From Thalassospiraceae bacterium LMO-JJ14 (GTDB taxonomy: Bacteria; Pseudomonadota; Alphaproteobacteria; Rhodospirillales; Casp-alpha2), in the NCBI GenBank assembly GCA_021555105.2, contig CP134604.1, positions 1,736,001-1,800,000 on the forward strand: a stretch of DNA of 64,000 bases, read 5' to 3'. A model generated the notes under the pieces. That model was not told the origin of the DNA. It did not search any database and was given only the letters and a program-made list of their open reading frames with translations. How positions within the stretch are numbered: the first letter of the stretch is position 1; each line of letters begins with the position of its first letter. This document shows, one piece after another, positions 1-64,000 of the stretch. The position numbers and the translations under genes are program-made.

Positions 1-1923
1 ATACCACGGACGCCGCCACTGGCCGACGTCTTCCCACAGGCAGCCCTGTTGTTCATGCCAGTCGTGCATCGGCGTGCGGCGGACGGGATCGAAGAATTCA
101 CCGACGGCGCGGCCCGCCAGCGCACCCATGGTGACGGGCGAGTAGGGCGGGCGGAACGTGGTCGTGCCGGTTTCGGGGATTTTCTGGCCGAGCGCGGCGG
201 ATAGGATCGCGTGGCCCGGAATATTGCCGGTCTTGCCCTGATCGGTGGCCATGCCGAGCGTGGTGTAACGTTTGGCGTGCTCGACCGAGCGATAGCCTTC
301 GCGCGCCGCCAACTGCACATCGGCGACGGTGACGTCGTTTTGCTGGTCGAGGAAATGTTTGCCGCGCTGGCCCGCCGGTTTCGTCGTCGGTACGTACCAA
401 AGCGTGCGCCAGGCTTCCTCGTCCACGTCGGACGTGGCGGTCGCGACAGCCGGGCGTTCCTTGGCCGTCATACCAAGCAGGGACGCCGACTCGATTCCGG
501 CGAAATCGCCTTCGTTGAGCGCTTCCTGCAACGAGAAGTGACCGTTGGCGGCGCCGCAGCAGATCTCGGCCTGCCCGGTCTCGCCGGGGACGAACACGTC
601 GTCGGTATCGCGCCAGGTGTTGCGACCGCCGGAATGGCTGTGCAGGTGCACGACCGGATTCCAGCCGCCGCTGGAGCCGACGGTATCGCAGGCAATGGTG
701 CGCGACCGTCCGGTGACACCATCCGCGTCGTCGTTGAGCTTCATTACCTCGACGCCCTTGACGCGCTTGGTGCCGAGGACGGCGGTGATCGCCGAATTGT
801 CGATGACCTCGATGCCCGCTTCGATGGCGCGGGTCACCAGCTCGCCCGCCGGGTCGGGGCGGACATCGATAATGCAGGCGACGGCACAACCCGCCGCCTT
901 GAGGTCCAGCGCAGAGCGATAGGCATCGTCGTTGTTGGTGAAGATGACGTGACGCTTGCCGGGGCTGACGCCGTAGCGGTTCACATAGGTTCTGAGCGCG
1001 CCCGCCAGCATGCAGCCGGGCCGGTCGTTGTCGGCATAGATCAGCGGCCGTTCGATGGCCCCGGTGGCGAGGATCACACGCTTGGCACGGACGCGCCAGA
1101 CGCGCTGGCGGGTGCGGCCGTCCTGACCGTGCGCGACGTTCGTGTCGCGGTTCTGGATCAGGCCGAGGAAGTTGTGATCGTAATAGCCGAACGCCGTCGT
1201 GTGCTTGAGGATGGTGACGTCGGGATTGCGCATCAGTTCGGCTTCGACGGCGGCAACCCAGTCGCTCGCCGGCTGGCCGTCGATGACCGAGGTTTCGTTC
1301 AGCAGTTGTCCGCCCAGTTCCGGCTGTTCATCGACGAGAATCACCCTGGCACCCGTCGCGGCGGCGGTGCGTGCGGCGGAAAGTCCGGCCGGTCCGGCAC
1401 CGACGACGACGACATCGGCGTGTGCGTTCATCTTGTCATAGGTATCGGCATCCGGCACTTCCGGCGAGCGGCCGAGGCCGGCGGCGTGGCGGATGAAATG
1501 CTCGTATATCTTCCAGCCCGACACCGGCCACATGAAGGTCTTGTAGTAAAACCCGGCGGGCAGCATGCGGTGAAACAGGCTGTTGACGGCCATGACGTCG
1601 AACGACGGCGAGGGCCAGCAGTTGACGCTGGTCGCATCCAGACCGTCGTACAGCGGCACCCGCGTCGCCAGCATGTTGGAAATCGTGCTGGCGCCGCGTT
1701 CAAGCTGCACAAGCGCGTTGGGCTCTTCGGTGCCCGCCGTGACGATGCCGCGCGGACGGTGATACTTGAAGCTGCGCCCGACCAGCATGACGCCGTTGGC
1801 AAGCAATGCCGAGGCCAGCGTGTCGCCCGCGTAGCCGCTCATCAGACGGCCGTTGAAATAAAAGTCGATCTGGCGCGTGCGGTCGATGCGTCCTGCGTTG
1901 TGGAGACGATGGCTCTGGCTCAT
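1..1923 (-). CDS. soxA: Sarcosine oxidase alpha subunit (partial, C-terminus beyond left edge)
   Basis: Large subunit of heterotetrameric sarcosine oxidase, which oxidatively demethylates sarcosine to glycine and passes the methyl group to tetrahydrofolate. The reading frame is open from an ATG at 1923 to base 1 (641 codons); the family is near 1000 residues, so about the last third lies outside. The N-terminus (MSQSHRLHNAGRIDR, then FYFNGRLMSGYAGDTLASAL) is the 2Fe-2S-like fold that opens this family. The segment WEDVGQWRRPWY at the very left edge matches the start of the folate-binding GcvT-like part. The start overlaps the soxD stop by 4 bases (ATGA), so the two are translationally coupled. 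soxG would be expected just outside the window. Confidence 0.93.
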   Translation of the reverse strand, partial: MSQSHRLHNAGRIDRTRQIDFYFNGRLMSGYAGDTLASALLANGVMLVGRSFKYHRPRGIVTAGTEEPNALVQLERGASTISNMLATRVPLYDGLDATSVNCWPSPSFDVMAVNSLFHRMLPAGFYYKTFMWPVSGWKIYEHFIRHAAGLGRSPEVPDADTYDKMNAHADVVVVGAGPAGLSAARTAAATGARVILVDEQPELGGQLLNETSVIDGQPASDWVAAVEAELMRNPDVTILKHTTAFGYYDHNFLGLIQNRDTNVAHGQDGRTRQRVWRVRAKRVILATGAIERPLIYADNDRPGCMLAGALRTYVNRYGVSPGKRHVIFTNNDDAYRSALDLKAAGCAVACIIDVRPDPAGELVTRAIEAGIEVIDNSAITAVLGTKRVKGVEVMKLNDDADGVTGRSRTIACDTVGSSGGWNPVVHLHSHSGGRNTWRDTDDVFVPGETGQAEICCGAANGHFSLQEALNEGDFAGIESASLLGMTAKERPAVATATSDVDEEAWRTLWYVPTTKPAGQRGKHFLDQQNDVTVADVQLAAREGYRSVEHAKRYTTLGMATDQGKTGNIPGHAILSAALGQKIPETGTTTFRPPYSPVTMGALAGRAVGEFFDPVRRTPMHDWHEQQGCLWEDVGQWRRPWY

Positions 1924-2243
1924 GACTTTTTCGCCCCCTCGGCCCGGGTTTTGTCCATGAGGGCCTTGATCTCTTTCGGCGGCTGTTCGCCCATTTTATA
2001 GATCGCCAGGATCTCGTTGCTGTGGGTGTTGCGGCAGACGTTGAACCAGCGCCGGCAACCCGCGGTGTGGACCCAGCGTTCGAGGTGCGGGCCTTTCGCG
2101 TTCTTGCGCATGAACAGGTAATCGGCCCATTCGGCGTCGCTCAGTGCTTCCGGGTTTTCCGGGCGCGCGATGTGCGCTTCGTGGCCGTAGGAAAATTCCG
2201 TTTCCTCGCGTGCGCCGCAGAAGGGGCAGGTAATAAGAAACAT
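1920..2243 (-). CDS. soxD: Sarcosine oxidase delta subunit
   Basis: Small zinc-binding subunit of heterotetrameric sarcosine oxidase, 107 residues. The start MFLITCPFCGAREETEF is preceded by GGGGAGGACAG, an excellent ribosome binding site that begins right at the soxB stop codon; a longer upstream reading frame has no such site. The CPFCG pair near residues 6-9, together with a later His and Cys (HTAGCRRWFNVCR), fits the Zn site of the SoxD family. The order soxB-soxD-soxA with 13-base spacing and a 4-base overlap is the standard operon. It serves glycine betaine/sarcosine catabolism by supplying one-carbon units and glycine. Confidence 0.94.
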   Translation of the reverse strand: MFLITCPFCGAREETEFSYGHEAHIARPENPEALSDAEWADYLFMRKNAKGPHLERWVHTAGCRRWFNVCRNTHSNEILAIYKMGEQPPKEIKALMDKTRAEGAKKS

Positions 2244-2256
2244 CGTCTGTCCTCCC

Positions 2257-3507
2257 CTAATGCGCCACGCCGGCGGCGCCGTGTTCATCGATCAGGTAGC
2301 CGTTAACGAAGCGGTCCAGCGAGAACGCGGCGTTCAGCTTGTGCGGTTCGTCGCGCGCGATGGTGTGCGCGAACACCCAACCCGACCCCGGCGTCGCCTT
2401 GAACCCGCCGGTGCCCCAGCCGCAGTTGAAGTAAAGGCCATCGACCGGCGTCTTTGAAATGATCGGGCTGGCGTCGGGACATGTGTCGACGATGCCGCCC
2501 CACTGGCGCATCAGGCGCATGCGGCTGAACAGCGGGAACAGCTCGCACACCGCGGCGATCTGATCTTCGATGATGTGCAGGCTGCCGCGCTGCGAATACC
2601 CGGTCGGCGCGTCGATGCCGGCGCCCATGACAAGTTCGCCCTTGTCGGACTGCGAGATGTAGCAGTGTACCGCGCCGGACATGACGACGACGTCGATGAC
2701 CGGTTTCACCGGATCGGAGACCATGGCTTGTAAGGGGTGGCTTTCGATCGGCATGCGGAAACCGGCCATGTCCGACATGACGGTGCAGTGCCCGGCGACG
2801 ACGACGCCGACTTTCTTGGCCTTGATCTGACCGCGCGATGTCTGCACACCGGTCACCTTGCCTTTGTCGATGTCGAAGCCGGTAACCTCGCAGTTCTGAA
2901 TGATGTCGACGCCACGCGCATCGGCGGCGCGGGCCAGCCCCCAGGCCACCGCGTCGTGGCGCGCCGTGCCGCCGCGCGCCTGATAGCTGGAGCCGAGTAC
3001 CGGATAGCGGATCGTCGGGTCGAGATTGATGATCGGCACCAGTTCGCGGATCTGTGCGGGTTCCAGGTATTCGCCGTCGATGCCGTTCAGCTTGTTGGCG
3101 TAGACGCGGCGCTTGGTGTCGCGGACGTCACCCAGGCTGTGCGCCAGATTCAGGACGCCGCGCTGACTGAGCATGATGTTGTAGTTGATGTCCTGGCTCA
3201 GCCCTTCGTAGAGCTTGAGCGACTTTTCATACAGATGCGCGCTCTCGTCCCACAGATAGTTGGAGCGGATGATGGTCGTGTTGCGGCCCGTGTTGCCGCC
3301 GCCGAGCCAGCCTTTCTCAACCACCGCGACATTGGTGATGCCGTGCTCCTTGGCCAGGTAATACGCGGTCGCCAGGCCGTGCCCGCCGCCGCCGACGATG
3401 ACGACGTCGTATTCCTTTTTGGGATCGGGAGAGCGCCACGCCTGCTGCCAGTCGCGGTGGTAACCCATCGCGTTGCGAAGCAAACTGAATATGGAATATC
3501 TGGTCAT
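2257..3507 (-). CDS. soxB: Sarcosine oxidase beta subunit
   Basis: FAD/FMN-carrying catalytic subunit of heterotetrameric sarcosine oxidase, 416 residues, the usual family length. The dinucleotide-binding loop [17 protein letters not shown] lies near residues 36-52. His184 in ARHDAVAWG aligns, by my recollection of the family, with the histidine that carries covalent FMN. The C-terminal [14 protein letters not shown] motif is typical of the DadA-like fold. GGGGAC sits just upstream of the ATG at 3507. This is the first gene of the soxBDA(G) operon, and its promoter must lie in 3508-3727, which it shares divergently with the Sel1-repeat gene. Cytoplasmic enzyme. Confidence 0.95.
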
Positions 3508-3727
3508 GCCGTCCCCAACAATCGCCGCGCCGGTTAAGTTGTCCGTGTCTCCACGCTAGATGCCCTCCTTTCCCACCGTCAAGGCAGGACGTCTGTCCGT
3601 TTTACGACGCCGATCCTCATTTTTACGACCCGCGCCGGGGATCGGCCCGCGGCGGCCCCGGTGTCCGGCGGCATTATCCCGACATATTGTCGTTCCCATG
3701 CAAGTCGCTACCAGATAATGTGCGCGA

Positions 3728-4837
3728 ATGCAGTACAAGAGGTTCCGTTCCGGCGTGGTTCTGGCGATGATGATTTTCGCCTGTTTCGCGCTGCCGGCGG
3801 CGGCGCTGGACAAGCCGCCGGGGATCGACCTCGACATCATCGATGAATTGCCGCCTGCGGACGGAACGGCACCGGCGGGCGCGGCAGAAGAGACGGAAAA
3901 TCCCCTCGACCGGGATTTCAAGATCGCCCTCGAAGCATTCCAGGAGCGCGACTATGTCACCGCGCGCGAAAGGTGGTCGGAACTGTCCGATGCCGGGCAC
4001 GGTATCTCCATGCACAATCTGGCGGTTCTGAAGTGGCGCGGGCAGGGCGGGCCGGTCGATAAAAAGGCGGCGCTTGAGCTGTTCCGTAACGCCGGCGATG
4101 CCGAGGTCGGGCCGTCGCTGCATGCGTTGGGCGTGCTCGCGCTGAAAGGCGCCGGCGTGCCCGCGAACCCGGCGGAAGCCGTACGTTTTTTCGAGGCGGC
4201 CTCGGCGCTGGGCCATACGCCGTCGACGTATAACCTGGCGCTGGCGCATCTGCAGGGGATCGGCGGGGCAGGTGACAAGACACTCGGCATGGAACTGCTT
4301 GAGGCAGCGGCGGAAAGCGGGCTGGCGCGCGCGCAGTACGATCTTGCGACACTGCTTTATCAAGGCACGTATGGGAAAACGGATAAGCAAGCCGCGCGCA
4401 TCTGGTTCGAGCGCGCGGCCGATCAGGGCGATCCGTTCGCGTACTACAATCTGGCGCTGATGCAGCTTAATGGCGAGGGCGGCGAAAAGGATGCCGAACT
4501 TGCCGTGCTGAATTTGACGGAAGCCGCCGTGATGGGGGCGGTGCCGGCGCAGGTCCGCCTCGCGCACATGCTGGCGCGCGGCGCAAACGGTGTCGGCAAG
4601 GACGTGGTGCAGGCGTACGCGTGGTTCGCCATCGCCGGCAGCCTGGGTGCCGAGGGCGCGCTGGAGAATGCCAAGCGTCTGGCCCGCACGCTCAAGCAAA
4701 GCCAGCTCAAAGCCGCAAAGCAGGCGGCGGCGGCATTCAAACCGCGCGGACCGGCAACGTCCGCCGACACGACGAACGCGAACACAGCCAACAGCGATGC
4801 AACGGCAGCGGACGATCTGCTGAAAACACTGCAGTAG
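3728..4837 (+). CDS. Secreted Sel1-repeat (TPR-like) protein
   Basis: Protein of 369 residues with an N-terminal signal peptide (basic MQYKRFRSG, a hydrophobic stretch, then ALPAAALD near residue 27). It continues with about six Sel1-type repeats of roughly 36 residues, seen as recurring cores such as MHNLAVLKWRGQG, LHALGVLALKGAG, TYNLALAHLQG, YDLATLLYQG and YYNLALMQLNGEGG. Sel1 repeats form alpha-alpha solenoids used as adaptors, so the protein is probably a periplasmic scaffold with unknown partners. The C-terminal 40 residues are Ala/Thr/Asn-rich and low in complexity. No strong ribosome binding site precedes the ATG. The stop codon lies inside a 12-bp tandem repeat. The gene reads toward an AsmA-like gene 53 bases downstream. 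Confidence 0.85.
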   Translation: MQYKRFRSGVVLAMMIFACFALPAAALDKPPGIDLDIIDELPPADGTAPAGAAEETENPLDRDFKIALEAFQERDYVTARERWSELSDAGHGISMHNLAVLKWRGQGGPVDKKAALELFRNAGDAEVGPSLHALGVLALKGAGVPANPAEAVRFFEAASALGHTPSTYNLALAHLQGIGGAGDKTLGMELLEAAAESGLARAQYDLATLLYQGTYGKTDKQAARIWFERAADQGDPFAYYNLALMQLNGEGGEKDAELAVLNLTEAAVMGAVPAQVRLAHMLARGANGVGKDVVQAYAWFAIAGSLGAEGALENAKRLARTLKQSQLKAAKQAAAAFKPRGPATSADTTNANTANSDATAADDLLKTLQ

Positions 4838-4878
4838 TATGGCCAATAGTATGGCCAATAGTATGGCCAATAATATGG
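4836..4878. repeat. 12-bp tandem repeat between Sel1 gene and AsmA-like gene
   Basis: Three exact copies of AGTATGGCCAAT (4836-4847, 4848-4859, 4860-4871) and a degraded fourth fill most of the 53-base spacer. The first copy overlaps the TAG stop of the upstream gene. Each copy carries an ATG in the same frame, which makes a 23-codon reading frame (MANSMANSMANN...) that overlaps the start of the next gene. Confidence 0.9.
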
Positions 4879-4890
4879 AAAGTCGGATAA

Positions 4891-5481
4891 ATGCTCAGTT
4901 TTCTGGTTAGAATTCTTAAATTCACCGTCAAGGCGGCGATCGTTATCGCCGGCATTGCCGTCGTGATTTCATACGCCCGGCTCAGCGAATTCGGCGACAT
5001 GAGGAAGACGCTGCTGGACAAGGTGATGAATTCCTATGCCGGGCGGATCGCCATCGACGGCGATATCGAGTTGCAGATGACGTTCCCGCCGAGCGTCGCC
5101 ATCGACGGGGTGCGGATCAGCAATTCCAAATGGGGCACCCGCCCGGACATGATGACGGCGCAGCGCGTCGTCGCCGAGATCGATCTGTTGCCGCTTCTGC
5201 AGGGCGACATGGCGGTCCCCCGGCTGCGCATGATCGGCGTCGATATCGTTGTCGAACAGAAACGCGACGGCACCACGAACTGGGACGAGCTGAATGATTT
5301 CGACACCGCCGCCGGACCCGCCAATCCGGCGACGCCGATGATTTTCCCGCAGATCGGCGGCGCCTCGGTCAGTGTCGCCGGCGGCACGCTGACGATTTTG
5401 AACAATGTCCTGAGCGCGCCGATCGTCCTGTCCCTGAACGGCGCCAACATCCTGACCGGCGGGATCGTGCCGTGTTTGTAA
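4891..5481 (+). pseudogene. AsmA-family protein, N-terminal part only (probably truncated)
   Basis: The 196 residues carry a single N-terminal membrane helix (about residues 10-27, FTVKAAIVIAGIAVVISYA) and the start of an AsmA domain: a GRIAIDGDIELQMTFPPSVAIDGVRI-like stretch, then LRMIGVDIVVEQKRDGTTNWDEL. AsmA-like proteins sit in the inner membrane with a long periplasmic chain and are usually 600 or more residues. Here the chain stops abruptly after LNGANILTGG with VPCL, and the DNA beyond 5481 does not continue the domain in any frame that I can recognise. The adjoining DNA is also visibly lower in GC. I infer a 3' truncation by rearrangement; a short functional variant is possible. The start is ATG at 4891 with GGAAAG 9 bases upstream. 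Confidence 0.7.
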
Positions 5482-5661
5482 GGGGCAGTGAGTCGGCTCG
5501 CCGGTGCGGTGCAGGGGGAATGCACACGCCGTCCATGTCGATGTCGGAGAAGGTTTATAGGTGCGCGCAGGTCTACCGAAAATGTCTGCTGTTAGCCAAA
5601 AGGAGACTAGCAGCGCCTGATTTAATTGGAGGGAAACAGTGACTTGTTAGCAACACGCAAA

Positions 5662-6750
5662 TCAGTGAACTGCATTGACCGCTAATGGATCGCTTACTTC
5701 AAAACTGAAGCTTTTCTCTCTGAATAAGCAGAGGCAGGCATCTACAACGTCAGCATCGTACTTCGTTCGCCGCCCATCGACGATTTCAGCCAATGCCTTT
5801 TCGATACCGAGACCTGCACGATAGGGGCGATGAGATGTCATGGCTTCAACGACGTCGGCAACCGCAATGATTTTTGCCTCAAGGATAATCTCGTCTCCTT
5901 TTAGTCCTCTAGGATAACCGCTGCCATCCATACGCTCATGATGCTGGTAAGCCGCCTCTGCCAATGGCCATGGCCAGTTCATTTTGATTAAAATGTCATA
6001 GCCAGCCTTCGGATGGCCCTTCACTAATTGAAACTCTAACAAAGATATTTTTCCGGACCTTGAAAGTATTTCCAACGGGATCGAGATTTTTCCGATATCG
6101 TGCAAAGACCCTGCAATCTCCAAGCCTTCCAATCGGTTCTCATCAAGGCCAAGTTCCCTGCCAATGGCAACCGCGATAATGGCTACATTTTTCTCGTGTC
6201 CGACGGTGTGGGGGTCACGCAAATTGCTAATTTCAATAGCCACTTCCACGGTACTCAGCAGTGCTAACTTGATCTCCTCTAAATGGCCTATTGCGGCACC
6301 CTCTGCCAACTTGCGTTCACGAATATCACGAATATTGCATTGAATAACCTTCGTGCCTTCGCAATCGTAAGAATTGCTGATGAACTCAACGGCAATGACA
6401 ACGCCACTCTTGGTTTTAAGGGGCATATCTTCATAGCGCACGCGCCCCTCATCTTGCAGTTTAAGGAACATCACTTTGCTTTCGGGCAAATCTTTGAATG
6501 CACCGACCTCCCAAAGCTTTTTCCCTAAGAATTCTTCATGCGAGTAGCCCAGCATTTTAATCAAAAAGGGATTAACGTCCTCAATCTGCCCTGTATCAAA
6601 ATTGAGGAGAAGAATCCCATCGAGCGCTGTTTCAAACAATCGACGATATCGCGCTTCCGAGGTGCGAAAGTTTGCTTGTAAAACATCGGCAAGCCGGACG
6701 GCCTCTGCCGCACTCTTGGCAAGTTCTGCTGATATATTATCGGATGTCAT
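5662..6750 (-). CDS. PAS domain HD-GYP phosphodiesterase
   Basis: Predicted cyclic-di-GMP phosphodiesterase of 362 residues. A PAS domain (about residues 33-145, YRRLFETALDGILLLNFDTG through CNIRDIRERK) is joined to an HD-GYP domain (about 160-350). The domain has the HD pair in SLHDIGKISIP (near 217-221), HHERMDGSGYPRG (near 270-283, an intact GYP) and VADVVEAMTSHRPYR. No membrane segment was seen. The ATG at 6750 is chosen because PAS homology begins soon after; an in-frame ATG at 6855 and a TTG at 6861 are alternatives. The gene is clearly lower in GC than its neighbours and lies beside the truncated AsmA gene, which suggests acquisition by transfer. It sits divergent from motAB. Confidence 0.88.
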   Translation of the reverse strand: MTSDNISAELAKSAAEAVRLADVLQANFRTSEARYRRLFETALDGILLLNFDTGQIEDVNPFLIKMLGYSHEEFLGKKLWEVGAFKDLPESKVMFLKLQDEGRVRYEDMPLKTKSGVVIAVEFISNSYDCEGTKVIQCNIRDIRERKLAEGAAIGHLEEIKLALLSTVEVAIEISNLRDPHTVGHEKNVAIIAVAIGRELGLDENRLEGLEIAGSLHDIGKISIPLEILSRSGKISLLEFQLVKGHPKAGYDILIKMNWPWPLAEAAYQHHERMDGSGYPRGLKGDEIILEAKIIAVADVVEAMTSHRPYRAGLGIEKALAEIVDGRRTKYDADVVDACLCLFREKSFSFEVSDPLAVNAVH

Positions 6751-7236
6751 TAATTTTATCCAAAACCAGTTCGGACAGGCGAGTTTTCGCCCGTCTGTGA
6801 GACGCTCACATGAATTTTTAAGTTGGTCTGCTTGAGATCTAGCCGAAGCTACCATCCACAAGAGCGCTCTAAATCATGTAAATACAAGGTTATTCGCTAT
6901 GTCAGCCCACAGCGCTTTCCCGTTTCGGCTTTTAAGTGTCAGTCCTCTTCGGGTCATAAGCAGTCATTCGATTTTCGCTTCTCATGTATCGGGCAATTTT
7001 TTGCGGATGTTTGCCATGTGCATATCCTTGCGGAAATCCGCGTCCGGCATGACGAAGCGGGGGTAAGTCCGCGCTGGATCAAAAGCCGCATCGCAAAATC
7101 GGTTGCCGGCGGAGACGACATTCAAACAAACCCCGTACAACCGGCTACGTATTCGCACCGATATGTCTTTGTTGGAAAATCGGGTAGATTCATTTGCGTT
7201 GAACATAGTTTATGCCGAAACATTCGGGAGACCCGC
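6751..7236. other. Divergent intergenic region between HD-GYP gene and motA
   Basis: About 490 bases of AT-rich DNA with no convincing gene. Reading frames here lack ribosome binding sites and recognisable protein features. It must carry the promoters of the leftward HD-GYP gene and the rightward motAB pair. No clear sigma-54 or sigma-28 element was identified by eye. Confidence 0.5.
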
Positions 7237-8043
7237 GTGAACCCAGTCACGATCATCGGTATCATAAGCGGTTTCGCGATCGTTTTCCTGTCGATCCTGG
7301 CGACCGCCAAGGACGCCATCGTCTTTATCAACCTGCCAGGTCTGCTGATCGTACTCGGCGGCACGATTGCCGCCACGCTGGTCAGCTATCCGCCGACTTA
7401 TATCTGGCGGGTCTGGCGTAACTTCATCAAGGCGCTGAAGAACGAGGGCCTGTACGAAAAGGACGATGTCGACGATATCGTCGAGATCGCCAAACGCTGG
7501 AAGACGGGCCAGATCGCCAAGGTCGACGAGAAACTCAACGAGATCCGCAGCCCCTTTCTGCAGACAGGGCTGCGGCTTCTCATCGACGGCACACCGGCCG
7601 AGGATGTCGAGGATTTGTTGCGCTGGCGGATTACCCGGCTGCGCTCAAAGGAAAACGCCGAAGCCGACGTCTTCCGCACGATGGGGTCGTATGCACCGGC
7701 CTTCGGTATGCTCGGCACCCTGATCGGTCTGGTCAATATGCTGTTCGGCATGAGCGAGGGCGGGTTCGACACCATCGGCCTCAACATGGCGGTGGCCCTG
7801 ATCACGACATTTTACGGCCTGATTCTGGCGAACCTGCTTTTCAAGCCGATCGCGACGAAGCTGGAGGACCGCACGGAACAGCGCGTGCGCACCCTCGGCA
7901 TGGCGCTCGAGGCGGTAAACCTTATCAGCCAGCAACGGACCCCGTCCTACATCCGCGAGACGCTCTATTCATTCCTCGCCGATTACGACGACGAGGTCAT
8001 GGGCACTTCGAAAAGAGACCACCCCGAGGTCGAGACACCATGA
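7237..8043 (+). CDS. motA: MotA/PomA-type flagellar stator protein
   Basis: Proton/sodium channel subunit of the flagellar stator, 268 residues, of the short PomA-like type. Four membrane helices are visible: two near the N-terminus (TIIGIISGFAIVFLSILA and FINLPGLLIVLGGTIAATLV) and two after the cytoplasmic loop (GSYAPAFGMLGTLIGLVNML and MAVALITTFYGLILANLLF), the second pair holding the TYGLILAN-like MotA signature. The GTG start at 7237 is preceded by CGGGAG at good spacing. The longer frame reaching back to 6823 is non-coding upstream sequence. The stop overlaps the motB start (ATGA), as expected for subunits made in fixed ratio. Confidence 0.92.
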   Translation: MNPVTIIGIISGFAIVFLSILATAKDAIVFINLPGLLIVLGGTIAATLVSYPPTYIWRVWRNFIKALKNEGLYEKDDVDDIVEIAKRWKTGQIAKVDEKLNEIRSPFLQTGLRLLIDGTPAEDVEDLLRWRITRLRSKENAEADVFRTMGSYAPAFGMLGTLIGLVNMLFGMSEGGFDTIGLNMAVALITTFYGLILANLLFKPIATKLEDRTEQRVRTLGMALEAVNLISQQRTPSYIRETLYSFLADYDDEVMGTSKRDHPEVETP

Positions 8044-8942
8044 GTAAAAGGCCTGCCAGCGGTACGAATACGGCGGAGGGGCAGGGGCATGGACTGGGGC
8101 ATGGGCTGGGGCATGGACTGGGGCATGGACTGGGGCATGGACTGGGCGATCAGTCCGTGAAGCGCCTCATCAGGCGTGCCTCACGGCAGGATACATTCGG
8201 CCCGGTTCGCATGAAGGGAGAGCGTCTGGAAGAATGGATGCTCACATACATGGATACGGTGACTCTCCTCGTCACGCTGTTCGTCCTGATATTAAGTTTC
8301 GCCAGTATGGATGAGGATAGATACAACGCCCTCGTGGAAGGTCTGCGGCTCGATAAATACAGTGCCGGGATACTGGTCGGATCGAAGGGCGTCATGGAAA
8401 TGCCGGCCGTCAAGCAAACGCCGCTTCCCGTCGCTGAAATACCCGCCCCCGATGAAGAACCCGATACCGGCATCAGCGAGCGGCTTGAGGACCTGATTGC
8501 CGAAAATGGCCTCGACGATCAGGTTGCGATTAAATTTTCCAAGGACCTGATCGATCTGCAGCTACAGGAGGGGGTTCTGTTCCCCAGCGGTTCCGCCGAA
8601 TTGCTCGAAGGCGGCAAGCAGCTCCTGAGCCAACTGCTTTTGCTTCTGTCGGCGGGCGACTACCTGATTTCCGTTCAGGGGCATACGGATAGTGTGCCCA
8701 TCTCGACGGAGCGGTTTCCCTCGAACTGGGAGCTTTCCGGTGCACGGGCGGCGTCCGTCGTTCGCGAACTGATTGCGCTGGGGATCGCAGAGAAAAGGCT
8801 CGAACTTTCAGGCTTCGCGCATACGCATCCCGTGGACGATAACGCCACGCCATCCGGGCGCGAGCGCAATCGGCGGGTCAACATCCTGCTGCATGCGACG
8901 CAGCAAGACATGAAGGCAATCCTGCTCAAGCTATCGCAGTGA
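8040..8942 (+). CDS. motB: MotB-type stator protein with Gly-His-Gly-Leu repeat
   Basis: Stator partner of MotA, 300 residues. A single membrane helix (about 67-88) contains the proton-binding Asp72 in LTYMDTVTLLVTLF. It is followed by a linker and an OmpA-like peptidoglycan-binding domain (about 170-285) with VQGHTDSVPI, NWELSGARAASVV and GRERNRRVNI. The unusual part is the cytoplasmic N-terminus: residues 16-36 are five GHGL units encoded by a 12-bp tandem repeat, followed by a basic stretch (SVKRLIRRASRQ). MotB proteins normally have a short Lys/Arg-rich tail here. The gene overlaps motA by 4 bases. Confidence 0.92.
   Translation: MSKRPASGTNTAEGQGHGLGHGLGHGLGHGLGHGLGDQSVKRLIRRASRQDTFGPVRMKGERLEEWMLTYMDTVTLLVTLFVLILSFASMDEDRYNALVEGLRLDKYSAGILVGSKGVMEMPAVKQTPLPVAEIPAPDEEPDTGISERLEDLIAENGLDDQVAIKFSKDLIDLQLQEGVLFPSGSAELLEGGKQLLSQLLLLLSAGDYLISVQGHTDSVPISTERFPSNWELSGARAASVVRELIALGIAEKRLELSGFAHTHPVDDNATPSGRERNRRVNILLHATQQDMKAILLKLSQ
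8084..8143. repeat. 12-bp tandem repeat inside motB
   Basis: Five contiguous units of GGGGCATGGACT (the second unit has one base change) encode the GHGL repeat at the MotB N-terminus. The unit length is a multiple of three, so copy-number changes would keep the reading frame. The near-identity of the units suggests recent expansion. Confidence 0.93.
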
Positions 8943-8952
8943 CGTTACGTTA

Positions 8953-9220
8953 AAGCGTGATGAAGTCAGGTTGAACCATTCTGACCGAGCCAATTTCGAC
9001 CCGGAGCAAGAGAGCCTTGATGAGTGTATCCGGGATACGGTCGAGAGGCTCGACGCACGCCCGGGCCGAAATTGGCCGGTTCCTTCGGAATGGCCTGGGT
9101 TGGCCGCCCGCGTCGTTATCGGCCTCGCCCGATGCTTCGGCATCGCGCTTCGACCGACGTCTGGCGGCGCGGCTCAACCCAGCGCCATCAGAATTGATTC
9201 CATCTGACTTCATCACGCTC
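8953..9220. mobile_element. MITE-like non-autonomous element with terminal inverted repeats
   Basis: The ends AAGCGTGATGAAGTCAG (8953-8969) and, inverted, GAGCGTGATGAAGTCAG (9204-9220) match at 16 of 17 positions. Weaker similarity continues inward for about 20 more bases. Both ends are flanked by TA (8951-8952 and 9221-9222), the target duplication typical of IS630/Tc1-mariner transposition. The 268-bp body codes for no recognisable transposase. It sits between motB, whose stop is 8 bases away, and the stop codon of the HD-GYP gene, which it touches. Confidence 0.7.
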
Positions 9221-9861
9221 TAAAGCCACTTCGCCAGGTCGTCGTGCGTTGTCGCATGAACGGCTTCATGGGCGGCCTGGATTGAAGAGGAAGCCTTTGC
9301 TGCGGCTTCGGCGAAGACGGGGTCGAACACTTTCCCTTGCTTGGCGACGATTTCACTGATGACGGCATCATGCGTGCGGTGGGTGAGAATCCAGCCGGCT
9401 GAGCGGGCCGCATCATAATAGTCTGCAATCGCCAGTATCCGGGCATCCAGCGGGATTTCCTCACCTGCCAACCCGTGCGGATAGCCGGACCCGTCATAGC
9501 ATTCGTGGTGGGCTTCAATTACCCGGCCAAGCGAGCCCCCGGAAAACAGTCTGTCGGTGATGAACTTGCCGATGGTCACATGCTTTTGCATGTACTGCAG
9601 GTCGGCAGGAGACGGTTTCTTGCGATGCAGGACTTCGGACGGCACGCCGAGCTTGCCGATATCGTGCAGCAAACCCTCAAGCCACAATTCGGACTGGCCT
9701 CGTTCCCCTATGCCGCTCTGTTTGCCGATGATCGAGGCGACTTCGGCGACGGCAATACCGTGCATCAGGCCATCGGAATCCGCTTTGTCGAGGATGTTCA
9801 CGATGATACGCCCGGAAACCACGTCCTTGCGGTTAATCAGCGCGTTTCGTAGTCGTTTCAT
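9220..9861 (-). CDS. HD-GYP domain phosphodiesterase (stand-alone)
   Basis: A 213-residue protein that is almost only an HD-GYP domain, predicted to hydrolyse cyclic-di-GMP. Motifs: WLEGLLHDIGKLGVP (HD near residues 66-67), a metal-ligand His in LQYMQKHVTIG, AHHECYDGSGYPHG (118-130, an intact GYP) and ILAIADYYDAARS. There is no receiver or sensor domain, and no signal peptide or membrane helix. The C-terminus (AKWL-stop) ends exactly at the right edge of the MITE-like element. The TAG stop is made of the TA flank plus the first element base, so the original C-terminus may have been longer. The metal ligands look complete. Confidence 0.88.
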   Translation of the reverse strand: MKRLRNALINRKDVVSGRIIVNILDKADSDGLMHGIAVAEVASIIGKQSGIGERGQSELWLEGLLHDIGKLGVPSEVLHRKKPSPADLQYMQKHVTIGKFITDRLFSGGSLGRVIEAHHECYDGSGYPHGLAGEEIPLDARILAIADYYDAARSAGWILTHRTHDAVISEIVAKQGKVFDPVFAEAAAKASSSIQAAHEAVHATTHDDLAKWL

Positions 9862-9957
9862 GATGTAATTAAAGCACGTTTTACGGATGATACAGTGTAT
9901 TTTTTAATACGCGCTTCTTTCTTTATCAGCGGTGTGCTTGCGCTGCGGGGCGGGGTC

Positions 9958-9986
9958 AAAAAAACGCCCCTCCCGAAGGAGGGGCC
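9958..9986 (-). terminator. Rho-independent terminator of the 59-residue gene
   Basis: Read on the minus strand, an 8-bp GC stem (GCCCCTCC/GGAGGGGC) with a TTCG tetraloop is followed by seven T residues. It lies 30 bases after the stop codon of the small gene at 10016-10195 and before the HD-GYP gene start, so the two are separate transcripts. Confidence 0.92.
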
Positions 9987-10015
9987 AGGTCAGGGTTGGG
10001 GGTGGCAGAATGCCT

Positions 10016-10195
10016 TCAGCCGGTCGGGCTCAGGCTGATCTCGTGGCTTGAGGCATGGCCTCTGCGCAGTCTCGAGAAGATGCCTCGCATAGCCTCGGCC
10101 TGGAGCCGGCGTCCTTCGCGGATCGCTTGTTCGACTTCGCCGCTGGTGAAAATACTCGGCGCTTGCGAATGTTTTGATCTCTGATTGCTGTTCAT
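10016..10195 (-). CDS. Small hypothetical protein, 59 residues
   Basis: A short gene starting at ATG 10195 (MNSNQRSKHSQAPSIF) with AAAGGA about 10 bases upstream, ending in SLSPTG-stop at 10016. The middle forms a basic amphipathic helix (EVEQAIREGRRLQAEAMRGIFSRLRR is the region, residues 21-45). Short proteins with a RLxAEAxRxxFxxLxR helix are common in alphaproteobacteria and recall, without matching, the DUF1127/YjiS type. The strong ribosome binding site, the dedicated terminator 30 bases after the stop and the AT-rich upstream spacer all support a real gene. Its function is unknown. It is divergent from the LysR gene. Confidence 0.72.
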   Translation of the reverse strand: MNSNQRSKHSQAPSIFTSGEVEQAIREGRRLQAEAMRGIFSRLRRGHASSHEISLSPTG

Positions 10196-10337
10196 CTCAG
10201 GGGTCCTTTCAATATGTGGGCGGGACCAAAGGGTCTCTGTCCCCGCGCTGTTGAAAGGACATTAATCGATACATAAAAAAGTCATAATGCCTAAAAAAAG
10301 ACTATGTTTCGTGAAATTTATTCATTAATATACGTGT

Positions 10338-11249
10338 ATGGATCGCTTTGGAGAAATGGAAACCTTCGCCAGGGTCGTGGAAAGCGGCAGCTTTTCGCAT
10401 GCCGCGCGCGAGCTGCACATGACGCCGTCCGCCGTCAGCAAGATGATTGGCCGGCTCGAGGACCGTCTTGGCGTGCGCCTGCTCAGCCGCACCACGCGCA
10501 AACTCAGCCTGACGGAAGAGGGGCGGGTTTTCTATCAGCGCATCACCCCGATCCTTGCCGAGGTGGAGGAGGCCGAGGAAACCGTCTCGTTGTCAACTGC
10601 GGAAGCGCGGGGCGTGCTGAAAATCAATGCTTCGACCGCGTTCGGCCAATATCAGATCGTGCCGCTGATCCCGGGGATGCTGGAAAAGTATCCAAGCCTT
10701 CAGGTGCAGCTAACGATGACCGACAGCATCGTCAATCTTGTCGAAGAGGGCTACGACGTCAGTATCCGCATCGGCACATTGACGGATTCATCATTGATCG
10801 CCCGCAAGCTCGGCACCGCGCACCGCGTGCTGGTGGCATCGCCGGATTATCTGAAGCGCCATGGTGTGCCGAAATGCCCGGCCGATCTCAAAGAGCATGA
10901 ATGCCTGAAACTGAGCATCCCGACATCGCTCAACAAATGGGAGTTCAACATGGATGATGGCCCCCGCACCGTCGAGGTGTCGGGACGTTTCGAAACCGAC
11001 AACGCCATTGCGCTCCACGAGGCGGCACTGGCCGGGCTGGGCTTGTTCCGCGCCTCCACGTTTGTCGTCGGCGACGATATCAAATCCGGTAAGCTGGTTC
11101 CGGTGCTCCAGGAATTCGAAATTGCCGGCGATCCGGGTATTTTCGCGGTCTGGCCGCACAACCGGAATTTGTCGGCCAAAGTGCGCGCGTTCGTTGATAC
11201 ACTGGTTGAGGCTTTCAGCCCGATCCCGCCGTGGGAGCGCGATAGCTGA
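10338..11249 (+). CDS. LysR-family transcriptional regulator
   Basis: A 303-residue regulator. The N-terminal winged helix-turn-helix (residues 1-60) contains FARVVESGSFSHAARELHM and SAVSKMIGRLEDRLGVRLLSRTTR, the classic LysR signature. The effector domain (about 90-295) has the periplasmic-binding fold of the PBP2 CrgA-like group (VSIRIGTLTDSSLIARKL). It lies directly upstream of, and in the same direction as, an RND efflux pair, 143 bases apart, and is probably its regulator, though LysR proteins often control divergent genes instead. No clear ribosome binding site precedes the ATG. The upstream spacer (10196-10337) is strongly AT-rich and must contain two divergent promoters. Confidence 0.9.
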   Translation: MDRFGEMETFARVVESGSFSHAARELHMTPSAVSKMIGRLEDRLGVRLLSRTTRKLSLTEEGRVFYQRITPILAEVEEAEETVSLSTAEARGVLKINASTAFGQYQIVPLIPGMLEKYPSLQVQLTMTDSIVNLVEEGYDVSIRIGTLTDSSLIARKLGTAHRVLVASPDYLKRHGVPKCPADLKEHECLKLSIPTSLNKWEFNMDDGPRTVEVSGRFETDNAIALHEAALAGLGLFRASTFVVGDDIKSGKLVPVLQEFEIAGDPGIFAVWPHNRNLSAKVRAFVDTLVEAFSPIPPWERDS

Positions 11250-11392
11250 CGGGTGAGTGTGTTCGCAACGGCGTCACCGCCGGACATTGCTGCAATGCAA
11301 AATTTTCAGTGGTTATTAAGCGCATTAGTGGTATCAACCGCTGGGTTTTTTGTGACGCATACGTTTGAGTCCCCGCACGGGCGGAGAATGAA

Positions 11393-12583
11393 ATGAACAA
11401 AATCGACACTTCATCGCCACATGCCGATGCGCCTGACGACGCTGTTCATGGCAAGTCCACGATGAAGCGCTCCGTGATTCTGGCGATCTTGCTGGCGCTG
11501 GCCGCCGTGGCCTGGGTTGCGTCCGGCGCTTTTGAAGACAATACGGCTGCTCCGCAGCAAACCGTGGCGGCGCGTAATGCCGGCGATACCGCGCCGATCC
11601 GTGTGCGGGTGCTGAGCCTCGCGGCCGTCGACCATCCACGCACCCTGATCGTCACCGGGCGGACCAATGCCATCAAGGATGCCGAGATCAAGGCTGAAAC
11701 GTCTGGCCAGGTGATCGCCCGGCCGGCCCGCAAGGGCAGCATGGTTGAAAAGGGCGCGGTGCTGCTTGAGCTGGCGATGGACGACCGCGCCGCGCGTCTG
11801 CGCGATGCCGAGGCACGGCTTGGCGCCGCCAAGATCACCTATGAAGCGTCCAAGGACCTGCAGCGCAAACAATTCGAATCGCAAATCAAGCTGGCCGAAA
11901 GTAACGCCGCGCTTGCCGAGGCCGAAGCTGCGCTGGCGGCGATCCGGCTGGAAGTCTCGCGGACGAAAATCCGCGCACCGATCGCCGGGTTTGTCGAGAC
12001 CCTGCTGCCCGGCCCCGGCGATTACGTCGAGACGGGCGAGCTGGTGGCGATGGTTGTCGATCTCGATCCGATGCGCGTCATCGTCAACGTTACCGAGCGC
12101 GACGTCGAATTTCTGCGCCTTGACGATCTGGCGACGATCCGGCTGCCGAGCGGGCGCGAGGTCGGCGGCACGGTCCATTACATCTCAAGGGTTGCCAATG
12201 ACGTGACGCGGACCTTCCGTGTCGACATCTGGACGGACAATCCGGATGCCTCGATTCCGGCCGGGCTGACGGCGGAAGTGCACCTGAACGGCGGTTCCCG
12301 CAAGGCGCACCGGATACCGACCTCGGCGTTGACCCTGAACGATCAGGGCAAGCTCGGCGTGCGCACCGTGGCCGATGGCGATATCGTCAAGTTCGTTCCC
12401 GTGACGCTGCTCGACGACACGCCCGGGGGCGCCTGGGTTTCGGGGCTCGCGGATCGGGTGACGGTGATTACCGTCGGTCAGGAATTCGTCGTCGACGGTC
12501 AGAAGGTGCAGCCGGTTTCGGCCGACACGCCGGAGGCGGGCGGAAATACAGACACGCCGAAGGCGGGCGGAGATGCGTCGTGA
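11393..12583 (+). CDS. RND efflux periplasmic adaptor (membrane fusion protein)
   Basis: A 396-residue adaptor linking an inner-membrane RND pump to an outer-membrane channel. It has an N-terminal membrane anchor or signal (about 24-45, MKRSVILAILLALAAVAWVASG), a biotinyl-lipoyl-like half domain (IKAETSGQVIARPARKGSMV), an alpha-hairpin (DDRAARLRDAEARLGAAKITYEASKD region), the second lipoyl half (IRAPIAGFVETLLPGPGDYV), then a beta-barrel. The start has GGAG 6 bases upstream. Two near-identical 20-base direct repeats (12528-12565) encode a TPEAGG/TPKAGG tail. The stop overlaps the GTG start of the pump gene (GTGA). No outer-membrane channel gene is present nearby. Confidence 0.92.
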   Translation: MNKIDTSSPHADAPDDAVHGKSTMKRSVILAILLALAAVAWVASGAFEDNTAAPQQTVAARNAGDTAPIRVRVLSLAAVDHPRTLIVTGRTNAIKDAEIKAETSGQVIARPARKGSMVEKGAVLLELAMDDRAARLRDAEARLGAAKITYEASKDLQRKQFESQIKLAESNAALAEAEAALAAIRLEVSRTKIRAPIAGFVETLLPGPGDYVETGELVAMVVDLDPMRVIVNVTERDVEFLRLDDLATIRLPSGREVGGTVHYISRVANDVTRTFRVDIWTDNPDASIPAGLTAEVHLNGGSRKAHRIPTSALTLNDQGKLGVRTVADGDIVKFVPVTLLDDTPGGAWVSGLADRVTVITVGQEFVVDGQKVQPVSADTPEAGGNTDTPKAGGDAS

Positions 12584-15500
12584 ATGCCCTGATCGACGCC
12601 GCCGTCAGTCATAGCCGGACCGTTCTCGGCAGCCTTGTGCTGATCCTGATCGCCGGTGTCGTCGCCTTCAACGACATCCCCAAGGAAGCCGATCCCGACG
12701 TCAATATTCCGATTATCTATGTCTCGATGCATCACGAGGGCATCTCGCCCGAGGATGCCGAGCGTTTGCTGATCCGCCCGATGGAGCAGGAACTCCGTTC
12801 CATCGAAGGCGTCAAGGAGATGCGCTCCAAGGCCTATGAGGGCGGCGCCAACGTGACGATGGAATTCGATGCCGGGTTCGACGCCGACGAGGCGCTGTCG
12901 GATGTGCGTGAAAAGGTCGACCTGGCGAAACCCGAACTGCCGGGCGAAACCGACGAGCCGGAAGTGCACGAGGTCAATATTTCCCTGTTCCCGATTTTGG
13001 TGGTGACGCTGTCGGGCAACGTGCCGGAACGAACCTTGCAGAATCTCGCGCGTGACCTGCGTGACGATGTCGAGGGAATTCCCCAGGTCCTCAAGGTCGA
13101 GATCGCCGGCGACCGCGAGGAACTGGTCGAGGTGGTGATCGATCCGGTGGCCATCGAAAGCTACGGTCTGTCGCCGCTCGATACGGTGTCGAGCATTTCC
13201 AGCTCCAACCTGTTGGTCGCGGCGGGCGCGCAGGATACCGGCAAGGGCCGTTTCGCGGTCAAGGTGCCGGGCCTGTTCGAGAACGTTGCAGATATCGCCG
13301 GGATGCCGGTCAAGGTCGACGGCGACAGCGTCATCAGGCTTGGCGATATCGCGGAAATCCGCAGGGGCTTCAAGGACCCGGAAACATTTGCCCGCGTCGA
13401 CGGTCATCCGGCCGTGGCGCTCGAGGTTTCCAAGCGGACCGGACAGAACATCATCGAAACCGTCGAGGCCGTGCGCGCCACCGTCGAGGCGGCGCGGGCC
13501 GAGTGGCCCGAAGCGATGCACGCCGCCGTGCAGGTCGAATACCTGCAGGACAAGTCGGACGATATCCGCCTGATGCTGGCCGATCTGCAGAACAACGTTC
13601 TGTCGGCGATCCTGCTGGTCATGGTGATCGTCGTCGCCGCGCTCGGACTTCGGACCGCGGGGCTTGTCGGGATCGCCATTCCGGGCTCGTTCCTGGCCGC
13701 CATTCTGGTGCTGTATTCGGTCGGCATGACGGTCAATATCGTCGTTCTGTTCAGCCTGATCCTGGCCGTCGGCATGCTGGTCGACGGCGCCATCGTCGTC
13801 ACCGAATACGCCGACCGCAAGATGATCGAAGGCGACAAACCGCGCCAGGCGTATACGCTGGCGGCGAAGCGCATGGCGTGGCCGATCATTGCCTCGACGG
13901 CGACGACGCTGGCGGCGTTCCTGCCGCTGGTGTTCTGGCCGGGGCTGGTCGGCGAGTTCATGAAGTTCCTGCCGATCACGTTGTTGATGACGCTGACGGC
14001 CTCGCTGGCAATGGCGCTGATTTTCGTGCCCACGCTGGGCGCGCAGATCGGCAAGGCGGGCGGCGCCGTCGATGCCGACCTGATGCGCGAGCTTGCCGGC
14101 TCGTCTTCCTTCCGCACCGATCACCTGAGCGGCGGTACGGGTGTGTATGTCCGCCTGCTCGACAAGGCGCTGCGCCATCCGGGAAAGATCCTCTTGCTCG
14201 CCTTTGCCCTGCTGATCGGCGTACAGGGGGTTTACGGCACGCTCGGCAAGGGCGTCGAATTCTTCCCCGAGGTTGAACCGGAACTGGCCAAGCTGCAGGT
14301 GCGCGCGCGCGGCAACCTGTCGGCGTGGGAAAAGAACGACCTGATGAAAGAAGTCGAGGGACGCATTCTCGACGTTTCCGGCATCCGTTCGGCGTACACC
14401 CGCGTCGGCCAGCAGGAACGCTCGGAAGAAGCCGAGGACATCATCGGCGAGATCACGCTGGAATTCGAAGAGTGGTATCTGCGCCGCAAGGCCGACGTTA
14501 TCCTGAACGAGGTCAGCGACAAAACCGGCGACATCGCCGGGATCTTCATCGACCGCCGCAAGGCCGAGGCCGGCCCGCCGGTCGGCAAGGATGTTCAGGT
14601 GGAATTTTCCAGCCGCTACGTCGATCTTCTGGCGCCGGCGGCGGCGCGGCTCCGCGCCTATATCGAAAGCGACGGCGAGTTCGTGAATATCGAGGACAGC
14701 CGCCCGTTGCCGGGGATCGAGTTCGAAATCAACGTCGACCGTGCGCAGGCGGCCAAGTACGGGGCCAACATCGAGCTTGTCGGGCGCGCCGTCCAACTGG
14801 CGACCAATGGCCTCAAACTCGGGGAATACCGCCCCGACGACGCCGATGACGAGATCGATGTGCGGGCCCGCTATCCGGAACGTTTCAGGACTTTAGACGA
14901 GTTGCAGCAGATACGCGTCGACACCACGGGACAATCTGTGCCGATCGGCAACTTCGTCGACGTCGTCGCGAAACAGAAAACCGGTACGCTGAACCGGACC
15001 GACACGCGCCGCGTGATGTCGGTGAAGGCTGACGCCGTCGAAGGCGTGCTCGTCGACACCAAGGTCCGGCAGGTCGAGAAGTGGGTCGCCGAGGCCGGTT
15101 TCGACCCGCGCATTTCTGTGCGCTTCAAGGGCGAGGACGAAGAACAGAAAAAGGCCCAGGATTTTCTCGTCAAGGCGTTCGGCGTGGCGCTGTTCCTGAT
15201 GGCGCTGATCCTCGTCACGCAGTTCAACAGTTTCTATTCGGCGTTCCTGATTCTGTCCGCCGTGATCATGTCGACCATCGGCGTCTTCATCGGGCTTCTG
15301 GTGACCGGCCAGCCGTTCGGCGTGGTGATGAGCGGCATCGGCGTCATCGCGCTGGCGGGGATCGTGGTCAACAACAACATCGTGCTGATCGACACTTTCG
15401 ACCGCCTGAAAGAGGACGCGAACTCGGTCCGCGACGCGATTCTCAAGACCGGCGCGCAGCGCCTGCGCCCGGTTCTGCTGACCACGGTGACGACGATCCT

Positions 15501-15738
15501 CGGGCTGATGCCGATGGTGCTCGGCATCAACATCGATTTCGTCAACCGCAGCGTCAATATCGGCGCCCCGTCGACGCAGTGGTGGACGCAACTGTCGACG
15601 GCGATCGTCTTCGGTCTTGCCTTCGCGACGGTCCTGACACTGATCGTCACACCGTGCGCGCTGATGATCCGCGGCAATCTCGCCGATTGGCGTCAGGCGC
15701 GCCGGACGCGGAAGCAGACGGCGGTTTCAGCCGGCTAA
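12580..15738 (+). CDS. RND-family efflux transporter permease
   Basis: A 1052-residue inner-membrane pump of the AcrB/VceB fold with 12 predicted helices and two large periplasmic loops. The N-terminus has helix 1 followed by FNDIPKEADPDVNIP, the usual pattern. Helices 2-6 occupy about residues 340-500 and include the proton-relay segment LILAVGMLVDGAIVVTEYAD, with Asp-Gly where AcrB has Asp-Asp, as in many non-AcrB branches. Helices 8-12 occupy about 860-1030 (GVIALAGIVVNNNIVLIDTFDR). The GTG start at 12580 overlaps the adaptor gene. The substrate cannot be read from the sequence; multidrug or amphiphile export is the family norm. Confidence 0.93.
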   Translation: MNALIDAAVSHSRTVLGSLVLILIAGVVAFNDIPKEADPDVNIPIIYVSMHHEGISPEDAERLLIRPMEQELRSIEGVKEMRSKAYEGGANVTMEFDAGFDADEALSDVREKVDLAKPELPGETDEPEVHEVNISLFPILVVTLSGNVPERTLQNLARDLRDDVEGIPQVLKVEIAGDREELVEVVIDPVAIESYGLSPLDTVSSISSSNLLVAAGAQDTGKGRFAVKVPGLFENVADIAGMPVKVDGDSVIRLGDIAEIRRGFKDPETFARVDGHPAVALEVSKRTGQNIIETVEAVRATVEAARAEWPEAMHAAVQVEYLQDKSDDIRLMLADLQNNVLSAILLVMVIVVAALGLRTAGLVGIAIPGSFLAAILVLYSVGMTVNIVVLFSLILAVGMLVDGAIVVTEYADRKMIEGDKPRQAYTLAAKRMAWPIIASTATTLAAFLPLVFWPGLVGEFMKFLPITLLMTLTASLAMALIFVPTLGAQIGKAGGAVDADLMRELAGSSSFRTDHLSGGTGVYVRLLDKALRHPGKILLLAFALLIGVQGVYGTLGKGVEFFPEVEPELAKLQVRARGNLSAWEKNDLMKEVEGRILDVSGIRSAYTRVGQQERSEEAEDIIGEITLEFEEWYLRRKADVILNEVSDKTGDIAGIFIDRRKAEAGPPVGKDVQVEFSSRYVDLLAPAAARLRAYIESDGEFVNIEDSRPLPGIEFEINVDRAQAAKYGANIELVGRAVQLATNGLKLGEYRPDDADDEIDVRARYPERFRTLDELQQIRVDTTGQSVPIGNFVDVVAKQKTGTLNRTDTRRVMSVKADAVEGVLVDTKVRQVEKWVAEAGFDPRISVRFKGEDEEQKKAQDFLVKAFGVALFLMALILVTQFNSFYSAFLILSAVIMSTIGVFIGLLVTGQPFGVVMSGIGVIALAGIVVNNNIVLIDTFDRLKEDANSVRDAILKTGAQRLRPVLLTTVTTILGLMPMVLGINIDFVNRSVNIGAPSTQWWTQLSTAIVFGLAFATVLTLIVTPCALMIRGNLADWRQARRTRKQTAVSAG

Positions 15739-15755
15739 CAGCGCACGTCACCCTG

Positions 15756-15815
15756 AACCACAGAGGCGCCGAGGACACAGAGGCTGGCCCGTGGCTTCTC
15801 TGCGTCTCTGTGGTT
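15756..15815 (+). terminator. Inverted repeat/terminator after the RND operon
   Basis: AACCACAGAG (15756-15765) pairs with CTCTGTGGTT (15806-15815), with further pairing inside (GACACAGAG/CTCTGCGTC), and is followed by TTTTAATT. It lies 18 bases after the pump stop codon and can act as a terminator. Confidence 0.6.
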
Positions 15816-15826
15816 TTAATTCATGG

Positions 15827-15847
15827 ATGCTGAAATAAGTTCAGCAT
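15827..15847. repeat. Short palindromic dispersed repeat
   Basis: ATGCTGAA/TTCAGCAT hairpin inside GGATGCTGAAATAAGTTCAGCATGAC. Close relatives occur at about 32404-32430 and 57164-57190. The stop codon of the TetR gene lies inside this copy. Confidence 0.7.
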
Positions 15848-16446
15848 GACGGGGGCGTGTCGTCGGGCGTCTCGCCCAGTTCCTTGTCGAGCAGGACCGC
15901 GGCCATTTTCTTTGCGATCATTGCGGATTCCGGTGTGCCGCGTACATGCGCCATCACGATCGCGCCTTCCTTGAGGAGCGACAATTGCTCGGCCAGGTCT
16001 TCGGGGTCGCGGGCGCCGGCCTGGGCGCACAGCTTGCCGAGATATTCGGCGATACGCCGTTTGTGCTCGGCCGCCAAGCGGTGCGCAGGATGGTCCAGTT
16101 CTCCAAACTCGCACGCTGCATTGATGAAAGCACATCCTGAATAGCCGAGCCCGGCAAACGCGCGGCCCTGGAACCATTCTTCAAGCGCATCGAACATCGA
16201 AAGCAGCCGGCCGCGTGGCGTCGCCGACGCTTTCTCCATTTCGCTCATCAGCCAGTTGCGGAACGTTTCATCGCGCCGCTGCAGCGCGGCAAGGATCAGT
16301 TCCTCCTTGGAGCGGAAGTGTTTGTACAGCGTCATTTTGGCGACGCCGGCCTCGGCCAGGATCTTGTCGATCCCGGTGGCGTTGAAGCCGTGCTTGTAAA
16401 AGAGGCGCAAAGCAGTGTCGATCAGTTCGTCGCGGCGCGATTTCAA
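15841..16446 (-). CDS. TetR-family transcriptional regulator
   Basis: A 201-residue repressor. The N-terminal helix-turn-helix (about residues 5-55, LIDTALRLFYKHGFNATGIDKILAEAGVAKMTLYKHF region) is canonical TetR. The ligand-binding domain follows (Cys in GYSGCAFINAACEFG). The TTG at 16446 is chosen because AAGGAG lies 5 bases before it and the homology starts with KSRRDELIDTALRLF; an upstream ATG at 16482 would add 12 unconvincing residues. The regulator is divergent from an AhpD/CMD gene whose promoter contains a perfect palindrome, so it probably represses that gene and itself. The stop codon is inside a dispersed repeat, so the C-terminus may have been altered. Confidence 0.9.
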   Translation of the reverse strand: MKSRRDELIDTALRLFYKHGFNATGIDKILAEAGVAKMTLYKHFRSKEELILAALQRRDETFRNWLMSEMEKASATPRGRLLSMFDALEEWFQGRAFAGLGYSGCAFINAACEFGELDHPAHRLAAEHKRRIAEYLGKLCAQAGARDPEDLAEQLSLLKEGAIVMAHVRGTPESAMIAKKMAAVLLDKELGETPDDTPPSC

Positions 16447-16563
16447 AGGAATCTCCTTAAAGCATACTACTCTGTCTATCATTCATTAGGTCAGGCAATC
16501 AAGAATAACAACAAAAAAGTCATGGTCTCTTGATTGGGCTCATATATCTGACATCACATAAAG

Positions 16564-16588
16564 GTCTGTATACAAAAAACATACAGAT
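16564..16588. promoter_or_regulatory. Probable second operator, imperfect inverted repeat
   Basis: GTCTGTAT (16564-16571) and ATACAGAT (16581-16588) form an inverted repeat with the same GTCTGT half-site as the palindrome at 16676-16689. It lies between the divergent TetR and CMD genes and is a likely second TetR binding site. Confidence 0.55.
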
Positions 16589-16666
16589 ATACGGGCCCTG
16601 ATGCAGATCAATATCAAGGAATCCCATAAAAAGGGACATAGGCGGAAATATTTATAAAAAAACCTA

Positions 16667-16694
16667 TTGACTAAGACAGACAGGTCTGTATATT
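16667..16694 (+). promoter_or_regulatory. Promoter with TetR-type operator in the spacer
   Basis: TTGACT (16667-16672) and TATATT (16689-16694) are separated by 16 bases. The perfect palindrome ACAGACAGGTCTGT (16676-16689) fills that spacer. A repressor bound there would block RNA polymerase at the gene starting at 16745. Confidence 0.75.
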
Positions 16695-16744
16695 ACGCTG
16701 CATCACAACGACACAATGAATTGCCCAAACGAAGGAGAACACCA

Positions 16745-17293
16745 ATGCCCCGTACGAATCTTCCCACCACGACCAATGACGCGCCGGCAGCAGCTCAGCC
16801 GCTGCTCGACGGCGTCAACAAGGCGCTCGGCAGCGTTCCGAACATGTTTCGTATTATTTCCAACAGCCCGGCCGCCCTCGAAGGGTATCTCGGGCTTAAC
16901 GGTGCTCTGGCGAAAGGCACGCTTTCCCCGCAGACGCGCGAACGGATCGCTCTCGCGGTAGGCCAGGTGAATGGCTGCGGATATTGCCTGTCCGCGCATA
17001 CGTACCTGGGTAAAAACCTCGCGAAACTGGACGACGCGGAAATTGCCGCCAACCGTATCGGCGCTTCGACCGACCCCAAGGCTGATGTGGCTGTGCGGTT
17101 CGCCGTGAAACTGGTCGAAAATCGCGGCCGTGTCAGCGAGGCCGACGTATCCGAACTGAAGATCGCCGGTTACGAGGATGGCGATATCGTTGAGATCGTG
17201 GCCCACGTCGCCCTCAACACATTGACCAATTACATCAACGAGGCCCTTGAAACGCCGATCGACTTCCCCGTCGTCAGCACCAAGGTCGCCTAA
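16745..17293 (+). CDS. Carboxymuconolactone decarboxylase family (AhpD-like) protein
   Basis: A 182-residue all-helical protein of the CMD/AhpD family. The CGYC pair (Cys78, Cys81) followed by His85 in NGCGYCLSAHTYLG matches the redox-active CxxC-x3-H of AhpD-type alkylhydroperoxidases, so a peroxide or electrophile-reducing role is likely. True carboxymuconolactone decarboxylases lack the CxxC. The ATG at 16745 follows AAGGAG at ideal spacing; the frame extends upstream to 16667, but that is promoter DNA. The gene is controlled by the promoter/operator at 16667-16694 and is first in a same-strand run with DUF1348, a cysteine hydrolase and a YHS protein. Confidence 0.9.
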   Translation: MPRTNLPTTTNDAPAAAQPLLDGVNKALGSVPNMFRIISNSPAALEGYLGLNGALAKGTLSPQTRERIALAVGQVNGCGYCLSAHTYLGKNLAKLDDAEIAANRIGASTDPKADVAVRFAVKLVENRGRVSEADVSELKIAGYEDGDIVEIVAHVALNTLTNYINEALETPIDFPVVSTKVA

Positions 17294-17306
17294 GACGGAC
17301 CCCCAA

Positions 17307-17358
17307 GGGCGCCCCGGCTGTTTCTGCCCCCTGGAAACGCTCCTGGGCCGGGGCGCCC
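17307..17358 (+). terminator. Long GC inverted repeat after the CMD gene
   Basis: GGGCGCCCCGGC (17307-17318) pairs perfectly with GCCGGGGCGCCC (17347-17358) around a 28-base loop, which itself can fold. No T-run follows, so this may be a partial terminator or an mRNA-stabilising hairpin separating the first gene from the rest of the cluster. Confidence 0.5.
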
Positions 17359-17397
17359 GCCCCCCCTAAAGGGACAAAAAGCTAAAGGAATAAGAAA

Positions 17398-17862
17398 ATG
17401 TCACGCCCCCCCTTGCCACCGTTTGACGAAGCAACGGCCAGGATAAAGGTCCGAATGGCCGAGGATGCATGGAACAGCCGTTCGCCCGAGAGGGTCTCGC
17501 TTGCGTACACAGCCGATAGCCGGTGGCGAAACCGGGCCGAGCAACTGGAAGGCCGCGAACAGATTGTTCTGTTTCTGACCAGGAAATGGACACGTGAACT
17601 CGATTACCGCCTGATCAAGGAACTTTGGGCATTTCATGAGAACCGGATTGCCGTTCGTTTTGCCTACGAATTTCATGACGACAGCGGAAACTGGTACCGG
17701 GCTTACGGAAACGAGAACTGGGAATTTGCCCCCGACGGATTGATGCGTGTGCGCATTGCGTCGATCAACGATCTGCCGATCTCGGAAGAGCAGCGGTTGC
17801 TGCGCTGGCCGCTCGGCCCCCGCCCGGAGGATCACCCGGGCCTCTCGACCCTGAAATTATAG
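17398..17862 (+). CDS. DUF1348 (NTF2-like) protein
   Basis: A 154-residue small soluble protein recognisable as DUF1348: [24 protein letters not shown] followed by [31 protein letters not shown] and GNENWEF are near-invariant in that family. The fold is the NTF2/SnoaL cone; no enzymatic role is established. AAGGAA precedes the ATG. It follows the CMD gene after a GC-rich hairpin and precedes a Tat-exported hydrolase by 190 bases. DUF1348 genes often appear in TetR-controlled stress or detoxification clusters, which fits this context, but the function is unknown. Confidence 0.88.
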
Positions 17863-18052
17863 CGAACACCCGAATACCGGCGCCGGCACCCCGGCACCGG
17901 GAGCAGAGGACCGTGGATGCATTTCCCTGCGCCGCAAGCGTAGCGATTTCTGCGACAGGACGAGTCTTGCCTGAAGACAGGGATTACAGGTCCGTCAACC
18001 CGGCGGTGCGGCATGGCGATCGCACCGTCTAAACCTAGACGAGGAGTAACAA

Positions 18053-18913
18053 ATGGATACGAACATAGCTGACGAATGCGGTTGCGGTGTTACGCACGAG
18101 AAAGTGGATATGGCCCGCCGCCGTCTCATGTCAGGTGCAGCCGGCGTTGCCGCCTTGGGCGCGGTGGCCGCTACGGGCGGCGTTGCTTCGGCGGCAACCA
18201 GCGAAGCGCGGGCACAGTATGCGGATCCCGAAAAACCGGGGCTGCCGCAAATCGATATGACGATCGATCCCAAGCGAACCGCGCTTGTCGTCACGGATCC
18301 GCAAATCGACTTTCTCTCCGAAAAAGGCGTGACGTGGGGTGTCGTGGGCGAGAGCGTTACCGAGCAGGGCACCGTCGACAACATCGAGCGTCTATTCATC
18401 GCCGCCAAGAAAACGGATATGCCGGTCTTCATTTCGCCGCACTATTACTATCCGCACGACCACAAATGGCAGTTCGAGGGCACGCTTGAAAAAACCATGC
18501 ACTCGATTGGTATGTTCAATCGCCTTGATCCACTGAATGTGGACGGTTTCAAGGGCTCCGGCGCGGATTGGATGCCGCAGTACAAGAAATACATCGAAGA
18601 CGGCAACACGATCGTCTGCTCGCCTCACAAGGTCTACAGCCCGGCGCAGAACGATCTCAATCTGCAACTGCGCAAACGTGGCATCGACAAGGTGATCCTC
18701 GCTGGCATGTCGGCGAACCTGTGCACCCAGGCGCACCTTTACGACCTGCTGGAACTTGGTTTCGAGGTTGCGGTCGTACGCGATGCGACGGCCGGAGCCA
18801 AGGTTCCCGAAGGGGATGGTTACCTCGCCGCGATTATCAATTTCCGGATGGTCGCCAATGCCGTCTGGTGGACGGACGATGCCGTTAAACGCATCACCAA
18901 TGCTGTCATCTGA
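18053..18913 (+). CDS. Tat-exported isochorismatase-family cysteine hydrolase
   Basis: A 286-residue protein with a twin-arginine type leader: ARRRLMSGAAGVAALGAV, ending near ASAATSEA (about residue 50). The isochorismatase-like fold follows, with all three catalytic residues visible: Asp86 in VVTDPQIDF, Lys in SPHKVYSPAQNDLN and Cys in AGMSANLCTQAHLYDLLELG. Export is unusual for this family, which is mostly cytoplasmic; substrates range from isochorismate to amides such as nicotinamide and ureas and cannot be inferred here. The N-terminus carries CGCG before the Tat motif. AGGAG precedes the ATG. It probably shares a transcript with the YHS gene 49 bases downstream. Confidence 0.88.
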   Translation: MDTNIADECGCGVTHEKVDMARRRLMSGAAGVAALGAVAATGGVASAATSEARAQYADPEKPGLPQIDMTIDPKRTALVVTDPQIDFLSEKGVTWGVVGESVTEQGTVDNIERLFIAAKKTDMPVFISPHYYYPHDHKWQFEGTLEKTMHSIGMFNRLDPLNVDGFKGSGADWMPQYKKYIEDGNTIVCSPHKVYSPAQNDLNLQLRKRGIDKVILAGMSANLCTQAHLYDLLELGFEVAVVRDATAGAKVPEGDGYLAAIINFRMVANAVWWTDDAVKRITNAVI

Positions 18914-18962
18914 CCTCAAACCCAAACCTCAACTCACTCAAAAACCTGAAAGGATCAATCTC

Positions 18963-19451
18963 ATGGATATCAAGTCTTACTTCGTTGTTGCCGTAATGAT
19001 GGCACTGTCGGTCTTCTTTACGACCGTGGCGTTCGCCGATGATGAATACAACGTCGCGAAAGGTCTGACGCTGACAGGCAACCCGCTCGGGATGCATGGC
19101 GTCGATCCGATTTCGCTGTTTGAAAGCGACGAACCGAAAATCGGCAATGCCGAATTCACTTCGGAACATGAAGGCGTCGACTACTACTTTGCCTCTGCCG
19201 AGGCAAAGAAACGCTTCGAGGCGAACCCGGAGTTATATGTGCCCCAGTTCGGTGGTTTCTGCGCCTTCGGGGTCAACGTTGGCAAGAAACTCGATGGCGA
19301 TGCCCGCTACGCCGATATCCTCGACGGCAAGCTCTATCTGTTCGTGAACGACATTATTCTTCAGAAGTACCTGAAAAACAGGGAACAGATCATCGCCGGT
19401 GCTTACGATAAATGGCCGGGGATCCGTTCCACGCCCGTGGAAAACCTCTGA
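18963..19451 (+). CDS. Secreted YHS-domain protein
   Basis: A 162-residue protein with a cleavable signal peptide (MDIKSYFVVAVMMALSVFF, cleavage near AFADDE). It has a YHS-type domain: the GVDPISLFES start, the YYFASAEAKKRFEANPELYVPQFGGFCAFGV core, then a C-terminal segment ending KWPGIRSTPVENL. YHS domains are associated with metal binding; periplasmic versions of this type are common in proteobacteria without a firm function. The ATG at 18963 is supported by AAAGGA upstream and by the signal peptide. It is the last gene of the TetR-linked cluster and is followed by two inverted repeats. Confidence 0.88.
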   Translation: MDIKSYFVVAVMMALSVFFTTVAFADDEYNVAKGLTLTGNPLGMHGVDPISLFESDEPKIGNAEFTSEHEGVDYYFASAEAKKRFEANPELYVPQFGGFCAFGVNVGKKLDGDARYADILDGKLYLFVNDIILQKYLKNREQIIAGAYDKWPGIRSTPVENL

Positions 19452-19461
19452 CGGGATTGTT

Positions 19462-19510
19462 GAAGGCCGGATTGTGACCTCGCTTATCCGGGGCGTGCAA
19501 TCCGGCCTTC
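19462..19510 (+). terminator. Perfect 13-bp inverted repeat after YHS gene
   Basis: GAAGGCCGGATTG (19462-19474) pairs with CAATCCGGCCTTC (19498-19510) around a 23-base loop. There is no T-run. It lies 10 bases after the YHS stop codon and probably protects or ends the transcript. Confidence 0.6.
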
Positions 19511-19530
19511 CCGTGCCGGCTGAAGCGTAG

Positions 19531-19581
19531 GAGACACAGAGACCGGTTCGAATTGGGACCGCTCTGTGTCTCTTTGCTTTT
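19531..19581 (+). terminator. Hairpin with T-rich tail
   Basis: GAGACACAGAG (19531-19541) pairs with CTCTGTGTCTC (19562-19572) and is followed by TTTGCTTTT. This fits a rho-independent terminator of the rightward cluster. Its stem resembles the repeat after the RND operon. Confidence 0.65.
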
Positions 19582-19610
19582 ATGGACGCTGGGGCAGGGG
19601 CATTCCGCGC

Positions 19611-20507
19611 TCAGGCGCGCGGCCGGGAAACCGCATTCTCGCCGTCATCGTCATCGTCGTCTTCGATCTCGTCGATATCTTCCGGCGGCAGCCCCGCGGC
19701 GTCGCGTGCCTTCAGACGCCGGTAACGTCGGATACTGACCGGGATCAGACCGAGATAGAGAAACAGCACCGCCGCCAGTGTCCACCAAGGCGCGGAAACG
19801 GTGAACGTCACCGTCACGGCAATTACGATCATCACCGGCAGGAACCAGGCGCGGGGAATGCGCGAAGCCTTGAACGAAAACGTCGGTACCGTGCTGATCA
19901 GAAGCGCACCGGATGCCAATTCCCATATCGCGACAGTGCCCGGGTTACGGAAGAAGTCGTCCCCCAGATTGAGCGACATGATCAGCGGCAGCAGAACCAG
20001 CCCTGCACCGGCAGGGGCCGGCACGCCGGTGAAGAACTGCCCCGCCCACTTCGGTTTGCCCGGGTCTTCGAGCGCGACATTGAAGCGCGCCAGACGCAGC
20101 CCGCAGCACATGGCGAACAGCATGCACACGATCCAGCCCCAACGCCCGGCATCCTGCATTGCCCACAGATAAAGGATCAACGCCGGACAGACGCCGAAAC
20201 AGACGAAATCGGAAAGCGAATCCAGCTCGGCACCGAACTTGCTGGCGCCTTTCAAGAGCCGGGCGACACGGCCGTCCAGCGCATCGAGCAGCGCCGCGAC
20301 AGCGACTGCCATGGCGGCGAATTCCCATTGTGCGTGCAGTGCGAACCTGACCGATGTCAGCCCCGAGGCCAGTCCCATCAGTGTCAGGACGTTGGGGATC
20401 AGCTTGTTCAGGCTCATGACGCGGATGCCGCGGCGTTTCTGCGCAGCGCCGGCCGCTTGATCGGCGTCCTGAGCGGACGTCGGGTTTTCTGGCGCTTCTT
20501 CGGTCAT
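19611..20507 (-). CDS. pssA: CDP-diacylglycerol-serine O-phosphatidyltransferase
   Basis: Makes phosphatidylserine from CDP-diacylglycerol and serine in the inner membrane. It has 298 residues with about eight hydrophobic segments. The CDP-alcohol phosphotransferase signature is complete: DALDGRVARLLKG, then GAELDSLSD (four Asp residues and Gly/Arg in the D-x2-D-G-x2-A-R-x8-G-x3-D-x3-D pattern, near residues 76-98). The C-terminal tail (DIDEIEDDDDDDG) is unusually acidic. The start ATG follows the psd stop with no gap (TAGATG), so the pair is co-translated. Together they form the PE branch of lipid synthesis. Confidence 0.95.
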   Translation of the reverse strand: MTEEAPENPTSAQDADQAAGAAQKRRGIRVMSLNKLIPNVLTLMGLASGLTSVRFALHAQWEFAAMAVAVAALLDALDGRVARLLKGASKFGAELDSLSDFVCFGVCPALILYLWAMQDAGRWGWIVCMLFAMCCGLRLARFNVALEDPGKPKWAGQFFTGVPAPAGAGLVLLPLIMSLNLGDDFFRNPGTVAIWELASGALLISTVPTFSFKASRIPRAWFLPVMIVIAVTVTFTVSAPWWTLAAVLFLYLGLIPVSIRRYRRLKARDAAGLPPEDIDEIEDDDDDDGENAVSRPRA

Positions 20508-21194
20508 CTAGCGAATCTCGCCCTTTAACGGTTCGCCGTTTCTGGCGAGATCGGCAATGACCGTCTCGCCGGCAACGGTGGTCTGACCTTCGATCACCAG
20601 CGGCTGCACGTCGTCCGGCAGGTAAATGTCGACACGCGAGCCGAAACGGATCAGGCCGAAACGTTCGCCGGCCTTGAGCGGCGAACCGGTTTCAACGTAG
20701 CACAGGATGCGCCTGGCCACGAGACCGGCGATCTGCACGAAGGCGATCTCGGTGCCGTTATCGGCTTTCACCTTGAGCGACATGCGCTCGTTGAATTCGC
20801 TGGCCTTGTCGAGCGATGCATTGAAAAAACGGCCGGGCCGGTAATGCTTTGCGCTGACAATGCCGGAAATCGGTGAACGGTTCACATGCACGTTGAAGAC
20901 GTTCATGAATACCGCGACGCGGGTCATCGGCTCGGTACCCATGTCCAGTTCGGGCGGCGGCGGCGCCTTGATCACCGACTGCACGACGCCGTCGGCGGGG
21001 CAGATGACGAGGTTGTCGCCGCTCGGCGTGATCCGGTCCGGATCGCGGAAGAAATACACGCACCACGCCGTCAGAAGCGCACCGAGCACGCCGGCGGGTT
21101 CCCACCAGATGTAGAGGATTACCGCAACGGCGGCAAAAATCGCAATGAACGGGTATCCCGCTTTGTTAATCGGGACGAGAACGATTTTCAGCAA
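20508..21194 (-). CDS. psd: Phosphatidylserine decarboxylase proenzyme
   Basis: Converts phosphatidylserine to phosphatidylethanolamine. It has 228 residues, of the short archaeal/alphaproteobacterial type. The N-terminal membrane segment is [17 protein letters not shown], followed by VYFFRDPDR and VCPADG-like ([11 protein letters not shown]) motifs. The self-cleavage site that makes the pyruvoyl group is the Gly-Ser in [13 protein letters not shown], near residues 182-186. The start is TTG at 21194 with AGGAG 7 bases upstream. It is first gene of the psd-pssA operon; 33 bases separate it from the LysM gene upstream, so the three may be co-transcribed. Confidence 0.94.
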
Positions 21195-21227
21195 AACACG
21201 GCTCCTGATCTAACGCGACGTCAAATC

Positions 21228-22235
21228 TCAGTTGACGCTCGGAATTTCAAAGACTTGGCCCGGATATATCAAATCCGGATCGATAATCCGACCCTTGTTC
21301 GCCTCGAATATCTGAGTATAGGAAAAACCCGAGCCGTATACACGTCTGGCAATACGCCACAATGAATTGCCGGGTTGTACCAGCACATAGGTGCCTTCGG
21401 CCATGGCCTTGAGATCCTCGGCACGCGAGAACGGATACTCGACACGGGCCAGGACCTTGCCTTGTGTGCCGATCTGGTCGGCCCGCAACGTATAAAGCCC
21501 CGGCGGGATGAGGTCTTCGGGGCGGGCGACCCACTGGCTGTCATCGCCGGCGGTCGTCCGGGCGATCAGATCGCCGTCCAGATAGAGCAGGACGCTCGCG
21601 CCCTTCGGTGCCGCGCCACCGACGATGACATGCCCCTTGGCATCGTAATCGATGGTGTCGATGGTCAGCGGAAATTGCGTGCGGTCCGTCGGCCCGGCCG
21701 GATTCTGGACGATCTTTGTCGGCGCGTTGGCGGCCTTCGGGAACTTCAGGACCATGGCGTTCTGTTGTTTCGGGGTGTCGGTCGCGGCATCTCTGGCCGG
21801 CACGGCAATGACCACATCTTCGCTCGACGCAATAACATTGCCGTTTTCAAGCACGGCCCTGAGCGTCAGATTGCGCGAGCCGGGGGACAGCGGTTCGGCG
21901 GGGATGAACACCCACTCGCCGCGCTCGTCGGCTGTCACTTTGCCGATCAGCGTATCGCCATCGAGAATCTGCACCTCGCTGCCCGGTGGCGCCTTGCCGG
22001 CGATGACCGTATCGCCCTCGGGATTGACGCGGATGACATCGAACGACGGCCCGTGCGGGGTAGGGGCTTCCGGTTCCGCGGCGGCCGTGCCGTCGGCCGG
22101 CTTTGCGGTGTCCTGGACGGTGGTTTCCGTGCCGTCTGCGGTGATTTCTTCCTGCCAGGCGAACTCGTTCAAACCGATCGCTGCTGCAATCGCGGCGAGG
22201 CCAAGAAGGACCAGCAGGATAGGTGTTTTAGACAT
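21228..22235 (-). CDS. LysM-domain protein with Ig-like repeats, membrane-anchored
   Basis: A 335-residue protein. An N-terminal membrane helix (MSKTPILLVLLGLAAIAAAIGL) is followed by an Ala/Pro/Thr-rich linker (about 25-65) and two bacterial Ig-like segments (VIRVNPEGDTVIAGKAPPGS and a second near residue 200, DAKGHVIVGGAAPKGASV). The C-terminal LysM domain (about 285-333, YVLVQPGNSLWRIARRVYG to LIYPGQVFEIP) binds peptidoglycan. The ATG at 22235 is chosen because it starts the membrane helix; an upstream extension to 22424 has no coding features and a weak start. Probably a periplasmic cell-wall-associated protein. It runs into psd. Confidence 0.88.
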   Translation of the reverse strand: MSKTPILLVLLGLAAIAAAIGLNEFAWQEEITADGTETTVQDTAKPADGTAAAEPEAPTPHGPSFDVIRVNPEGDTVIAGKAPPGSEVQILDGDTLIGKVTADERGEWVFIPAEPLSPGSRNLTLRAVLENGNVIASSEDVVIAVPARDAATDTPKQQNAMVLKFPKAANAPTKIVQNPAGPTDRTQFPLTIDTIDYDAKGHVIVGGAAPKGASVLLYLDGDLIARTTAGDDSQWVARPEDLIPPGLYTLRADQIGTQGKVLARVEYPFSRAEDLKAMAEGTYVLVQPGNSLWRIARRVYGSGFSYTQIFEANKGRIIDPDLIYPGQVFEIPSVN

Positions 22236-22389
22236 TGCTATTTGATTGCCATATTTATGCCCTGCATAAAAGAAATAGATGCATTCGCCGCGATACCGGC
22301 CGTCAGGCGCTAACGCGAACTTGATTGGACGTTTCGGCTGTCGCGGGCGATTTTTTAACCACGACATTATGACTGATTGAGGGAATCCC

Positions 22390-23100
22390 ATGTCAGAACA
22401 CACCCCGGAACAAATCCAAGGCACTGAAAACGTAGGTTCTACGCCGGTCTATGTCTGGGACGTTCCGACCCGCATATTCCACTGGTCACTGCTGGCCGCC
22501 GTCGCGACATCCCTGATTTCATCGGAATTTGGCCCGATGTCGGTGCACCTGATTTCCGGGCATGTGGTCCTGGCATTGCTGATTTTTCGCCTGTGCTGGG
22601 GGTTTTTGGGCGGCCGGCACGCGCGATTCGCAAGTTTCGTCAAGGGGCCGGTCACGGTCCTTAAATATGCCTGCCGTCTGAAGTCGGGTGAAACGCCGGC
22701 GCATCTGGGCCATAACCCGATGGGCGGATGGTCGGTGCTGGCAATCATCACCGTGCTCGCCGTGCAGGCGACAAGCGGCCTGTACGCCAATGACGATATT
22801 CTGACCGAAGGGCCGCTGGCCGACACCGTCTCCAAATCAACCAGCGATTATCTGACGTATATCCATCACCTCAGCTCGAACGCGGTGTATGCGCTGATCG
22901 TGCTGCATCTGGCGGCGGTCGCGTTCTATACGTTCAAGGGGCACGGCATCATTCGTGCGATGATCGACGGGCGGACGCGTGACATACCGCCAACGAGCGC
23001 AGATGTGCCGGCCGCACGCGACGCCAGGGGATCGATAATCGCCGCGTTGGTCATCGCCGCCTTTGCCGCGGCCGCGGCGTACGCAATCAACGTGTATTGA
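22390..23100 (+). CDS. Cytochrome b561-type membrane protein
   Basis: A 236-residue diheme cytochrome b of the Ni/Fe-hydrogenase b-type/COG3658 group. Four core helices carry candidate heme histidines: VPTRIFHWSLLAAVA (residue 31), LISGHVVLALLIFRLCWGFLGG (58), YIHHLSSNAVYALIVLHLAAVAFYTF (two) and KGHGIIRAMIDG. A fifth helix closes the C-terminus. GAGGGA lies 5 bases before the ATG. Such proteins pass electrons between the quinone pool and a periplasmic partner. No partner (cytochrome c, hydrogenase or molybdoenzyme) is adjacent, so its role is open. Divergent from the LysM gene. Confidence 0.88.
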   Translation: MSEHTPEQIQGTENVGSTPVYVWDVPTRIFHWSLLAAVATSLISSEFGPMSVHLISGHVVLALLIFRLCWGFLGGRHARFASFVKGPVTVLKYACRLKSGETPAHLGHNPMGGWSVLAIITVLAVQATSGLYANDDILTEGPLADTVSKSTSDYLTYIHHLSSNAVYALIVLHLAAVAFYTFKGHGIIRAMIDGRTRDIPPTSADVPAARDARGSIIAALVIAAFAAAAAYAINVY

Positions 23101-23242
23101 ACGGATAGGCCCTGCGGATGGCGGGGGATGATCCTGAACCGGCATGCGCGCAGGCAATAAGCTTCTGGCCGGTTGGTTTTATAGCGGTTGTGTGATCTGA
23201 TTTTGCCCGCGCCATTTCTTGTGACAATAACGGAGACAGCGA

Positions 23243-23638
23243 ATGTCGTTTGATCAAGCCAGCCTTGACGACCTCGCAACCAGATACACGGCAGCCTGGA
23301 ATACGAGAGTTCCCGAGAACGTTGCGGCCTTTCACGCGCCCACAAGCCGGATCATCATCAACAATGGCGAACCATCCGAAGGACACGATGGGATTACCGA
23401 GATGGCGGCGGGTTTTCATGCCGCTGTGCCGGACCTGGCGCTCCAAAATGACGGTATCCGAGGCGCCGGGGACCATGTTGTCTACATGTGGACGTTTAAG
23501 GGGCATGACGCCAACACCGGACATCCGTTATGCGTCAGCGGCTGGGAGGAATGGGAACTCGACGGGGATATGAAGGTCGCTTCGGCGCGCGGTTGGTTCG
23601 ATGCCGAGAATTACCAACGACAGATCGACGGTCTCTGA
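23243..23638 (+). CDS. SnoaL-like (NTF2 fold) small protein
   Basis: A 131-residue protein with the SnoaL/ester-cyclase-like pattern: LATRYTAAWNTRVPENVAAFHAP, GHDGITEMAAGFHAAVPDLAL, GDHVVYMWTFKGHDANTG, then a C-terminal GWFDAENYQRQ. These small cone-shaped proteins act as cyclases, hydrolases or binding proteins, and the substrate cannot be guessed. GGAG lies 8 bases before the ATG. It stands alone between cytochrome b561 (142 bases upstream) and a response regulator. It is unrelated in sequence detail to the DUF1348 protein at 17398 although the fold is the same. Confidence 0.8.
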   Translation: MSFDQASLDDLATRYTAAWNTRVPENVAAFHAPTSRIIINNGEPSEGHDGITEMAAGFHAAVPDLALQNDGIRGAGDHVVYMWTFKGHDANTGHPLCVSGWEEWELDGDMKVASARGWFDAENYQRQIDGL

Positions 23639-23758
23639 CTCCAATCCCCGTGGCACTTGTCAGAACTTGCAGATCAGGTAACAAATATTGCAAAAATTGC
23701 GAATGCACGGTTTTGAATTACGTATTGTTTGCTCCCTTAAAAGTAGGTTGTACGGGTA

Positions 23759-24139
23759 ATGACAGTAACTGCGGTCATTATTGATGATGAAGAATTGATG
23801 CGGCGGGTCGTTAGTGCCGGCCTGGAACAACTCGATGTATCAATCGTCGGCGAGACAGAAGACGGCCGGGCCGGGGTTGATCTTGTCCTCGAGTTGGAGC
23901 CGGACCTTGTTTTGCTCGACATCATCATGCCTGAATTAAACGGATATCTGGCCTTGGAAGAGATTATCGGGCGTGCTCATGACCCCTATGTCGTCATGAT
24001 GACCGCCATAGCGGATGAAGAAGTTTCCAGGAATTGCAGACTGGCCGGCGCGCAGGACTATATCCTGAAATCAGCCCCAATGACCGAGACCGTTGAGCGT
24101 TTGAGCCGGCACGTTAAGTTTCTGAAATCCCGCAAGTAG
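23759..24139 (+). CDS. Single-domain response regulator (receiver only)
   Basis: A 126-residue CheY-like receiver with no output domain. The acidic pocket is IIDDEE (residues 8-12), the phospho-acceptor Asp is in LVLLDIIMPELNG (near 57), Thr in VVMMTAIAD (near 85) and Lys in DYILKSAPM (near 105), so all key residues are intact. It probably acts in chemotaxis or phosphorelay signalling; no histidine kinase is adjacent. The upstream 120 bases are AT-rich and presumably hold its promoter. The ATG has no strong ribosome binding site (GGTTGTACGGGTA upstream). It converges on the HlyD gene. Confidence 0.88.
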   Translation: MTVTAVIIDDEELMRRVVSAGLEQLDVSIVGETEDGRAGVDLVLELEPDLVLLDIIMPELNGYLALEEIIGRAHDPYVVMMTAIADEEVSRNCRLAGAQDYILKSAPMTETVERLSRHVKFLKSRK

Positions 24140-24248
24140 CGCTTTATTCGACAGAGCCAATAGGTGCTCAGATGACAGCCTATGGCCACACCGTTCAGTT
24201 GTTTCCCCGGTAAAATACTATTTGCCTATACCTGCTTGCGCCGATACA

Positions 24249-25448
24249 TCACCGGGCCTCGATCCGGGCGCCGTCCGTGACCTGATCGGATGGGTGCAGG
24301 ATCACCCGTGCGCCCGCCTCAAGCCCCGATACCACCTCGGCATGCTCCGCATTGCGGGCGCCGAGTTCGACCGTCCGCAGGACCGCGCGGCCATCTTCCT
24401 CTGTGAACACGGACCAGGTGTCACCGGTGCGGAAGACCGCGCCGAGCGGTATCGCCAGCGACTCGATCTCATCCAGGACGATGGTCACGTCGACCCGGTA
24501 TCCATGCCGAAGCCGGGCCCACGTGTCAGGCGCGCCGATGAGATCGAGCAGCACGTCGACCCGCTGTTCATCGATCCCGAGCGCCGAAACCTTGGTGTAC
24601 CCGAACGGCTCAACCCGGCGCACTATGGCCTTCAGAGAAGAACCGCCCCAGCCGTCAATCACGGCGGGCATTCCGGCCAGCACCTTGACCGCGTCTTCCG
24701 AAAGCAGGTCGACGACGATTTGCAGGTCGCGCGGATCGCCGATTTCCAGTACCCCCGCGCCCGCCGGTAATGTGGTTTCGCTTTCCTCCAATATCTGCAG
24801 GATTTCGCCGTCAACCGGCGCCCGCAGGATCAAGCATTCGCAGTCGCTGAAACTGCGTTCCGTCGACGTCGGTGAAACCAGCCGCGCCTGGGCCACTTCA
24901 ACCTCGTGCCGCCGTTGATCGAGACGCGCCTGTGCGGTCAACAGGTCCGCCACGGCGATACGGTTGGCGCGTTCGTCCTGATCCAGTTTCTGTTTGGCGA
25001 TCGTGCCGTTGGCGAACAACTCGCGGCTACGCTCGACCTCGGCCGCGGTGAACGTCAAGTCCGCCTGTGCGCGTTTCAATTCCGCGGCGGCAAGGTTTTC
25101 GCTGGCGCGTGCCGCTTCCAGGGTGGCGCGCGCTTCGGTCTCGGTACGAACGTCAAGAAACACCGGCGCCGATGGTTCGATCCGCGCGATTTCGCTTTCG
25201 CCCGCGACGACGGCATCACCGACCTCGCCTTGAACCCTGAGCAGGCGGCCCGCGACGGGTGCGGAAACCCGGTACACTTCCTGCACTTCCGCCATGCCTT
25301 CGTCGGCGACGGTGATCCGGATTTTGTCTTCGCTAACGGTCGCGAAATCGACGGCAACCGGCTGCGGGCGGAAAGCGAACACCAGGGCAGCAACGACAAG
25401 AGCCGAGGCACTACCCCACAGGAAATACCGGACAAGATTTTTTTGCAT
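24249..25448 (-). CDS. HlyD/RND-type periplasmic adaptor of an ABC exporter
   Basis: A 399-residue adaptor with an N-terminal membrane anchor (YFLWGSASALVVAALVFAF). It has a lipoyl-like half (VYRVSAPVAGRLLRVQGEVGD), a long coiled-coil hairpin (about 90-180, rich in Ala/Glu/Arg), the second lipoyl half (ILRAPVDGEILQILEESE) and beta-barrel domains. The ATG at 25448 begins MQKNLVRYF, 2 bases after the FtsX stop. The frame continues upstream to 25817 only as a shadow of the FtsX gene. It is the third gene of an ATPase-permease-adaptor set, so it links the permease to an outer-membrane channel encoded elsewhere. Confidence 0.9.
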   Translation of the reverse strand: MQKNLVRYFLWGSASALVVAALVFAFRPQPVAVDFATVSEDKIRITVADEGMAEVQEVYRVSAPVAGRLLRVQGEVGDAVVAGESEIARIEPSAPVFLDVRTETEARATLEAARASENLAAAELKRAQADLTFTAAEVERSRELFANGTIAKQKLDQDERANRIAVADLLTAQARLDQRRHEVEVAQARLVSPTSTERSFSDCECLILRAPVDGEILQILEESETTLPAGAGVLEIGDPRDLQIVVDLLSEDAVKVLAGMPAVIDGWGGSSLKAIVRRVEPFGYTKVSALGIDEQRVDVLLDLIGAPDTWARLRHGYRVDVTIVLDEIESLAIPLGAVFRTGDTWSVFTEEDGRAVLRTVELGARNAEHAEVVSGLEAGARVILHPSDQVTDGARIEAR

Positions 25449-25450
25449 GA

Positions 25451-27826
25451 TCACTCTCGCGTTTTCAGAACTTCTATCATATCGAGTTTGTCGAGCCGCC
25501 GGCGTATCACCAATGCGCAGATTACCACCGTGCCCAATACGCCGACAGCCGCCAGCCCGGCGGTGGCATCGTGGACAACCAACGGCACGCGGAACAGCTC
25601 GGTTGAGAACTTTTCGGCGATATATTCGGATAAAAGATATCCGCATCCGACACCGACCGGCAGGGCGGCGAACGTCAGGATGCCCGTCTCGCCCAGCAGG
25701 ATGTAGGAGATCTCCGCCCGGTTGAACCCGAGAACCCGCAACGTCGCCAGCTCTCGGCTGCGTTCCGCGAGCGCAATGCGCAATGTGTTGTAGATGACGC
25801 CGAATGCCAGCGAACACGAAAACAGGGTATAGAAACCGATGAACACCATGATGTTCTTTTCGATGGTGTCGCGGAAAATGGTTATACCGGACTCGCGGAA
25901 ACTAACGGCGCTCAGGCGCGGTGTTTCCTTTAGTGCGCTCAGGAATGCGGCGCGTTCGGCTGCGTCGACCCGAACGTGAATCCAGTTTACCTGGCGGCTC
26001 TCCAGCAACAAACGGCTCAGGGCGTCGAGATGCATGTAAATCGGCGTATCGATATACGCCTCAAAGGTCTCGGCGACACGTAATTCGCGTATCGGACGGC
26101 GCCCTTCGAGAAGTTCGAGCCGGATCCAGTCGCCTTTGCCGACGCCCAGAACCCCGGCCATGCTGGTCGAGAGGACGACGCCGTTTTCCGGCAACGCGAG
26201 CGCGCCGCGTGTCACGTCGTGGATCGGCGCCAGACGTGCCGCTTCGGTGATGCCGATGACGCCATGACGGCGCGAGATGTGCCCGGCGTGTATCTTGGCT
26301 GAAACGACCCGTTGCCCCTCGACGGCCATGACGCCCGGTAGTGCGGCGACGTCGTGCAGTACCCGCAACGGTCCCGGCTCGAGCAGCGAGATCGTCGCGT
26401 CCTGATGACTGGCGCGGAAGAAATAGTCCTCGATCATTTCGTTAATCGCGTCGTCCCATTGTAAGGCCAGCAATAATACTGAAAGCGATAACGCGATCCC
26501 GAACATCGACAGAGCTGCACCGATCGGCCAGCGTCCGAGGCGGCGCAGTACCATCCGGGTCGGCTCATCCAGGGCGTCGGCGATACGTGTCCGTGCCAAC
26601 CAGCTCTTTCTATAGATCGGCGGTGCCGGCGGTCGCATCGCTTCGGCGGGCGGCAACGAAGCCGCGGCACGCACCGCACGCAGACTGCCGACGACGGCGG
26701 TCCCGATGCTGACGAGGAAGGAAATCGCATAGCTTTGCGGACTGGGGCGATAGATGAGAAACGGGAACTGATAGTTCTCGCCGTACATCGCCAGCATGAT
26801 TTGACCGAACCAGCTGCCGATGACGATGCCGATGGCTATGCCGAGGCAGGCGATGACCAGCACCATTTTGATGTAATGCCAGGCCACTGCGCGGTCGCTG
26901 TAACCGAATGCCTTGAACAGGCCGATTTCTTCGCGCTCCGTGGCGATCAGCCGGGTCATGATCATGTTGGTCAGGAACGCGGCGATGGCCAGGAAGATCG
27001 TCGGCAGAATCACGGCCATGGTGTCCGCCTGATCGATTTCATTCTGGACGAACCGGTTCGACAACTGCCGGTCCCTGGGAAAGGCTCCGGCGGATCCGTA
27101 CTTGGCGAGCAACGTATCCAGGCGGGCAACGACACGGTCCGGTTCAACGCTGCGGTTCAATGACAGCGAAATGTCGTTGAAGGCCCCTTCCATGTCGAAC
27201 GCACCGGCGAGTGCATCGCGGTTCATCCAAATCACGCCGAACCGTTTATCGTCCGGCATGATCGCGCCTGGGGCGATGACATAGATGAACTCAGGCGCGA
27301 GCGAATGTCCGACCACCGTCACCTTACGCTGCCGCCCGTTCAGCAGGATCGAAATTTTTGCACCGAGATTGAGGCCGTGTGCAGCGGCGAAGCGCTCGCC
27401 CAGCACAGCCTCGTCGACGCGGCCGGGGTGCGGTGGGCGCCCGGCGCTGAGCGCGATACGGTTGAGCAACGGGACGCCATCGTCAGGCAGGCTGACAATG
27501 CGTGCGGTGGCGGGCTCGGCAAATCCCGCGATATCGACGGTGGCGATATCGACGATGCGGGACTCCGCCTGTTTGACGCCCGGGATGTTGGCGATATCCA
27601 CGACAAGAGTTTCCGGCGCGCGCTTGACCGACGCGAACACGTCGGCGAAGCGATAGCGCTCGTAATAGGCGTCGGTCGTTTCCCGCAGGGCCTCACCCGA
27701 TGTCAGCGCGGTAATCAGTAACGCTACGCCGGATGCGATCACCATGGCGATGGCGATCACCTGGGCCCGCAACCGCCAGAGATCGCGCAGCAGCTTCTTG
27801 TCGATGGCGGAAAGGGCGTTCACCAC
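25451..27826 (-). CDS. ABC transporter permease with two FtsX domains
   Basis: A 791-residue inner-membrane protein. Helix 1 ([19 protein letters not shown]) leads into a large periplasmic MacB-PCD-like domain, followed by an FtsX module of three helices (about 270-390), a second periplasmic domain, and a second FtsX module (about 660-785, ending [29 protein letters not shown]). The MacB/LolCE family acts by coupling cytoplasmic ATP use to periplasmic movement rather than by threading substrate through the membrane. The start is GTG-GTG at 27826, overlapping the ATPase stop. With the ATPase and HlyD adaptor this makes a DevBCA-like exporter of unknown substrate. Confidence 0.9.
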
Positions 27827-28560
27827 GCCATCTCGCGCGCGAGGCGTTTGTTGGTATTGGTTTCGGTTCGGGCGATCTCACCATCGGCAAAATAAAAGAC
27901 CCGGTCGGCCATCCCGGAAATCACGGCGTTGTGGGTGATAATGGCGGTGTTGGTGCCGAGTTCGGCGTTCACCCGTTCCAGGGCATCGAGCACGAGAAGA
28001 CCGGTGGTACTGTCCAACGCCCCCGTCGGCTCGTCACACAGCAAGATGTCGGGCCGCTTGGCGATGGCGCGGGCGATGGCGACGCGCTGTTGTTCGCCGC
28101 CCGAGAGTTGCGCCGGGAAATGGTCCTGACGCTCCGCCAGGCCGACCAGGGCCAAAGCGTCTTCGGGTGCCATTGGATCGCGGGCGATTTCCGTGACCAA
28201 GGCCACGTTCTCGCGCGCGGTGAGGCTCGGGATCAGGTTGTAGAACTGGAACACGAACCCGACATGCTCGCGCCGGTATCGGGTTAGTTCACGCTCCGTC
28301 GCGCCGCTGATGGCGTGGTCGCGAAATACCACGGTACCGCCGCTCGGCGTATCCAGCCCGCCGATAATATTCAGAAACGTCGATTTGCCGCTGCCGGACG
28401 GCCCCAGCAGGACGACCAGTTCCCCCTCGTACAAATCCAGACTGACGTCGTGCAACGCATCGACACGGACTTCGCCCATGACGTAGATCTTGCTCAAATC
28501 CCGGACGCACAACGCTGAACGCGTCGGTGCCTCCGGCTGTGGCTGCCCGGCAGACGGCAT
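27820..28560 (-). CDS. ABC transporter ATP-binding protein (MacB/LolD-type)
   Basis: A 246-residue ATPase. Walker [10 protein letters not shown] (near residues 53-61), Q-loop in [19 protein letters not shown], signature [14 protein letters not shown], Walker [13 protein letters not shown] and H-loop in IITHN are all intact. The FQFYNL pattern and DEPTGALD place it in the LolD/MacB group that pairs with FtsX permeases. The ATG at 28560 follows AAAGGA at good spacing; a GTG at 28578 would add six residues. It is the first gene of the exporter operon. A near-consensus anaerobox lies about 85 bases upstream. Confidence 0.94.
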
Positions 28561-28641
28561 TTCTATCCTTTCGCGCACAACGGTGGGTGGCGATTTTCCT
28601 TAATATCAATCGCAGAATACGATCCATTGGTATCGCCGACG

Positions 28642-28655
28642 TTGACTCAGATCAA
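28642..28655. promoter_or_regulatory. FNR/FixK-like box upstream of ABC exporter
   Basis: TTGACTCAGATCAA matches the TTGAT-N4-ATCAA consensus at 9 of 10 fixed positions. It lies in the spacer upstream of the ABC ATPase gene, so oxygen-responsive Crp/FNR control is possible. Confidence 0.4.
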
Positions 28656-28729
28656 CTCCGCTTGGCGCAGCTTTACCTCGTATTTGCAGCGAAGCCCCCT
28701 CGCGATAGCGGGCGAGCCGTGTTGCTTCG

Positions 28730-28764
28730 GGATATGCGGGATGTCTCAGGATATGCGGGATGTC
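28730..28764. repeat. 16-bp direct repeat
   Basis: GGATATGCGGGATGTC occurs at 28730-28745 and 28749-28764, in the spacer between the ABC operon and cytochrome c'. Its role is unknown. Confidence 0.8.
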
Positions 28765-28781
28765 AGGCGGACATTACCCGC

Positions 28782-28825
28782 AACGTCTCTGAACGCACGC
28801 CCGTCGAGCATGGTTCAGAGACGTT
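28782..28825 (-). terminator. Inverted repeat after cytochrome c' gene
   Basis: AACGTCTCTGAAC (28782-28794) pairs perfectly with GTTCAGAGACGTT (28813-28825). It lies 17 bases past the stop codon of the leftward cytochrome c' gene and is a likely transcript end or stabiliser, although it has no long T-run. Confidence 0.6.
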
Positions 28826-28841
28826 CGGAAGGTGCGCGGGA

Positions 28842-29300
28842 TTATTTCTTTTCGCGGAAGTTGTCGTGGCACGTCTTGCAGGCGTTCTTGCCGAGCGCGC
28901 CGAGCTGCGCACCGATCGCACCCTTGTCGCCGGACTGCGCCGCTGCGGCCAGTTTGTCGGCCTCGGCGATAAACGCCATGGTGACTTTCTTGAAGTCTTC
29001 AGGCTTTTCCCAGACAGCCATCAGGGCTTCCGTCTTGCCGTCCATGGCACTCGATTCCTTGGGGAATGCGCCTGCGGTGGCTTTGGCAAGACCGGCCATT
29101 GCCGTGGCATGCGTGCCAAGGTCCTTCATGTCGCCGGCCTGGCCTTTGACGATCAGCGACATTGCCTTCATGTGACCGCCGACGGCCTTCATGACAGACT
29201 TGCGGTATGTAATGTCATCCTCGCTGGCAGAGGCGATACCTGCGCTTGTGACAAGCACGCCAGCGGCAAGGATGGAAAACAGGGCTTTCTTCATCGTCAT
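28842..29300 (-). CDS. Cytochrome c' (c-556 type)
   Basis: A 152-residue periplasmic cytochrome with a signal peptide (MKKALFSILAAGVLVTSAGIASA). It has a four-helix bundle and a single heme site near the C-terminus, CKTCHDNFREKK, which is diagnostic of cytochrome c'/c-556. The distal Met expected in the N-terminal helix is present (YRKSVMKAVGGHMKAM). These proteins bind NO or act as small electron carriers. Start ATG at 29300 or the in-frame ATG at 29294; GGAG lies about 10 bases upstream of the first. Divergent from the LOG gene. An inverted repeat follows the stop. Confidence 0.93.
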   Translation of the reverse strand: MTMKKALFSILAAGVLVTSAGIASASEDDITYRKSVMKAVGGHMKAMSLIVKGQAGDMKDLGTHATAMAGLAKATAGAFPKESSAMDGKTEALMAVWEKPEDFKKVTMAFIAEADKLAAAAQSGDKGAIGAQLGALGKNACKTCHDNFREKK

Positions 29301-29459
29301 TCAAAATCACTCCAATTCCCTCGGCATGGTCATTCGGCTGGAAGCCCGGTGCCGATTGGGGTAAATATGGCCTCCAGCAACAGACAATATAGCCGTTTGG
29401 TGCGCATTCCACGTATCACACTATTGTGAACGTTATCAGCAGGCGAAGCGAAAGGCACT

Positions 29460-30044
29460 ATGAGCTTTCCATCGAGCATTGCCGTTTTTTGCGGCTCCAA
29501 GGCCGGACACGATCCGATGCAGATCGAAACCGCGCGGAACCTTGGCCGGGAAATGGCCGGGCGCGGGATTGAATTGATTTACGGCGGCGGGCGTGTCGGA
29601 CTGATGGGAGCCGTCGCGGATTCCGTGCAGGAAGCAGGCGGCGCCGTCACCGGCATTATTCCCGATTTCCTGATGCAGCGCGAAGTCGGTAACACCAAGG
29701 TCGACACCCTTGAAGTGACCGACAGCATGCACAGCCGCAAGCGGCGCATGTTCGATCTGGCCGACGCCTTTATCTCGCTCGCGGGCGGTCTCGGCACGCT
29801 CGACGAAACCATCGAGATCATCACCTGGAAGCAGCTGAAACTGCACGACAAGCCGGTCATCGTCATCAGCGTCGGCGGGTATTGGGACTTCCTGAAGACG
29901 ACCACGGCGCATTTCACCGATGCCGGTTATGCCTATGCCAGCGATGCCGACCTGTTCCATGTCGTCGACAGCGTCGACGCCGCGTTCGAGGTCCTGAAGC
30001 ATGCGGCCCCGTCCACACCCGGCGCTTCGAGCGAAAGACTGTGA
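29460..30044 (+). CDS. LOG-family nucleotide 5'-monophosphate phosphoribohydrolase
   Basis: A 194-residue Rossmann-fold protein of the TIGR00730/LOG family. It has IAVFCGSKAGHDP at the N-terminus, IELIYGGGRVGLMG, the catalytic Arg/Glu region MHSRKRRMFDLADAFISLAGGLGTLDE (close to the PGGxGTxxE motif, with Ala in place of Pro) and a WKQL segment. Members cleave cytokinin riboside or other nucleoside monophosphates at the N-glycosidic bond, and some hydrolyse AMP. Cytoplasmic. The stop at 30044 overlaps a GTG (30041) that could start the following oxygenase gene, so the two are probably co-translated. Confidence 0.9.
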   Translation: MSFPSSIAVFCGSKAGHDPMQIETARNLGREMAGRGIELIYGGGRVGLMGAVADSVQEAGGAVTGIIPDFLMQREVGNTKVDTLEVTDSMHSRKRRMFDLADAFISLAGGLGTLDETIEIITWKQLKLHDKPVIVISVGGYWDFLKTTTAHFTDAGYAYASDADLFHVVDSVDAAFEVLKHAAPSTPGASSERL

Positions 30045-30046
30045 CG

Positions 30047-30997
30047 ATGGCCATTCCGATGATCGACCTGTCACGCATGGACGAGGCCGGAGCGGCCCGG
30101 GCCATCGATGCGGCGTGCCGGGAAGCGGGATTTTTCCATGTCGCCGGTCACGGCATCGACCCGATGCTGACGGCCGGGATGTTCGATGTCATGCAGGCGT
30201 TTTTCGAGCAGCCGCTTGATTTCAAGCAGCGCTATCACATCCGCTTTTCGCATCCGCATCAGCGCGGCTATGTCCCAGTGTTCGAGGAAAACCTCGGCGA
30301 GGATGCGGCCACCGACTTCAAGGAAAGCTTCGATCTCGGCGTCGATCTTGCGCCCGATCATCCGGACGTCATGGCCGGTAAGCCGTTCCAGGCGCCCAAC
30401 GTCTGGCCCGACATGGCGGCGTTCCGGGCCACGGTCTCGGCCTACCATGCCGAGATGCTGCGGCTTGGCGACAGGCTTGTGAAGTTGACGGCGCTGGGCC
30501 TCGGGCTGGAGCGGCATTTTTTCGATCCGGCGATGGCCGATCCGGTGGCCAATCTCAGGCTGTTGCATTACCCGCCGCGCGTCCCGGACGCGGATGTCGT
30601 CGGTTGCGGCGCACATACGGATTACGGCTTTCTGACCATCCTCGCGCAGGACGGCGTCGGCGGCCTGCAGGTCGAAGGCGAGGGCGGTGCATGGATCGAT
30701 ATACCACCGCTGGCCGACGCCTTCGTCGTCAACCTGGGCGATCTTCTGACGCGTTGGACGGCGGGGCTGTACCGGGCGCGCCGCCACAAGGTCACAGGCG
30801 CCGGGGTGCGGGACCGCTATTCGATCCCGTTTTTCCTCGACCCCAACGTGGATGCGATGATTGAAACGGTGCCGACGTGCCGCGGGCTGTCCGGTGCCGA
30901 CGCCGCACCGGTATCGGCCGGGGCCTTCCTGCAGAGCCGTTTCGACGACACCTTCAATTACCGTGAAAAGACGCCCGCGCACCTTGCCAGCAACTGA
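30047..30997 (+). CDS. 2-oxoglutarate/Fe(II)-dependent oxygenase (isopenicillin N synthase-like)
   Basis: A 316-residue oxygenase. It opens with [13 protein letters not shown] and [11 protein letters not shown], the DIOX-N pattern, then the double-stranded beta-helix with iron ligands His and Asp in [16 protein letters not shown] and the distal His in [10 protein letters not shown]. The 2-oxoglutarate-binding Arg-x-Ser is in [12 protein letters not shown]. The family hydroxylates or desaturates varied small molecules, and the substrate is unknown here. The start is ATG 30047 or the overlapping GTG 30041 (GTGA with the LOG stop). Pairing with a LOG-type protein suggests a nucleoside or purine-derived substrate, but that is speculative. 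Confidence 0.9.
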
Positions 30998-31083
30998 CCT
31001 GCACCGTATGTTGCGGCGCAGCAAAGTCGTGCGCGAAGTGGTCACGGCGCAGCGCCCCGGCGTCAGCTCAGGAGAACACCATC

Positions 31084-32304
31084 ATGTCGAAGATTGAGGT
31101 CAAAAATCCGATTGTCGAACTCGACGGCGACGAGATGACGCGGATCATCTGGGAATTCATCAAGGACAAGCTGATCCTGCCGTATCTCAAGGTGGATCTG
31201 AAATATTATGACCTGAGCATACAGAAACGCGACGAGACCGACGACCAGATCACCATCGATTCCGCGAACGCCATCAAGCAGTACGGCGTCGGCGTCAAAT
31301 GCGCGACGATCACGCCGGACGAACAGCGCGTCGAGGAATTCGGCCTGAAACAGATGTGGCGTTCGCCGAACGGCACCATCCGCAACATCCTCGGCGGCAC
31401 CGTGTTTCGCCAGCCGATCATCTGCAGGAACGTGCCGCGCCTGGTGCCGGGCTGGACCAAGCCGGTGGTCATCGGCCGCCATGCCTTCGGCGATCAGTAC
31501 CGCGCCACCGATTTCCTGTTCCCGGGGGCCGGCAAGCTGACCATGAAGTTCGAACCCGCCGACGGCAGCGAGGCGATCGAGCGCGAAGTGTTCGACGCGC
31601 CCAGTGCCGGGGTCGCGATGGGGATGTACAATCTGGACGAAAGCATCATCGGCTTTGCGCGGGCGTGTCTGAACTACGGTCTCAGCGTCGGCTGGCCGGT
31701 GTATCTGTCGACCAAGAACACGATTCTCAAGGCCTATGACGGCCGCTTCAAGGACCTGTTCGAGGAAGTCTACCAGTCGGAATTCAAGGACGCCTTCGAG
31801 AAAGCCGGGATCACCTATCAGCACCGCCTGATCGACGACATGGTGGCTTGCGCCATGAAGTGGGAAGGCGGCTATGTCTGGGCCTGCAAGAACTATGACG
31901 GTGACGTGCAGTCCGACACCGTGGCGCAGGGCTTCGGCTCGCTTGGGCTGATGACGTCGGTTTTGCTGACGCCGGACGGCAAGACGGTCGAGGCCGAGGC
32001 CGCGCACGGCACCGTGACGCGCCACTATCGCCAGCATCAGCAGGGCAAGGAAACCTCGACCAACCCGATCGCCTCGATCTTTGCGTGGACCCGCGCACTG
32101 GCCTATCGCGGCAAGTTCGACGCCACGCCCGAAGTGACGCAGTTCGCCGAAACCCTGGAAAAAGTCTGCATCGACACCGTCGAGAGCGGTTTCATGACCA
32201 AGGACCTGGCGCTGCTGGTCGGCCCCGAACAGGGCTGGATGACGACGCAGTCGTTCCTCGCCAAGATCGACGACAATCTGAAAGCGGCGATGGACCGAGG
32301 CTGA
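31084..32304 (+). CDS. icd: NADP-dependent isocitrate dehydrogenase, dimeric eukaryote-type
   Basis: A 406-residue TCA-cycle enzyme converting isocitrate to 2-oxoglutarate and CO2. It is full length and of the subfamily II form found in alphaproteobacteria and mitochondria: [20 protein letters not shown] start, [16 protein letters not shown] (substrate-binding Ser-Asn-Arg), [12 protein letters not shown] and [13 protein letters not shown]. The metal-binding Asp residues in DDMVA and NYDGDVQSD are intact. AGGAG lies upstream of the ATG at 31084. It is followed at once by a repeat-filled spacer. A second, unrelated NADP-IDH is encoded 2.3 kb downstream. Confidence 0.97.
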
Positions 32305-32317
32305 GGGTTCATGCTTC

Positions 32318-32430
32318 GAGACGGCCTGACGGCCTCCTCAGCATGAGGTGCTTGTCTATTCCTCATCCTGAGGAGCGGCGCAGCCGCGTCTCGAAGGATG
32401 CGTATGGATGCTGAATCACGTTCAGCATGA
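32318..32430. repeat. Dispersed palindromic repeat cluster
   Basis: The spacer carries two REP-like units: CATGCTTCGAGACGGCC...CCTCAGCATGAGG followed by CCTCATCCTGAGGAG...GTCTCGAAGGATG, and then GGATGCTGAATCACGTTCAGCATGAC. Similar units recur at 15827 and 57164. No gene is present here. Confidence 0.75.
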
Positions 32431-32504
32431 CGGTTATTGGTTGGTTTCTGCTTCGCCGCTCCCGCGCATCTGCTAGAATGCTTTTCTCAAGTGGAGGAAG
32501 ACCA

Positions 32505-33374
32505 ATGCGCGCCTTTTTTCTCCTGCTGCTGACATTGTTGATTCTGAACGCCGTCCCGGCCAACGGGCGGGCGGCGGAGATGGACGCCTACATCGCCGAG
32601 GCCGAGAAAGTCCTGCAGCGCCTGCGCGGCGAAATGATGCAGGAAATGGTCAACGCGCAGCAGCACGGGCCGGCGGCGGCGATCGACGTCTGCCGCCACC
32701 TGGCGCCGGAAATTAATTCAAAGATCGAACAGGAGACCGGCTGGACGCTGCGGCGCACCGGATTGCGGGTGCGCAACGCTGCGAATGCGCCGAACGATGA
32801 TGAAAAGTCGCTGATGCAGGCTTTCGAGCTCAAGGCCATGGCTGGGCAGCCGCCGCAACTGCTGCGCACGGCGCGGATCATCGAACAGGATGGCGAAAAG
32901 GTCTTTCACCTGATGCAGGCGGTGCCGATGCTCGACACCTGCCAAGGCTGCCATGGCTCGAACATCGATCCGGAAACGCAGAAGCGCATTCTTGAGCTGT
33001 ACCCGGACGACGACGCCAGCGGTTATGCACTCGGCGATATCCGCGGCGCGTTTTCGCTCTACAAGCCCGTGGACGCCTTCGATACAGCCCTGGCGGCGCC
33101 GGTGACGCTGGCGTCGCTCGGCTACAAACCGACCCGCGATCCCGCCGCCAGGGGGGATGCGACCGTCGGCGAAGGCCTTTACGAACGCTACTGCGAGAGC
33201 TGCCATGCGCCGGCCGATCTGGCGCGCCATGTCTTTCCCGACCCGGAAAAGAAACCCGACGCCGAAGTGTGCCGGTTTCTCGGCACCCACGGCATGACCA
33301 AGGGACAGGAAGACTGTGACGTCACGGCGTACCTCAAGGATATCGCCCGCTTCCTCGCCGCGCACGGGCGCTGA
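32505..33374 (+). CDS. DUF3365 (Tll0287-like) protein fused to a cytochrome c domain
   Basis: A 289-residue periplasmic protein. A signal peptide (MRAFFLLLLTLLILNAVPANGRAAE) is followed by a Tll0287-like/DUF3365 heme-binding domain (about 25-200) with VCRHLAPEIN, TLRRTGLRVRNAANAP and a c-type heme site CQGCHG. A class I cytochrome c domain comes next (about 215-285) with ERYCESCHAP and a candidate Met ligand in GTHGMTKGQE. It thus has two CxxCH sites. The Tll0287 fold is a proposed redox or gas sensor module; fusion to cytochrome c suggests electron transfer or sensing. GGAGGAAG precedes the ATG at 32505; the upstream frame to 32427 is repeat DNA. Confidence 0.9.
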   Translation: MRAFFLLLLTLLILNAVPANGRAAEMDAYIAEAEKVLQRLRGEMMQEMVNAQQHGPAAAIDVCRHLAPEINSKIEQETGWTLRRTGLRVRNAANAPNDDEKSLMQAFELKAMAGQPPQLLRTARIIEQDGEKVFHLMQAVPMLDTCQGCHGSNIDPETQKRILELYPDDDASGYALGDIRGAFSLYKPVDAFDTALAAPVTLASLGYKPTRDPAARGDATVGEGLYERYCESCHAPADLARHVFPDPEKKPDAEVCRFLGTHGMTKGQEDCDVTAYLKDIARFLAAHGR

Positions 33375-33409
33375 CGGGAGAGAACAAGCGGCTCCGTTTC
33401 GCGCCCCCT

Positions 33410-33515
33410 CTCCCGGCGCGCTGCCGCGCGCCACCCTCTCCCCAGGGAGAGGGCTGTTTGTGCGTGAGTCCCCTCTCCCTTGGGAGAGGGACAGAGAGAG
33501 GGGGCGTGCGGCGAG
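33410..33515. repeat. CCTCTCCC-type palindromic repeats
   Basis: The spacer upstream of the SDR gene contains GCGCGCTGCCGCGCGC, CCCTCTCCCCAGGGAGAGGG and CCTCTCCCTTGGGAGAGG palindromes. Related units occur at 34400-34520 and 36822-36892. Confidence 0.75.
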
Positions 33516-33589
33516 GGGCGTTGGCCTTCCGCAAAACTTCCGCCAAGATGTCCCCGTCAAAACACAACATCATCAGGGGAGAGACGTTC

Positions 33590-34390
33590 ATGTCGGGCAG
33601 GCTCGAAGGTAAGGTCGCGATCATCACGGGGGCCGGATGCGTTGGGCCGGGGTGGGGCAACGGGCGCGCGGAATGCGTTCGTTTTTCGCAAGAGGGCGCC
33701 AAGATTTTCGCCGTCGACCTGACCGCCGAGCCGATGGCGGAAACGCTGGCGCGCGTCGCCGACGTCGGCGGCGAGATCGAAACGCACCTCTGCGACGTCA
33801 CCGACAAGGCTCAGGTCGACGCCATGGTCGACGCCTGCATCGCGCGCTTCGGGCGCGTCGATATCCTGATCAACAATGTCGGCGGCTCGGCGCGCGGCGG
33901 CCCGGTCGAAATGGACGAGGAAACCTGGGACAACCAGATGTCGTTCAACCTGAAATCCGTTTATCTGTGCTGCAAGGCGGTGCTGCCGCATATGGAAGAA
34001 CAGGGGTCCGGCGTGATCATCAACACCGGCTCGTCGGCGGGGCTGCGCTGGACAGGCGTGCCGCAGTCGGCCTATGCGGCGGCCAAGGCGGGGATCATCC
34101 ATTTTTCCAAGGTTCTGGCCGTACAGTACGCGCCCAAGGGCATCCGCGTCTGCACCGTCGTGCCGGGGCAGATGCACACGCCGATGGTCGCGGCACGCCT
34201 CGCCGGGCAGCATGCCGGCGGCGACGTCGAGGGGCTTTTGAAGAAGCGTCAGGCGCGCATTCCCTTGGGCTTCATGGGCGACGGGCGCGACATCGCCAAC
34301 GCCGCGCTGTTCCTGTGTTCCGACGAGGCGCGCTTCATCACCGCGACCGAGCTTGTCGTCGATGGGGGCATGACGGCCCGGTGCGACTAG
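33590..34390 (+). CDS. Short-chain dehydrogenase/reductase (SDR)
   Basis: A 266-residue NAD(P)-dependent oxidoreductase. The cofactor loop is KVAIITGAGCVGPGWGNGRA (a TGxxxGxG variant with an insertion), and then come NNVGGSARGG (NNAG equivalent), catalytic Ser in INTGSSAGLRW and YAAAK (Tyr and Lys), plus the C-terminal DIANAALFLCSDEARFITATELVVDGG. The acidic residue after strand 2 (FAVDLTAEP) favours NAD(H). The substrate is unknown. GGGGAGAG precedes the ATG at 33590. It stands alone between two repeat-filled spacers, with isocitrate dehydrogenase genes on both sides. Confidence 0.92.
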   Translation: MSGRLEGKVAIITGAGCVGPGWGNGRAECVRFSQEGAKIFAVDLTAEPMAETLARVADVGGEIETHLCDVTDKAQVDAMVDACIARFGRVDILINNVGGSARGGPVEMDEETWDNQMSFNLKSVYLCCKAVLPHMEEQGSGVIINTGSSAGLRWTGVPQSAYAAAKAGIIHFSKVLAVQYAPKGIRVCTVVPGQMHTPMVAARLAGQHAGGDVEGLLKKRQARIPLGFMGDGRDIANAALFLCSDEARFITATELVVDGGMTARCD

Positions 34391-34394
34391 GGCT

Positions 34395-34525
34395 CTTAAA
34401 AACCCCCCTCACCTAACCTCTCCCCCTTGAAGGGGGAGAGGGATGAGTGATGGTATCCGATCCGAGAGTCCCTCTCCCCTGCGATAGCGGGGGAGAGGAC
34501 AGGTGAGGGGGCTTTCCGCAGACCT
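34395..34525. repeat. CCTCTCCC-type palindromic repeats
   Basis: CCTCTCCCCCTTGAAGGGGGAGAGG and CCCTCTCCCCTGCGATAGCGGGGGAGAGG-like hairpins fill the spacer between the SDR gene and the monomeric isocitrate dehydrogenase gene. No gene is present here. Confidence 0.75.
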
Positions 34526-34579
34526 TGCCAAACGCCCGGCTGGGTAAGATTATGCGCCGAATTTTCAATATGAGGGTGA

Positions 34580-36811
<2,232 letters not shown>

Positions 36812-36821
36812 GCATTCAAAG

Positions 36822-36892
36822 GTCCCCTCTCCCGGCACGTTTCACACGCCCCCTCTCCCCGGGGAGGGTGAAAGGGAGAGGGGCTTGTGTCT
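36822..36892. repeat. CCTCTCCC-type palindromic repeats
   Basis: CCCCTCTCCCGGCACG, CCCCTCTCCCCGGGGAGGG and GGGAGAGGGG units follow the monomeric IDH stop codon. They can form a hairpin that ends the transcript. Confidence 0.7.
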
Positions 36893-36973
36893 GTTTCTGA
36901 AGGCTGCCGAACACTGCATTTGCAGCTCGAAGCAATATAACCGTATCCTGTCGTCATCAGGGCGTGTGGGGAT

Positions 36974-37501
36974 ATGGTGAATTACGCATCGCAGATAGCT
37001 GAATTGGGCGCAACGGCGAAGCACATCGCGTTCTGTGAATTTATAGATGCGAACCTTAACGGCGCTGCGATGCCGGATTACAAGTCGCTGGATCTCATGA
37101 AGATCCCGCATCTGGTGCCGAATATATGGGTTCTCGACGCGCGGGAGGGCGGAGGCAAGGAGTTGAAATTCCTGTTTACAGGCACTGTGATCGATCGTCA
37201 TTTCGGCCGCAACATGATGGGTGGGTATCTAGCCAAAAATTATGCCGGGAATTATGCGAAGGAAGTCTATGCCGCCTACTGTTCGGTGTTTGCCGATAAG
37301 AAGCCGGTCTATACGGAACGTTCCGACTATTACCCGGACGTCGAGCCTGAGGTCGAACGCCGGATCAAGGTTATTCTTCTCCCATGTTCGAGCAATGGTG
37401 AAATCGTCGATTTTGCCATCGGTCTGACGACCTTTGAAAAAACAGACAGAAACGTCCTTGGCGAGCTTATAATCGCTGAGCTGTCCGTCACGACCCCTTG
37501 A
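36974..37501 (+). CDS. PAS-domain protein (PAS_5 type)
   Basis: A 175-residue single-domain protein of the PAS_5 family common in Rhodospirillales: PDYKSLDLMKIPHLVPNIWVLD, KFLFTGTVIDRHFGRNMMGGYL and a C-terminal strand region RRIKVILLPCSSNGEIVDFAIGLTTFE. There is no output domain, signal peptide or membrane helix. Stand-alone PAS_5 proteins are predicted ligand-binding or signalling modules of unknown partner. The ATG at 36974 follows GTGGGGAT. Its 3' end overlaps the dinB 3' end by 14 bases (convergent). Confidence 0.85.
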   Translation: MVNYASQIAELGATAKHIAFCEFIDANLNGAAMPDYKSLDLMKIPHLVPNIWVLDAREGGGKELKFLFTGTVIDRHFGRNMMGGYLAKNYAGNYAKEVYAAYCSVFADKKPVYTERSDYYPDVEPEVERRIKVILLPCSSNGEIVDFAIGLTTFEKTDRNVLGELIIAELSVTTP

Positions 37502-38753
37502 ACCCGCGCCCCTTGCCGATGGCCTTTTCGCCGAATTTGTCGCGCACCGCATCGATGGCGTCGGCGACCCGGACCCGCTTTGGGCGGTCGGGATCGGCAA
37601 GGTCGGGCTGGTCCGCATCGTCGCCGGGAAGCAGCCGTTCCGCGCCGACACCGATCAGGCGGTACAGTTTCTTGCCGTCGGCCTCGCCCGCCAGCATCGC
37701 CTCGGCGGCCTTGTAGATTTCATCTGCGAGCTTGGTCGGGCCGGACAGTTTGCGCGACCGCGTGATGCTTTTGAAGTCGGCGCTCTTGAGCTTCAGTTGT
37801 ACGCCGTCGCAGGCGTATCCGGCGCGGCCCAGCCGGCGGGCGACTTTTTCCGATAACGTCCACAGGCTGACACGCAGGGCTTCCGTGTCGGCGACATCGT
37901 CCTCGAACGTGGTTTCCGCGGAAATCGACTTGGTGATGCTTTCCGGATCGACGTTTCTGACGTCTTTGGCTTCCGAAAACCGCTTCAGACGCGTGCCGAT
38001 GGCCCCGTACCGGGCGACCAGTTCGCTTTCCTCATAGCGCGCGAGGTCGCCGATTTTGCCGATGCCGTCGCGTTCCAGCTTTGCCCTGAGCGCCTTGCCG
38101 ACCCCCCACAGGATGCCGACCGGCTTTTCGGCCAGGAACGAGACCGCTTCGGCACGGCCGATGGCGGCGAAACCGCGCGGTTTGTCCATGTCCGACGAGA
38201 GCTTGGCCAGAAACTTGTTGAAACTGAGTCCGACCGAGACGTTGATGCCGACCTCGTCCTCAATTCGTTTGGCGAGCCGGACCAGGGTTTCGGCCGGCGA
38301 ACCGTGGTGCAGTTTTCGTGTCCCGCTCAGATCGAGAAAGGCCTCGTCGATGGAAATCGGCTCGACCAGGGGGGTGACGCTCTGCATCATTTCGCGCACC
38401 TGATGGCCGACAACGCGGTATTTTTCCATGTTCGGGCGGATCACCACGGCGTCGGGACAGGCCTTGAGCGCCTTGAACATCGGCATCGCCGAACGGATGC
38501 CGTAAATCCGCGCGATATAGCAGCACGCCGAGACGACACCGCGCCGGCCGCCGCCGACAATCACCGGCTTGCCGCGGATGTCCGGGTTGTCGCGCTTTTC
38601 GACAGAGGCATAGAAGGCATCGCAATCGATGTGCGCGATCTCGAGATCGAGCAATTCCGGATGCGTGAAGAATCGGCTGCTTCCGCATTCAGGGCAATTG
38701 TCGGCAGGTGCGACTTTGAATACCCGTGCGCAATCCCGGCACACCGCGCTCAT
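37488..38753 (-). CDS. dinB: DNA polymerase IV with N-terminal zinc ribbon
   Basis: A 421-residue Y-family translesion polymerase. The catalytic carboxylates are Asp in IAHIDCDAFYASVE and Asp-Glu in SIDEAFLDLSG. The steric gate and fingers (KPVIVGGGRRGVVSACCYIAR), thumb HhH (VGKALRAKLERDGIGKIGDLAR) and little finger are present. The unusual part is an N-terminal extension with CRDCARVF and CPECGSSRFF, a four-Cys zinc ribbon ahead of the usual start (about residue 36). This form is known in alphaproteobacteria. The ATG at 38753 lacks a ribosome binding site; a TTG one codon earlier is possible. The C-terminus lacks an obvious clamp-binding QxxLF motif. Confidence 0.93.
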   Translation of the reverse strand: MSAVCRDCARVFKVAPADNCPECGSSRFFTHPELLDLEIAHIDCDAFYASVEKRDNPDIRGKPVIVGGGRRGVVSACCYIARIYGIRSAMPMFKALKACPDAVVIRPNMEKYRVVGHQVREMMQSVTPLVEPISIDEAFLDLSGTRKLHHGSPAETLVRLAKRIEDEVGINVSVGLSFNKFLAKLSSDMDKPRGFAAIGRAEAVSFLAEKPVGILWGVGKALRAKLERDGIGKIGDLARYEESELVARYGAIGTRLKRFSEAKDVRNVDPESITKSISAETTFEDDVADTEALRVSLWTLSEKVARRLGRAGYACDGVQLKLKSADFKSITRSRKLSGPTKLADEIYKAAEAMLAGEADGKKLYRLIGVGAERLLPGDDADQPDLADPDRPKRVRVADAIDAVRDKFGEKAIGKGRGFKGS

Positions 38754-38858
38754 CAACGGTTGCCCATAGGTGCATCGCCCGACGCATTATAATTGCTGCA
38801 GATACGGCTCATGGATACTATGATATCAAAGAGTTATGGGGAGTGTGCACGAAGTTTA

Positions 38859-39422
38859 ATGGCTGACACAGCAACACTTGTCGAGGAAGAGCCGAGCGAG
38901 CTTCACCAGGCGACAATGCAAAACCGTCAACTGGAGCAGACCGTCTTTGCGTTACGCGAGGAACTTGAACGGCTGCAGGTTGAAAAAGAGCAGGCGGTAC
39001 AGGAAGCGGTTTCCAATTCGGTCGATGAGATCAAACAGTTAAAGGAAACGGCACAGGCGCTTCGCGACGAACTTGAAGCGCACCGGATTGCCGCCGAGGC
39101 CAAGGTTCAGGAAGCGGTCGTCGGGTCGGCCAGCGAGATCAAGCAACTGAAGGCCGCGGCGCAGGCGTTGCGCGACGAGCTGGAGCGGTTACAGATTGAA
39201 AAGGCGGATGCGGTTCAGGACATTGTGCGCGAAACGACGGATGAAATCCGCCAGTTGAAGGAGACTGCGGCTTCGTTGCGTGAGGAGCTTGAAACGATGC
39301 GCTTCGATAACATCGAGCAACTGCAGGAACAGGAACGGATCTCGCGCGATGAACTGGGACAACTGCAGCAGACGGTTGTTGAAATGCGAAACGAGCTGGA
39401 GGCGTTAAAGGGTGGCAAGTAA
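38859..39422 (+). CDS. Coiled-coil protein with 36-residue tandem repeats
   Basis: About 187 residues, nearly all predicted alpha-helical coiled coil. Four consecutive 36-residue repeats, aligned without gaps, start with ALREELERLQ, ALRDELEAHR, ALRDELERLQ and SLREELETMR and share DEIKQLKETAQ-type ends; a partial fifth ends the protein (EMRNELEALKGGK). They span bases 38949-39380. There is no signal peptide or membrane segment. The start is uncertain: ATG 38859 (weak GAAG) is chosen, and ATG 38811 or TTG 38793 would extend it. It overlaps the GTG start of the cyclase gene by 11 bases, so it is probably a dedicated partner or scaffold for that cyclase. Function unknown. Confidence 0.75.
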   Translation: MADTATLVEEEPSELHQATMQNRQLEQTVFALREELERLQVEKEQAVQEAVSNSVDEIKQLKETAQALRDELEAHRIAAEAKVQEAVVGSASEIKQLKAAAQALRDELERLQIEKADAVQDIVRETTDEIRQLKETAASLREELETMRFDNIEQLQEQERISRDELGQLQQTVVEMRNELEALKGGK

Positions 39423-41949
39423 CATCCGGGTCAGGGCAGGTGCACGGCGCGCGCAGGGGCGCGGCGGCACTGCTGCGCGTGCCAAGGTGCCGGGCAACGA
39501 AAGCGCCCAGGCGGGTGGCGACGCCGAAGAGGTGAAAGCCGCCGTTCCGGCAAGGAAGAACCCGCCGGTCCCGCCGTCGCAGCGCAGAAAAGCCGCCAAG
39601 GAAAATGCCCGAGCCAACGATGCGGATTTCGACGACCCCGAGGATATCGAAGTCCCCGGCGGGCGCGAAGGCCGCATCAGCCGCATGGACAAGCTGCGCC
39701 AGGCCGACCGCAAGCTGAAACAGGCGGAAATGCTTTTGAACGTGTCGCGCCGTGTCGCGGCGATCGAAAGCCTGGACGAAGTCCTGGAAACCATGGTCGA
39801 GATGACGACCTGGGAGCTGCAGGCCGAACGCGGCACCCTGTTCCTCAACGACCCGGTCACGGACGAGCTTTATTCGCGTTTTGCGCAAGGCAACTTCCAG
39901 CGTGAAATCCGCATTCTGAATAACAGCGGTATCGCCGGCGCCGTGTTCCAGTCGGGCCAGGGACTGATCATTCTCGATGCGTACTCGGACGATCGCTTCA
40001 ACCGGACGGTCGATGAGCAGACCGGCTTCAAGACGCACTCGATCCTTTGTGCCCCGGTGAAGACCGTCAAAGGCGACCTTATCGGTGTGATTCAGGTTCT
40101 GAACAAGAAGAAGGGCGAGTTCACCGAAGAGGACCTCGAACTTCTCGAGGCGATGACGACACAGGCTTCCGTCGCGCTGCAATCGACGCAGTTCGTCGAG
40201 AAGATGAAGAAGTCGCGCGAACAGGAACTTGAATTCCTCGACATCGTCACCGACGTGACGTCCGATCTGGAGCTGGGTTCGCTGCTGGCCAAGGTCATGA
40301 GCGAAGCGACGCGGATGCTCAGTGCCGACCGCGGCACGTTGTTCATCAACGACGAAAAAACCAACGAACTGTTTTCACGCGTTGCCATGGGCGACAGCAT
40401 CGGCGAAATCCGCCTGCCGAATACGGCCGGGATCGCGGGCGCCGTGTTCTCGTCGGCGAAGTCGGTGAACATTCCCTATGCCTATGCCGATCTTCGCTTC
40501 AATCCCAGCTTCGACAAGCAGACAGGCTATTTCACCCGCTCGATCCTGTGTATCCCCGTCACCAACAAGGACGGCAAGGTTATCGGCGTCACGCAGGTGC
40601 TGAACAAGCGTGGCGGCCCGTTTACCGAGGAGGATGAAGCGCGGCTCAAGGCATTTACCTCACAGATCGCCATCGCGCTGGAAAACGCCAAGCTCTTCGA
40701 AGACGTTCAGAATATGAAGAACTATAACGAGAGCATGCTGGAATCGATGACCAACGGCGTCGTGACGCTGGACGATGACGGCAAGATCGTGACCTGCAAC
40801 GCCGCCGGGCTGCGTATTCTGCGGGCCAAGGCCGGCGATATTATCGACAAAAAAGCGGAAGAGTTTTTCATCGAGGAAAACGCCTGGCTCAACGATCAGG
40901 CCAAGGAAGTCGACGAAAGCGGCGAGGGCGACATCAAGATGGATGCCGAACTGGTTGTCGGCGACGAAGAGGAAAAAGACAAAATCTCCGTCAACGTCAC
41001 CTGCCTGCCGTTGTTGAGCCCCGAGCAGAAGAAGCTCGGCGTGATGTATATGCTGGAAGACATCTCGTCCGAGAAGCGCATGAAGTCGACGATGTCGCGC
41101 TACATGGATCCGGGCCTCGCCGATCAGCTGATGGCCGGCGGGGACGATGCCTTGGGCGGTCGTGCGATCACGGCGACGGTACTGTTCTCGGATGTGCGGG
41201 GCTTCACGACGCTCACCGAATCCCTCGGCCCGCAAGGCACGGTGCAGATGCTGAACGAGTATTTCACCATCATGGTCGAATGTATCTCCCGCGAGGGCGG
41301 CATGCTCGACAAGTTCATCGGCGATGCCATTATGGCCGGCTTCGGCGTGCCGATTCCGCGCGACGATGACGAAGACCGGGCCGTGCGCGCCGGTATCGCC
41401 ATGATCAGCGAACTGTGGGAATGGAACAAGGAACGCGTCGCCAAGGGTGAAATGCCGATCGACATGGGACTTGGCCTGAATACCGACAACGTGGTGACCG
41501 GGAACATCGGTTCGCCGAAGCGCATGGACTACACGATGATCGGCGACGGCGTGAACCTGGCGGCGCGACTCGAATCGGCCTGCAAGCAGTACGCGGCGCG
41601 CATCCTGATCAGTGACCTGACCTACAAAAAGCTCAAGGGGACGTATCGGATTCGCGACATCGACCGGGTTATCGTCAAGGGCAAGACCAAGCCGGTCGAA
41701 ATCCTGGAAGTGCTCGACTATCATACCGAAGAGACGTTTCCCAACCTGATGGAGGTCGTGAACAACTTCAAGGGTGCCCGTGGCCATTACAACAAGGGCG
41801 ACTGGGACAAATCGATGGCGTTGTTTCGCGAGTGCCTGAAGGCAAATCCCAATGATAAACTGGCGCAGATCTACATCGATCGTTGCGAGGCGCTGAAGGC
41901 GGATCCGCCAAAAGACTGGGATGGCGTCTTCGTTATGACGTCAAAATAA
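39412..41949 (+). CDS. GAF-GAF-PAS class III adenylate cyclase
   Basis: An 845-residue cytoplasmic cyclase with the CyaB1/CyaB2 layout. A basic low-complexity N-terminus (1-90) is followed by GAF-A (about 115-265), GAF-B (about 285-435), a PAS (about 450-560), a cyclase homology domain (about 580-770) and a short TPR-like C-terminus. Both GAFs keep the cyclic-nucleotide NKFDE-type motif (LNKKKGEFTEEDLE, LNKRGGPFTEEDE). The catalytic metal Asp residues are in LFSDVRGFTT and DKFIGDAIMAGFG. Lys in DKFIGD and Thr in MDYTMIGDGVNLAARLE favour ATP; Asn and Arg in VNLAAR are the transition-state pair. GTG start at 39412 with GGAGG upstream. A terminator follows the stop. Confidence 0.93.
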   Translation: MASNIRVRAGARRAQGRGGTAARAKVPGNESAQAGGDAEEVKAAVPARKNPPVPPSQRRKAAKENARANDADFDDPEDIEVPGGREGRISRMDKLRQADRKLKQAEMLLNVSRRVAAIESLDEVLETMVEMTTWELQAERGTLFLNDPVTDELYSRFAQGNFQREIRILNNSGIAGAVFQSGQGLIILDAYSDDRFNRTVDEQTGFKTHSILCAPVKTVKGDLIGVIQVLNKKKGEFTEEDLELLEAMTTQASVALQSTQFVEKMKKSREQELEFLDIVTDVTSDLELGSLLAKVMSEATRMLSADRGTLFINDEKTNELFSRVAMGDSIGEIRLPNTAGIAGAVFSSAKSVNIPYAYADLRFNPSFDKQTGYFTRSILCIPVTNKDGKVIGVTQVLNKRGGPFTEEDEARLKAFTSQIAIALENAKLFEDVQNMKNYNESMLESMTNGVVTLDDDGKIVTCNAAGLRILRAKAGDIIDKKAEEFFIEENAWLNDQAKEVDESGEGDIKMDAELVVGDEEEKDKISVNVTCLPLLSPEQKKLGVMYMLEDISSEKRMKSTMSRYMDPGLADQLMAGGDDALGGRAITATVLFSDVRGFTTLTESLGPQGTVQMLNEYFTIMVECISREGGMLDKFIGDAIMAGFGVPIPRDDDEDRAVRAGIAMISELWEWNKERVAKGEMPIDMGLGLNTDNVVTGNIGSPKRMDYTMIGDGVNLAARLESACKQYAARILISDLTYKKLKGTYRIRDIDRVIVKGKTKPVEILEVLDYHTEETFPNLMEVVNNFKGARGHYNKGDWDKSMALFRECLKANPNDKLAQIYIDRCEALKADPPKDWDGVFVMTSK

Positions 41950-41967
41950 CCTCCGATGAGGTTTTTT
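41948..41967 (+). terminator. Rho-independent terminator after adenylate cyclase
   Basis: AACCTC-CGAT-GAGGTT stem-loop followed by TTTT. It begins on the cyclase stop codon and ends the coiled-coil/cyclase transcript. Confidence 0.85.
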
Positions 41968-42036
41968 CCAAAAACACACTTTTAAGTCGCGGTCATATAT
42001 GAAATCTTTCTCCTAGGTAAATCTCGGAGAAGTTGA

Positions 42037-42318
42037 ATGAACGCGCGAATGCTAACGCGAAATATCATGATCGCCAAACGGCGGACGACGGTACGGCTGG
42101 AAGCTGCCGTGTGGGATGCGCTCGATGAGATTTGCAGCAATGAAGGCGTTACGCGTCACGAACTGTGTACGCGGATCGATCAGGTGCGCGGCGAGGCAAA
42201 TCGCGCACAGGCGGTAAGGGCGACCGTCGTCAATTATTTCCGGCTGTCGCAGAAACCGTCATTCAAAACCCGGATGATCGATCAGGCACTGCTGGGTGTG
42301 GATAATCAAAACGCTTAG
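42037..42318 (+). CDS. Ribbon-helix-helix domain protein
   Basis: A 93-residue protein of the RHH_4 type, small DNA-binding proteins common in alphaproteobacteria. The ribbon strand is RRTTVRLEAAVWDALDEICSNEGVTRHELCTRIDQVRG, with the usual basic-hydrophobic alternation (about residues 15-50). The C-terminal helix (AQAVRATVVNYFRLSQ) is also typical. GGAGAAG lies upstream of the ATG at 42037. Its targets are unknown; it may bind its own AT-rich upstream region, which follows the cyclase terminator. Its 3' end overlaps the DUF2889 gene by 4 bases (convergent). Confidence 0.85.
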   Translation: MNARMLTRNIMIAKRRTTVRLEAAVWDALDEICSNEGVTRHELCTRIDQVRGEANRAQAVRATVVNYFRLSQKPSFKTRMIDQALLGVDNQNA

Positions 42319-42890
42319 GCATCCGGTGATGCCTCATCCTCATCACCTACATAGAATTTCGGCCAGCGCCTTTTAACGATCGGGCTGGTCGCGGCAAGGG
42401 TGTGGCAGGTGTCCAGCGTGGCCGGCCGTATGCTGTCGCCGACGTCATCGCCGCGCTCCCGGCGCGCCGGAATGACCGCCTGATACGCGGTCACCGGAAG
42501 AGGCCCAAGCACAAGATCGGAAATATGCGTGCAGCCATGTGTGCGGCCCAGACGCGCAACCACGTTCTTGCGCCAGCCACGCCCGATCTTCAGTCCGACA
42601 AGTTTCTCGTAATCAGGTGCAATATCGCCGCACATGTTGAATGGCGCGGCGTCGGTTACGGCTTCGGCGGCATGCACCACCATCTCGTCGTCAATGGTCA
42701 GACGGACCCGCATCTGATGCACGGCTTCGCCGGCCGCGACCCCGTCACGGTCCTGATTTTCAAAGGAATAGGACTTGGTATCCGTTATGACCCCCTCAAC
42801 ATCCCACAGGCCGTCGTCACGCTGATAGGCATCGCAGCGGATTTCACGGGTGTGCATGTGTTTGCGGGGGCTGGCCTTGGAAAGCGGCAT
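42315..42890 (-). CDS. DUF2889 protein
   Basis: A 191-residue protein recognisable as DUF2889 by RKHMHTREIRCDAYQRDDGLWDVEGVITDTKSY near the N-terminus and RGWRKNVVARLGRTHGCTHISDLVLGPL. The HTREI and GCTHI segments with conserved His and Cys residues suggest a metal or ligand site, but no function is established. The ATG at 42890 has GGAG 8 bases upstream; the frame reaches back to 42899. DUF2889 genes are often found next to aromatic or acyl-CoA degradation genes. Here it is divergent from the TetR/acyl-CoA mutase operon, sharing a 97-base spacer that contains the operator. Confidence 0.85.
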   Translation of the reverse strand: MPLSKASPRKHMHTREIRCDAYQRDDGLWDVEGVITDTKSYSFENQDRDGVAAGEAVHQMRVRLTIDDEMVVHAAEAVTDAAPFNMCGDIAPDYEKLVGLKIGRGWRKNVVARLGRTHGCTHISDLVLGPLPVTAYQAVIPARRERGDDVGDSIRPATLDTCHTLAATSPIVKRRWPKFYVGDEDEASPDA

Positions 42891-42962
42891 GCTGATCACT
42901 CCTGTCGTTTGATGTCACATTTCGCTTTTGTCCGGCTCGTGTGCAAGGTATAAGTTGACCTA

Positions 42963-42976
42963 ACAAACGTTTGTTT
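42963..42976. promoter_or_regulatory. Perfect 14-bp palindromic operator
   Basis: AACAAACGTTTGTT lies 11 bases before the TetR start codon and in the spacer shared with the divergent DUF2889 gene. A TTGACC element (42956-42961) abuts it. The layout suggests autorepression by the TetR protein, with possible control of both directions. Confidence 0.7.
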
Positions 42977-42987
42977 AACGGGAAGTC

Positions 42988-43605
42988 ATGGACGGACAAG
43001 ACCTCATAAACGACGAAACGGCAAGGCCCAGAAACAACAATCGCCGGGCTGGAGTGTTGGATGCGGCTGCTTACCGTTTCCGCCGGCAGGGTTATGCGTC
43101 GACGACCATGCGCGACATCGCCGCCGATGCGGGGATGCTGGCAGGGTCGCTTTATTATCACTTCAAATCCAAGTCGGCGCTGCTGCTGGCGGTTCACGAA
43201 GAAGGCGTGCGACGAATCGCCGAAGCCGTCGATGGTGCCGTGGCGGCTTGCGATCCGAACGATCCCTGGCAGCAGCTCGAAAACGCACTGGCGGCACATC
43301 TGCAAAGTCTTCTGGATGGGGGCGACTATGCGCAGGTGGTGATTCGCGATCTGCCCGCCGATGCGCCGGAATTGCGCACCAAGCTGATCGGGCTGCGTGA
43401 CGATTACGAAAAGCGCTTCCGCCATCTGGTCGATGCCTTGCCGCTGCAGAACGCCGGGGACGCGGGCTGGATGCGGCTGATGCTGCTGGGTGCTGCGAAC
43501 TGGTCGAAAACCTGGTACCGGGCGGACGGAGATACGCCGGCGGAAATCGCCGGTCATTTCGTCCGCTTGTTACGCAACGATAAAACCGTGGGAACAAAGC
43601 CATGA
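42988..43605 (+). CDS. TetR-family regulator of the acyl-CoA mutase operon
   Basis: A 205-residue repressor with a TetR helix-turn-helix (about 20-68, VLDAAAYRFRRQGYASTTMRDIA and GMLAGSLYYHFKSKSALLLAVHEEG). Its C-terminal domain resembles the FadR/KstR2-like group that often senses acyl-CoA thioesters; that link is inferred. GGGAAG lies upstream of the ATG at 42988. The palindrome AACAAACGTTTGTT sits 11 bases before the start. Its stop overlaps the B12-subunit start (ATGA), so the regulator is the first gene of the operon it presumably controls, an arrangement giving negative feedback. Confidence 0.9.
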   Translation: MDGQDLINDETARPRNNNRRAGVLDAAAYRFRRQGYASTTMRDIAADAGMLAGSLYYHFKSKSALLLAVHEEGVRRIAEAVDGAVAACDPNDPWQQLENALAAHLQSLLDGGDYAQVVIRDLPADAPELRTKLIGLRDDYEKRFRHLVDALPLQNAGDAGWMRLMLLGAANWSKTWYRADGDTPAEIAGHFVRLLRNDKTVGTKP

Positions 43606-44069
43606 ATACAGTTGAAGCGTCTCAATCCTCCGGCATTCCGTCCGCTGTCGCCGGTCTGGCCCGCCCGCCGAAAGTGATGGTTACCAAGATCGGCCTCGAC
43701 GGGCATGACCGCGGTTCCAGGCTGGTCGCTTCGTTCCTGCGCGATGCCGGGATGGAGGTGATCTACACCGGCCCCTGGCAGCAGGTCGAAACCGTCGTCA
43801 ATCAGGCGGCGCAGGAAGATGTGGACTGCGTCGGCGTCAGTTCGCTGGCGACGGACCATCTGCTGGTGCCGAAGCTGATGCGCGCGCTGAAGGACGCCGG
43901 GTTGGACGATGTGATCGTCATCGTCGGCGGTATCGTCCCCGATGACGAGGAACAGATGCTGAAGGAAGCGGGGGTTGCGCAGGTATTTCATCCGGGCTGT
44001 TCACGCACCGATATCGTTGACGGCATTGCCGCGCTGATCGTCGAACGCCGCAAGAAGTTGGGAGAGTGA
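43602..44069 (+). CDS. B12-binding small subunit of an acyl-CoA mutase
   Basis: A 155-residue protein that is almost entirely a cobalamin-binding domain. It has the DxHxxG signature [10 protein letters not shown] (Asp33, His35 as lower axial Co ligand, Gly38), then [13 protein letters not shown] and [13 protein letters not shown], both standard in the B12-dependent mutases. Separate small subunits of this length are known for isobutyryl-CoA mutase and 2-hydroxyisobutyryl-CoA mutase; methylmalonyl- and ethylmalonyl-CoA mutases are longer. The start overlaps the TetR stop (ATGA) and the stop overlaps an in-frame GTG before the large subunit. It acts with the protein at 44072 and needs adenosylcobalamin. 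Confidence 0.93.
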
Positions 44070-44071
44070 CA

Positions 44072-45754
44072 ATGAGCGAAGATCGTAAAAACACAGCGCT
44101 GGGCCAGGATTTCGAAGCCGCCCGCGACAACTGGCGGGATTCCTACGAGGCGCACCTGCCGAACGAAAAACCGCGCCGCAACCGTTCCGGCATCGAGATC
44201 AAGCCGCTGTATACGCCGGAAGACTGGTCGCCGGACGAGTACATGCCCGATCTCGGCTTTCCGGGCGCGACACCATATACGCGCGGCATCTATCCGACCA
44301 TGCACCGCGGCCGCTCGTGGACGCAGCGCCAGTTGATCGGTCTCGCCACGCCGGAAGACTACAACGCCCGCATGCGCCGTATCGTCGACACCGGTGCCAC
44401 GGCGCTCAGCATGATCCCGTGCAATTCGGTCTATCGCGGCTACGACATCGATGAAGTGGATATCGAGATTCTCGGCACCTGCGGCACCACGATCAACACC
44501 ATCGAGGATATGGAAACCTGTCTCGACGGCGTGCCGATCGGCGACATGTCGGTGGCACTGAATGACCCGTCGCCGTTCACGCTGCTGGCGTTCCTGCTGG
44601 GGGTCGCCAACCGCCGCGATATTCCGTGGTCCAGGATTTCCGGCACCTCGAACCAGAGCGATTACATCTCGCACTATGTCGCCAACCACATGTTCTTCCG
44701 GCTTGCGCTGGGCGGCGCGCGCCGCGTGTTCGTCGATCATGTGCAGTTCGCCAACGAACGTCTGCCGATGTGGAACCCGGTCTCGGTGGTCGGGCAACAC
44801 ATGCAGCAGTCCGGCGCAACGCCCGCCGAAGCCATGGCCTTCACGCTGGCGTCGGCGATCCAGTATGCCGAGGACTGTCAGGCCCGCGGGCTCGACGTCG
44901 ACACCTTCCTGCCGCGTTTCACATTCTTCTTCGATATCTCGATCAGCTTTTTCGAGGAAATCGCCAAGTTCCGCGCCGGGCGGCGCATCTGGGCGCGTCT
45001 CGCCAAGGAGCGGCTGGGCGCGACGGATTCCCGGGCCTGGCGGTTCAAGTTCCACGCCCAGACCTCGGGCGTCGATCTGACCCGCCAGCAGCCCTTGAAC
45101 AACATCGCCCGGACCACGGCGCAGGCGATTGCCGGTATTCTCGGCGGGCTGCAGTCGATGCACACCGACGCCTATGACGAGGTGCTCTCCACACCGACCG
45201 AGGCGGCGGCCAAGATCGCCATCCAGACGCAGAACATCCTGCGCGAGGAAGCGGGCCTGACCGACGTCATCGATCCCTTGGGCGGATCGTACTATGTCGA
45301 GGCGCTGACCGATCAGATGGAAGAAAAAATCATGGCCGCATTCGACGAGATCGATGCCGCCGGCGGCATGTTCGCCGCCGTCTCTTCGGGGCTGGTGCAG
45401 GACAAGCTGGGCGAGTCATCGCTCGACTTCCAGCGCCGCGTCGAAAGCGGCGAGCAGACGGTTGTCGGCGTCAACGCCTACGCCGATGACGAGCCGGTCC
45501 CGGTGACGCCGCTGGAACGCCCGGAACGCGCGGCCATGGAGGCGCAGATCGCCAAGCTGAAGACGTTCAAGGCCGAACGCTCCAACGCCGCCGTCGAAAA
45601 AGCGCTGGCGGCGATGGCGCGGGCTTGCGGCGACGAAAGCCTGAATGTCTTCGAGGCGCTGGTGGCTGCTGCCGAAGTCGGCGCAACGCATGGCGAAATG
45701 TGCGCCTGCCTGCGCCGTGAGCTGGGCTTCGGTCAGCCGTTGATCGCGGCGTGA
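44072..45754 (+). CDS. Divergent acyl-CoA mutase large subunit (B12-dependent, unknown substrate)
   Basis: A 560-residue TIM-barrel subunit of the methylmalonyl-CoA mutase superfamily. The fold-defining pieces are clear: [61 protein letters not shown] and the C-terminal [11 protein letters not shown]. His243, His328 and Gln330 match catalytic residues of methylmalonyl-CoA mutase. The Tyr89 position is His78, and the AFD segment before RGYD is replaced by Ile115-Pro116-Cys117. Tyr243 is Gln242, and the loop with Arg207 reads RLALGGARR. This differs from methylmalonyl-, isobutyryl- and hydroxyisobutyryl-CoA mutases as I recall them, so the substrate is unknown. GGGAGA precedes ATG 44072; GTG 44066 is an alternative start. 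Confidence 0.9.
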
Positions 45755-46230
45755 GGGACCCGGTAACGAACATGGATACCAGCATGGACACGAACGTGGG
45801 CGCACACAGCGAAACGCGCGCCCGCGTCGAGGCGATGCTGGCCCGCGACAACTGCGCCGGGGCGCTCGGCATAGAAGTGGTGAACGCGTCGCCGGGGCTT
45901 CTCGATCTCAGGATGACGATCAGTGCCGAGCACCTGAATTTCCTGAAATGGGGCCATGGCGGGGTTCTGTTTACCCTGGCCGATACGGCTTTCGGCATGG
46001 CATCGAATACCTACGAGCAGGTGTCGGTGGGTATCGATGCGCACATCTCATATCTGTCGGGGGTGCGCGAGGGCGATGTCATAGAGGCCCGGGCCCGGGA
46101 AATCAGCCGCACGCGCAGAAAGGCGGTTTACCGCGTCGACGTGGTCCGGCCATCGGACGATGTCGCCATCGTCGCCTTCACCGGGACGGTTTTCATCACC
46201 GAACAGATGGTCGAAGACACGCTCAAATAA
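45751..46230 (+). CDS. PaaI-type hotdog thioesterase
   Basis: About 159 residues with a hotdog fold of the PaaI/phenylacetyl-CoA thioesterase group. It has [19 protein letters not shown], then the core [27 protein letters not shown] (the Asn/His-Gly-Gly and acidic catalytic residue pattern of PaaI), and [20 protein letters not shown]. It would hydrolyse an acyl-CoA, probably the product or a side product of the mutase in the same operon. The start is uncertain: GTG 45751 overlaps the mutase stop (GTGA), while ATG 45772 has GAGGGA upstream. It is the last gene of the operon and converges on the EamA gene 1 base away. Confidence 0.88.
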
Positions 46231-46231
46231 A

Positions 46232-47140
46232 TCAGGGGGCTGTTTCCAGCGGCGGCGGCGCCTTGGGCGCGCGCTTGCGTTCGCGATAGATCGTATAAAG
46301 ACCGCTGGCGACGACAACCGATGCACCGACGACGGTCCAGAAATCCGGCAGGTTGTCGAAGAACAGATAGCCGATCACGGTGGCGAATACCAAAAGCGTA
46401 TAGTTGAACGGCTGCAGCGTCGAAGCGGGGGCCGCTTCCAGTGCCTTGATCAACAGGAAATGTCCCGACGCCGCCGTGAACGACAGACAGATCAGCCAGA
46501 ACCAGTCGATCAGCGGCGGGTCGATCCAGTAAAACGGGCCGATGCACGTCAGTACGACGGCACCGATCACGGCCATGTAGACCGTCGACGTTTCGCCGTC
46601 GTCGTATTTGGCGACAAGGCGCGTCATGACGTTGTAGCCGGCGAACATCAGTGCCGTCAGCAAAGCCAGAAAGACCGCCGGTTTGATATCGATGATGCCG
46701 GGACGGATGATGATCAGCACACCGATGAAGCCCGCGAATACGGCGCTCCAACGGCGGATACCGACGGGCTCGCGGAGGAAAAGCGCGGCGATGCCGGTGA
46801 CCATCAGCGGAAACGTCGCCAGCAGTGCATGCATCTCGGCCAGCGTCATGTAGCGGATGGCGACGATGAACATGCCGATTTCCGTGACGATCAGCAAAGA
46901 ACGCGCGATCTGCAGCCACGGCGCGTTGCTTTTCAGGCAATATCGCAGCGGCCGTTTGCGGGCCGAAAACGCCAGTGCGAACAGAGCATAGAAAACGAAC
47001 CGCACCCACAGGATCTGCGGCACCGAATAGCTGGCGGCCAGCGTCTTGGTGATCGCGTCCTGGGTTGCGAAAATAAACATCGCCGAAACCACAAGTGTGA
47101 TCCCGAGCGTGGCATTGTCCTGGTGCGGGGCGTTTCTCAT
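46232..47140 (-). CDS. EamA/DMT-family transporter
   Basis: A 302-residue membrane protein with ten predicted helices in two EamA halves. The first half starts LGITLVVSAMFIFATQDAITKTLA and includes LAEMHALLATFPLMVTGIAALFL; the second starts LALLTALMFAGYNVMTRLVAKYD and ends FWTVVGASVVVASGLYTIYRERKR. DMT exporters move amino acids, nucleobases and other metabolites. No substrate clue is visible, though its position right after the acyl-CoA mutase operon is noted. ATG at 47140, with a TTG one codon upstream; neither has a good ribosome binding site. The 3' end nearly touches the thioesterase stop. Confidence 0.9.
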   Translation of the reverse strand: MRNAPHQDNATLGITLVVSAMFIFATQDAITKTLAASYSVPQILWVRFVFYALFALAFSARKRPLRYCLKSNAPWLQIARSLLIVTEIGMFIVAIRYMTLAEMHALLATFPLMVTGIAALFLREPVGIRRWSAVFAGFIGVLIIIRPGIIDIKPAVFLALLTALMFAGYNVMTRLVAKYDDGETSTVYMAVIGAVVLTCIGPFYWIDPPLIDWFWLICLSFTAASGHFLLIKALEAAPASTLQPFNYTLLVFATVIGYLFFDNLPDFWTVVGASVVVASGLYTIYRERKRAPKAPPPLETAP

Positions 47141-47227
47141 CAACGCCGATTAAGGCATAAGCGGGAAAATGGAAAGCCTGCAAGCTGCTTTATTTCGCCA
47201 TGCCTGCCATGCGCCCACGGGGCGGTC

Positions 47228-47674
47228 TTATGCGCCGTAACGGTCGCCGAAGACGAACGCCTCGGTTTCGCGGATGCTTTCCTCGAGTGATTCCTTCACC
47301 GAATTGAAGAGGTCGCGGACGGACACCACGGCAATGCATTTTTTACCCTCGACGACGGGCAGGTGGCGGTAATTCCGGGTCTGCATCAGTTCGAGTGCGT
47401 CCGATGAACTGTCGCCCGGTGCCAGCGTGTCCGGGTTGACGGTCATGATTTCCGATACCTTGGTGGACCCCGGATCCTTGCCTTCGGCGGTCGCGCGGAA
47501 AACGATATCGCGTTCGGTGACGATCCCCGTCAGGTCGCCGTCCGCGTCGACGACGATCAGGGCGGCAATTTTCCGGTCGCGCATGATCTTTGCGGCATTA
47601 AGCACGGTGTCATCGGGCGTGACACTGGCGACATCGACGGGTTTAACGATATCGGGGACGATTTTCCGCTGCAT
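47228..47674 (-). CDS. CBS-domain pair protein
   Basis: A 148-residue protein that is just two tandem CBS domains (a Bateman module, about residues 8-65 and 75-130): TPDDTVLNAAKIMRDRKIAALIVVD and TERDIVFRA, then SSDALELMQTRNYRHLPVVEGK and VSVRDLFNSV. Bateman modules bind adenine nucleotides such as AMP, ATP or SAM. Stand-alone forms of this type are widespread in alphaproteobacteria without known partners. GGAGG precedes the ATG at 47674; a TTG-initiated longer version (47686) is less likely. It lies between the EamA gene and the CorC-type gene, all on the minus strand with spacers over 80 bases. Confidence 0.93.
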   Translation of the reverse strand: MQRKIVPDIVKPVDVASVTPDDTVLNAAKIMRDRKIAALIVVDADGDLTGIVTERDIVFRATAEGKDPGSTKVSEIMTVNPDTLAPGDSSSDALELMQTRNYRHLPVVEGKKCIAVVSVRDLFNSVKESLEESIRETEAFVFGDRYGA

Positions 47675-47818
47675 GGTGACCTCCAAAAAGCGGCCGCAAC
47701 ATTCTTAACCGCACGACTTCCCTGCGACCGCATGAACTAGTCTACGTTACTCCAATAATTTGGTGAAGTGTAAAAGCCACGTTGCGGTCGTAGGTGGAAA
47801 AAACCCTTATTTATCAGT

Positions 47819-49096
47819 CTATTCCTTGGCGCCATCATGATCCCCGCTGGGCGGTGTGACGCGGATGCCGGTAATCTGGTTGCTTTGCCGGCTGACGATA
47901 TCGAAACGGAAACCATGAAACATGAAACTCTGCCCGACTTCCGGAATACGCCGGCTTTCATGTAAAACAAGCCCGGCAATCGTCGAGGCTTCTGCGTCCG
48001 GCAGGTCCCATTCGTATTCACGGTTCAGATCGCGGATCGTCACCGAGCCGTCGATCTGGAAGCTGCCATCGGCTTGTGCGGTGACCCCGGTGACTTCCAC
48101 ATCGTGCTCGTCATCGATATCGCCGACGATTTCCTCGATGATGTCCTCCAGCGTCACGACCCCCATGTTGGAGCCGTATTCATCGATGACCAGCGCGAAA
48201 TGTTCGCGGCGGTGGCGAAACGCCTGTAACTGATCGAGCAAAAGGGTCTGTTCCGGAATGAACCAGGGCGGCGTGGAAATTGCCATGATGTCGACATCCT
48301 TGGCGTTGCCGCCGAGACGCATCATTTCGCGGAGCAGGGCCTTGGCATGCAGAACGGCGACGATGTTTTCAGGATCGTCCTTCCACAGCGGAATCCGCGT
48401 GTACGGGCTTTCGAGCACCTGAGAGACAATTTCCTCGGACGGCAATTCAACGTCGATCGCAACCACGTTGCGGCGGTGCGTCATGATCTCCTCGACCTGC
48501 ACTTCGGTCAGTTCCAGAACCGAGCGCAGCATGTCGCGTTCCTGCTTCACCGACGGCTCGTCGCCGTCATGCAGTTCGATGGCGCCGCGCAGTTCCTCTT
48601 CCGCGGCTTCACGGCTTTCCGCTGCATTGGGGCCGGCGCCGACCAGGATCAGCACCTGGCGGACAATGGCGTTGATGCCCAGTGTGATCGGGGCCAGCAC
48701 GGCGACCACCGGCTTGATGATCGGGGCAACCACCAGCGCCATGCTGTTGGCGTTGCGGATGGCATAGGTCTTCGGCAGGATTTCGGAAAAAATCAGAATC
48801 AGGGCGGTCATGACAATGGTTGCGAAGACAACGCCGTTGTCGCCGAACAATTGGATCAGAAGGCTGGTCGCCAGCGCCGAAGCGAGAATGTTGACCAGGT
48901 TATTTCCGAGAAGGATCGCACCGATCAGGCGTTCCTTGTCTTCGTGCAAGGCATTGACGATCGACGCGCGCTTGTCGCCGCTCTGCTCCATTTGATGCAT
49001 CACATGCTTCGATACGGCTGTCAGCGCGGTTTCCGCGCCGGAGAAAAATCCCGACAGGATCAGAAGCACAAATATTGCGAGGCCGATTTCCAACAT
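47819..49096 (-). CDS. CNNM/CorC-type (HlyC/CorC) transporter with CBS pair
   Basis: A 425-residue protein. The N-terminal CNNM (DUF21) domain (about 1-185) has three to four helices and the signature SGFFSGAETALTAVS. It is followed by a CBS pair (about 195-330, VEEIMTHRRNVVAIDV and FALVIDEYGSNMGVVTLEDIIEEIVGDIDDE) and a CorC-HlyC domain (to 418). Family members export Mg2+ or affect divalent-cation balance and are required for normal cell physiology. Placed directly after aroB, as in many alphaproteobacteria. Weak ribosome binding site (AAGGATT) before the ATG. Confidence 0.93.
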   Translation of the reverse strand: MLEIGLAIFVLLILSGFFSGAETALTAVSKHVMHQMEQSGDKRASIVNALHEDKERLIGAILLGNNLVNILASALATSLLIQLFGDNGVVFATIVMTALILIFSEILPKTYAIRNANSMALVVAPIIKPVVAVLAPITLGINAIVRQVLILVGAGPNAAESREAAEEELRGAIELHDGDEPSVKQERDMLRSVLELTEVQVEEIMTHRRNVVAIDVELPSEEIVSQVLESPYTRIPLWKDDPENIVAVLHAKALLREMMRLGGNAKDVDIMAISTPPWFIPEQTLLLDQLQAFRHRREHFALVIDEYGSNMGVVTLEDIIEEIVGDIDDEHDVEVTGVTAQADGSFQIDGSVTIRDLNREYEWDLPDAEASTIAGLVLHESRRIPEVGQSFMFHGFRFDIVSRQSNQITGIRVTPPSGDHDGAKE

Positions 49097-49174
49097 CGTA
49101 AATCCTTACATAAATCGAATAGGTTCCCCGGGCGCACCGCACCCGCTCACCAGTCTCATGCGTTGTATCATGAC

Positions 49175-50320
49175 CTAACGGGCGTCGTTGATAAAAGTAT
49201 CCAGTACTTCGCCGACGCTAACGGGATCGACGTCGTTTGCGACAAACGAATGACCGATGCCATGGGCCAGGATAAACGTCAGCTTCCCGTCATGGGTTTT
49301 CTTGTCGCGCCCCATGTGTTGCAGCAGGACATCCGATGTCCAGTTGCCGCCGGCCAGTCCCTTGATATCGGTCGGCAAGCCGACGCTGTCCAGATGATCC
49401 TTCAGCAGATCGCGCTCGGTCTCGTTGATCAGGGCAAGACGGACCGAAAGGTCGAGCGCCATGACCATGCCGATGGCGACGGCCTCGCCGTGTTTCAGCT
49501 TGTCTTCGAAGCCGACCTGCGCTTCGAGCGCATGCGCAAAGGTGTGGCCGAGGTTGAGCAAAGCGCGCAACCCGGCTTCGCGTTCGTCCGCGGCAACGAT
49601 TTCCGCCTTGTTCGTGCACGACCGCAGGATCGCTTCGCGCCGCGCCACGGGATCGCCGTCGAGCACTTTTTGTCCGTTCTCCTGCAGCCAGTCGAAGAAC
49701 CCGCGGTCATTGATGACGCCGTATTTGACGACTTCGGCATAGCCGCACAGGCGTTCGCGCATCGGCAGGGTATCCAGCGTCAGGGTATCGGCGATGACGG
49801 CGCGGGGCTGGTGAAAGGCGCCGATCAGATTCTTGCCGTAACGGGTATCGAGGCCGGTCTTGCCGCCGACGGAACTGTCGACCTGGGCCAGCAGGGACGT
49901 CGGCACCTGTACGAAATCGATGCCGCGCAGCACGACGGCGGCGGCAAACCCGGTCAGGTCGCCGACGACACCGCCGCCAAGCGCGATCAGCGTGGTTTTC
50001 CGGTCGATGTTGTGTTCAAGCAGATCATCGAGCAGTTGGCCCAGGTGCGTCATGCTTTTTGTGTGCTCTCCCGGCGGCAGCACGATGTCGCGGGTCTTGA
50101 TGCCGGCTTTATTCAGCGATGTACGAAGCGGCGTCAGCCAGTCGCGGGCAACGTTCTCGTCGGTGACGATGACGGCGCGGGGTGCGCGCAGGATGTCCTT
50201 GAGGATATCGCCGGCCCGTGAAATACCGCCGTCACCGATAAAGATGTCGTAACTCCGCTCGCCCATGGGGACATGCAGGGTCTCGATGCCTTCGCTGGCC
50301 AGTGTCACAGCCGGGGTCAT
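49175..50320 (-). CDS. aroB: 3-dehydroquinate synthase
   Basis: Second step of the shikimate pathway: converts DAHP to 3-dehydroquinate using NAD+ and a metal. It has 381 residues, full length. The NAD-binding segment is ALGGGVVGDLTGFAAAV. The substrate/metal region is DSSVGGKTGLDTRYGKNLIGAFHQP, and the metal ligands are Glu in KYGVINDRGFFDWLQ neighbourhood and His in NLGHTFAHALE and LKHGEAVAIGM. The start ATG overlaps the aroK stop (ATGA). The order aroK-aroB-corC is a standard alphaproteobacterial block, divergent from xerD. Cytoplasmic. Confidence 0.96.
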   Translation of the reverse strand: MTPAVTLASEGIETLHVPMGERSYDIFIGDGGISRAGDILKDILRAPRAVIVTDENVARDWLTPLRTSLNKAGIKTRDIVLPPGEHTKSMTHLGQLLDDLLEHNIDRKTTLIALGGGVVGDLTGFAAAVVLRGIDFVQVPTSLLAQVDSSVGGKTGLDTRYGKNLIGAFHQPRAVIADTLTLDTLPMRERLCGYAEVVKYGVINDRGFFDWLQENGQKVLDGDPVARREAILRSCTNKAEIVAADEREAGLRALLNLGHTFAHALEAQVGFEDKLKHGEAVAIGMVMALDLSVRLALINETERDLLKDHLDSVGLPTDIKGLAGGNWTSDVLLQHMGRDKKTHDGKLTFILAHGIGHSFVANDVDPVSVGEVLDTFINDAR

Positions 50321-50922
50321 GGCGTATGTTCCGCTTCGCTGCCGTCGCGCAGCGCCGTGATGATTTTCTCCAAGGTGATTTCCAGACCTTCGTTTGCGGT
50401 ATCGATGGTGATATCGGCTTCGGCATAGATCGGGTAGCGCTTGTCCGCAAGTTCCTTGAGGGTGGCGAGCGGATCGGCGTTGCTCAGAAGCGGCCGGTTT
50501 TTCGAGCGTTTCGTTCGTTGATGCAAGACTTCGGGATCGGCACGCAGCCAGATCGAGGTGGCGTTCGCTTTTATCTCTTCACGGGTTTCCGGGTCCATGA
50601 AAGCACCACCGCCGGTCGCGATGATGCACGGCTCGCCGTGCAGCAGCCGCTGGATCACGCGGCGCTCGCAATCGCGAAACGCCGGTTCGCCGTAAACCTC
50701 GAAAATGTCACGGACTTCACAGCCCGCAGCCTCCTCGACTTCACTGTCGGAATCGCGAAACGGCAAACGGAACGATTCGGCCATCCGGCGTCCGATGCAG
50801 GATTTCCCGGCGCCCATCAGTCCGACAAGCACGAGCGGACGATTGATCTCAGGCAGATCATCGTCGTTCGCGGCTTCGCTTGTTGGCTCTATAGCCATGA
50901 AATCATTCACTTTTCCGAACAT
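50317..50922 (-). CDS. aroK: Shikimate kinase
   Basis: Phosphorylates shikimate at the 3-hydroxyl with ATP. It has 201 residues, slightly longer than the E. coli protein because of an N-terminal extension (MFGKVNDFMAIEPTSEAANDD). P-loop GLMGAGKSCIGRRMAE, shikimate-binding Asp in FRDSDSEVEEAAG, ATGGGAFM and RPLL in the LID region are all present. The start is ATG 50922 or ATG 50898 (MAIEPTS); neither has a strong ribosome binding site. It overlaps aroB by 4 bases and shares a 199-base divergent spacer with the small membrane-protein gene. Confidence 0.95.
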   Translation of the reverse strand: MFGKVNDFMAIEPTSEAANDDDLPEINRPLVLVGLMGAGKSCIGRRMAESFRLPFRDSDSEVEEAAGCEVRDIFEVYGEPAFRDCERRVIQRLLHGEPCIIATGGGAFMDPETREEIKANATSIWLRADPEVLHQRTKRSKNRPLLSNADPLATLKELADKRYPIYAEADITIDTANEGLEITLEKIITALRDGSEAEHTP

Positions 50923-51000
50923 TAGCGGCTAAATACAGTCGACACCGGCCGGGTCTGCCCGTTGAAAGGTCAGGGGCCTGCCGATAGACTGACGCAGCAA

Positions 51001-51016
51001 TGGCAAAAATTTGCCA
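51001..51016. promoter_or_regulatory. Palindrome in the aroK divergent spacer
   Basis: TGGCAAA-AA-TTTGCCA is a perfect 7-bp-arm palindrome between the divergent aroK and 51122 genes. It may be a regulator site, but no regulator is nearby. Confidence 0.4.
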
Positions 51017-51121
51017 CAGTCCTAGGCGAGCATCAATTGCAGTGTCGTTTGTTTCAATGTTTTCAAAATTCTTGCCGCGCATGCATAAACGGCGAGTTGG
51101 TAGAGCAGGTAACGGTTTTTC

Positions 51122-51262
51122 ATGGGTAAACTGACGGTCTTCATTCTGATTTTGCTGTTACTCGGCGCGGGTGGCGGAGCGGCATTCCTGGCGACGTGGG
51201 AGATCCCGGCACCGGTCAGTAACGTCGAAAAGGTATTGCCGAATGACAAGTTCCCGCGTTGA
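51122..51262 (+). CDS. Small single-helix membrane protein, 46 residues
   Basis: A short gene, MGKLTVFILILLLLGAG then GGAAFLATWEIPAPVSNVEKVLPNDKFPR in two parts. One membrane helix (about 4-24) is followed by a short polar tail with the WEIPAP and EKVLPNDKFPR pattern. As I recall, Rhodospirillales carry similar 45-residue proteins upstream of the same large periplasmic gene, and the tail looks conserved. No strong ribosome binding site. Its last 20 bases overlap the start of the next gene, so translation is coupled. Too short for default gene calling, hence easily missed. Function unknown; it may assist the following exported protein. Confidence 0.7.
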   Translation: MGKLTVFILILLLLGAGGGAAFLATWEIPAPVSNVEKVLPNDKFPR

Positions 51263-53246
51263 TCGCTGGGCTGTTCTGTGTGTGGCCCTGCTTGCAGCAC
51301 CGCAGGCGCTGGCCGATGAGATCCCCCGGGAAACAGTCCCAGAACTGGTTCAGGAAATATCCCAGGCGCCGGTAACAGGGGCGCCGGTGGATCTGAGTAA
51401 GCCGCCCGCCGACACGCCGGTGCCGCTTGGCCAGATGGAAACCCAACCGGAAGTTCAGCCGCAGCCCGAGACCAGCACGCCTCGGCGTCTGGTGCCGTCC
51501 CGGCAGGCCGAACCGGCACCGGCGCAGATGCAAAAACCGCAAAACCTTCTCGGTGCATCGGGCAAATCCGGCATCGAAGTCGATGGGCTGGGGAAGATCG
51601 ACAACGAATCCGCCGGTGTGCTCACCCGCCAGGACGGCGGGTTCGGGGGCGAAATGTGGAAGGGGCTGACACGGACCCAAGCCGTATCGCTCGTCAATGC
51701 CATCCCGCTGCGCAGCGGTTCGGCGGCATTGCGTGAAATTACATCCCTGCTGCTGTTGAGCCGGGCCAGGGCGCCGGTTGCCGTCGGTGAGGACGCGCCG
51801 AGCCTTCTGGCGGCGCGGGCAAAGGTGCTGATCGATATGGGCGATGTCGATAATGCCGAGCTACTTTTGGCCGCCGCCCCCCGTCAGGGCCGGCCGGCGG
51901 GCCTCGATGTGGTCGACGCCAAGGTGCAGATCATCCGCTACAACAACGCCCGGGCCTGTGGTCTTGCGCGTAACAGTCCCGGCGCCGCCAATGACGATTT
52001 CTGGCAGCGCCTGCTGGTCTATTGCGATGCGCTGGACGGCAAGGCGGACAGCGTCAATTTCGGCCTGTCGCTGCTCAGGGAAATTGCCGGTGACGATCCG
52101 TCGCTGGTTCTGCTGGCGGACTCGGTGATCAGCCAGAAACCGATCATTCTCGAAAGCATCGAGCGGCCGACGCCGGTGCATATCGCGCTCAGCCGTGCCG
52201 CCAAGGTCCAACTGCCGGCAAGCGTCGTTGAAACCGACGATCCGCTTGTCCTGCACAGTCTTGCCATGGCGCCGAACCTGATCATCGGCGGCAGGATCGA
52301 GGCGGCGGAACGCGCCGTGCCGATGGGCGCCTTGTCTTCAGCGGAACTGCGCCGGTTGTATCAGCAGGTCTCGTTTGTCGAACCCGACCTCGCCAATGCG
52401 CTAACCCGTGCCCAGGAAATCGGCGGCGCGGCGGCGCGTGCGCTTTTGTATCAGGCGGCGGCGAAACAGAACATTCCCTCGGCGCGCGCCGAAATCATCC
52501 TCAGCGCCCTGACGCTGGCGCGCGAGGAAGGACGCTATCAGGCGGCGGTGGAAGCGTTCCGCCCGCTGATGGACCGTCTGCCGCCGAGCCCGGAAATGGT
52601 CTGGTTCGCATTGACGGGCGTGCGGGCTTATCTGGTGCTGGGCGATGCGACCGGGACCGAGCGCTGGCTGGCGCTGCTTCGCGCCAGCGCCACGGTGCGC
52701 GAGGAATCTTCGCGGGCCCTGGCGCGGGTCCGGCCACTGGCGCGTCTTTTGGGTGTCGGCGACAAGTCGATACCGCTGGATAGCGTGATTTCCGCGTGGC
52801 GCAGCACGTTGGACGATACGCCGGAAGTCTCGTCTTACCGCGCGCTGGTCAACGGCATGTTCATGGCGCTCGGCGAGGACTTGCCGTCGACGTCATGGGA
52901 CGGGATCGAGGCCGGTGTTGCGAAAAACCAGCTGATGCCGTCACCCGTGGTTTGGTTCATGTTCCGTGACAGTCTGCGGGCCTTGAAACCGAGCGCGGAC
53001 AGGATGGACGCACCTGGGCTTGCCGGTGCCGCCGCCATGGCCAACCGGGGCAAGGCAAAGGTGGCCGATGTACCGCCGGGTGCGGCGAAGGCGGCGATCT
53101 ATGCGCTGCAGTCCATGGGCAACGGCGTTCCCGGCGATCAGGGCATTGCCGTGGTTTATGAAGTCGTAGCGGCATTTCGTGCGCTCGGGTTCGAACGGAC
53201 GGCCCGCAAGCTCGCGGTGGAAACGCTTCTGGCGGCCGGTCTCTGA
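51243..53246 (+). CDS. Large periplasmic hypothetical protein, mostly alpha-helical
   Basis: A 667-residue protein with a signal peptide (MTSSRVDRWAVLCVALLAAPQALADE). A Pro/Gln/Thr-rich linker follows (about 30-100, e.g. QPEVQPQPETSTPR), then a long helical part made of repeated Ala/Leu-rich helix pairs (for example LLAARAKVLIDMGDVDNAELLLAAAP and LREEGRYQAAVEAF-like LAREEGRYQAAVEAFRPLM), suggesting a TPR-like solenoid. No catalytic motif is seen. The ATG at 51243 begins the signal peptide. It overlaps the small membrane-protein gene and precedes xerD by 20 bases, so the three probably form an operon. Family function is unknown to me. Confidence 0.8.
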   Translation: MTSSRVDRWAVLCVALLAAPQALADEIPRETVPELVQEISQAPVTGAPVDLSKPPADTPVPLGQMETQPEVQPQPETSTPRRLVPSRQAEPAPAQMQKPQNLLGASGKSGIEVDGLGKIDNESAGVLTRQDGGFGGEMWKGLTRTQAVSLVNAIPLRSGSAALREITSLLLLSRARAPVAVGEDAPSLLAARAKVLIDMGDVDNAELLLAAAPRQGRPAGLDVVDAKVQIIRYNNARACGLARNSPGAANDDFWQRLLVYCDALDGKADSVNFGLSLLREIAGDDPSLVLLADSVISQKPIILESIERPTPVHIALSRAAKVQLPASVVETDDPLVLHSLAMAPNLIIGGRIEAAERAVPMGALSSAELRRLYQQVSFVEPDLANALTRAQEIGGAAARALLYQAAAKQNIPSARAEIILSALTLAREEGRYQAAVEAFRPLMDRLPPSPEMVWFALTGVRAYLVLGDATGTERWLALLRASATVREESSRALARVRPLARLLGVGDKSIPLDSVISAWRSTLDDTPEVSSYRALVNGMFMALGEDLPSTSWDGIEAGVAKNQLMPSPVVWFMFRDSLRALKPSADRMDAPGLAGAAAMANRGKAKVADVPPGAAKAAIYALQSMGNGVPGDQGIAVVYEVVAAFRALGFERTARKLAVETLLAAGL

Positions 53247-53266
53247 TCGTCCCTGAAAGGCGCGGC

Positions 53267-54190
53267 ATGGCCGAACTCAGATTTCAGTGGATCGAGAACT
53301 TCCTCAACATGATGCGCTCGACGCGCAATGCGTCCGTGAACACGCTTTCGGCTTACCGGGGTGATTTGAGTGAGTTCGCGCATTTTGTCGGGCGGCGCCA
53401 GACAACGCCCGAGCGCGCCAGCGCCGATCACGTCCGGGCCTATCTGCGCGCCATCAATGAAAAGGGTCTGGCGGCATCGACGGCGGCGCGGCGGTTATCG
53501 GCGCTGAAACGGTTTTTCCGCTTCGTCATCGAAATGGGCTTTCGCGAGGACGATCCGACTTCGAGCCTGGACGGGCCGAAGCTCGGCCAGCGGTTGCCGA
53601 AATACCTGAGCGAGGCGGAAGTCGACGCGCTTCTGGAAGCCGCCCGGCGGCGCCCGGGCGCGGACGGGCTCAGGCTGCTGGCGCTGATGGAAGTGCTTTA
53701 TGCGACCGGGCTTCGGGTCAGTGAGTTGGTGGGGCTGCCGGTATCCGCGTTTCTCAGGGAAAGCCCGGTGCTGATCGTCAGCGGCAAGGGCGGCAAGGAA
53801 CGCATGGTGCCGCTGGGCGAGCCGGCGCAGGACGCGGTGCGCGATTATCTGGCCGTGCGCGACAGCTTCATGCCGAAAGGCCGGCTCAGGACGCGGGCCG
53901 AACGCTATCTTTTCGTCTCGCGCGGCAAGGAGGGTCACCTGACGCGGGCCCGCTTCGGCCAGCAGGTCAAGGAACTGGCGACGGAAGCCGGGCTCGACCG
54001 CAGGCGCGTCTCGCCGCACGTCTTGCGCCATTCGTTCGCCAGTCATTTGCTGGCCAACGGCGCGGATTTGCGGGCGCTTCAGCAGATGCTGGGGCACGCC
54101 GACATCTCGACGACGCAGATCTATACCCATGTTATGGAGGAGCGCCTGCGCCAACTGGTCGAAACCAGCCACCCGATGGCCGGATTGTGA
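53267..54190 (+). CDS. xerD: Tyrosine recombinase XerD
   Basis: Site-specific recombinase resolving chromosome dimers at dif with XerC. It has 307 residues, usual length. The SAM-like N-terminal domain (about 5-95) starts RFQWIENFLNMMRSTRNASVNTLSAYRGDL. The catalytic residues are Arg in YATGLRVSELVGL, Lys in VSGKGGKERMVPLG, His-x-x-Arg in PHVLRHSFASHLLANGADLR, His in MLGHADISTTQIY and the nucleophile Tyr in TQIYTHV. Named XerD rather than XerC from gene context and the C-terminal VETSHPMAG. AAAGG precedes the ATG. No dif-like site was identified nearby. Confidence 0.93.
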   Translation: MAELRFQWIENFLNMMRSTRNASVNTLSAYRGDLSEFAHFVGRRQTTPERASADHVRAYLRAINEKGLAASTAARRLSALKRFFRFVIEMGFREDDPTSSLDGPKLGQRLPKYLSEAEVDALLEAARRRPGADGLRLLALMEVLYATGLRVSELVGLPVSAFLRESPVLIVSGKGGKERMVPLGEPAQDAVRDYLAVRDSFMPKGRLRTRAERYLFVSRGKEGHLTRARFGQQVKELATEAGLDRRRVSPHVLRHSFASHLLANGADLRALQQMLGHADISTTQIYTHVMEERLRQLVETSHPMAGL

Positions 54191-54327
54191 CAATATGACG
54201 CCGCTCAGCTAATACCGTCCGGCGCGTTGACAGGGGCCGGTCTGGACTCTATCTCTTTGGCAACCGTTTGAGGGCCGCTGCTCGTGCGGCCCACCTTATC
54301 AGCGCTCGGCGCACCCGGAGCCTATTT

Positions 54328-57063
54328 ATGCTGCAAAATCTTGCCAAACGCCTGTTCGGCTCGGCCAATGACAGGTACGTCAAAACACTGCAAGGCACGG
54401 TCGATGCCGTCAATGCCGAAGAGCCCACCCTTGAAGCCCTTTCCGACGATGAGCTGAAGGCCCGCACCGATTGGTTACGCGGGCGTCTGGCAGATGGTGA
54501 AAGCCTCGACGATCTGCTGGTCGATGCCTTTGCAACGGTCCGCGAAGCGGCGAAAAGAAGCCTCGGCCAGCGCCATTTCGATGTGCAGCTGCTGGGCGGC
54601 ATGGTCCTGCACAAGGGCATGATCTCGGAAATGAAGACGGGGGAAGGTAAAACCCTTGTCGCCACGCTTGCCGTGTATCTGAACGCGCTTTCCGGCGAGG
54701 GCGTGCATGTCGTCACGGTGAACGATTATCTGGCCGAGCGCGATGCCGGCTGGATGGGGCAGGTCTATACCTTCCTGGGCCTCAGCGTCGGCGTCATCAA
54801 GCACGGCATGAACGATGACGAGCGCCGCGCGGCTTATGCCTGCGACGTGACCTATGCGACCAACAACGAGCTCGGTTTCGATTATTTGCGCGACAACATG
54901 AAATTCACCCTCGACGACATGGTGCAGCGGCCGTTCAATTTCGCCATCGTCGATGAAGTCGACAGCATCCTGATCGACGAGGCGCGGACGCCGCTGATCA
55001 TTTCCGGCCCGACGGAAGACCTCGGCGATCTGTACGCCACGGTCGACAAGCTGATCCCGAATCTTTCCGAAGACGATTTCGAAAAAGACGAGAAGGCCCG
55101 CTCGGCGACCTTTACCGAAAGCGGCATCGAAAATATGGAGACCCTGATGCGCGACGCCGGGCTTCTCGAGGAAGGCTCGCTGTTCGATATCCAGAACGTC
55201 AATCTGGTGCATCACGCCAACCAGGCGCTGCGCGCGCATGTTTTGTTCGAGCGCGATGTGGATTACATCGTCAAGGACAACCACGTCGTCATCATCGATG
55301 AATTCACGGGCCGCATGCAGGAAGGCCGGCGTTATTCCGAAGGGCTGCACCAGGCGCTCGAAGCCAAGGAAAACGTCACCATCCAGAACGAAAACCAGAC
55401 CCTGGCCTCGATTACGTTCCAGAACTATTTCCGCGCCTATCCGAAGCTGGCCGGCATGACCGGTACGGCGATGACGGAAGCCGGCGAATTCGCCGAGATC
55501 TACAAGCTCGAGGTCGTTGAAATTCCGACCAACGTGACGGTCGCCCGCGTCGATCACGATGACGAGGTGTATCGCACCGTTGACGAGAAATACGCCGCCA
55601 TCGTCGAGCAGATCAAGGATTGCCATGAACGCAAGCAGCCGGTGCTGGTGGGGACGGTTTCCATCGAAAAGTCGGAACAGCTCGCCGCTGCGCTGAAGAG
55701 CGCGAAAATTCCGCACCACGTGCTCAATGCCCGCTACCATGAACAGGAAGCGTTTATCATCGCCCAGGCCGGCCGGCCCGGCGGCGTGACGATCGCCACC
55801 AACATGGCGGGCCGCGGCACCGACATTCAGTTGGGCGGCAACCTGGAAATGCGCCTGGCGCAGGACATCGACGCCGAACCCGGCTCCGACAAATACGAAG
55901 CCGCGGCAACCAAGATCAAAGAAGAAATCCAGCGCGACCGCGACATCGTTCTGCAAGCCGGCGGGCTGTTCGTGCTCGGCACCGAACGCCATGAAAGCCG
56001 CCGCATCGATAACCAGTTGCGCGGCCGTTCCGGCCGTCAGGGCGACCCGGGGACGTCGAAGTTCTATCTGTCCCTGCAGGACGACCTGATGCGCATCTTC
56101 GGTTCCGAGCGGATCGACAGCATGCTGCAGAAACTCGGCCTCGAGCAGGGCGAGGCGATTGTCCACCCGTGGGTCAACAAGGCGCTCGAAAAGGCACAGT
56201 CGAAGGTCGAGGCCCGGAACTTCGAAATCCGCAAGAACCTGCTCAAATTCGATGACGTGATGAATGACCAGCGCAAGGTGATCTATGAACAGCGCCGCGA
56301 ATTGATGGCTGCCGAACAGGTTGCCGACGACATCGTCGACATGCGCCAGCAGGTCGTCGCCGACATGGTTTCCGCGGCAATTCCCGAAAAAGCCTATACC
56401 GATCAGTGGAACGTCGATTTTCTGCACGAGGAAGTGCTGCGTGTCTTCGGCGTCAACCTGCCGGTCAAGGAATGGGCCAAGGAAGAAGGCATCGCCGATC
56501 AGGAAATCCGCGAACGCCTGACCGACATCACCGACCGGATGATGGCCGAAAAGGCCGCCAATATCGGCCCCGACGTCATGCGCATGGTGGAAAAGAGCCT
56601 TTTGCTGCAATTGCTGGATCAGAGCTGGAAAGAGCACCTGCTGACCCTCGACCATTTGCGTCAGGGGATCGGCCTCAGGGCTTATGCGCAGCGCGATCCG
56701 CTCAACGAATATAAGCGCGAAGCGTTCGACCTGTTCGAGGAAATGCTCGAAGGTCTGCGCGACCGCGTGACGACCGTGCTCGCCCAGGTGCAGTTCCAGA
56801 CGGCCCCGGACGAAGATGACTTCCAGCGTCCGGATCAGGAAATGCACGAAACCCGTACCGATCCCGCCTTGCAGGCAGGCGAGGGCGGCGAGGCCGGTGA
56901 GCAGGCAGGTGAGGGGGATTCCGCTACCCCGCTCAACAGCCGTCAGGCCGCCAGCGAAGTCAATCCGGACGACCCGGACACCTGGGGCCGGGTGCCGCGC
57001 AACGCGCCGTGCCCGTGCGGATCGGGCAAGAAGTACAAGCACTGCCACGGCAAGGTGACCTGA
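54328..57063 (+). CDS. secA: Preprotein translocase ATPase SecA
   Basis: A 911-residue motor of Sec export. Walker A is [20 protein letters not shown], the DEAD-type Walker B is [20 protein letters not shown] and the second nucleotide-binding fold starts [21 protein letters not shown]. The preprotein cross-linking, scaffold and wing domains follow. The C-terminal linker is Glu/Gly-rich, and the chain ends with the SecB/zinc motif [17 protein letters not shown] 54328 ([15 protein letters not shown]) with CGGAG 8 bases upstream; longer frames are not needed. Transcribed separately from xerD after a 137-base spacer. Essential housekeeping gene. Confidence 0.97.
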
Positions 57064-57104
57064 GCGCCTGACGCTTCCGTCCCGTCCCGGACAATACCCC
57101 CGCG

Positions 57105-57195
57105 TCGTCGCCCTGAACTTGATTCAGGGCCCATGAAAACCGACACGTGTGTCGTGAGAGAGCATGGATCCTGAAACAAGTTCAGGATGACGGTT
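57105..57195. repeat. Dispersed palindromic repeat pair
   Basis: CCCTGAA-CTTGA-TTCAGGG (about 57111-57129) and GGATCCTGAAACAAGTTCAGGATGAC (about 57167-57191) lie between secA and accA, which are convergent. The second unit is of the same family as the units at 15827 and 32405. Confidence 0.75.
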
Positions 57196-57205
57196 GGTGT
57201 GGAGC

Positions 57206-58159
57206 TTAAAGCCCCGTCGAGCCCATATCGATGAATTTCTTGCGCCGCCGGGTACGCAGTTCGGTACCGGAAACCTTGGTCAGCTCATCGAAATGCTTTT
57301 CAATGGCGTCCGCGGTGCGGGTCATCATGGCCAGCGGGTCGCGGTGTGCACCGCCGAGCGGTTCCGAGATCACCTGATCGATGACGCCCAGCTTCAGCAG
57401 ATCCTGCGACGTCAGTTTGAGCGCCTCGGCGGCGTCCGCGGCCTTGTCGGAATCGCGCCACAGGATCGAGGCGCAGCCTTCCGGTGAAATCACCGAATAA
57501 ATCGCATGTTCCAGCATCAAAACCTTGTCGGCGACGGCCAGTGCGATGGCGCCGCCGGAGCCGCCCTCGCCGATGATCACGCTGACGAACGGCGCGCGGA
57601 CGGAAATGCAGGTTTCGATGGATCTGGCAATGGCTTCCGCCTGACCGCGGGCTTCGGCGTCAACGCCGGGATAGGCGCCGGGCGTGTCGACAAGGGTAAT
57701 CAGCGGCAGATGGAAGCGGTCGGCGAGCTGCATCAGGCGCTGCGCCTTGCGATAGCCCTCGGGCCGGGCCATGCCGAAATTATGGCGGATACGGGATTCC
57801 GTGCTGTCACCCTTTTCGTTGCCGATGACGACCACGGAACGGCCCCTGAAACGGCCGATACCGCCGACGATGGCGTTGTCTTCGGCAAACGCGCGGTCGC
57901 CGGCAAGCGGCGTGAAGTCGTCGATCAGGGCGTCGATATAGGCCAGTGCGTGCGGGCGTTTCTGGTGGCGCGCGACCTGCGCTTTCTGCCACGGGGTGAG
58001 CTTGTTGTAGGTCTGCGTCAGCAGGCGCTGCACCTTGTCCTGCAGGCGGCTGACCTCGTCGGCAATATTTACCTCGCCCTCGCTCGACAGGTGGCGAAGC
58101 TCCTCGATCTTGCTTTCAAGATCGGCGATTGGTTTTTCGAAATCCAGATAAGCCTGCAT
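57206..58159 (-). CDS. accA: Acetyl-CoA carboxylase carboxyltransferase alpha subunit
   Basis: Half of the carboxyltransferase of acetyl-CoA carboxylase, making malonyl-CoA for fatty acid synthesis with AccD. It has 317 residues, typical length. N-terminal helices LDFEKPIADLESKIEELRHL precede the crotonase fold with oxyanion-hole segments GNEKGDSTESRIRHNFGMARPEGYRKAQRLM, DTPGAYPGVDAEARGQAEAIA and GEGGSGGAIALAVADKVLMLEHAIYSVISPEG. The C-terminus KKFIDMGSTGL is common in alphaproteobacteria. No strong ribosome binding site precedes ATG 58159. Convergent with secA across a repeat-filled spacer. Confidence 0.97.
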   Translation of the reverse strand: MQAYLDFEKPIADLESKIEELRHLSSEGEVNIADEVSRLQDKVQRLLTQTYNKLTPWQKAQVARHQKRPHALAYIDALIDDFTPLAGDRAFAEDNAIVGGIGRFRGRSVVVIGNEKGDSTESRIRHNFGMARPEGYRKAQRLMQLADRFHLPLITLVDTPGAYPGVDAEARGQAEAIARSIETCISVRAPFVSVIIGEGGSGGAIALAVADKVLMLEHAIYSVISPEGCASILWRDSDKAADAAEALKLTSQDLLKLGVIDQVISEPLGGAHRDPLAMMTRTADAIEKHFDELTKVSGTELRTRRRKKFIDMGSTGL

Positions 58160-58236
58160 GCCTACGTGAATACCATCTACAAACGCGCTTGGCGAGACAC
58201 CCTAGCGAATTTTCATATTATAAGGATCGGCGGAAA

Positions 58237-59214
58237 TTACTTGCCGGCCAGTTTCGCGGCCATATCGACCAGGACCTTGGCCTGCTTGATCGAGGCATAG
58301 TCGATCAGCTTGCCGTCCAGCGCCACCGCGCCGCGGCCTTCCTTCTCGGCAATAGCCATGGCTTCGAGAATCCGTTCGGCCTGCTGGACGTCCTCGGCCG
58401 ACGGGCTGAAAACCGTATTCGCCAGCTCGATCTGCGACGGGTGGATCGCCCATTTGCCCTCGCAGCCGAGCACGGCGGCGCGTTTGGCCTGTGCGATATA
58501 GCCGTCCGGGTCCTTGAAATCGCCGAACGGACCGTCAATCGGGCGCAGACCGTTGGCGCGCGCGGCGACGACCATTTGCGTGATCGGATAATGCCACATG
58601 TCGCCCCAGTAAATCTCGCGCTCGCCGTTTTCCAGCGGATCGCTCAGCACATAGTAATCCTTGTTCGGGCCGCCGATGGCGGTGGTACGGGCCTTGGTCG
58701 AGGCGGCATAATCGGCGACGCCGAAGTGCAGGGATTCGTTGCGCGGCGAGGCGGCGGCGATCTCAAACACATTCTGCATGCCGAGCGCGGTTTCGATGAT
58801 CATCTCGAAGCCGATGCGGTTCTTGAAGCCCTTGGCCGTTTCGATCTGCGTCACCAGCATGTCGATGGCATAGATATCGGCGGCGGTGCCGGCCTTGGGG
58901 ATCATGATCAGGTCCAGCTTGTCGCCGGCGCCTTCGACCACTTCGATCACGTCGCGGTAGCAATAGTGCGTATCCAGTCCGTTGATGCGGAGCGACACGG
59001 TCTTGCCCGACCAGTCCTGATCGTTCAGGGCTTCGATGATGTTCTTGCGCGCCTGCGGCTTGTCATCGGGGGCCACGGCATCCTCGAGATCGAGAAAAAC
59101 CATATCGGCAGCGCTTTCGCAGGCCTTTTGCAGGAATTTCGTGCTGGAACCCGGAACGGCAAGTTCGGAACGGTTAAGACGCGCCGGCGCCTGATCGACA
59201 ATCGTGAAACTCAT
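58237..59214 (-). CDS. mcl1: Malyl-CoA/beta-methylmalyl-CoA lyase (Mcl1-type)
   Basis: A 325-residue HpcH/HpaI-type lyase. By my recollection of the Rhodobacter Mcl1 protein, the match runs throughout: LFLDLEDAVAPDDKPQAR-like VFLDLEDAVAPDDKPQARKN, RINGLDTHYCYRDV (catalytic Arg), LIMIPKAGTAADIYAID, FEMIIETALGMQNV (Glu metal ligand), FGVADYAAST (Asp ligand), PIDGPFGDFKDPDGY and GKWAIHPSQIELAN. Mcl1 splits methylmalyl-CoA and malyl-CoA in the ethylmalonyl-CoA pathway. The shorter Mcl2 acts as a thioesterase; the length and motifs favour Mcl1. ATG 59214 with AGAGGG upstream. Beside accA on the same strand. Confidence 0.9.
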   Translation of the reverse strand: MSFTIVDQAPARLNRSELAVPGSSTKFLQKACESAADMVFLDLEDAVAPDDKPQARKNIIEALNDQDWSGKTVSLRINGLDTHYCYRDVIEVVEGAGDKLDLIMIPKAGTAADIYAIDMLVTQIETAKGFKNRIGFEMIIETALGMQNVFEIAAASPRNESLHFGVADYAASTKARTTAIGGPNKDYYVLSDPLENGEREIYWGDMWHYPITQMVVAARANGLRPIDGPFGDFKDPDGYIAQAKRAAVLGCEGKWAIHPSQIELANTVFSPSAEDVQQAERILEAMAIAEKEGRGAVALDGKLIDYASIKQAKVLVDMAAKLAGK

Positions 59215-59298
59215 AATCACACCCTCTGGCAAATGTTAGCAGGTGCAACATGCCGGGGTGGCGGCGGCCTTGCAAGCATTAGCAGCCGCCATGTGTAT

Positions 59299-59325
59299 AA
59301 AAAAGGCCGGTCCTTCTGACCGGCC
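59299..59325 (-). terminator. Rho-independent terminator, minus strand
   Basis: GGCCGGTC (59305-59312) pairs with GACCGGCC (59318-59325); on the minus strand it is followed by six T residues. It lies 75 bases after the stop of the small membrane protein gene. Confidence 0.9.
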
Positions 59326-59399
59326 AGTGGAGAGTGTACGGTGAGTTACACCACCTCAAGAGAACCTGGTGAATTCGGGCGCATGCAATCGCCTTTTGT

Positions 59400-59696
59400 T
59401 CAGGCGAAAGACTGATTGCCCGAGCGCTGCATCGTCGTCTGGGTTTGTATCTGGTCCTGCATTTGCGTGGAAACGCTGTCGTCCGCATCCTGGGTCTGGA
59501 TTTTCGCCATAAGATGCTTCTTGCGGTTCAGTTCGCGCTGCACCTGATCTTGATAGATCAGTTTCTTGGCGCGCCTGCGGCGGTTTAGTTCGGCCGTTTC
59601 ACGCAGGGCGACGTAGATGCAGACACTGACGCCAACAACAAACGCGCATCCGAGGGCGGTTAACTTGATGAATTCGGGATCAGCAAAGAATTCCAT
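59400..59696 (-). CDS. Small single-helix membrane protein
   Basis: A 98-residue protein with one membrane helix (about residues 12-32, LTALGCAFVVGVSVCIYVALRE). It is followed by a strongly basic juxtamembrane stretch (NRRRRAKKLIYQDQVQRELNRKKH) and a Gln/Thr-rich C-terminus (QMQDQIQTQTTMQ). The charge distribution suggests an N-out, C-in topology with a cytoplasmic coiled tail. GGAG lies 5 bases before ATG 59696; longer starts to 59726 are less likely. It has its own terminator. I do not recognise a family, and the function is unknown. Confidence 0.7.
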   Translation of the reverse strand: MEFFADPEFIKLTALGCAFVVGVSVCIYVALRETAELNRRRRAKKLIYQDQVQRELNRKKHLMAKIQTQDADDSVSTQMQDQIQTQTTMQRSGNQSFA

Positions 59697-59930
59697 GACA
59701 GCTCCAAAAAATCCTGATTTGCACATTTCAACAACGATGACTGGAAGCCACTATCGGGGATCAACATTTCAGGGATTTTTCCGCAGGGATTCATTTGTTT
59801 TCACTTTGTTACAACGTGTTAAAAAGGGACCACGGCTTCGCCACGCTTGCCCCGCCGGGGCCGGGTGTGGTTTATCGCCGGAAACCGGCCCGCTTGCGGG
59901 CCTTGCATGCGCCATTAGCAGGAGAATGTT

Positions 59931-60749
59931 ATGTCTATCCGAACCCTTGCCGCCGGTTTTCTGACGGGCCTGTTTCTTGTCTTGCCGTCATTGCCGGGCC
60001 AGGCGGCGGACGATCCCGTCATCGCCACCGTCAACGGTGCCAAAATTCTCCGCTCCGACATTGAAAAAGCGCATGAAAACCTGCCGCAGGAATACAAGGC
60101 AGTGCCGATGGCACAGATTTATCCGATGCTGTTGACGAGTCTGATCGATTCCAAGCTTGTCGCCACGGATGCGCTGGCCCGAAAATTGGACGAGGAAGCG
60201 GATTTCAAAAAGACCCTGGCGATCGTGCGCGAGCAGATTCTTGAACGTTATGCCGTGCGCAAGGAAATCGAAGCCGCCGTCAGCGATGAAAAACTGCGTG
60301 CCAGGTACGAAGCGTCGGTTGCCAAGGGTGCCGAGGAAGTCCGTGCCCGGCATATTCTTCTGAAAACTGCCGACGAGGCGGTTGCCGTGATCAAGACGCT
60401 GGACGACGGCGCCGATTTCGCGGAGGTCGCGAAGCAAAAATCGACCGGGCCTTCGGGGCCGCGCGGCGGCGATCTGGGGTTCTTCGGCAAGGGGCAGATG
60501 GTGCCTGAATTCGAAGCCGCCGCCTTTGCTCTGGACGCCGGCAGCCATTCGCGCGAGCCGGTGAAAACCCAGTTCGGGTTCCATGTCATCAAGGTCGAGG
60601 AAAAACGCGCTGCCGCGCCGCCGAGCTTTGAAGACAGCATCGAGGAACTGCGCGCCAGTGCCGCCCAGGAAGCGGGCTCGGCCTATGTCGAGCGCCTGCG
60701 CGCCAAGGCCAAGATCGAACGTTTCGCCATTGACGGCAGCAAACCCTGA
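59931..60749 (+). CDS. Periplasmic peptidyl-prolyl cis-trans isomerase (parvulin/PpiC type)
   Basis: A 272-residue protein with a signal peptide (MSIRTLAAGFLTGLFLVLPSLPGQAADD). It has a SurA-like N-terminal helical region (about 30-130) with NGAKILRSDIEKAHENLP, and a rotamase domain (about 135-240): VRARHILLKTADEAVAVIKTL, FAEVAKQKSTGPSGPRGGDLGFFGKGQMVPEFEAAAF and TQFGFHVIKVEEKR, the classic parvulin signature. It probably assists folding of exported or outer-membrane proteins. AGGAG precedes ATG 59931. It is followed 16 bases later by argJ, an arrangement shared by many alphaproteobacteria. Confidence 0.94.
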   Translation: MSIRTLAAGFLTGLFLVLPSLPGQAADDPVIATVNGAKILRSDIEKAHENLPQEYKAVPMAQIYPMLLTSLIDSKLVATDALARKLDEEADFKKTLAIVREQILERYAVRKEIEAAVSDEKLRARYEASVAKGAEEVRARHILLKTADEAVAVIKTLDDGADFAEVAKQKSTGPSGPRGGDLGFFGKGQMVPEFEAAAFALDAGSHSREPVKTQFGFHVIKVEEKRAAAPPSFEDSIEELRASAAQEAGSAYVERLRAKAKIERFAIDGSKP

Positions 60750-60765
60750 TTTCGGAGCATTGAAC

Positions 60766-61995
60766 ATGATCGCGCGTTCGCCATTGGCGCCCGATGCCTT
60801 TCCGGACCTGCCGGCCATCGACGGTGTGGAAATCGCAGCGGCTGAAACCGGATTGAAATACAAGGGTCGTCCCGACCTTTTGCTGATGAAATTCGCCGAC
60901 GGCACACAGGTTGCCGGCGTTTTTACGCGTTCGCTGTGTCCGTCGGCGCCGGTCGACTGGTGCCGCCAGCATCTGGAGGGCGGCGAGGCCCGTGGCGTCG
61001 TCGTCAACGCCGGTAACGCCAACGCCTTCACCGGCAGTGCCGGGGCCGAGGCCTGCGAAGCCGTCGTCGCCGCCGCCGCCGATGTGCTGACGTGCCGCCC
61101 GAGCCGGGTGTTCGCGGCGTCCACCGGTGTCATCGGCGAGGTTCTGCCGGCGGAAAAACTAACACCGCATATCCTTGCCATGGCCGAGGAAATGTCGCCT
61201 GCGCGCTGGGCCGATGCGGCGCAGGCGATCATGACGACGGATACATTCCCCAAGGGGGCGACCAGGCGTGTCGATATTGACGGGACCACGGTCCGCATCA
61301 ATGGCATCGCCAAGGGCTCGGGCATGATCGCGCCGGACATGGCGACGATGCTGGCGTTCATCGCCACCGATGCGGCATTGCCGTCGGCCGTGCTGCAGGC
61401 GTGTTTGTCGGAAGCGACGGAAAACAGCTTCAACCGCGCGACCGTCGATAGCGATACCTCAACCAGCGATACGGTGCTTGCGTTCGCGACCGGCGCCGCC
61501 GGCAACGCGGAAATCAGCGATGCCGATGATCCCGCCCTTGATGCCTTCCGCGTCGCGCTCGAAGACCTGTGTATCGATCTCGCCAAGCAGGTGGTCCGTG
61601 ACGGCGAGGGGGCGTCGAAGTTCATCACCGTCAACGTTAAAGGCGCCGAGAACGATGCGGCGGCGAAGCGGATCGCGCTGTCGATCGCCAATTCACCGCT
61701 GGTCAAGACGGCCATCGCCGGCGAGGACGCGAACTGGGGCCGTGTCGTCATGGCGGTCGGCAAGGCCGGTGAAAAGGCCGAACGCGACAAGCTCGCGATC
61801 AGCATGGGCGGGACCGTCATCGCCCGCGACGGCGCCGCCGTCGACGGTTACGACGAAGCGCCGGTGGCGGCGCACATGAAGGGTCAGGAAATCGATATCG
61901 ACGTCGATCTGGCGATCGGTGACGGGGCGGCGACGGTCTGGACCTGCGACCTCACGCACGGCTACATCTCGATCAATGCCGACTACAGGTCCTGA
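60766..61995 (+). CDS. argJ: Bifunctional ornithine acetyltransferase/N-acetylglutamate synthase
   Basis: Transfers acetyl from N-acetylornithine to glutamate, recycling it in arginine biosynthesis. It has 409 residues, usual length. The autoproteolysis site is the Ala-Thr in KGSGMIAPDMATMLAF, with the new N-terminal Thr as nucleophile. VVVNAGNANAFTG, STGVIGEVLP, SFNRATVDSDTSTSDTVL and GEDANWGRVVMAVGKAGE are family hallmarks. ATG 60766 has GGAG 9 bases upstream; the frame reaches back to 60583 only within the ppiC gene. It is likely co-transcribed with the isomerase and mutT genes. Whether it also makes N-acetylglutamate from acetyl-CoA cannot be read from the sequence. Confidence 0.95.
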   Translation: MIARSPLAPDAFPDLPAIDGVEIAAAETGLKYKGRPDLLLMKFADGTQVAGVFTRSLCPSAPVDWCRQHLEGGEARGVVVNAGNANAFTGSAGAEACEAVVAAAADVLTCRPSRVFAASTGVIGEVLPAEKLTPHILAMAEEMSPARWADAAQAIMTTDTFPKGATRRVDIDGTTVRINGIAKGSGMIAPDMATMLAFIATDAALPSAVLQACLSEATENSFNRATVDSDTSTSDTVLAFATGAAGNAEISDADDPALDAFRVALEDLCIDLAKQVVRDGEGASKFITVNVKGAENDAAAKRIALSIANSPLVKTAIAGEDANWGRVVMAVGKAGEKAERDKLAISMGGTVIARDGAAVDGYDEAPVAAHMKGQEIDIDVDLAIGDGAATVWTCDLTHGYISINADYRS

Positions 61996-62449
61996 CTCTG
62001 GCCATGACGGGGGCTGCTGGGGCGCGCCCTTTGCCGGCGCGGGCGGGGGGCTGAAAACCGTGCTGGTGGCGGCTGCGGCCCTGATCGACGCCGACGGGCG
62101 GGTGCTCATCGCCAAACGTCCGGAAGGCAAATCGATGGCCGGCTTGTGGGAGTTTCCGGGCGGCAAGGTCGCCGACGGCGAACTGCCGGAAACCGCCCTG
62201 GTCCGCGAACTGGCCGAAGAACTGGACCTCGACATTACCGAGTCCTGCCTGGCGCCGTTTACCTTCGCCAGCCACGTCTATGAGGATTTCCATCTGCTGA
62301 TGCCGCTGTATCTGTGCCGCATCTGGAAAGGCCAGCCGAAACCCCTCGAAGGCCAGGAATTGAAGTGGGTGCAGCCGATCCGGCTGGGGGATTATCCGAT
62401 GCCGCCGGCCGACAAGCCGCTGGTGGCGCTGCTCAGGGATTATCTCTGA
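61976..62449 (+). CDS. mutT: MutT/Nudix (deoxy)nucleoside triphosphate pyrophosphohydrolase
   Basis: A Nudix hydrolase that removes oxidised nucleotides such as 8-oxo-dGTP. The core starts LKTVLVAAAALIDADGRVLIAKRPEGKSM and LWEFPGGKVADGE, followed by the Nudix box GGKVADGELPETALVRELAEEL (GX5EX7REUXEE pattern complete). The C-terminus ends with ALLRDYL, as in short MutT proteins. The start is uncertain: ATG 61976 overlaps argJ by 20 bases and adds a Gly-rich leader of about 25 residues; a GTG near 62059 with GGGGGG upstream would give the usual 130-residue form. It follows argJ directly. Confidence 0.9.
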   Translation: MPTTGPDSGHDGGCWGAPFAGAGGGLKTVLVAAAALIDADGRVLIAKRPEGKSMAGLWEFPGGKVADGELPETALVRELAEELDLDITESCLAPFTFASHVYEDFHLLMPLYLCRIWKGQPKPLEGQELKWVQPIRLGDYPMPPADKPLVALLRDYL

Positions 62450-62531
62450 TCCGGCCCGCCGTTTCGCTCTGCATCTCTGCCGCCATCCCTGCCAGGGTCC
62501 AGAAAGCAATTAATGATGCCTGACGCTCTGG

Positions 62532-62551
62532 ATTCCGGCTTTCGCCGGAAT
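62532..62551. repeat. Short palindromic repeat
   Basis: ATTCCGGC-TTTC-GCCGGAAT hairpin followed by GACAAAGG, in the spacer between mutT and the convergent MarR-like gene. It is of the common interspersed-repeat type and could also act as a bidirectional transcript end. Confidence 0.7.
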
Positions 62552-62648
62552 GACAAAGGGTAATGTTGTCCGTTACCCCGGCGCAGGCCGGGGGCCAGCG
62601 CATAAGCGCCGGTGGCCCATCCGGGAAAAGGGTATTGGAGGGGGCAGC

Positions 62649-63029
62649 TTAAAGCCCCGCCACAGCCTTTTTCATTTCATCGACCGCATCGTCGAAAAAC
62701 GCATCCATTTGCGCGCGCATCTGCGGCGACAGGGCGATCAGCTTCGAGCGCGCGTCATTGGGGTTTTCCTTTTCGACGATCAGCCCGCGTGTCAGCGCGG
62801 TGTCGATGTACTTGGATGCCGTCAGCGGGCTTTTGACGCCGGTGATGGCGGCAATTGCGTCGGTCTTGCGGACCGGTTCACTGACGCGCCACAAGTGCGT
62901 CAGCAAATCCCAGTAAGCGGCCGAGTAAAATTCCGTGTCCCCCGCGAACAGATTGATCCAGCCGCTGCCGACCTTGTCGGTGAAGACCAGATAGGCACGC
63001 CGTTGCTGATCGCTATAGGTCAGGGGCAC
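62649..63029 (-). CDS. MarR-like winged-helix regulator
   Basis: A 126-residue winged-helix protein. The recognition region is about 50-85 (VRKTDAIAAITGVKSPLTASKYIDTALTRGLI), then the wing VEKENPNDARSKLIALSPQM and a C-terminal dimer helix. The pattern is closest to MarR/PadR-like regulators that respond to small molecules; no ligand is obvious. GTG start at 63029 with GGAGG 6 bases upstream. It is divergent from a lipoprotein gene across a very AT-rich 219-base spacer, the likely place for its operator. Proteins of this kind in Rhodospirillales appear to be unassigned. Confidence 0.82.
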   Translation of the reverse strand: MPLTYSDQQRRAYLVFTDKVGSGWINLFAGDTEFYSAAYWDLLTHLWRVSEPVRKTDAIAAITGVKSPLTASKYIDTALTRGLIVEKENPNDARSKLIALSPQMRAQMDAFFDDAVDEMKKAVAGL

Positions 63030-63248
63030 GGGATTCCTCCATGGGAAACAATGTTAAAAATTACAGTTATATATATAGCTTCTTTGCTGCAAATGTCCAT
63101 TCCCATTATCATATTGAAAATAAAAGATAAAAAGTTTGATACATTTAAATACATTTATTTTTAACAACAATATTGACTATAAAAATAAAGATAATTAAGC
63201 TCCTCTCATCGCCGCGGAGGAAACGGCGGCGACGTAACAGGAGGACGA
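63030..63248. promoter_or_regulatory. AT-rich divergent promoter region
   Basis: About 220 bases, with the stretch 63050-63200 strongly AT-rich, unlike the rest of the window. It must serve both the MarR-like gene and the lipoprotein gene. TTGACT (63173-63178) and TTGATA (63138-63143) are possible -35 elements for the rightward gene. A hairpin (CGCCG...CGGCG) lies before the AGGAGG ribosome binding site. Confidence 0.5.
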
Positions 63249-63776
63249 ATGATGAAAACCGAATTGATGACGACCAATACCAAGAAGACCACGAAATTGC
63301 GCCGGCCGATGGCCATGGCCATGGCGGCGGTGCTGAGCCTCGGCCTGCTGAGCGGCTGTGTCACCGACCAGGGCAACAAGCAGACCATGGGCACCTTGCT
63401 CGGTGCGGGCCTCGGTGGTTTCGCCGGATCCAAGGTCGGCGGCGGCAAGGGCCAGCTTGCGGCAACCGCGGCGGGCGTATTGCTCGGCGGGTTCCTCGGC
63501 AACTCGATGGGTCAATCCCTCGACCGTGCCGACCAGGCGTACCTGAACCGGGCGCAGACCCAGGCCATGGAGGCCCCGGTCGGGCAGACGATTTCCTGGT
63601 CGAACCCGGAAAGCGGCAATTCCGGCCATGTCACGCCGACCCGTGTCGGCCGCGACACGCAGACCGGCGCTTATTGCCGGGAATACCAGACCGAAGTCAT
63701 CGTCGGTGGCGAATCCCAGGTCGGGTACGGCACCGCGTGCCGGATGCCGGACGGCGACTGGAAAATCTCCAGCTAA
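63249..63776 (+). CDS. Glycine-zipper lipoprotein (17-kDa surface antigen type)
   Basis: A 175-residue predicted lipoprotein. The lipobox LLSGC lies near residue 37 after a basic N-terminus and hydrophobic helix (MAMAMAAVLSLGLLSG). A glycine-zipper segment of two short helices follows (GTLLGAGLGGFAGSKVGGG and GVLLGGFLGNSMGQS), and then a C-terminal domain with YCREYQTEVIVGG and GYGTACRMPDGDWKI, the conserved ending of the Rickettsia 17-kDa antigen family. It is probably anchored in the outer membrane. AGGAGG lies before the double ATG at 63249/63252. Confidence 0.9.
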   Translation: MMKTELMTTNTKKTTKLRRPMAMAMAAVLSLGLLSGCVTDQGNKQTMGTLLGAGLGGFAGSKVGGGKGQLAATAAGVLLGGFLGNSMGQSLDRADQAYLNRAQTQAMEAPVGQTISWSNPESGNSGHVTPTRVGRDTQTGAYCREYQTEVIVGGESQVGYGTACRMPDGDWKISS

Positions 63777-63835
63777 CGTCTGCACTGCGTCGCGCCCGGG
63801 GGTACTCCTCCGGCCCTGCGGCGCGCGATGCGAGA

Positions 63836-63869
63836 CGGGCGGCACCGGAACCCCTCTCCGGGCCGCCCG
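63836..63869 (+). terminator. Hairpin after the lipoprotein gene
   Basis: CGGGCGGC (63836-63843) pairs with GCCGCCCG (63862-63869), with inner CCGG pairing, and a T-rich stretch follows further on. Likely the transcript end of the lipoprotein gene. Confidence 0.6.
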
Positions 63870-63924
63870 ATCCGCGTGTGTGTTTGTGCTTTTAAAGCAT
63901 ACGCGCGCTTCCTACATTTCCACC

Positions 63925-64000
63925 ATGACAGACAACGAAACCACGACATCGAATCCCGGCGCAGCCGGCCCGGTTAGTGCCGGACTGGTGATTATCGGCA
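63925..64000 (+). CDS. Start of a protein with a possible dinucleotide-binding N-terminus (partial)
   Basis: ATG 63925 opens a frame that stays open to the right edge (25 codons), MTDNETTTSNPGAAGPVSA followed by GLVIIG. The ending GLVIIG looks like the first strand of a FAD or NAD(P) Rossmann fold (normally followed by GxGxAG), preceded by a flexible leader, so an oxidoreductase such as a ferredoxin reductase is possible. Too little sequence is present to name the family. No strong ribosome binding site was seen. Confidence 0.4.
   Translation, partial: MTDNETTTSNPGAAGPVSAGLVIIG

Follow-up and report, generated by a model that had tools for sequence, protein, structure and literature searches.

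A candidate pivalyl-CoA-type mutase operon with a PaaI-type thioesterase in Thalassospiraceae bacterium LMO-JJ14

Which acyl-CoA is rearranged by a B12-dependent mutase whose large subunit has kept the fold of its family and changed much of its pocket? The question is raised by four plus-strand genes at 42988-46230 of the window (the whole stretch of 64,000 nucleotides analysed here, covering bases 1736001-1800000 of a genome of 3.89 Mb in one contig), which encode, in this order, a TetR regulator, a B12 subunit, a mutase large subunit and a thioesterase, and for which a reaction matching no known mutase had been proposed. That proposal is weakened by our analysis, yet not fully refuted, because the link to a substrate consists of a reported assignment for one relative, 66% identity and a set of pocket variants. 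We regard it as rather probable that the operon encodes a pivalyl-CoA-type mutase, converting pivalyl-CoA to isovaleryl-CoA, and a CoA-rescuing thioesterase, under the control of the TetR protein.

Layout of the operon

The features of the locus, in window coordinates, are:

42962..42975, no strand: predicted operator for the TetR encoded in this operon, a perfect palindrome (AACAAACGTTTGTT), from the sequence
42988..43605, plus strand: TetR-family regulator, TetR_N (PF00440) and TetR_C_24 (PF17932)
43602..44069, plus strand: B12-binding (small, beta) mutase subunit, PF02310, with the DGHDRG cobalamin motif
44072..45754, plus strand: AdoCbl-dependent acyl-CoA mutase large (alpha) subunit, placed in the putative pivalyl-CoA mutase clade by tree and pocket alignment; PF01642, 561 bits
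45751..46230, plus strand: PaaI-type hotdog acyl-CoA thioesterase, PF03061, HGG...AD catalytic motif, starting at GTG or at ATG 45772

Domain matches agree with the original prediction on the identity and common strand of the four genes. The TetR gene opens the operon in most relatives, and relatives of the B12 subunit, 55-85% identical, sit immediately 5' of the large subunit. Of the 4-base overlaps that were said to link all four genes, the one between TetR and the B12 subunit (ATGA) is certain, while the other two require GTG starts. For the large subunit the alternative would be GTG 44066, but ATG 44072, 2 bases past the stop of the B12 subunit, is the more likely start, since members of the genus share the N-terminus from this codon onward, and our residue numbering is counted from that ATG. 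The thioesterase scores 106.9 bits against TIGR02286, whose cut-off is 118.9, and lies above the cut-offs of TIGR00369 and PF03061, with the HGG...D motif in place. An AF2 model of the large subunit, for which, as for our other AF2 models, the alignment was built from genome loci only, reached a pLDDT of 80.6 and had HCM 4r3u as its best fold match (TM 0.89). The genome encodes three other PF01642 proteins, namely a 748-aa MCM, a 716-aa protein with ECM motifs and an 1128-aa IcmF.

The operon is flanked on its 5' side by a divergent gene (42315-42899, minus strand) for a DUF2889 protein, whose position is kept in the genomes of the family and for which we know of no function, and on its 3' side by a converging gene for an EamA-type transporter (46232-47143, minus strand); EamA-like genes also lie 3' of the mutase, on the same strand, in about ten betaproteobacterial loci.

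Clade and pocket of the large subunit

The large subunit is 30-38% identical to MCM, HCM, ECM and IcmF (fused isobutyryl-CoA mutase), and 66% identical to Xaut_5043 of Xanthobacter autotrophicus Py2, its best plasmid match. In a tree made from a quick search, in which ECM is a single long-branched row and no IaaG sequence is included, the window mutase and its relatives form a monophyletic clade (SH-aLRT 100) on a long stem, separate from MCM, HCM and IcmF and with Xaut_5043 inside it. We take Xaut_5043 and Xaut_5044 to be the authentic pivalyl-CoA mutase PcmA/PcmB (Kitanishi, Cracan and Banerjee, J Biol Chem 2015). Xaut_5043 is not an HCM, because the other mutase on its plasmid, Xaut_5021, is the HCM ortholog there (988 bits to 4r3u). 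The claim that the enzyme matches no known mutase thus stands for the MCM, ECM, HCM and IcmF clades and gives way at the clade of Xaut_5043, presumably that of pivalyl-CoA; judged by sequence, the large subunit is strongly diverged, yet no orphan, being a member of one well-supported clade. The HCM gene of the Py2 plasmid belongs to an operon of its own (L188:8612-15129, Xaut_5018-5023) with a ligase, MeaB and a cobalamin adenosyltransferase.

Orthologs with 66-100% identity occur in 16 genomes of the family, after which the next matches fall to 39%. A scan of the genome collection confirmed at least 287 relatives, of which 80 were kept, mostly from Alpha-, Beta- and Gammaproteobacteria and 62-92% identical; lone MAG contigs that bear the names Propionibacterium, Nitrospira or Desulfovibrionaceae may have been binned wrongly. 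The gene is patchy under even sampling (about 10 of 386 Alphaproteobacteria), and at a strict cut-off the window's own genome was the only positive one among 397 drawn from the phylum. Six plasmids carry the gene, and a search of viral contigs returned no relative. On a plasmid of a Sphingobium strain from contaminated soil, a near-identical block of TetR, B12 subunit, mutase and MeaB occurs twice (L117:10914-14624 and 21251-24962), with IS elements in between.

The pocket was compared in an alignment of human MCM, 4r3u, the genome's own MCM, ECM and IcmF, and members of the clade, MCM residues being numbered after P. shermanii. The residues first reported for the large subunit, His78, Ile115-Pro116-Cys117, Gln242, His243, His328 and Gln330, were all found, as was a loop without PSMR, which reads GGARR. 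The role given to His78 was mistaken, however: its counterpart in P. shermanii MCM is Tyr79, and the substrate gate (Tyr89 in MCM, Tyr in ECM, Phe in IcmF, Ile90 in HCM) is Leu88 in the window mutase. A further change, absent from that earlier account, is Asn205 at the position of MCM Arg207, which is Gln in HCM and IcmF, and Ile115 occupies the place of HCM Asp117. Leu88 and Asn205 are each present in 88 of 92 clade members, the window mutase and Xaut_5043 among them, while position 78 alternates between His and Tyr. The clade is clearly marked in its sequences by Leu88, PC at 116-117, SNQSD, Asn205-His206 and Gln242.

Arg207 of MCM binds the carboxylate of the substrate, and Asp117 of HCM goes with a hydroxyacyl substrate. 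With Asn205 in place of the arginine a carboxylated substrate would therefore be disfavoured, and with Ile115 at the aspartate position a hydroxyacyl substrate as well, so that we infer a neutral and roomier pocket, suited to an uncharged alpha-quaternary acyl-CoA. An MCM should have Tyr89, Arg207, Tyr243 and the AFD segment, but the window mutase has Leu88, Asn205, Gln242 and IPC; an HCM, a reading that we rejected, should have Ile90, Asp117 and Gln at the 207 position, where we found Leu88, Ile115 and Asn205, in a separate clade. HcmAB (4r3u) resembles our pair in fold and in its split subunits and differs from it in sequence (37% identity). For isobutyryl-CoA mutase the comparison was with the IcmF type, leaving aside the two-component IcmA: the Phe gate, the Gln at 207 and the fusion to a G protein are all missing, and the subunits are split. 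IcmF itself, a single fused chain with 30% identity, is pertinent because it has been reported to interconvert pivalyl- and isovaleryl-CoA too (PMC10481361, PMC9974510), and one copy is encoded in this genome. The phenylsuccinyl/benzylmalonyl-CoA mutase IaaGH (PMC8360864), considered because a CaiB transferase adjoins the mutase in some relatives, is disfavoured, as its substrates carry a carboxylate and the window mutase has lost Arg207.

How far the assignment of Xaut_5043 can be carried over to the window is a question of subgroups. Both enzymes have His78, Leu88, Pro116, Cys117, Asn205, His206 and Gln242, so that the case named at the outset as refuting an unknown reaction, a clade of known specificity with identical residues at 78, 115-117 and 242, very nearly holds for Xaut_5043, the exception being Ile in the window and Leu in Py2 at 115. 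Besides 115 they differ at 118 (N/C), 120 (V/G), 121 (Y/F) and 207 (M/Q), giving the motifs IPCNSVY and NHM in the window against LPCCSGF and NHQ in the Py2 subgroup. Because these five pocket positions differ, specificity could have shifted, and a related substrate could take the place of pivalyl-CoA. It is conceivable, and in our estimate unlikely, that only the Py2 subgroup is a true pivalyl-CoA mutase and that the substrate of the main subgroup (IPCNSV, NHM) is an alpha-quaternary acyl-CoA which is larger or bears other substituents, 2,2-dimethylbutyryl-CoA and a gem-dimethyl terpenoid fragment being examples; the subgroups do differ consistently at the five positions, but Leu88, Pro116, Cys117, Asn205, His206 and Gln242 are identical in both.

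A truly new substrate would be better sought in a side group of three mutases (L132:6448-8091, L134:5820-7463 and L136:2006-3664) with 57-59% identity and another pocket (Leu205, APCNSHM and, in the one copy looked at, a Val gate); at L132 and L134 the mutase is the second copy of its genome and has no B12 subunit beside it. A further group at 40-42% identity (L128:1501-3036 and L145:7159-8781, both minus strand) falls outside all reference groups and has VAFDLPTQ, Arg at the 207 position, and glycines at the positions of His328 and Gln330.

Neighbouring genes and the proposed reaction

In a survey of conserved neighbours in other genomes, which the original prediction had suggested, MeaB, PaaI, ligase and Liv genes and one carboxylase cluster were found beside clade mutases. 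The carboxylase cluster, seen in one locus only, lies on a Sulfitobacter plasmid, where the mutase has residues identical to the window's at 78, 88, 115-118, 205-207 and 242 and is followed immediately 3' by genes for a carboxylase, a crotonase and an acyl-CoA dehydrogenase. The beta subunit of this carboxylase scores 588-612 bits to AccD1/methylcrotonyl-CoA carboxylases, 427 to geranyl and 260 to propionyl enzymes, and a methylcrotonyl-type cluster of this kind fits isovaleryl-CoA as the product that the mutase would yield; the dehydrogenase of the cluster, compared with known isovaleryl-CoA dehydrogenases, was not nearest to them. Away from the operon, the window's own genome has a cluster in which an MCC beta gene (53%) is joined by genes for MCC alpha, a crotonase and a dehydrogenase; this dehydrogenase is likewise not nearest to isovaleryl-CoA dehydrogenases. 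That a copy of the main type adjoins a methylcrotonyl-type carboxylase speaks against a larger substrate for the main subgroup, which the variation of neighbours by lineage (ligase and Liv, CaiB transferase, thiolase, dehydrogenase) would favour. The same neighbours, together with the neutral Leu88/Asn205 pocket and the assignment reported in 2015, make it very improbable that the clade carries out an altogether new reaction and that pivalyl-CoA mutase activity was never demonstrated for Xaut_5043, even though the stem branch is very long and none of the curated family models names the clade.

The same neighbours bear on the direction of the reaction. The Py2 operon runs TetR, B12 subunit, large subunit, MeaB, PaaI, ligases and Liv transporter; it resembles ours in its split alpha and beta subunits, TetR-beta-alpha order, palindromic operator and PaaI gene, and differs in adding MeaB, two ligases and the transporter. 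Acyl-CoA ligase and Liv-type uptake genes are also added in Comamonadaceae loci, and neither ligase nor transporter was found beside the window's operon. A thioesterase without ligase or transporter, in the window and in the family, would be in keeping with an enzyme that ran in reverse, turning leucine-derived isovaleryl-CoA into pivalyl-CoA, from which the thioesterase would release pivalate as overflow or which would prime tert-butyl lipids. We give this reverse direction little credence, as in plasmid relatives the operon goes together with genes for uptake and for an acyl-CoA ligase, a pairing that speaks for catabolism.

On the catabolic reading that we prefer, the TIM barrel of the large subunit would hold the acyl-CoA and the small subunit AdoCbl. 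Homolysis of the Co-C bond would give an adenosyl radical, the CoA-thioester carbonyl group would migrate, and pivalyl-CoA (2,2-dimethylpropionyl-CoA) would become isovaleryl-CoA, to be consumed by enzymes of leucine degradation encoded elsewhere in the genome. The enlarged, neutral pocket would owe its character to Leu88 in place of the Tyr/Phe gate and Asn205 in place of the carboxylate-binding Arg207. PaaI would most likely free CoA from pivalyl-CoA or another stalled acyl-CoA whenever the fragile mutase is inactive, and TetR, bound to the palindrome at 42962-42975, would keep the operon repressed until released, probably by an acyl-CoA.

Thioesterase, MeaB and regulation

That the thioesterase belongs to the system, as first suggested, was borne out. 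A thioesterase of the window's type is present in all 16 genomes of the family that have the mutase and nearly absent from the rest, and in one extra genome that has it the end of a mutase gene lies beside it at a contig edge. Among 73 relatives with enough downstream DNA, MeaB adjoins the mutase in 51 and PaaI in 38. In 21 loci (L111:11644-12825, L116:13634-14818, L043:3692-4894 and 18 others) a MeaB G domain and a PaaI hotdog are joined in one ORF, usually of 393-412 aa, which lacks the C-terminal arm of MeaB, has the hotdog in its place and is annotated merely as MeaB; one such fusion is the 395-aa Diaphorobacter protein WP_166071533.1. An AF2 model of the fusion folds into the two domains, which match MeaB structures and PaaI, and fused forms stand at two or more, perhaps four, places in an approximate tree of G domains. 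These MeaB-PaaI fusions are the freshest observation of our analysis. Co-occurrence and fusion make a strong case, from sequence, that the thioesterase is a genuine and conserved part of the mutase system, and because the fusions join it physically to the chaperone, it would serve the mutase itself. The hotdog domain presumably takes over dimerisation from the MeaB arm. More tentatively, and with considerable doubt, we propose that the thioesterase takes an active part in mutase repair, in which a hotdog dimer would pair two G domains and clear stalled acyl-CoA during delivery or ejection of AdoCbl, making a chaperone that also erases substrate, with the free PaaI of the window as the unfused version.

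In the window, as noted before, no MeaB gene adjoins the operon, in contrast to most relatives, and the distribution of the gene indicates that the operon MeaB was lost locally, in the window's genus. The genome has MeaB-type G proteins at 2290732, at 3037921 and inside IcmF. The first was tried as the lost partner and rejected, as it is present with or without the mutase and falls outside the operon MeaB group. This second stand-alone MeaB (G000:C1:2290675-2291613, L148) has no mutase beside it here, is shared by almost every genome of the family and in some lies beside HCM-like genes.

The palindrome AACAAACGTTTGTT ends 12 bases 5' of the TetR start and, at one mismatch or fewer, has its sole occurrence in the genome there; a wider regulon was sought by searching the genome for the operator, which returned this operon alone. 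Of 64 distinct relatives, 43 have the form AAACGNNCGTTT, again with at most one mismatch, 5' of TetR, where 0.2 are expected from shuffled sequence. As the operator is unique in the genome and kept upstream of TetR across the clade, TetR is most likely a local autorepressor.

Since annotation pipelines label these proteins "acyl-CoA mutase" or "methylmalonyl-CoA mutase", a route for acids with a quaternary carbon, widespread and sometimes plasmid-borne, has probably been hidden. Pivalate, a pollutant that derives from drugs, sequesters CoA, and the enzyme set could be of practical use for that reason. The conserved operator predicts how the clade is regulated, and the MeaB-thioesterase fusion leads to a hypothesis, open to testing, about the clearing and repair of radical B12 enzymes.
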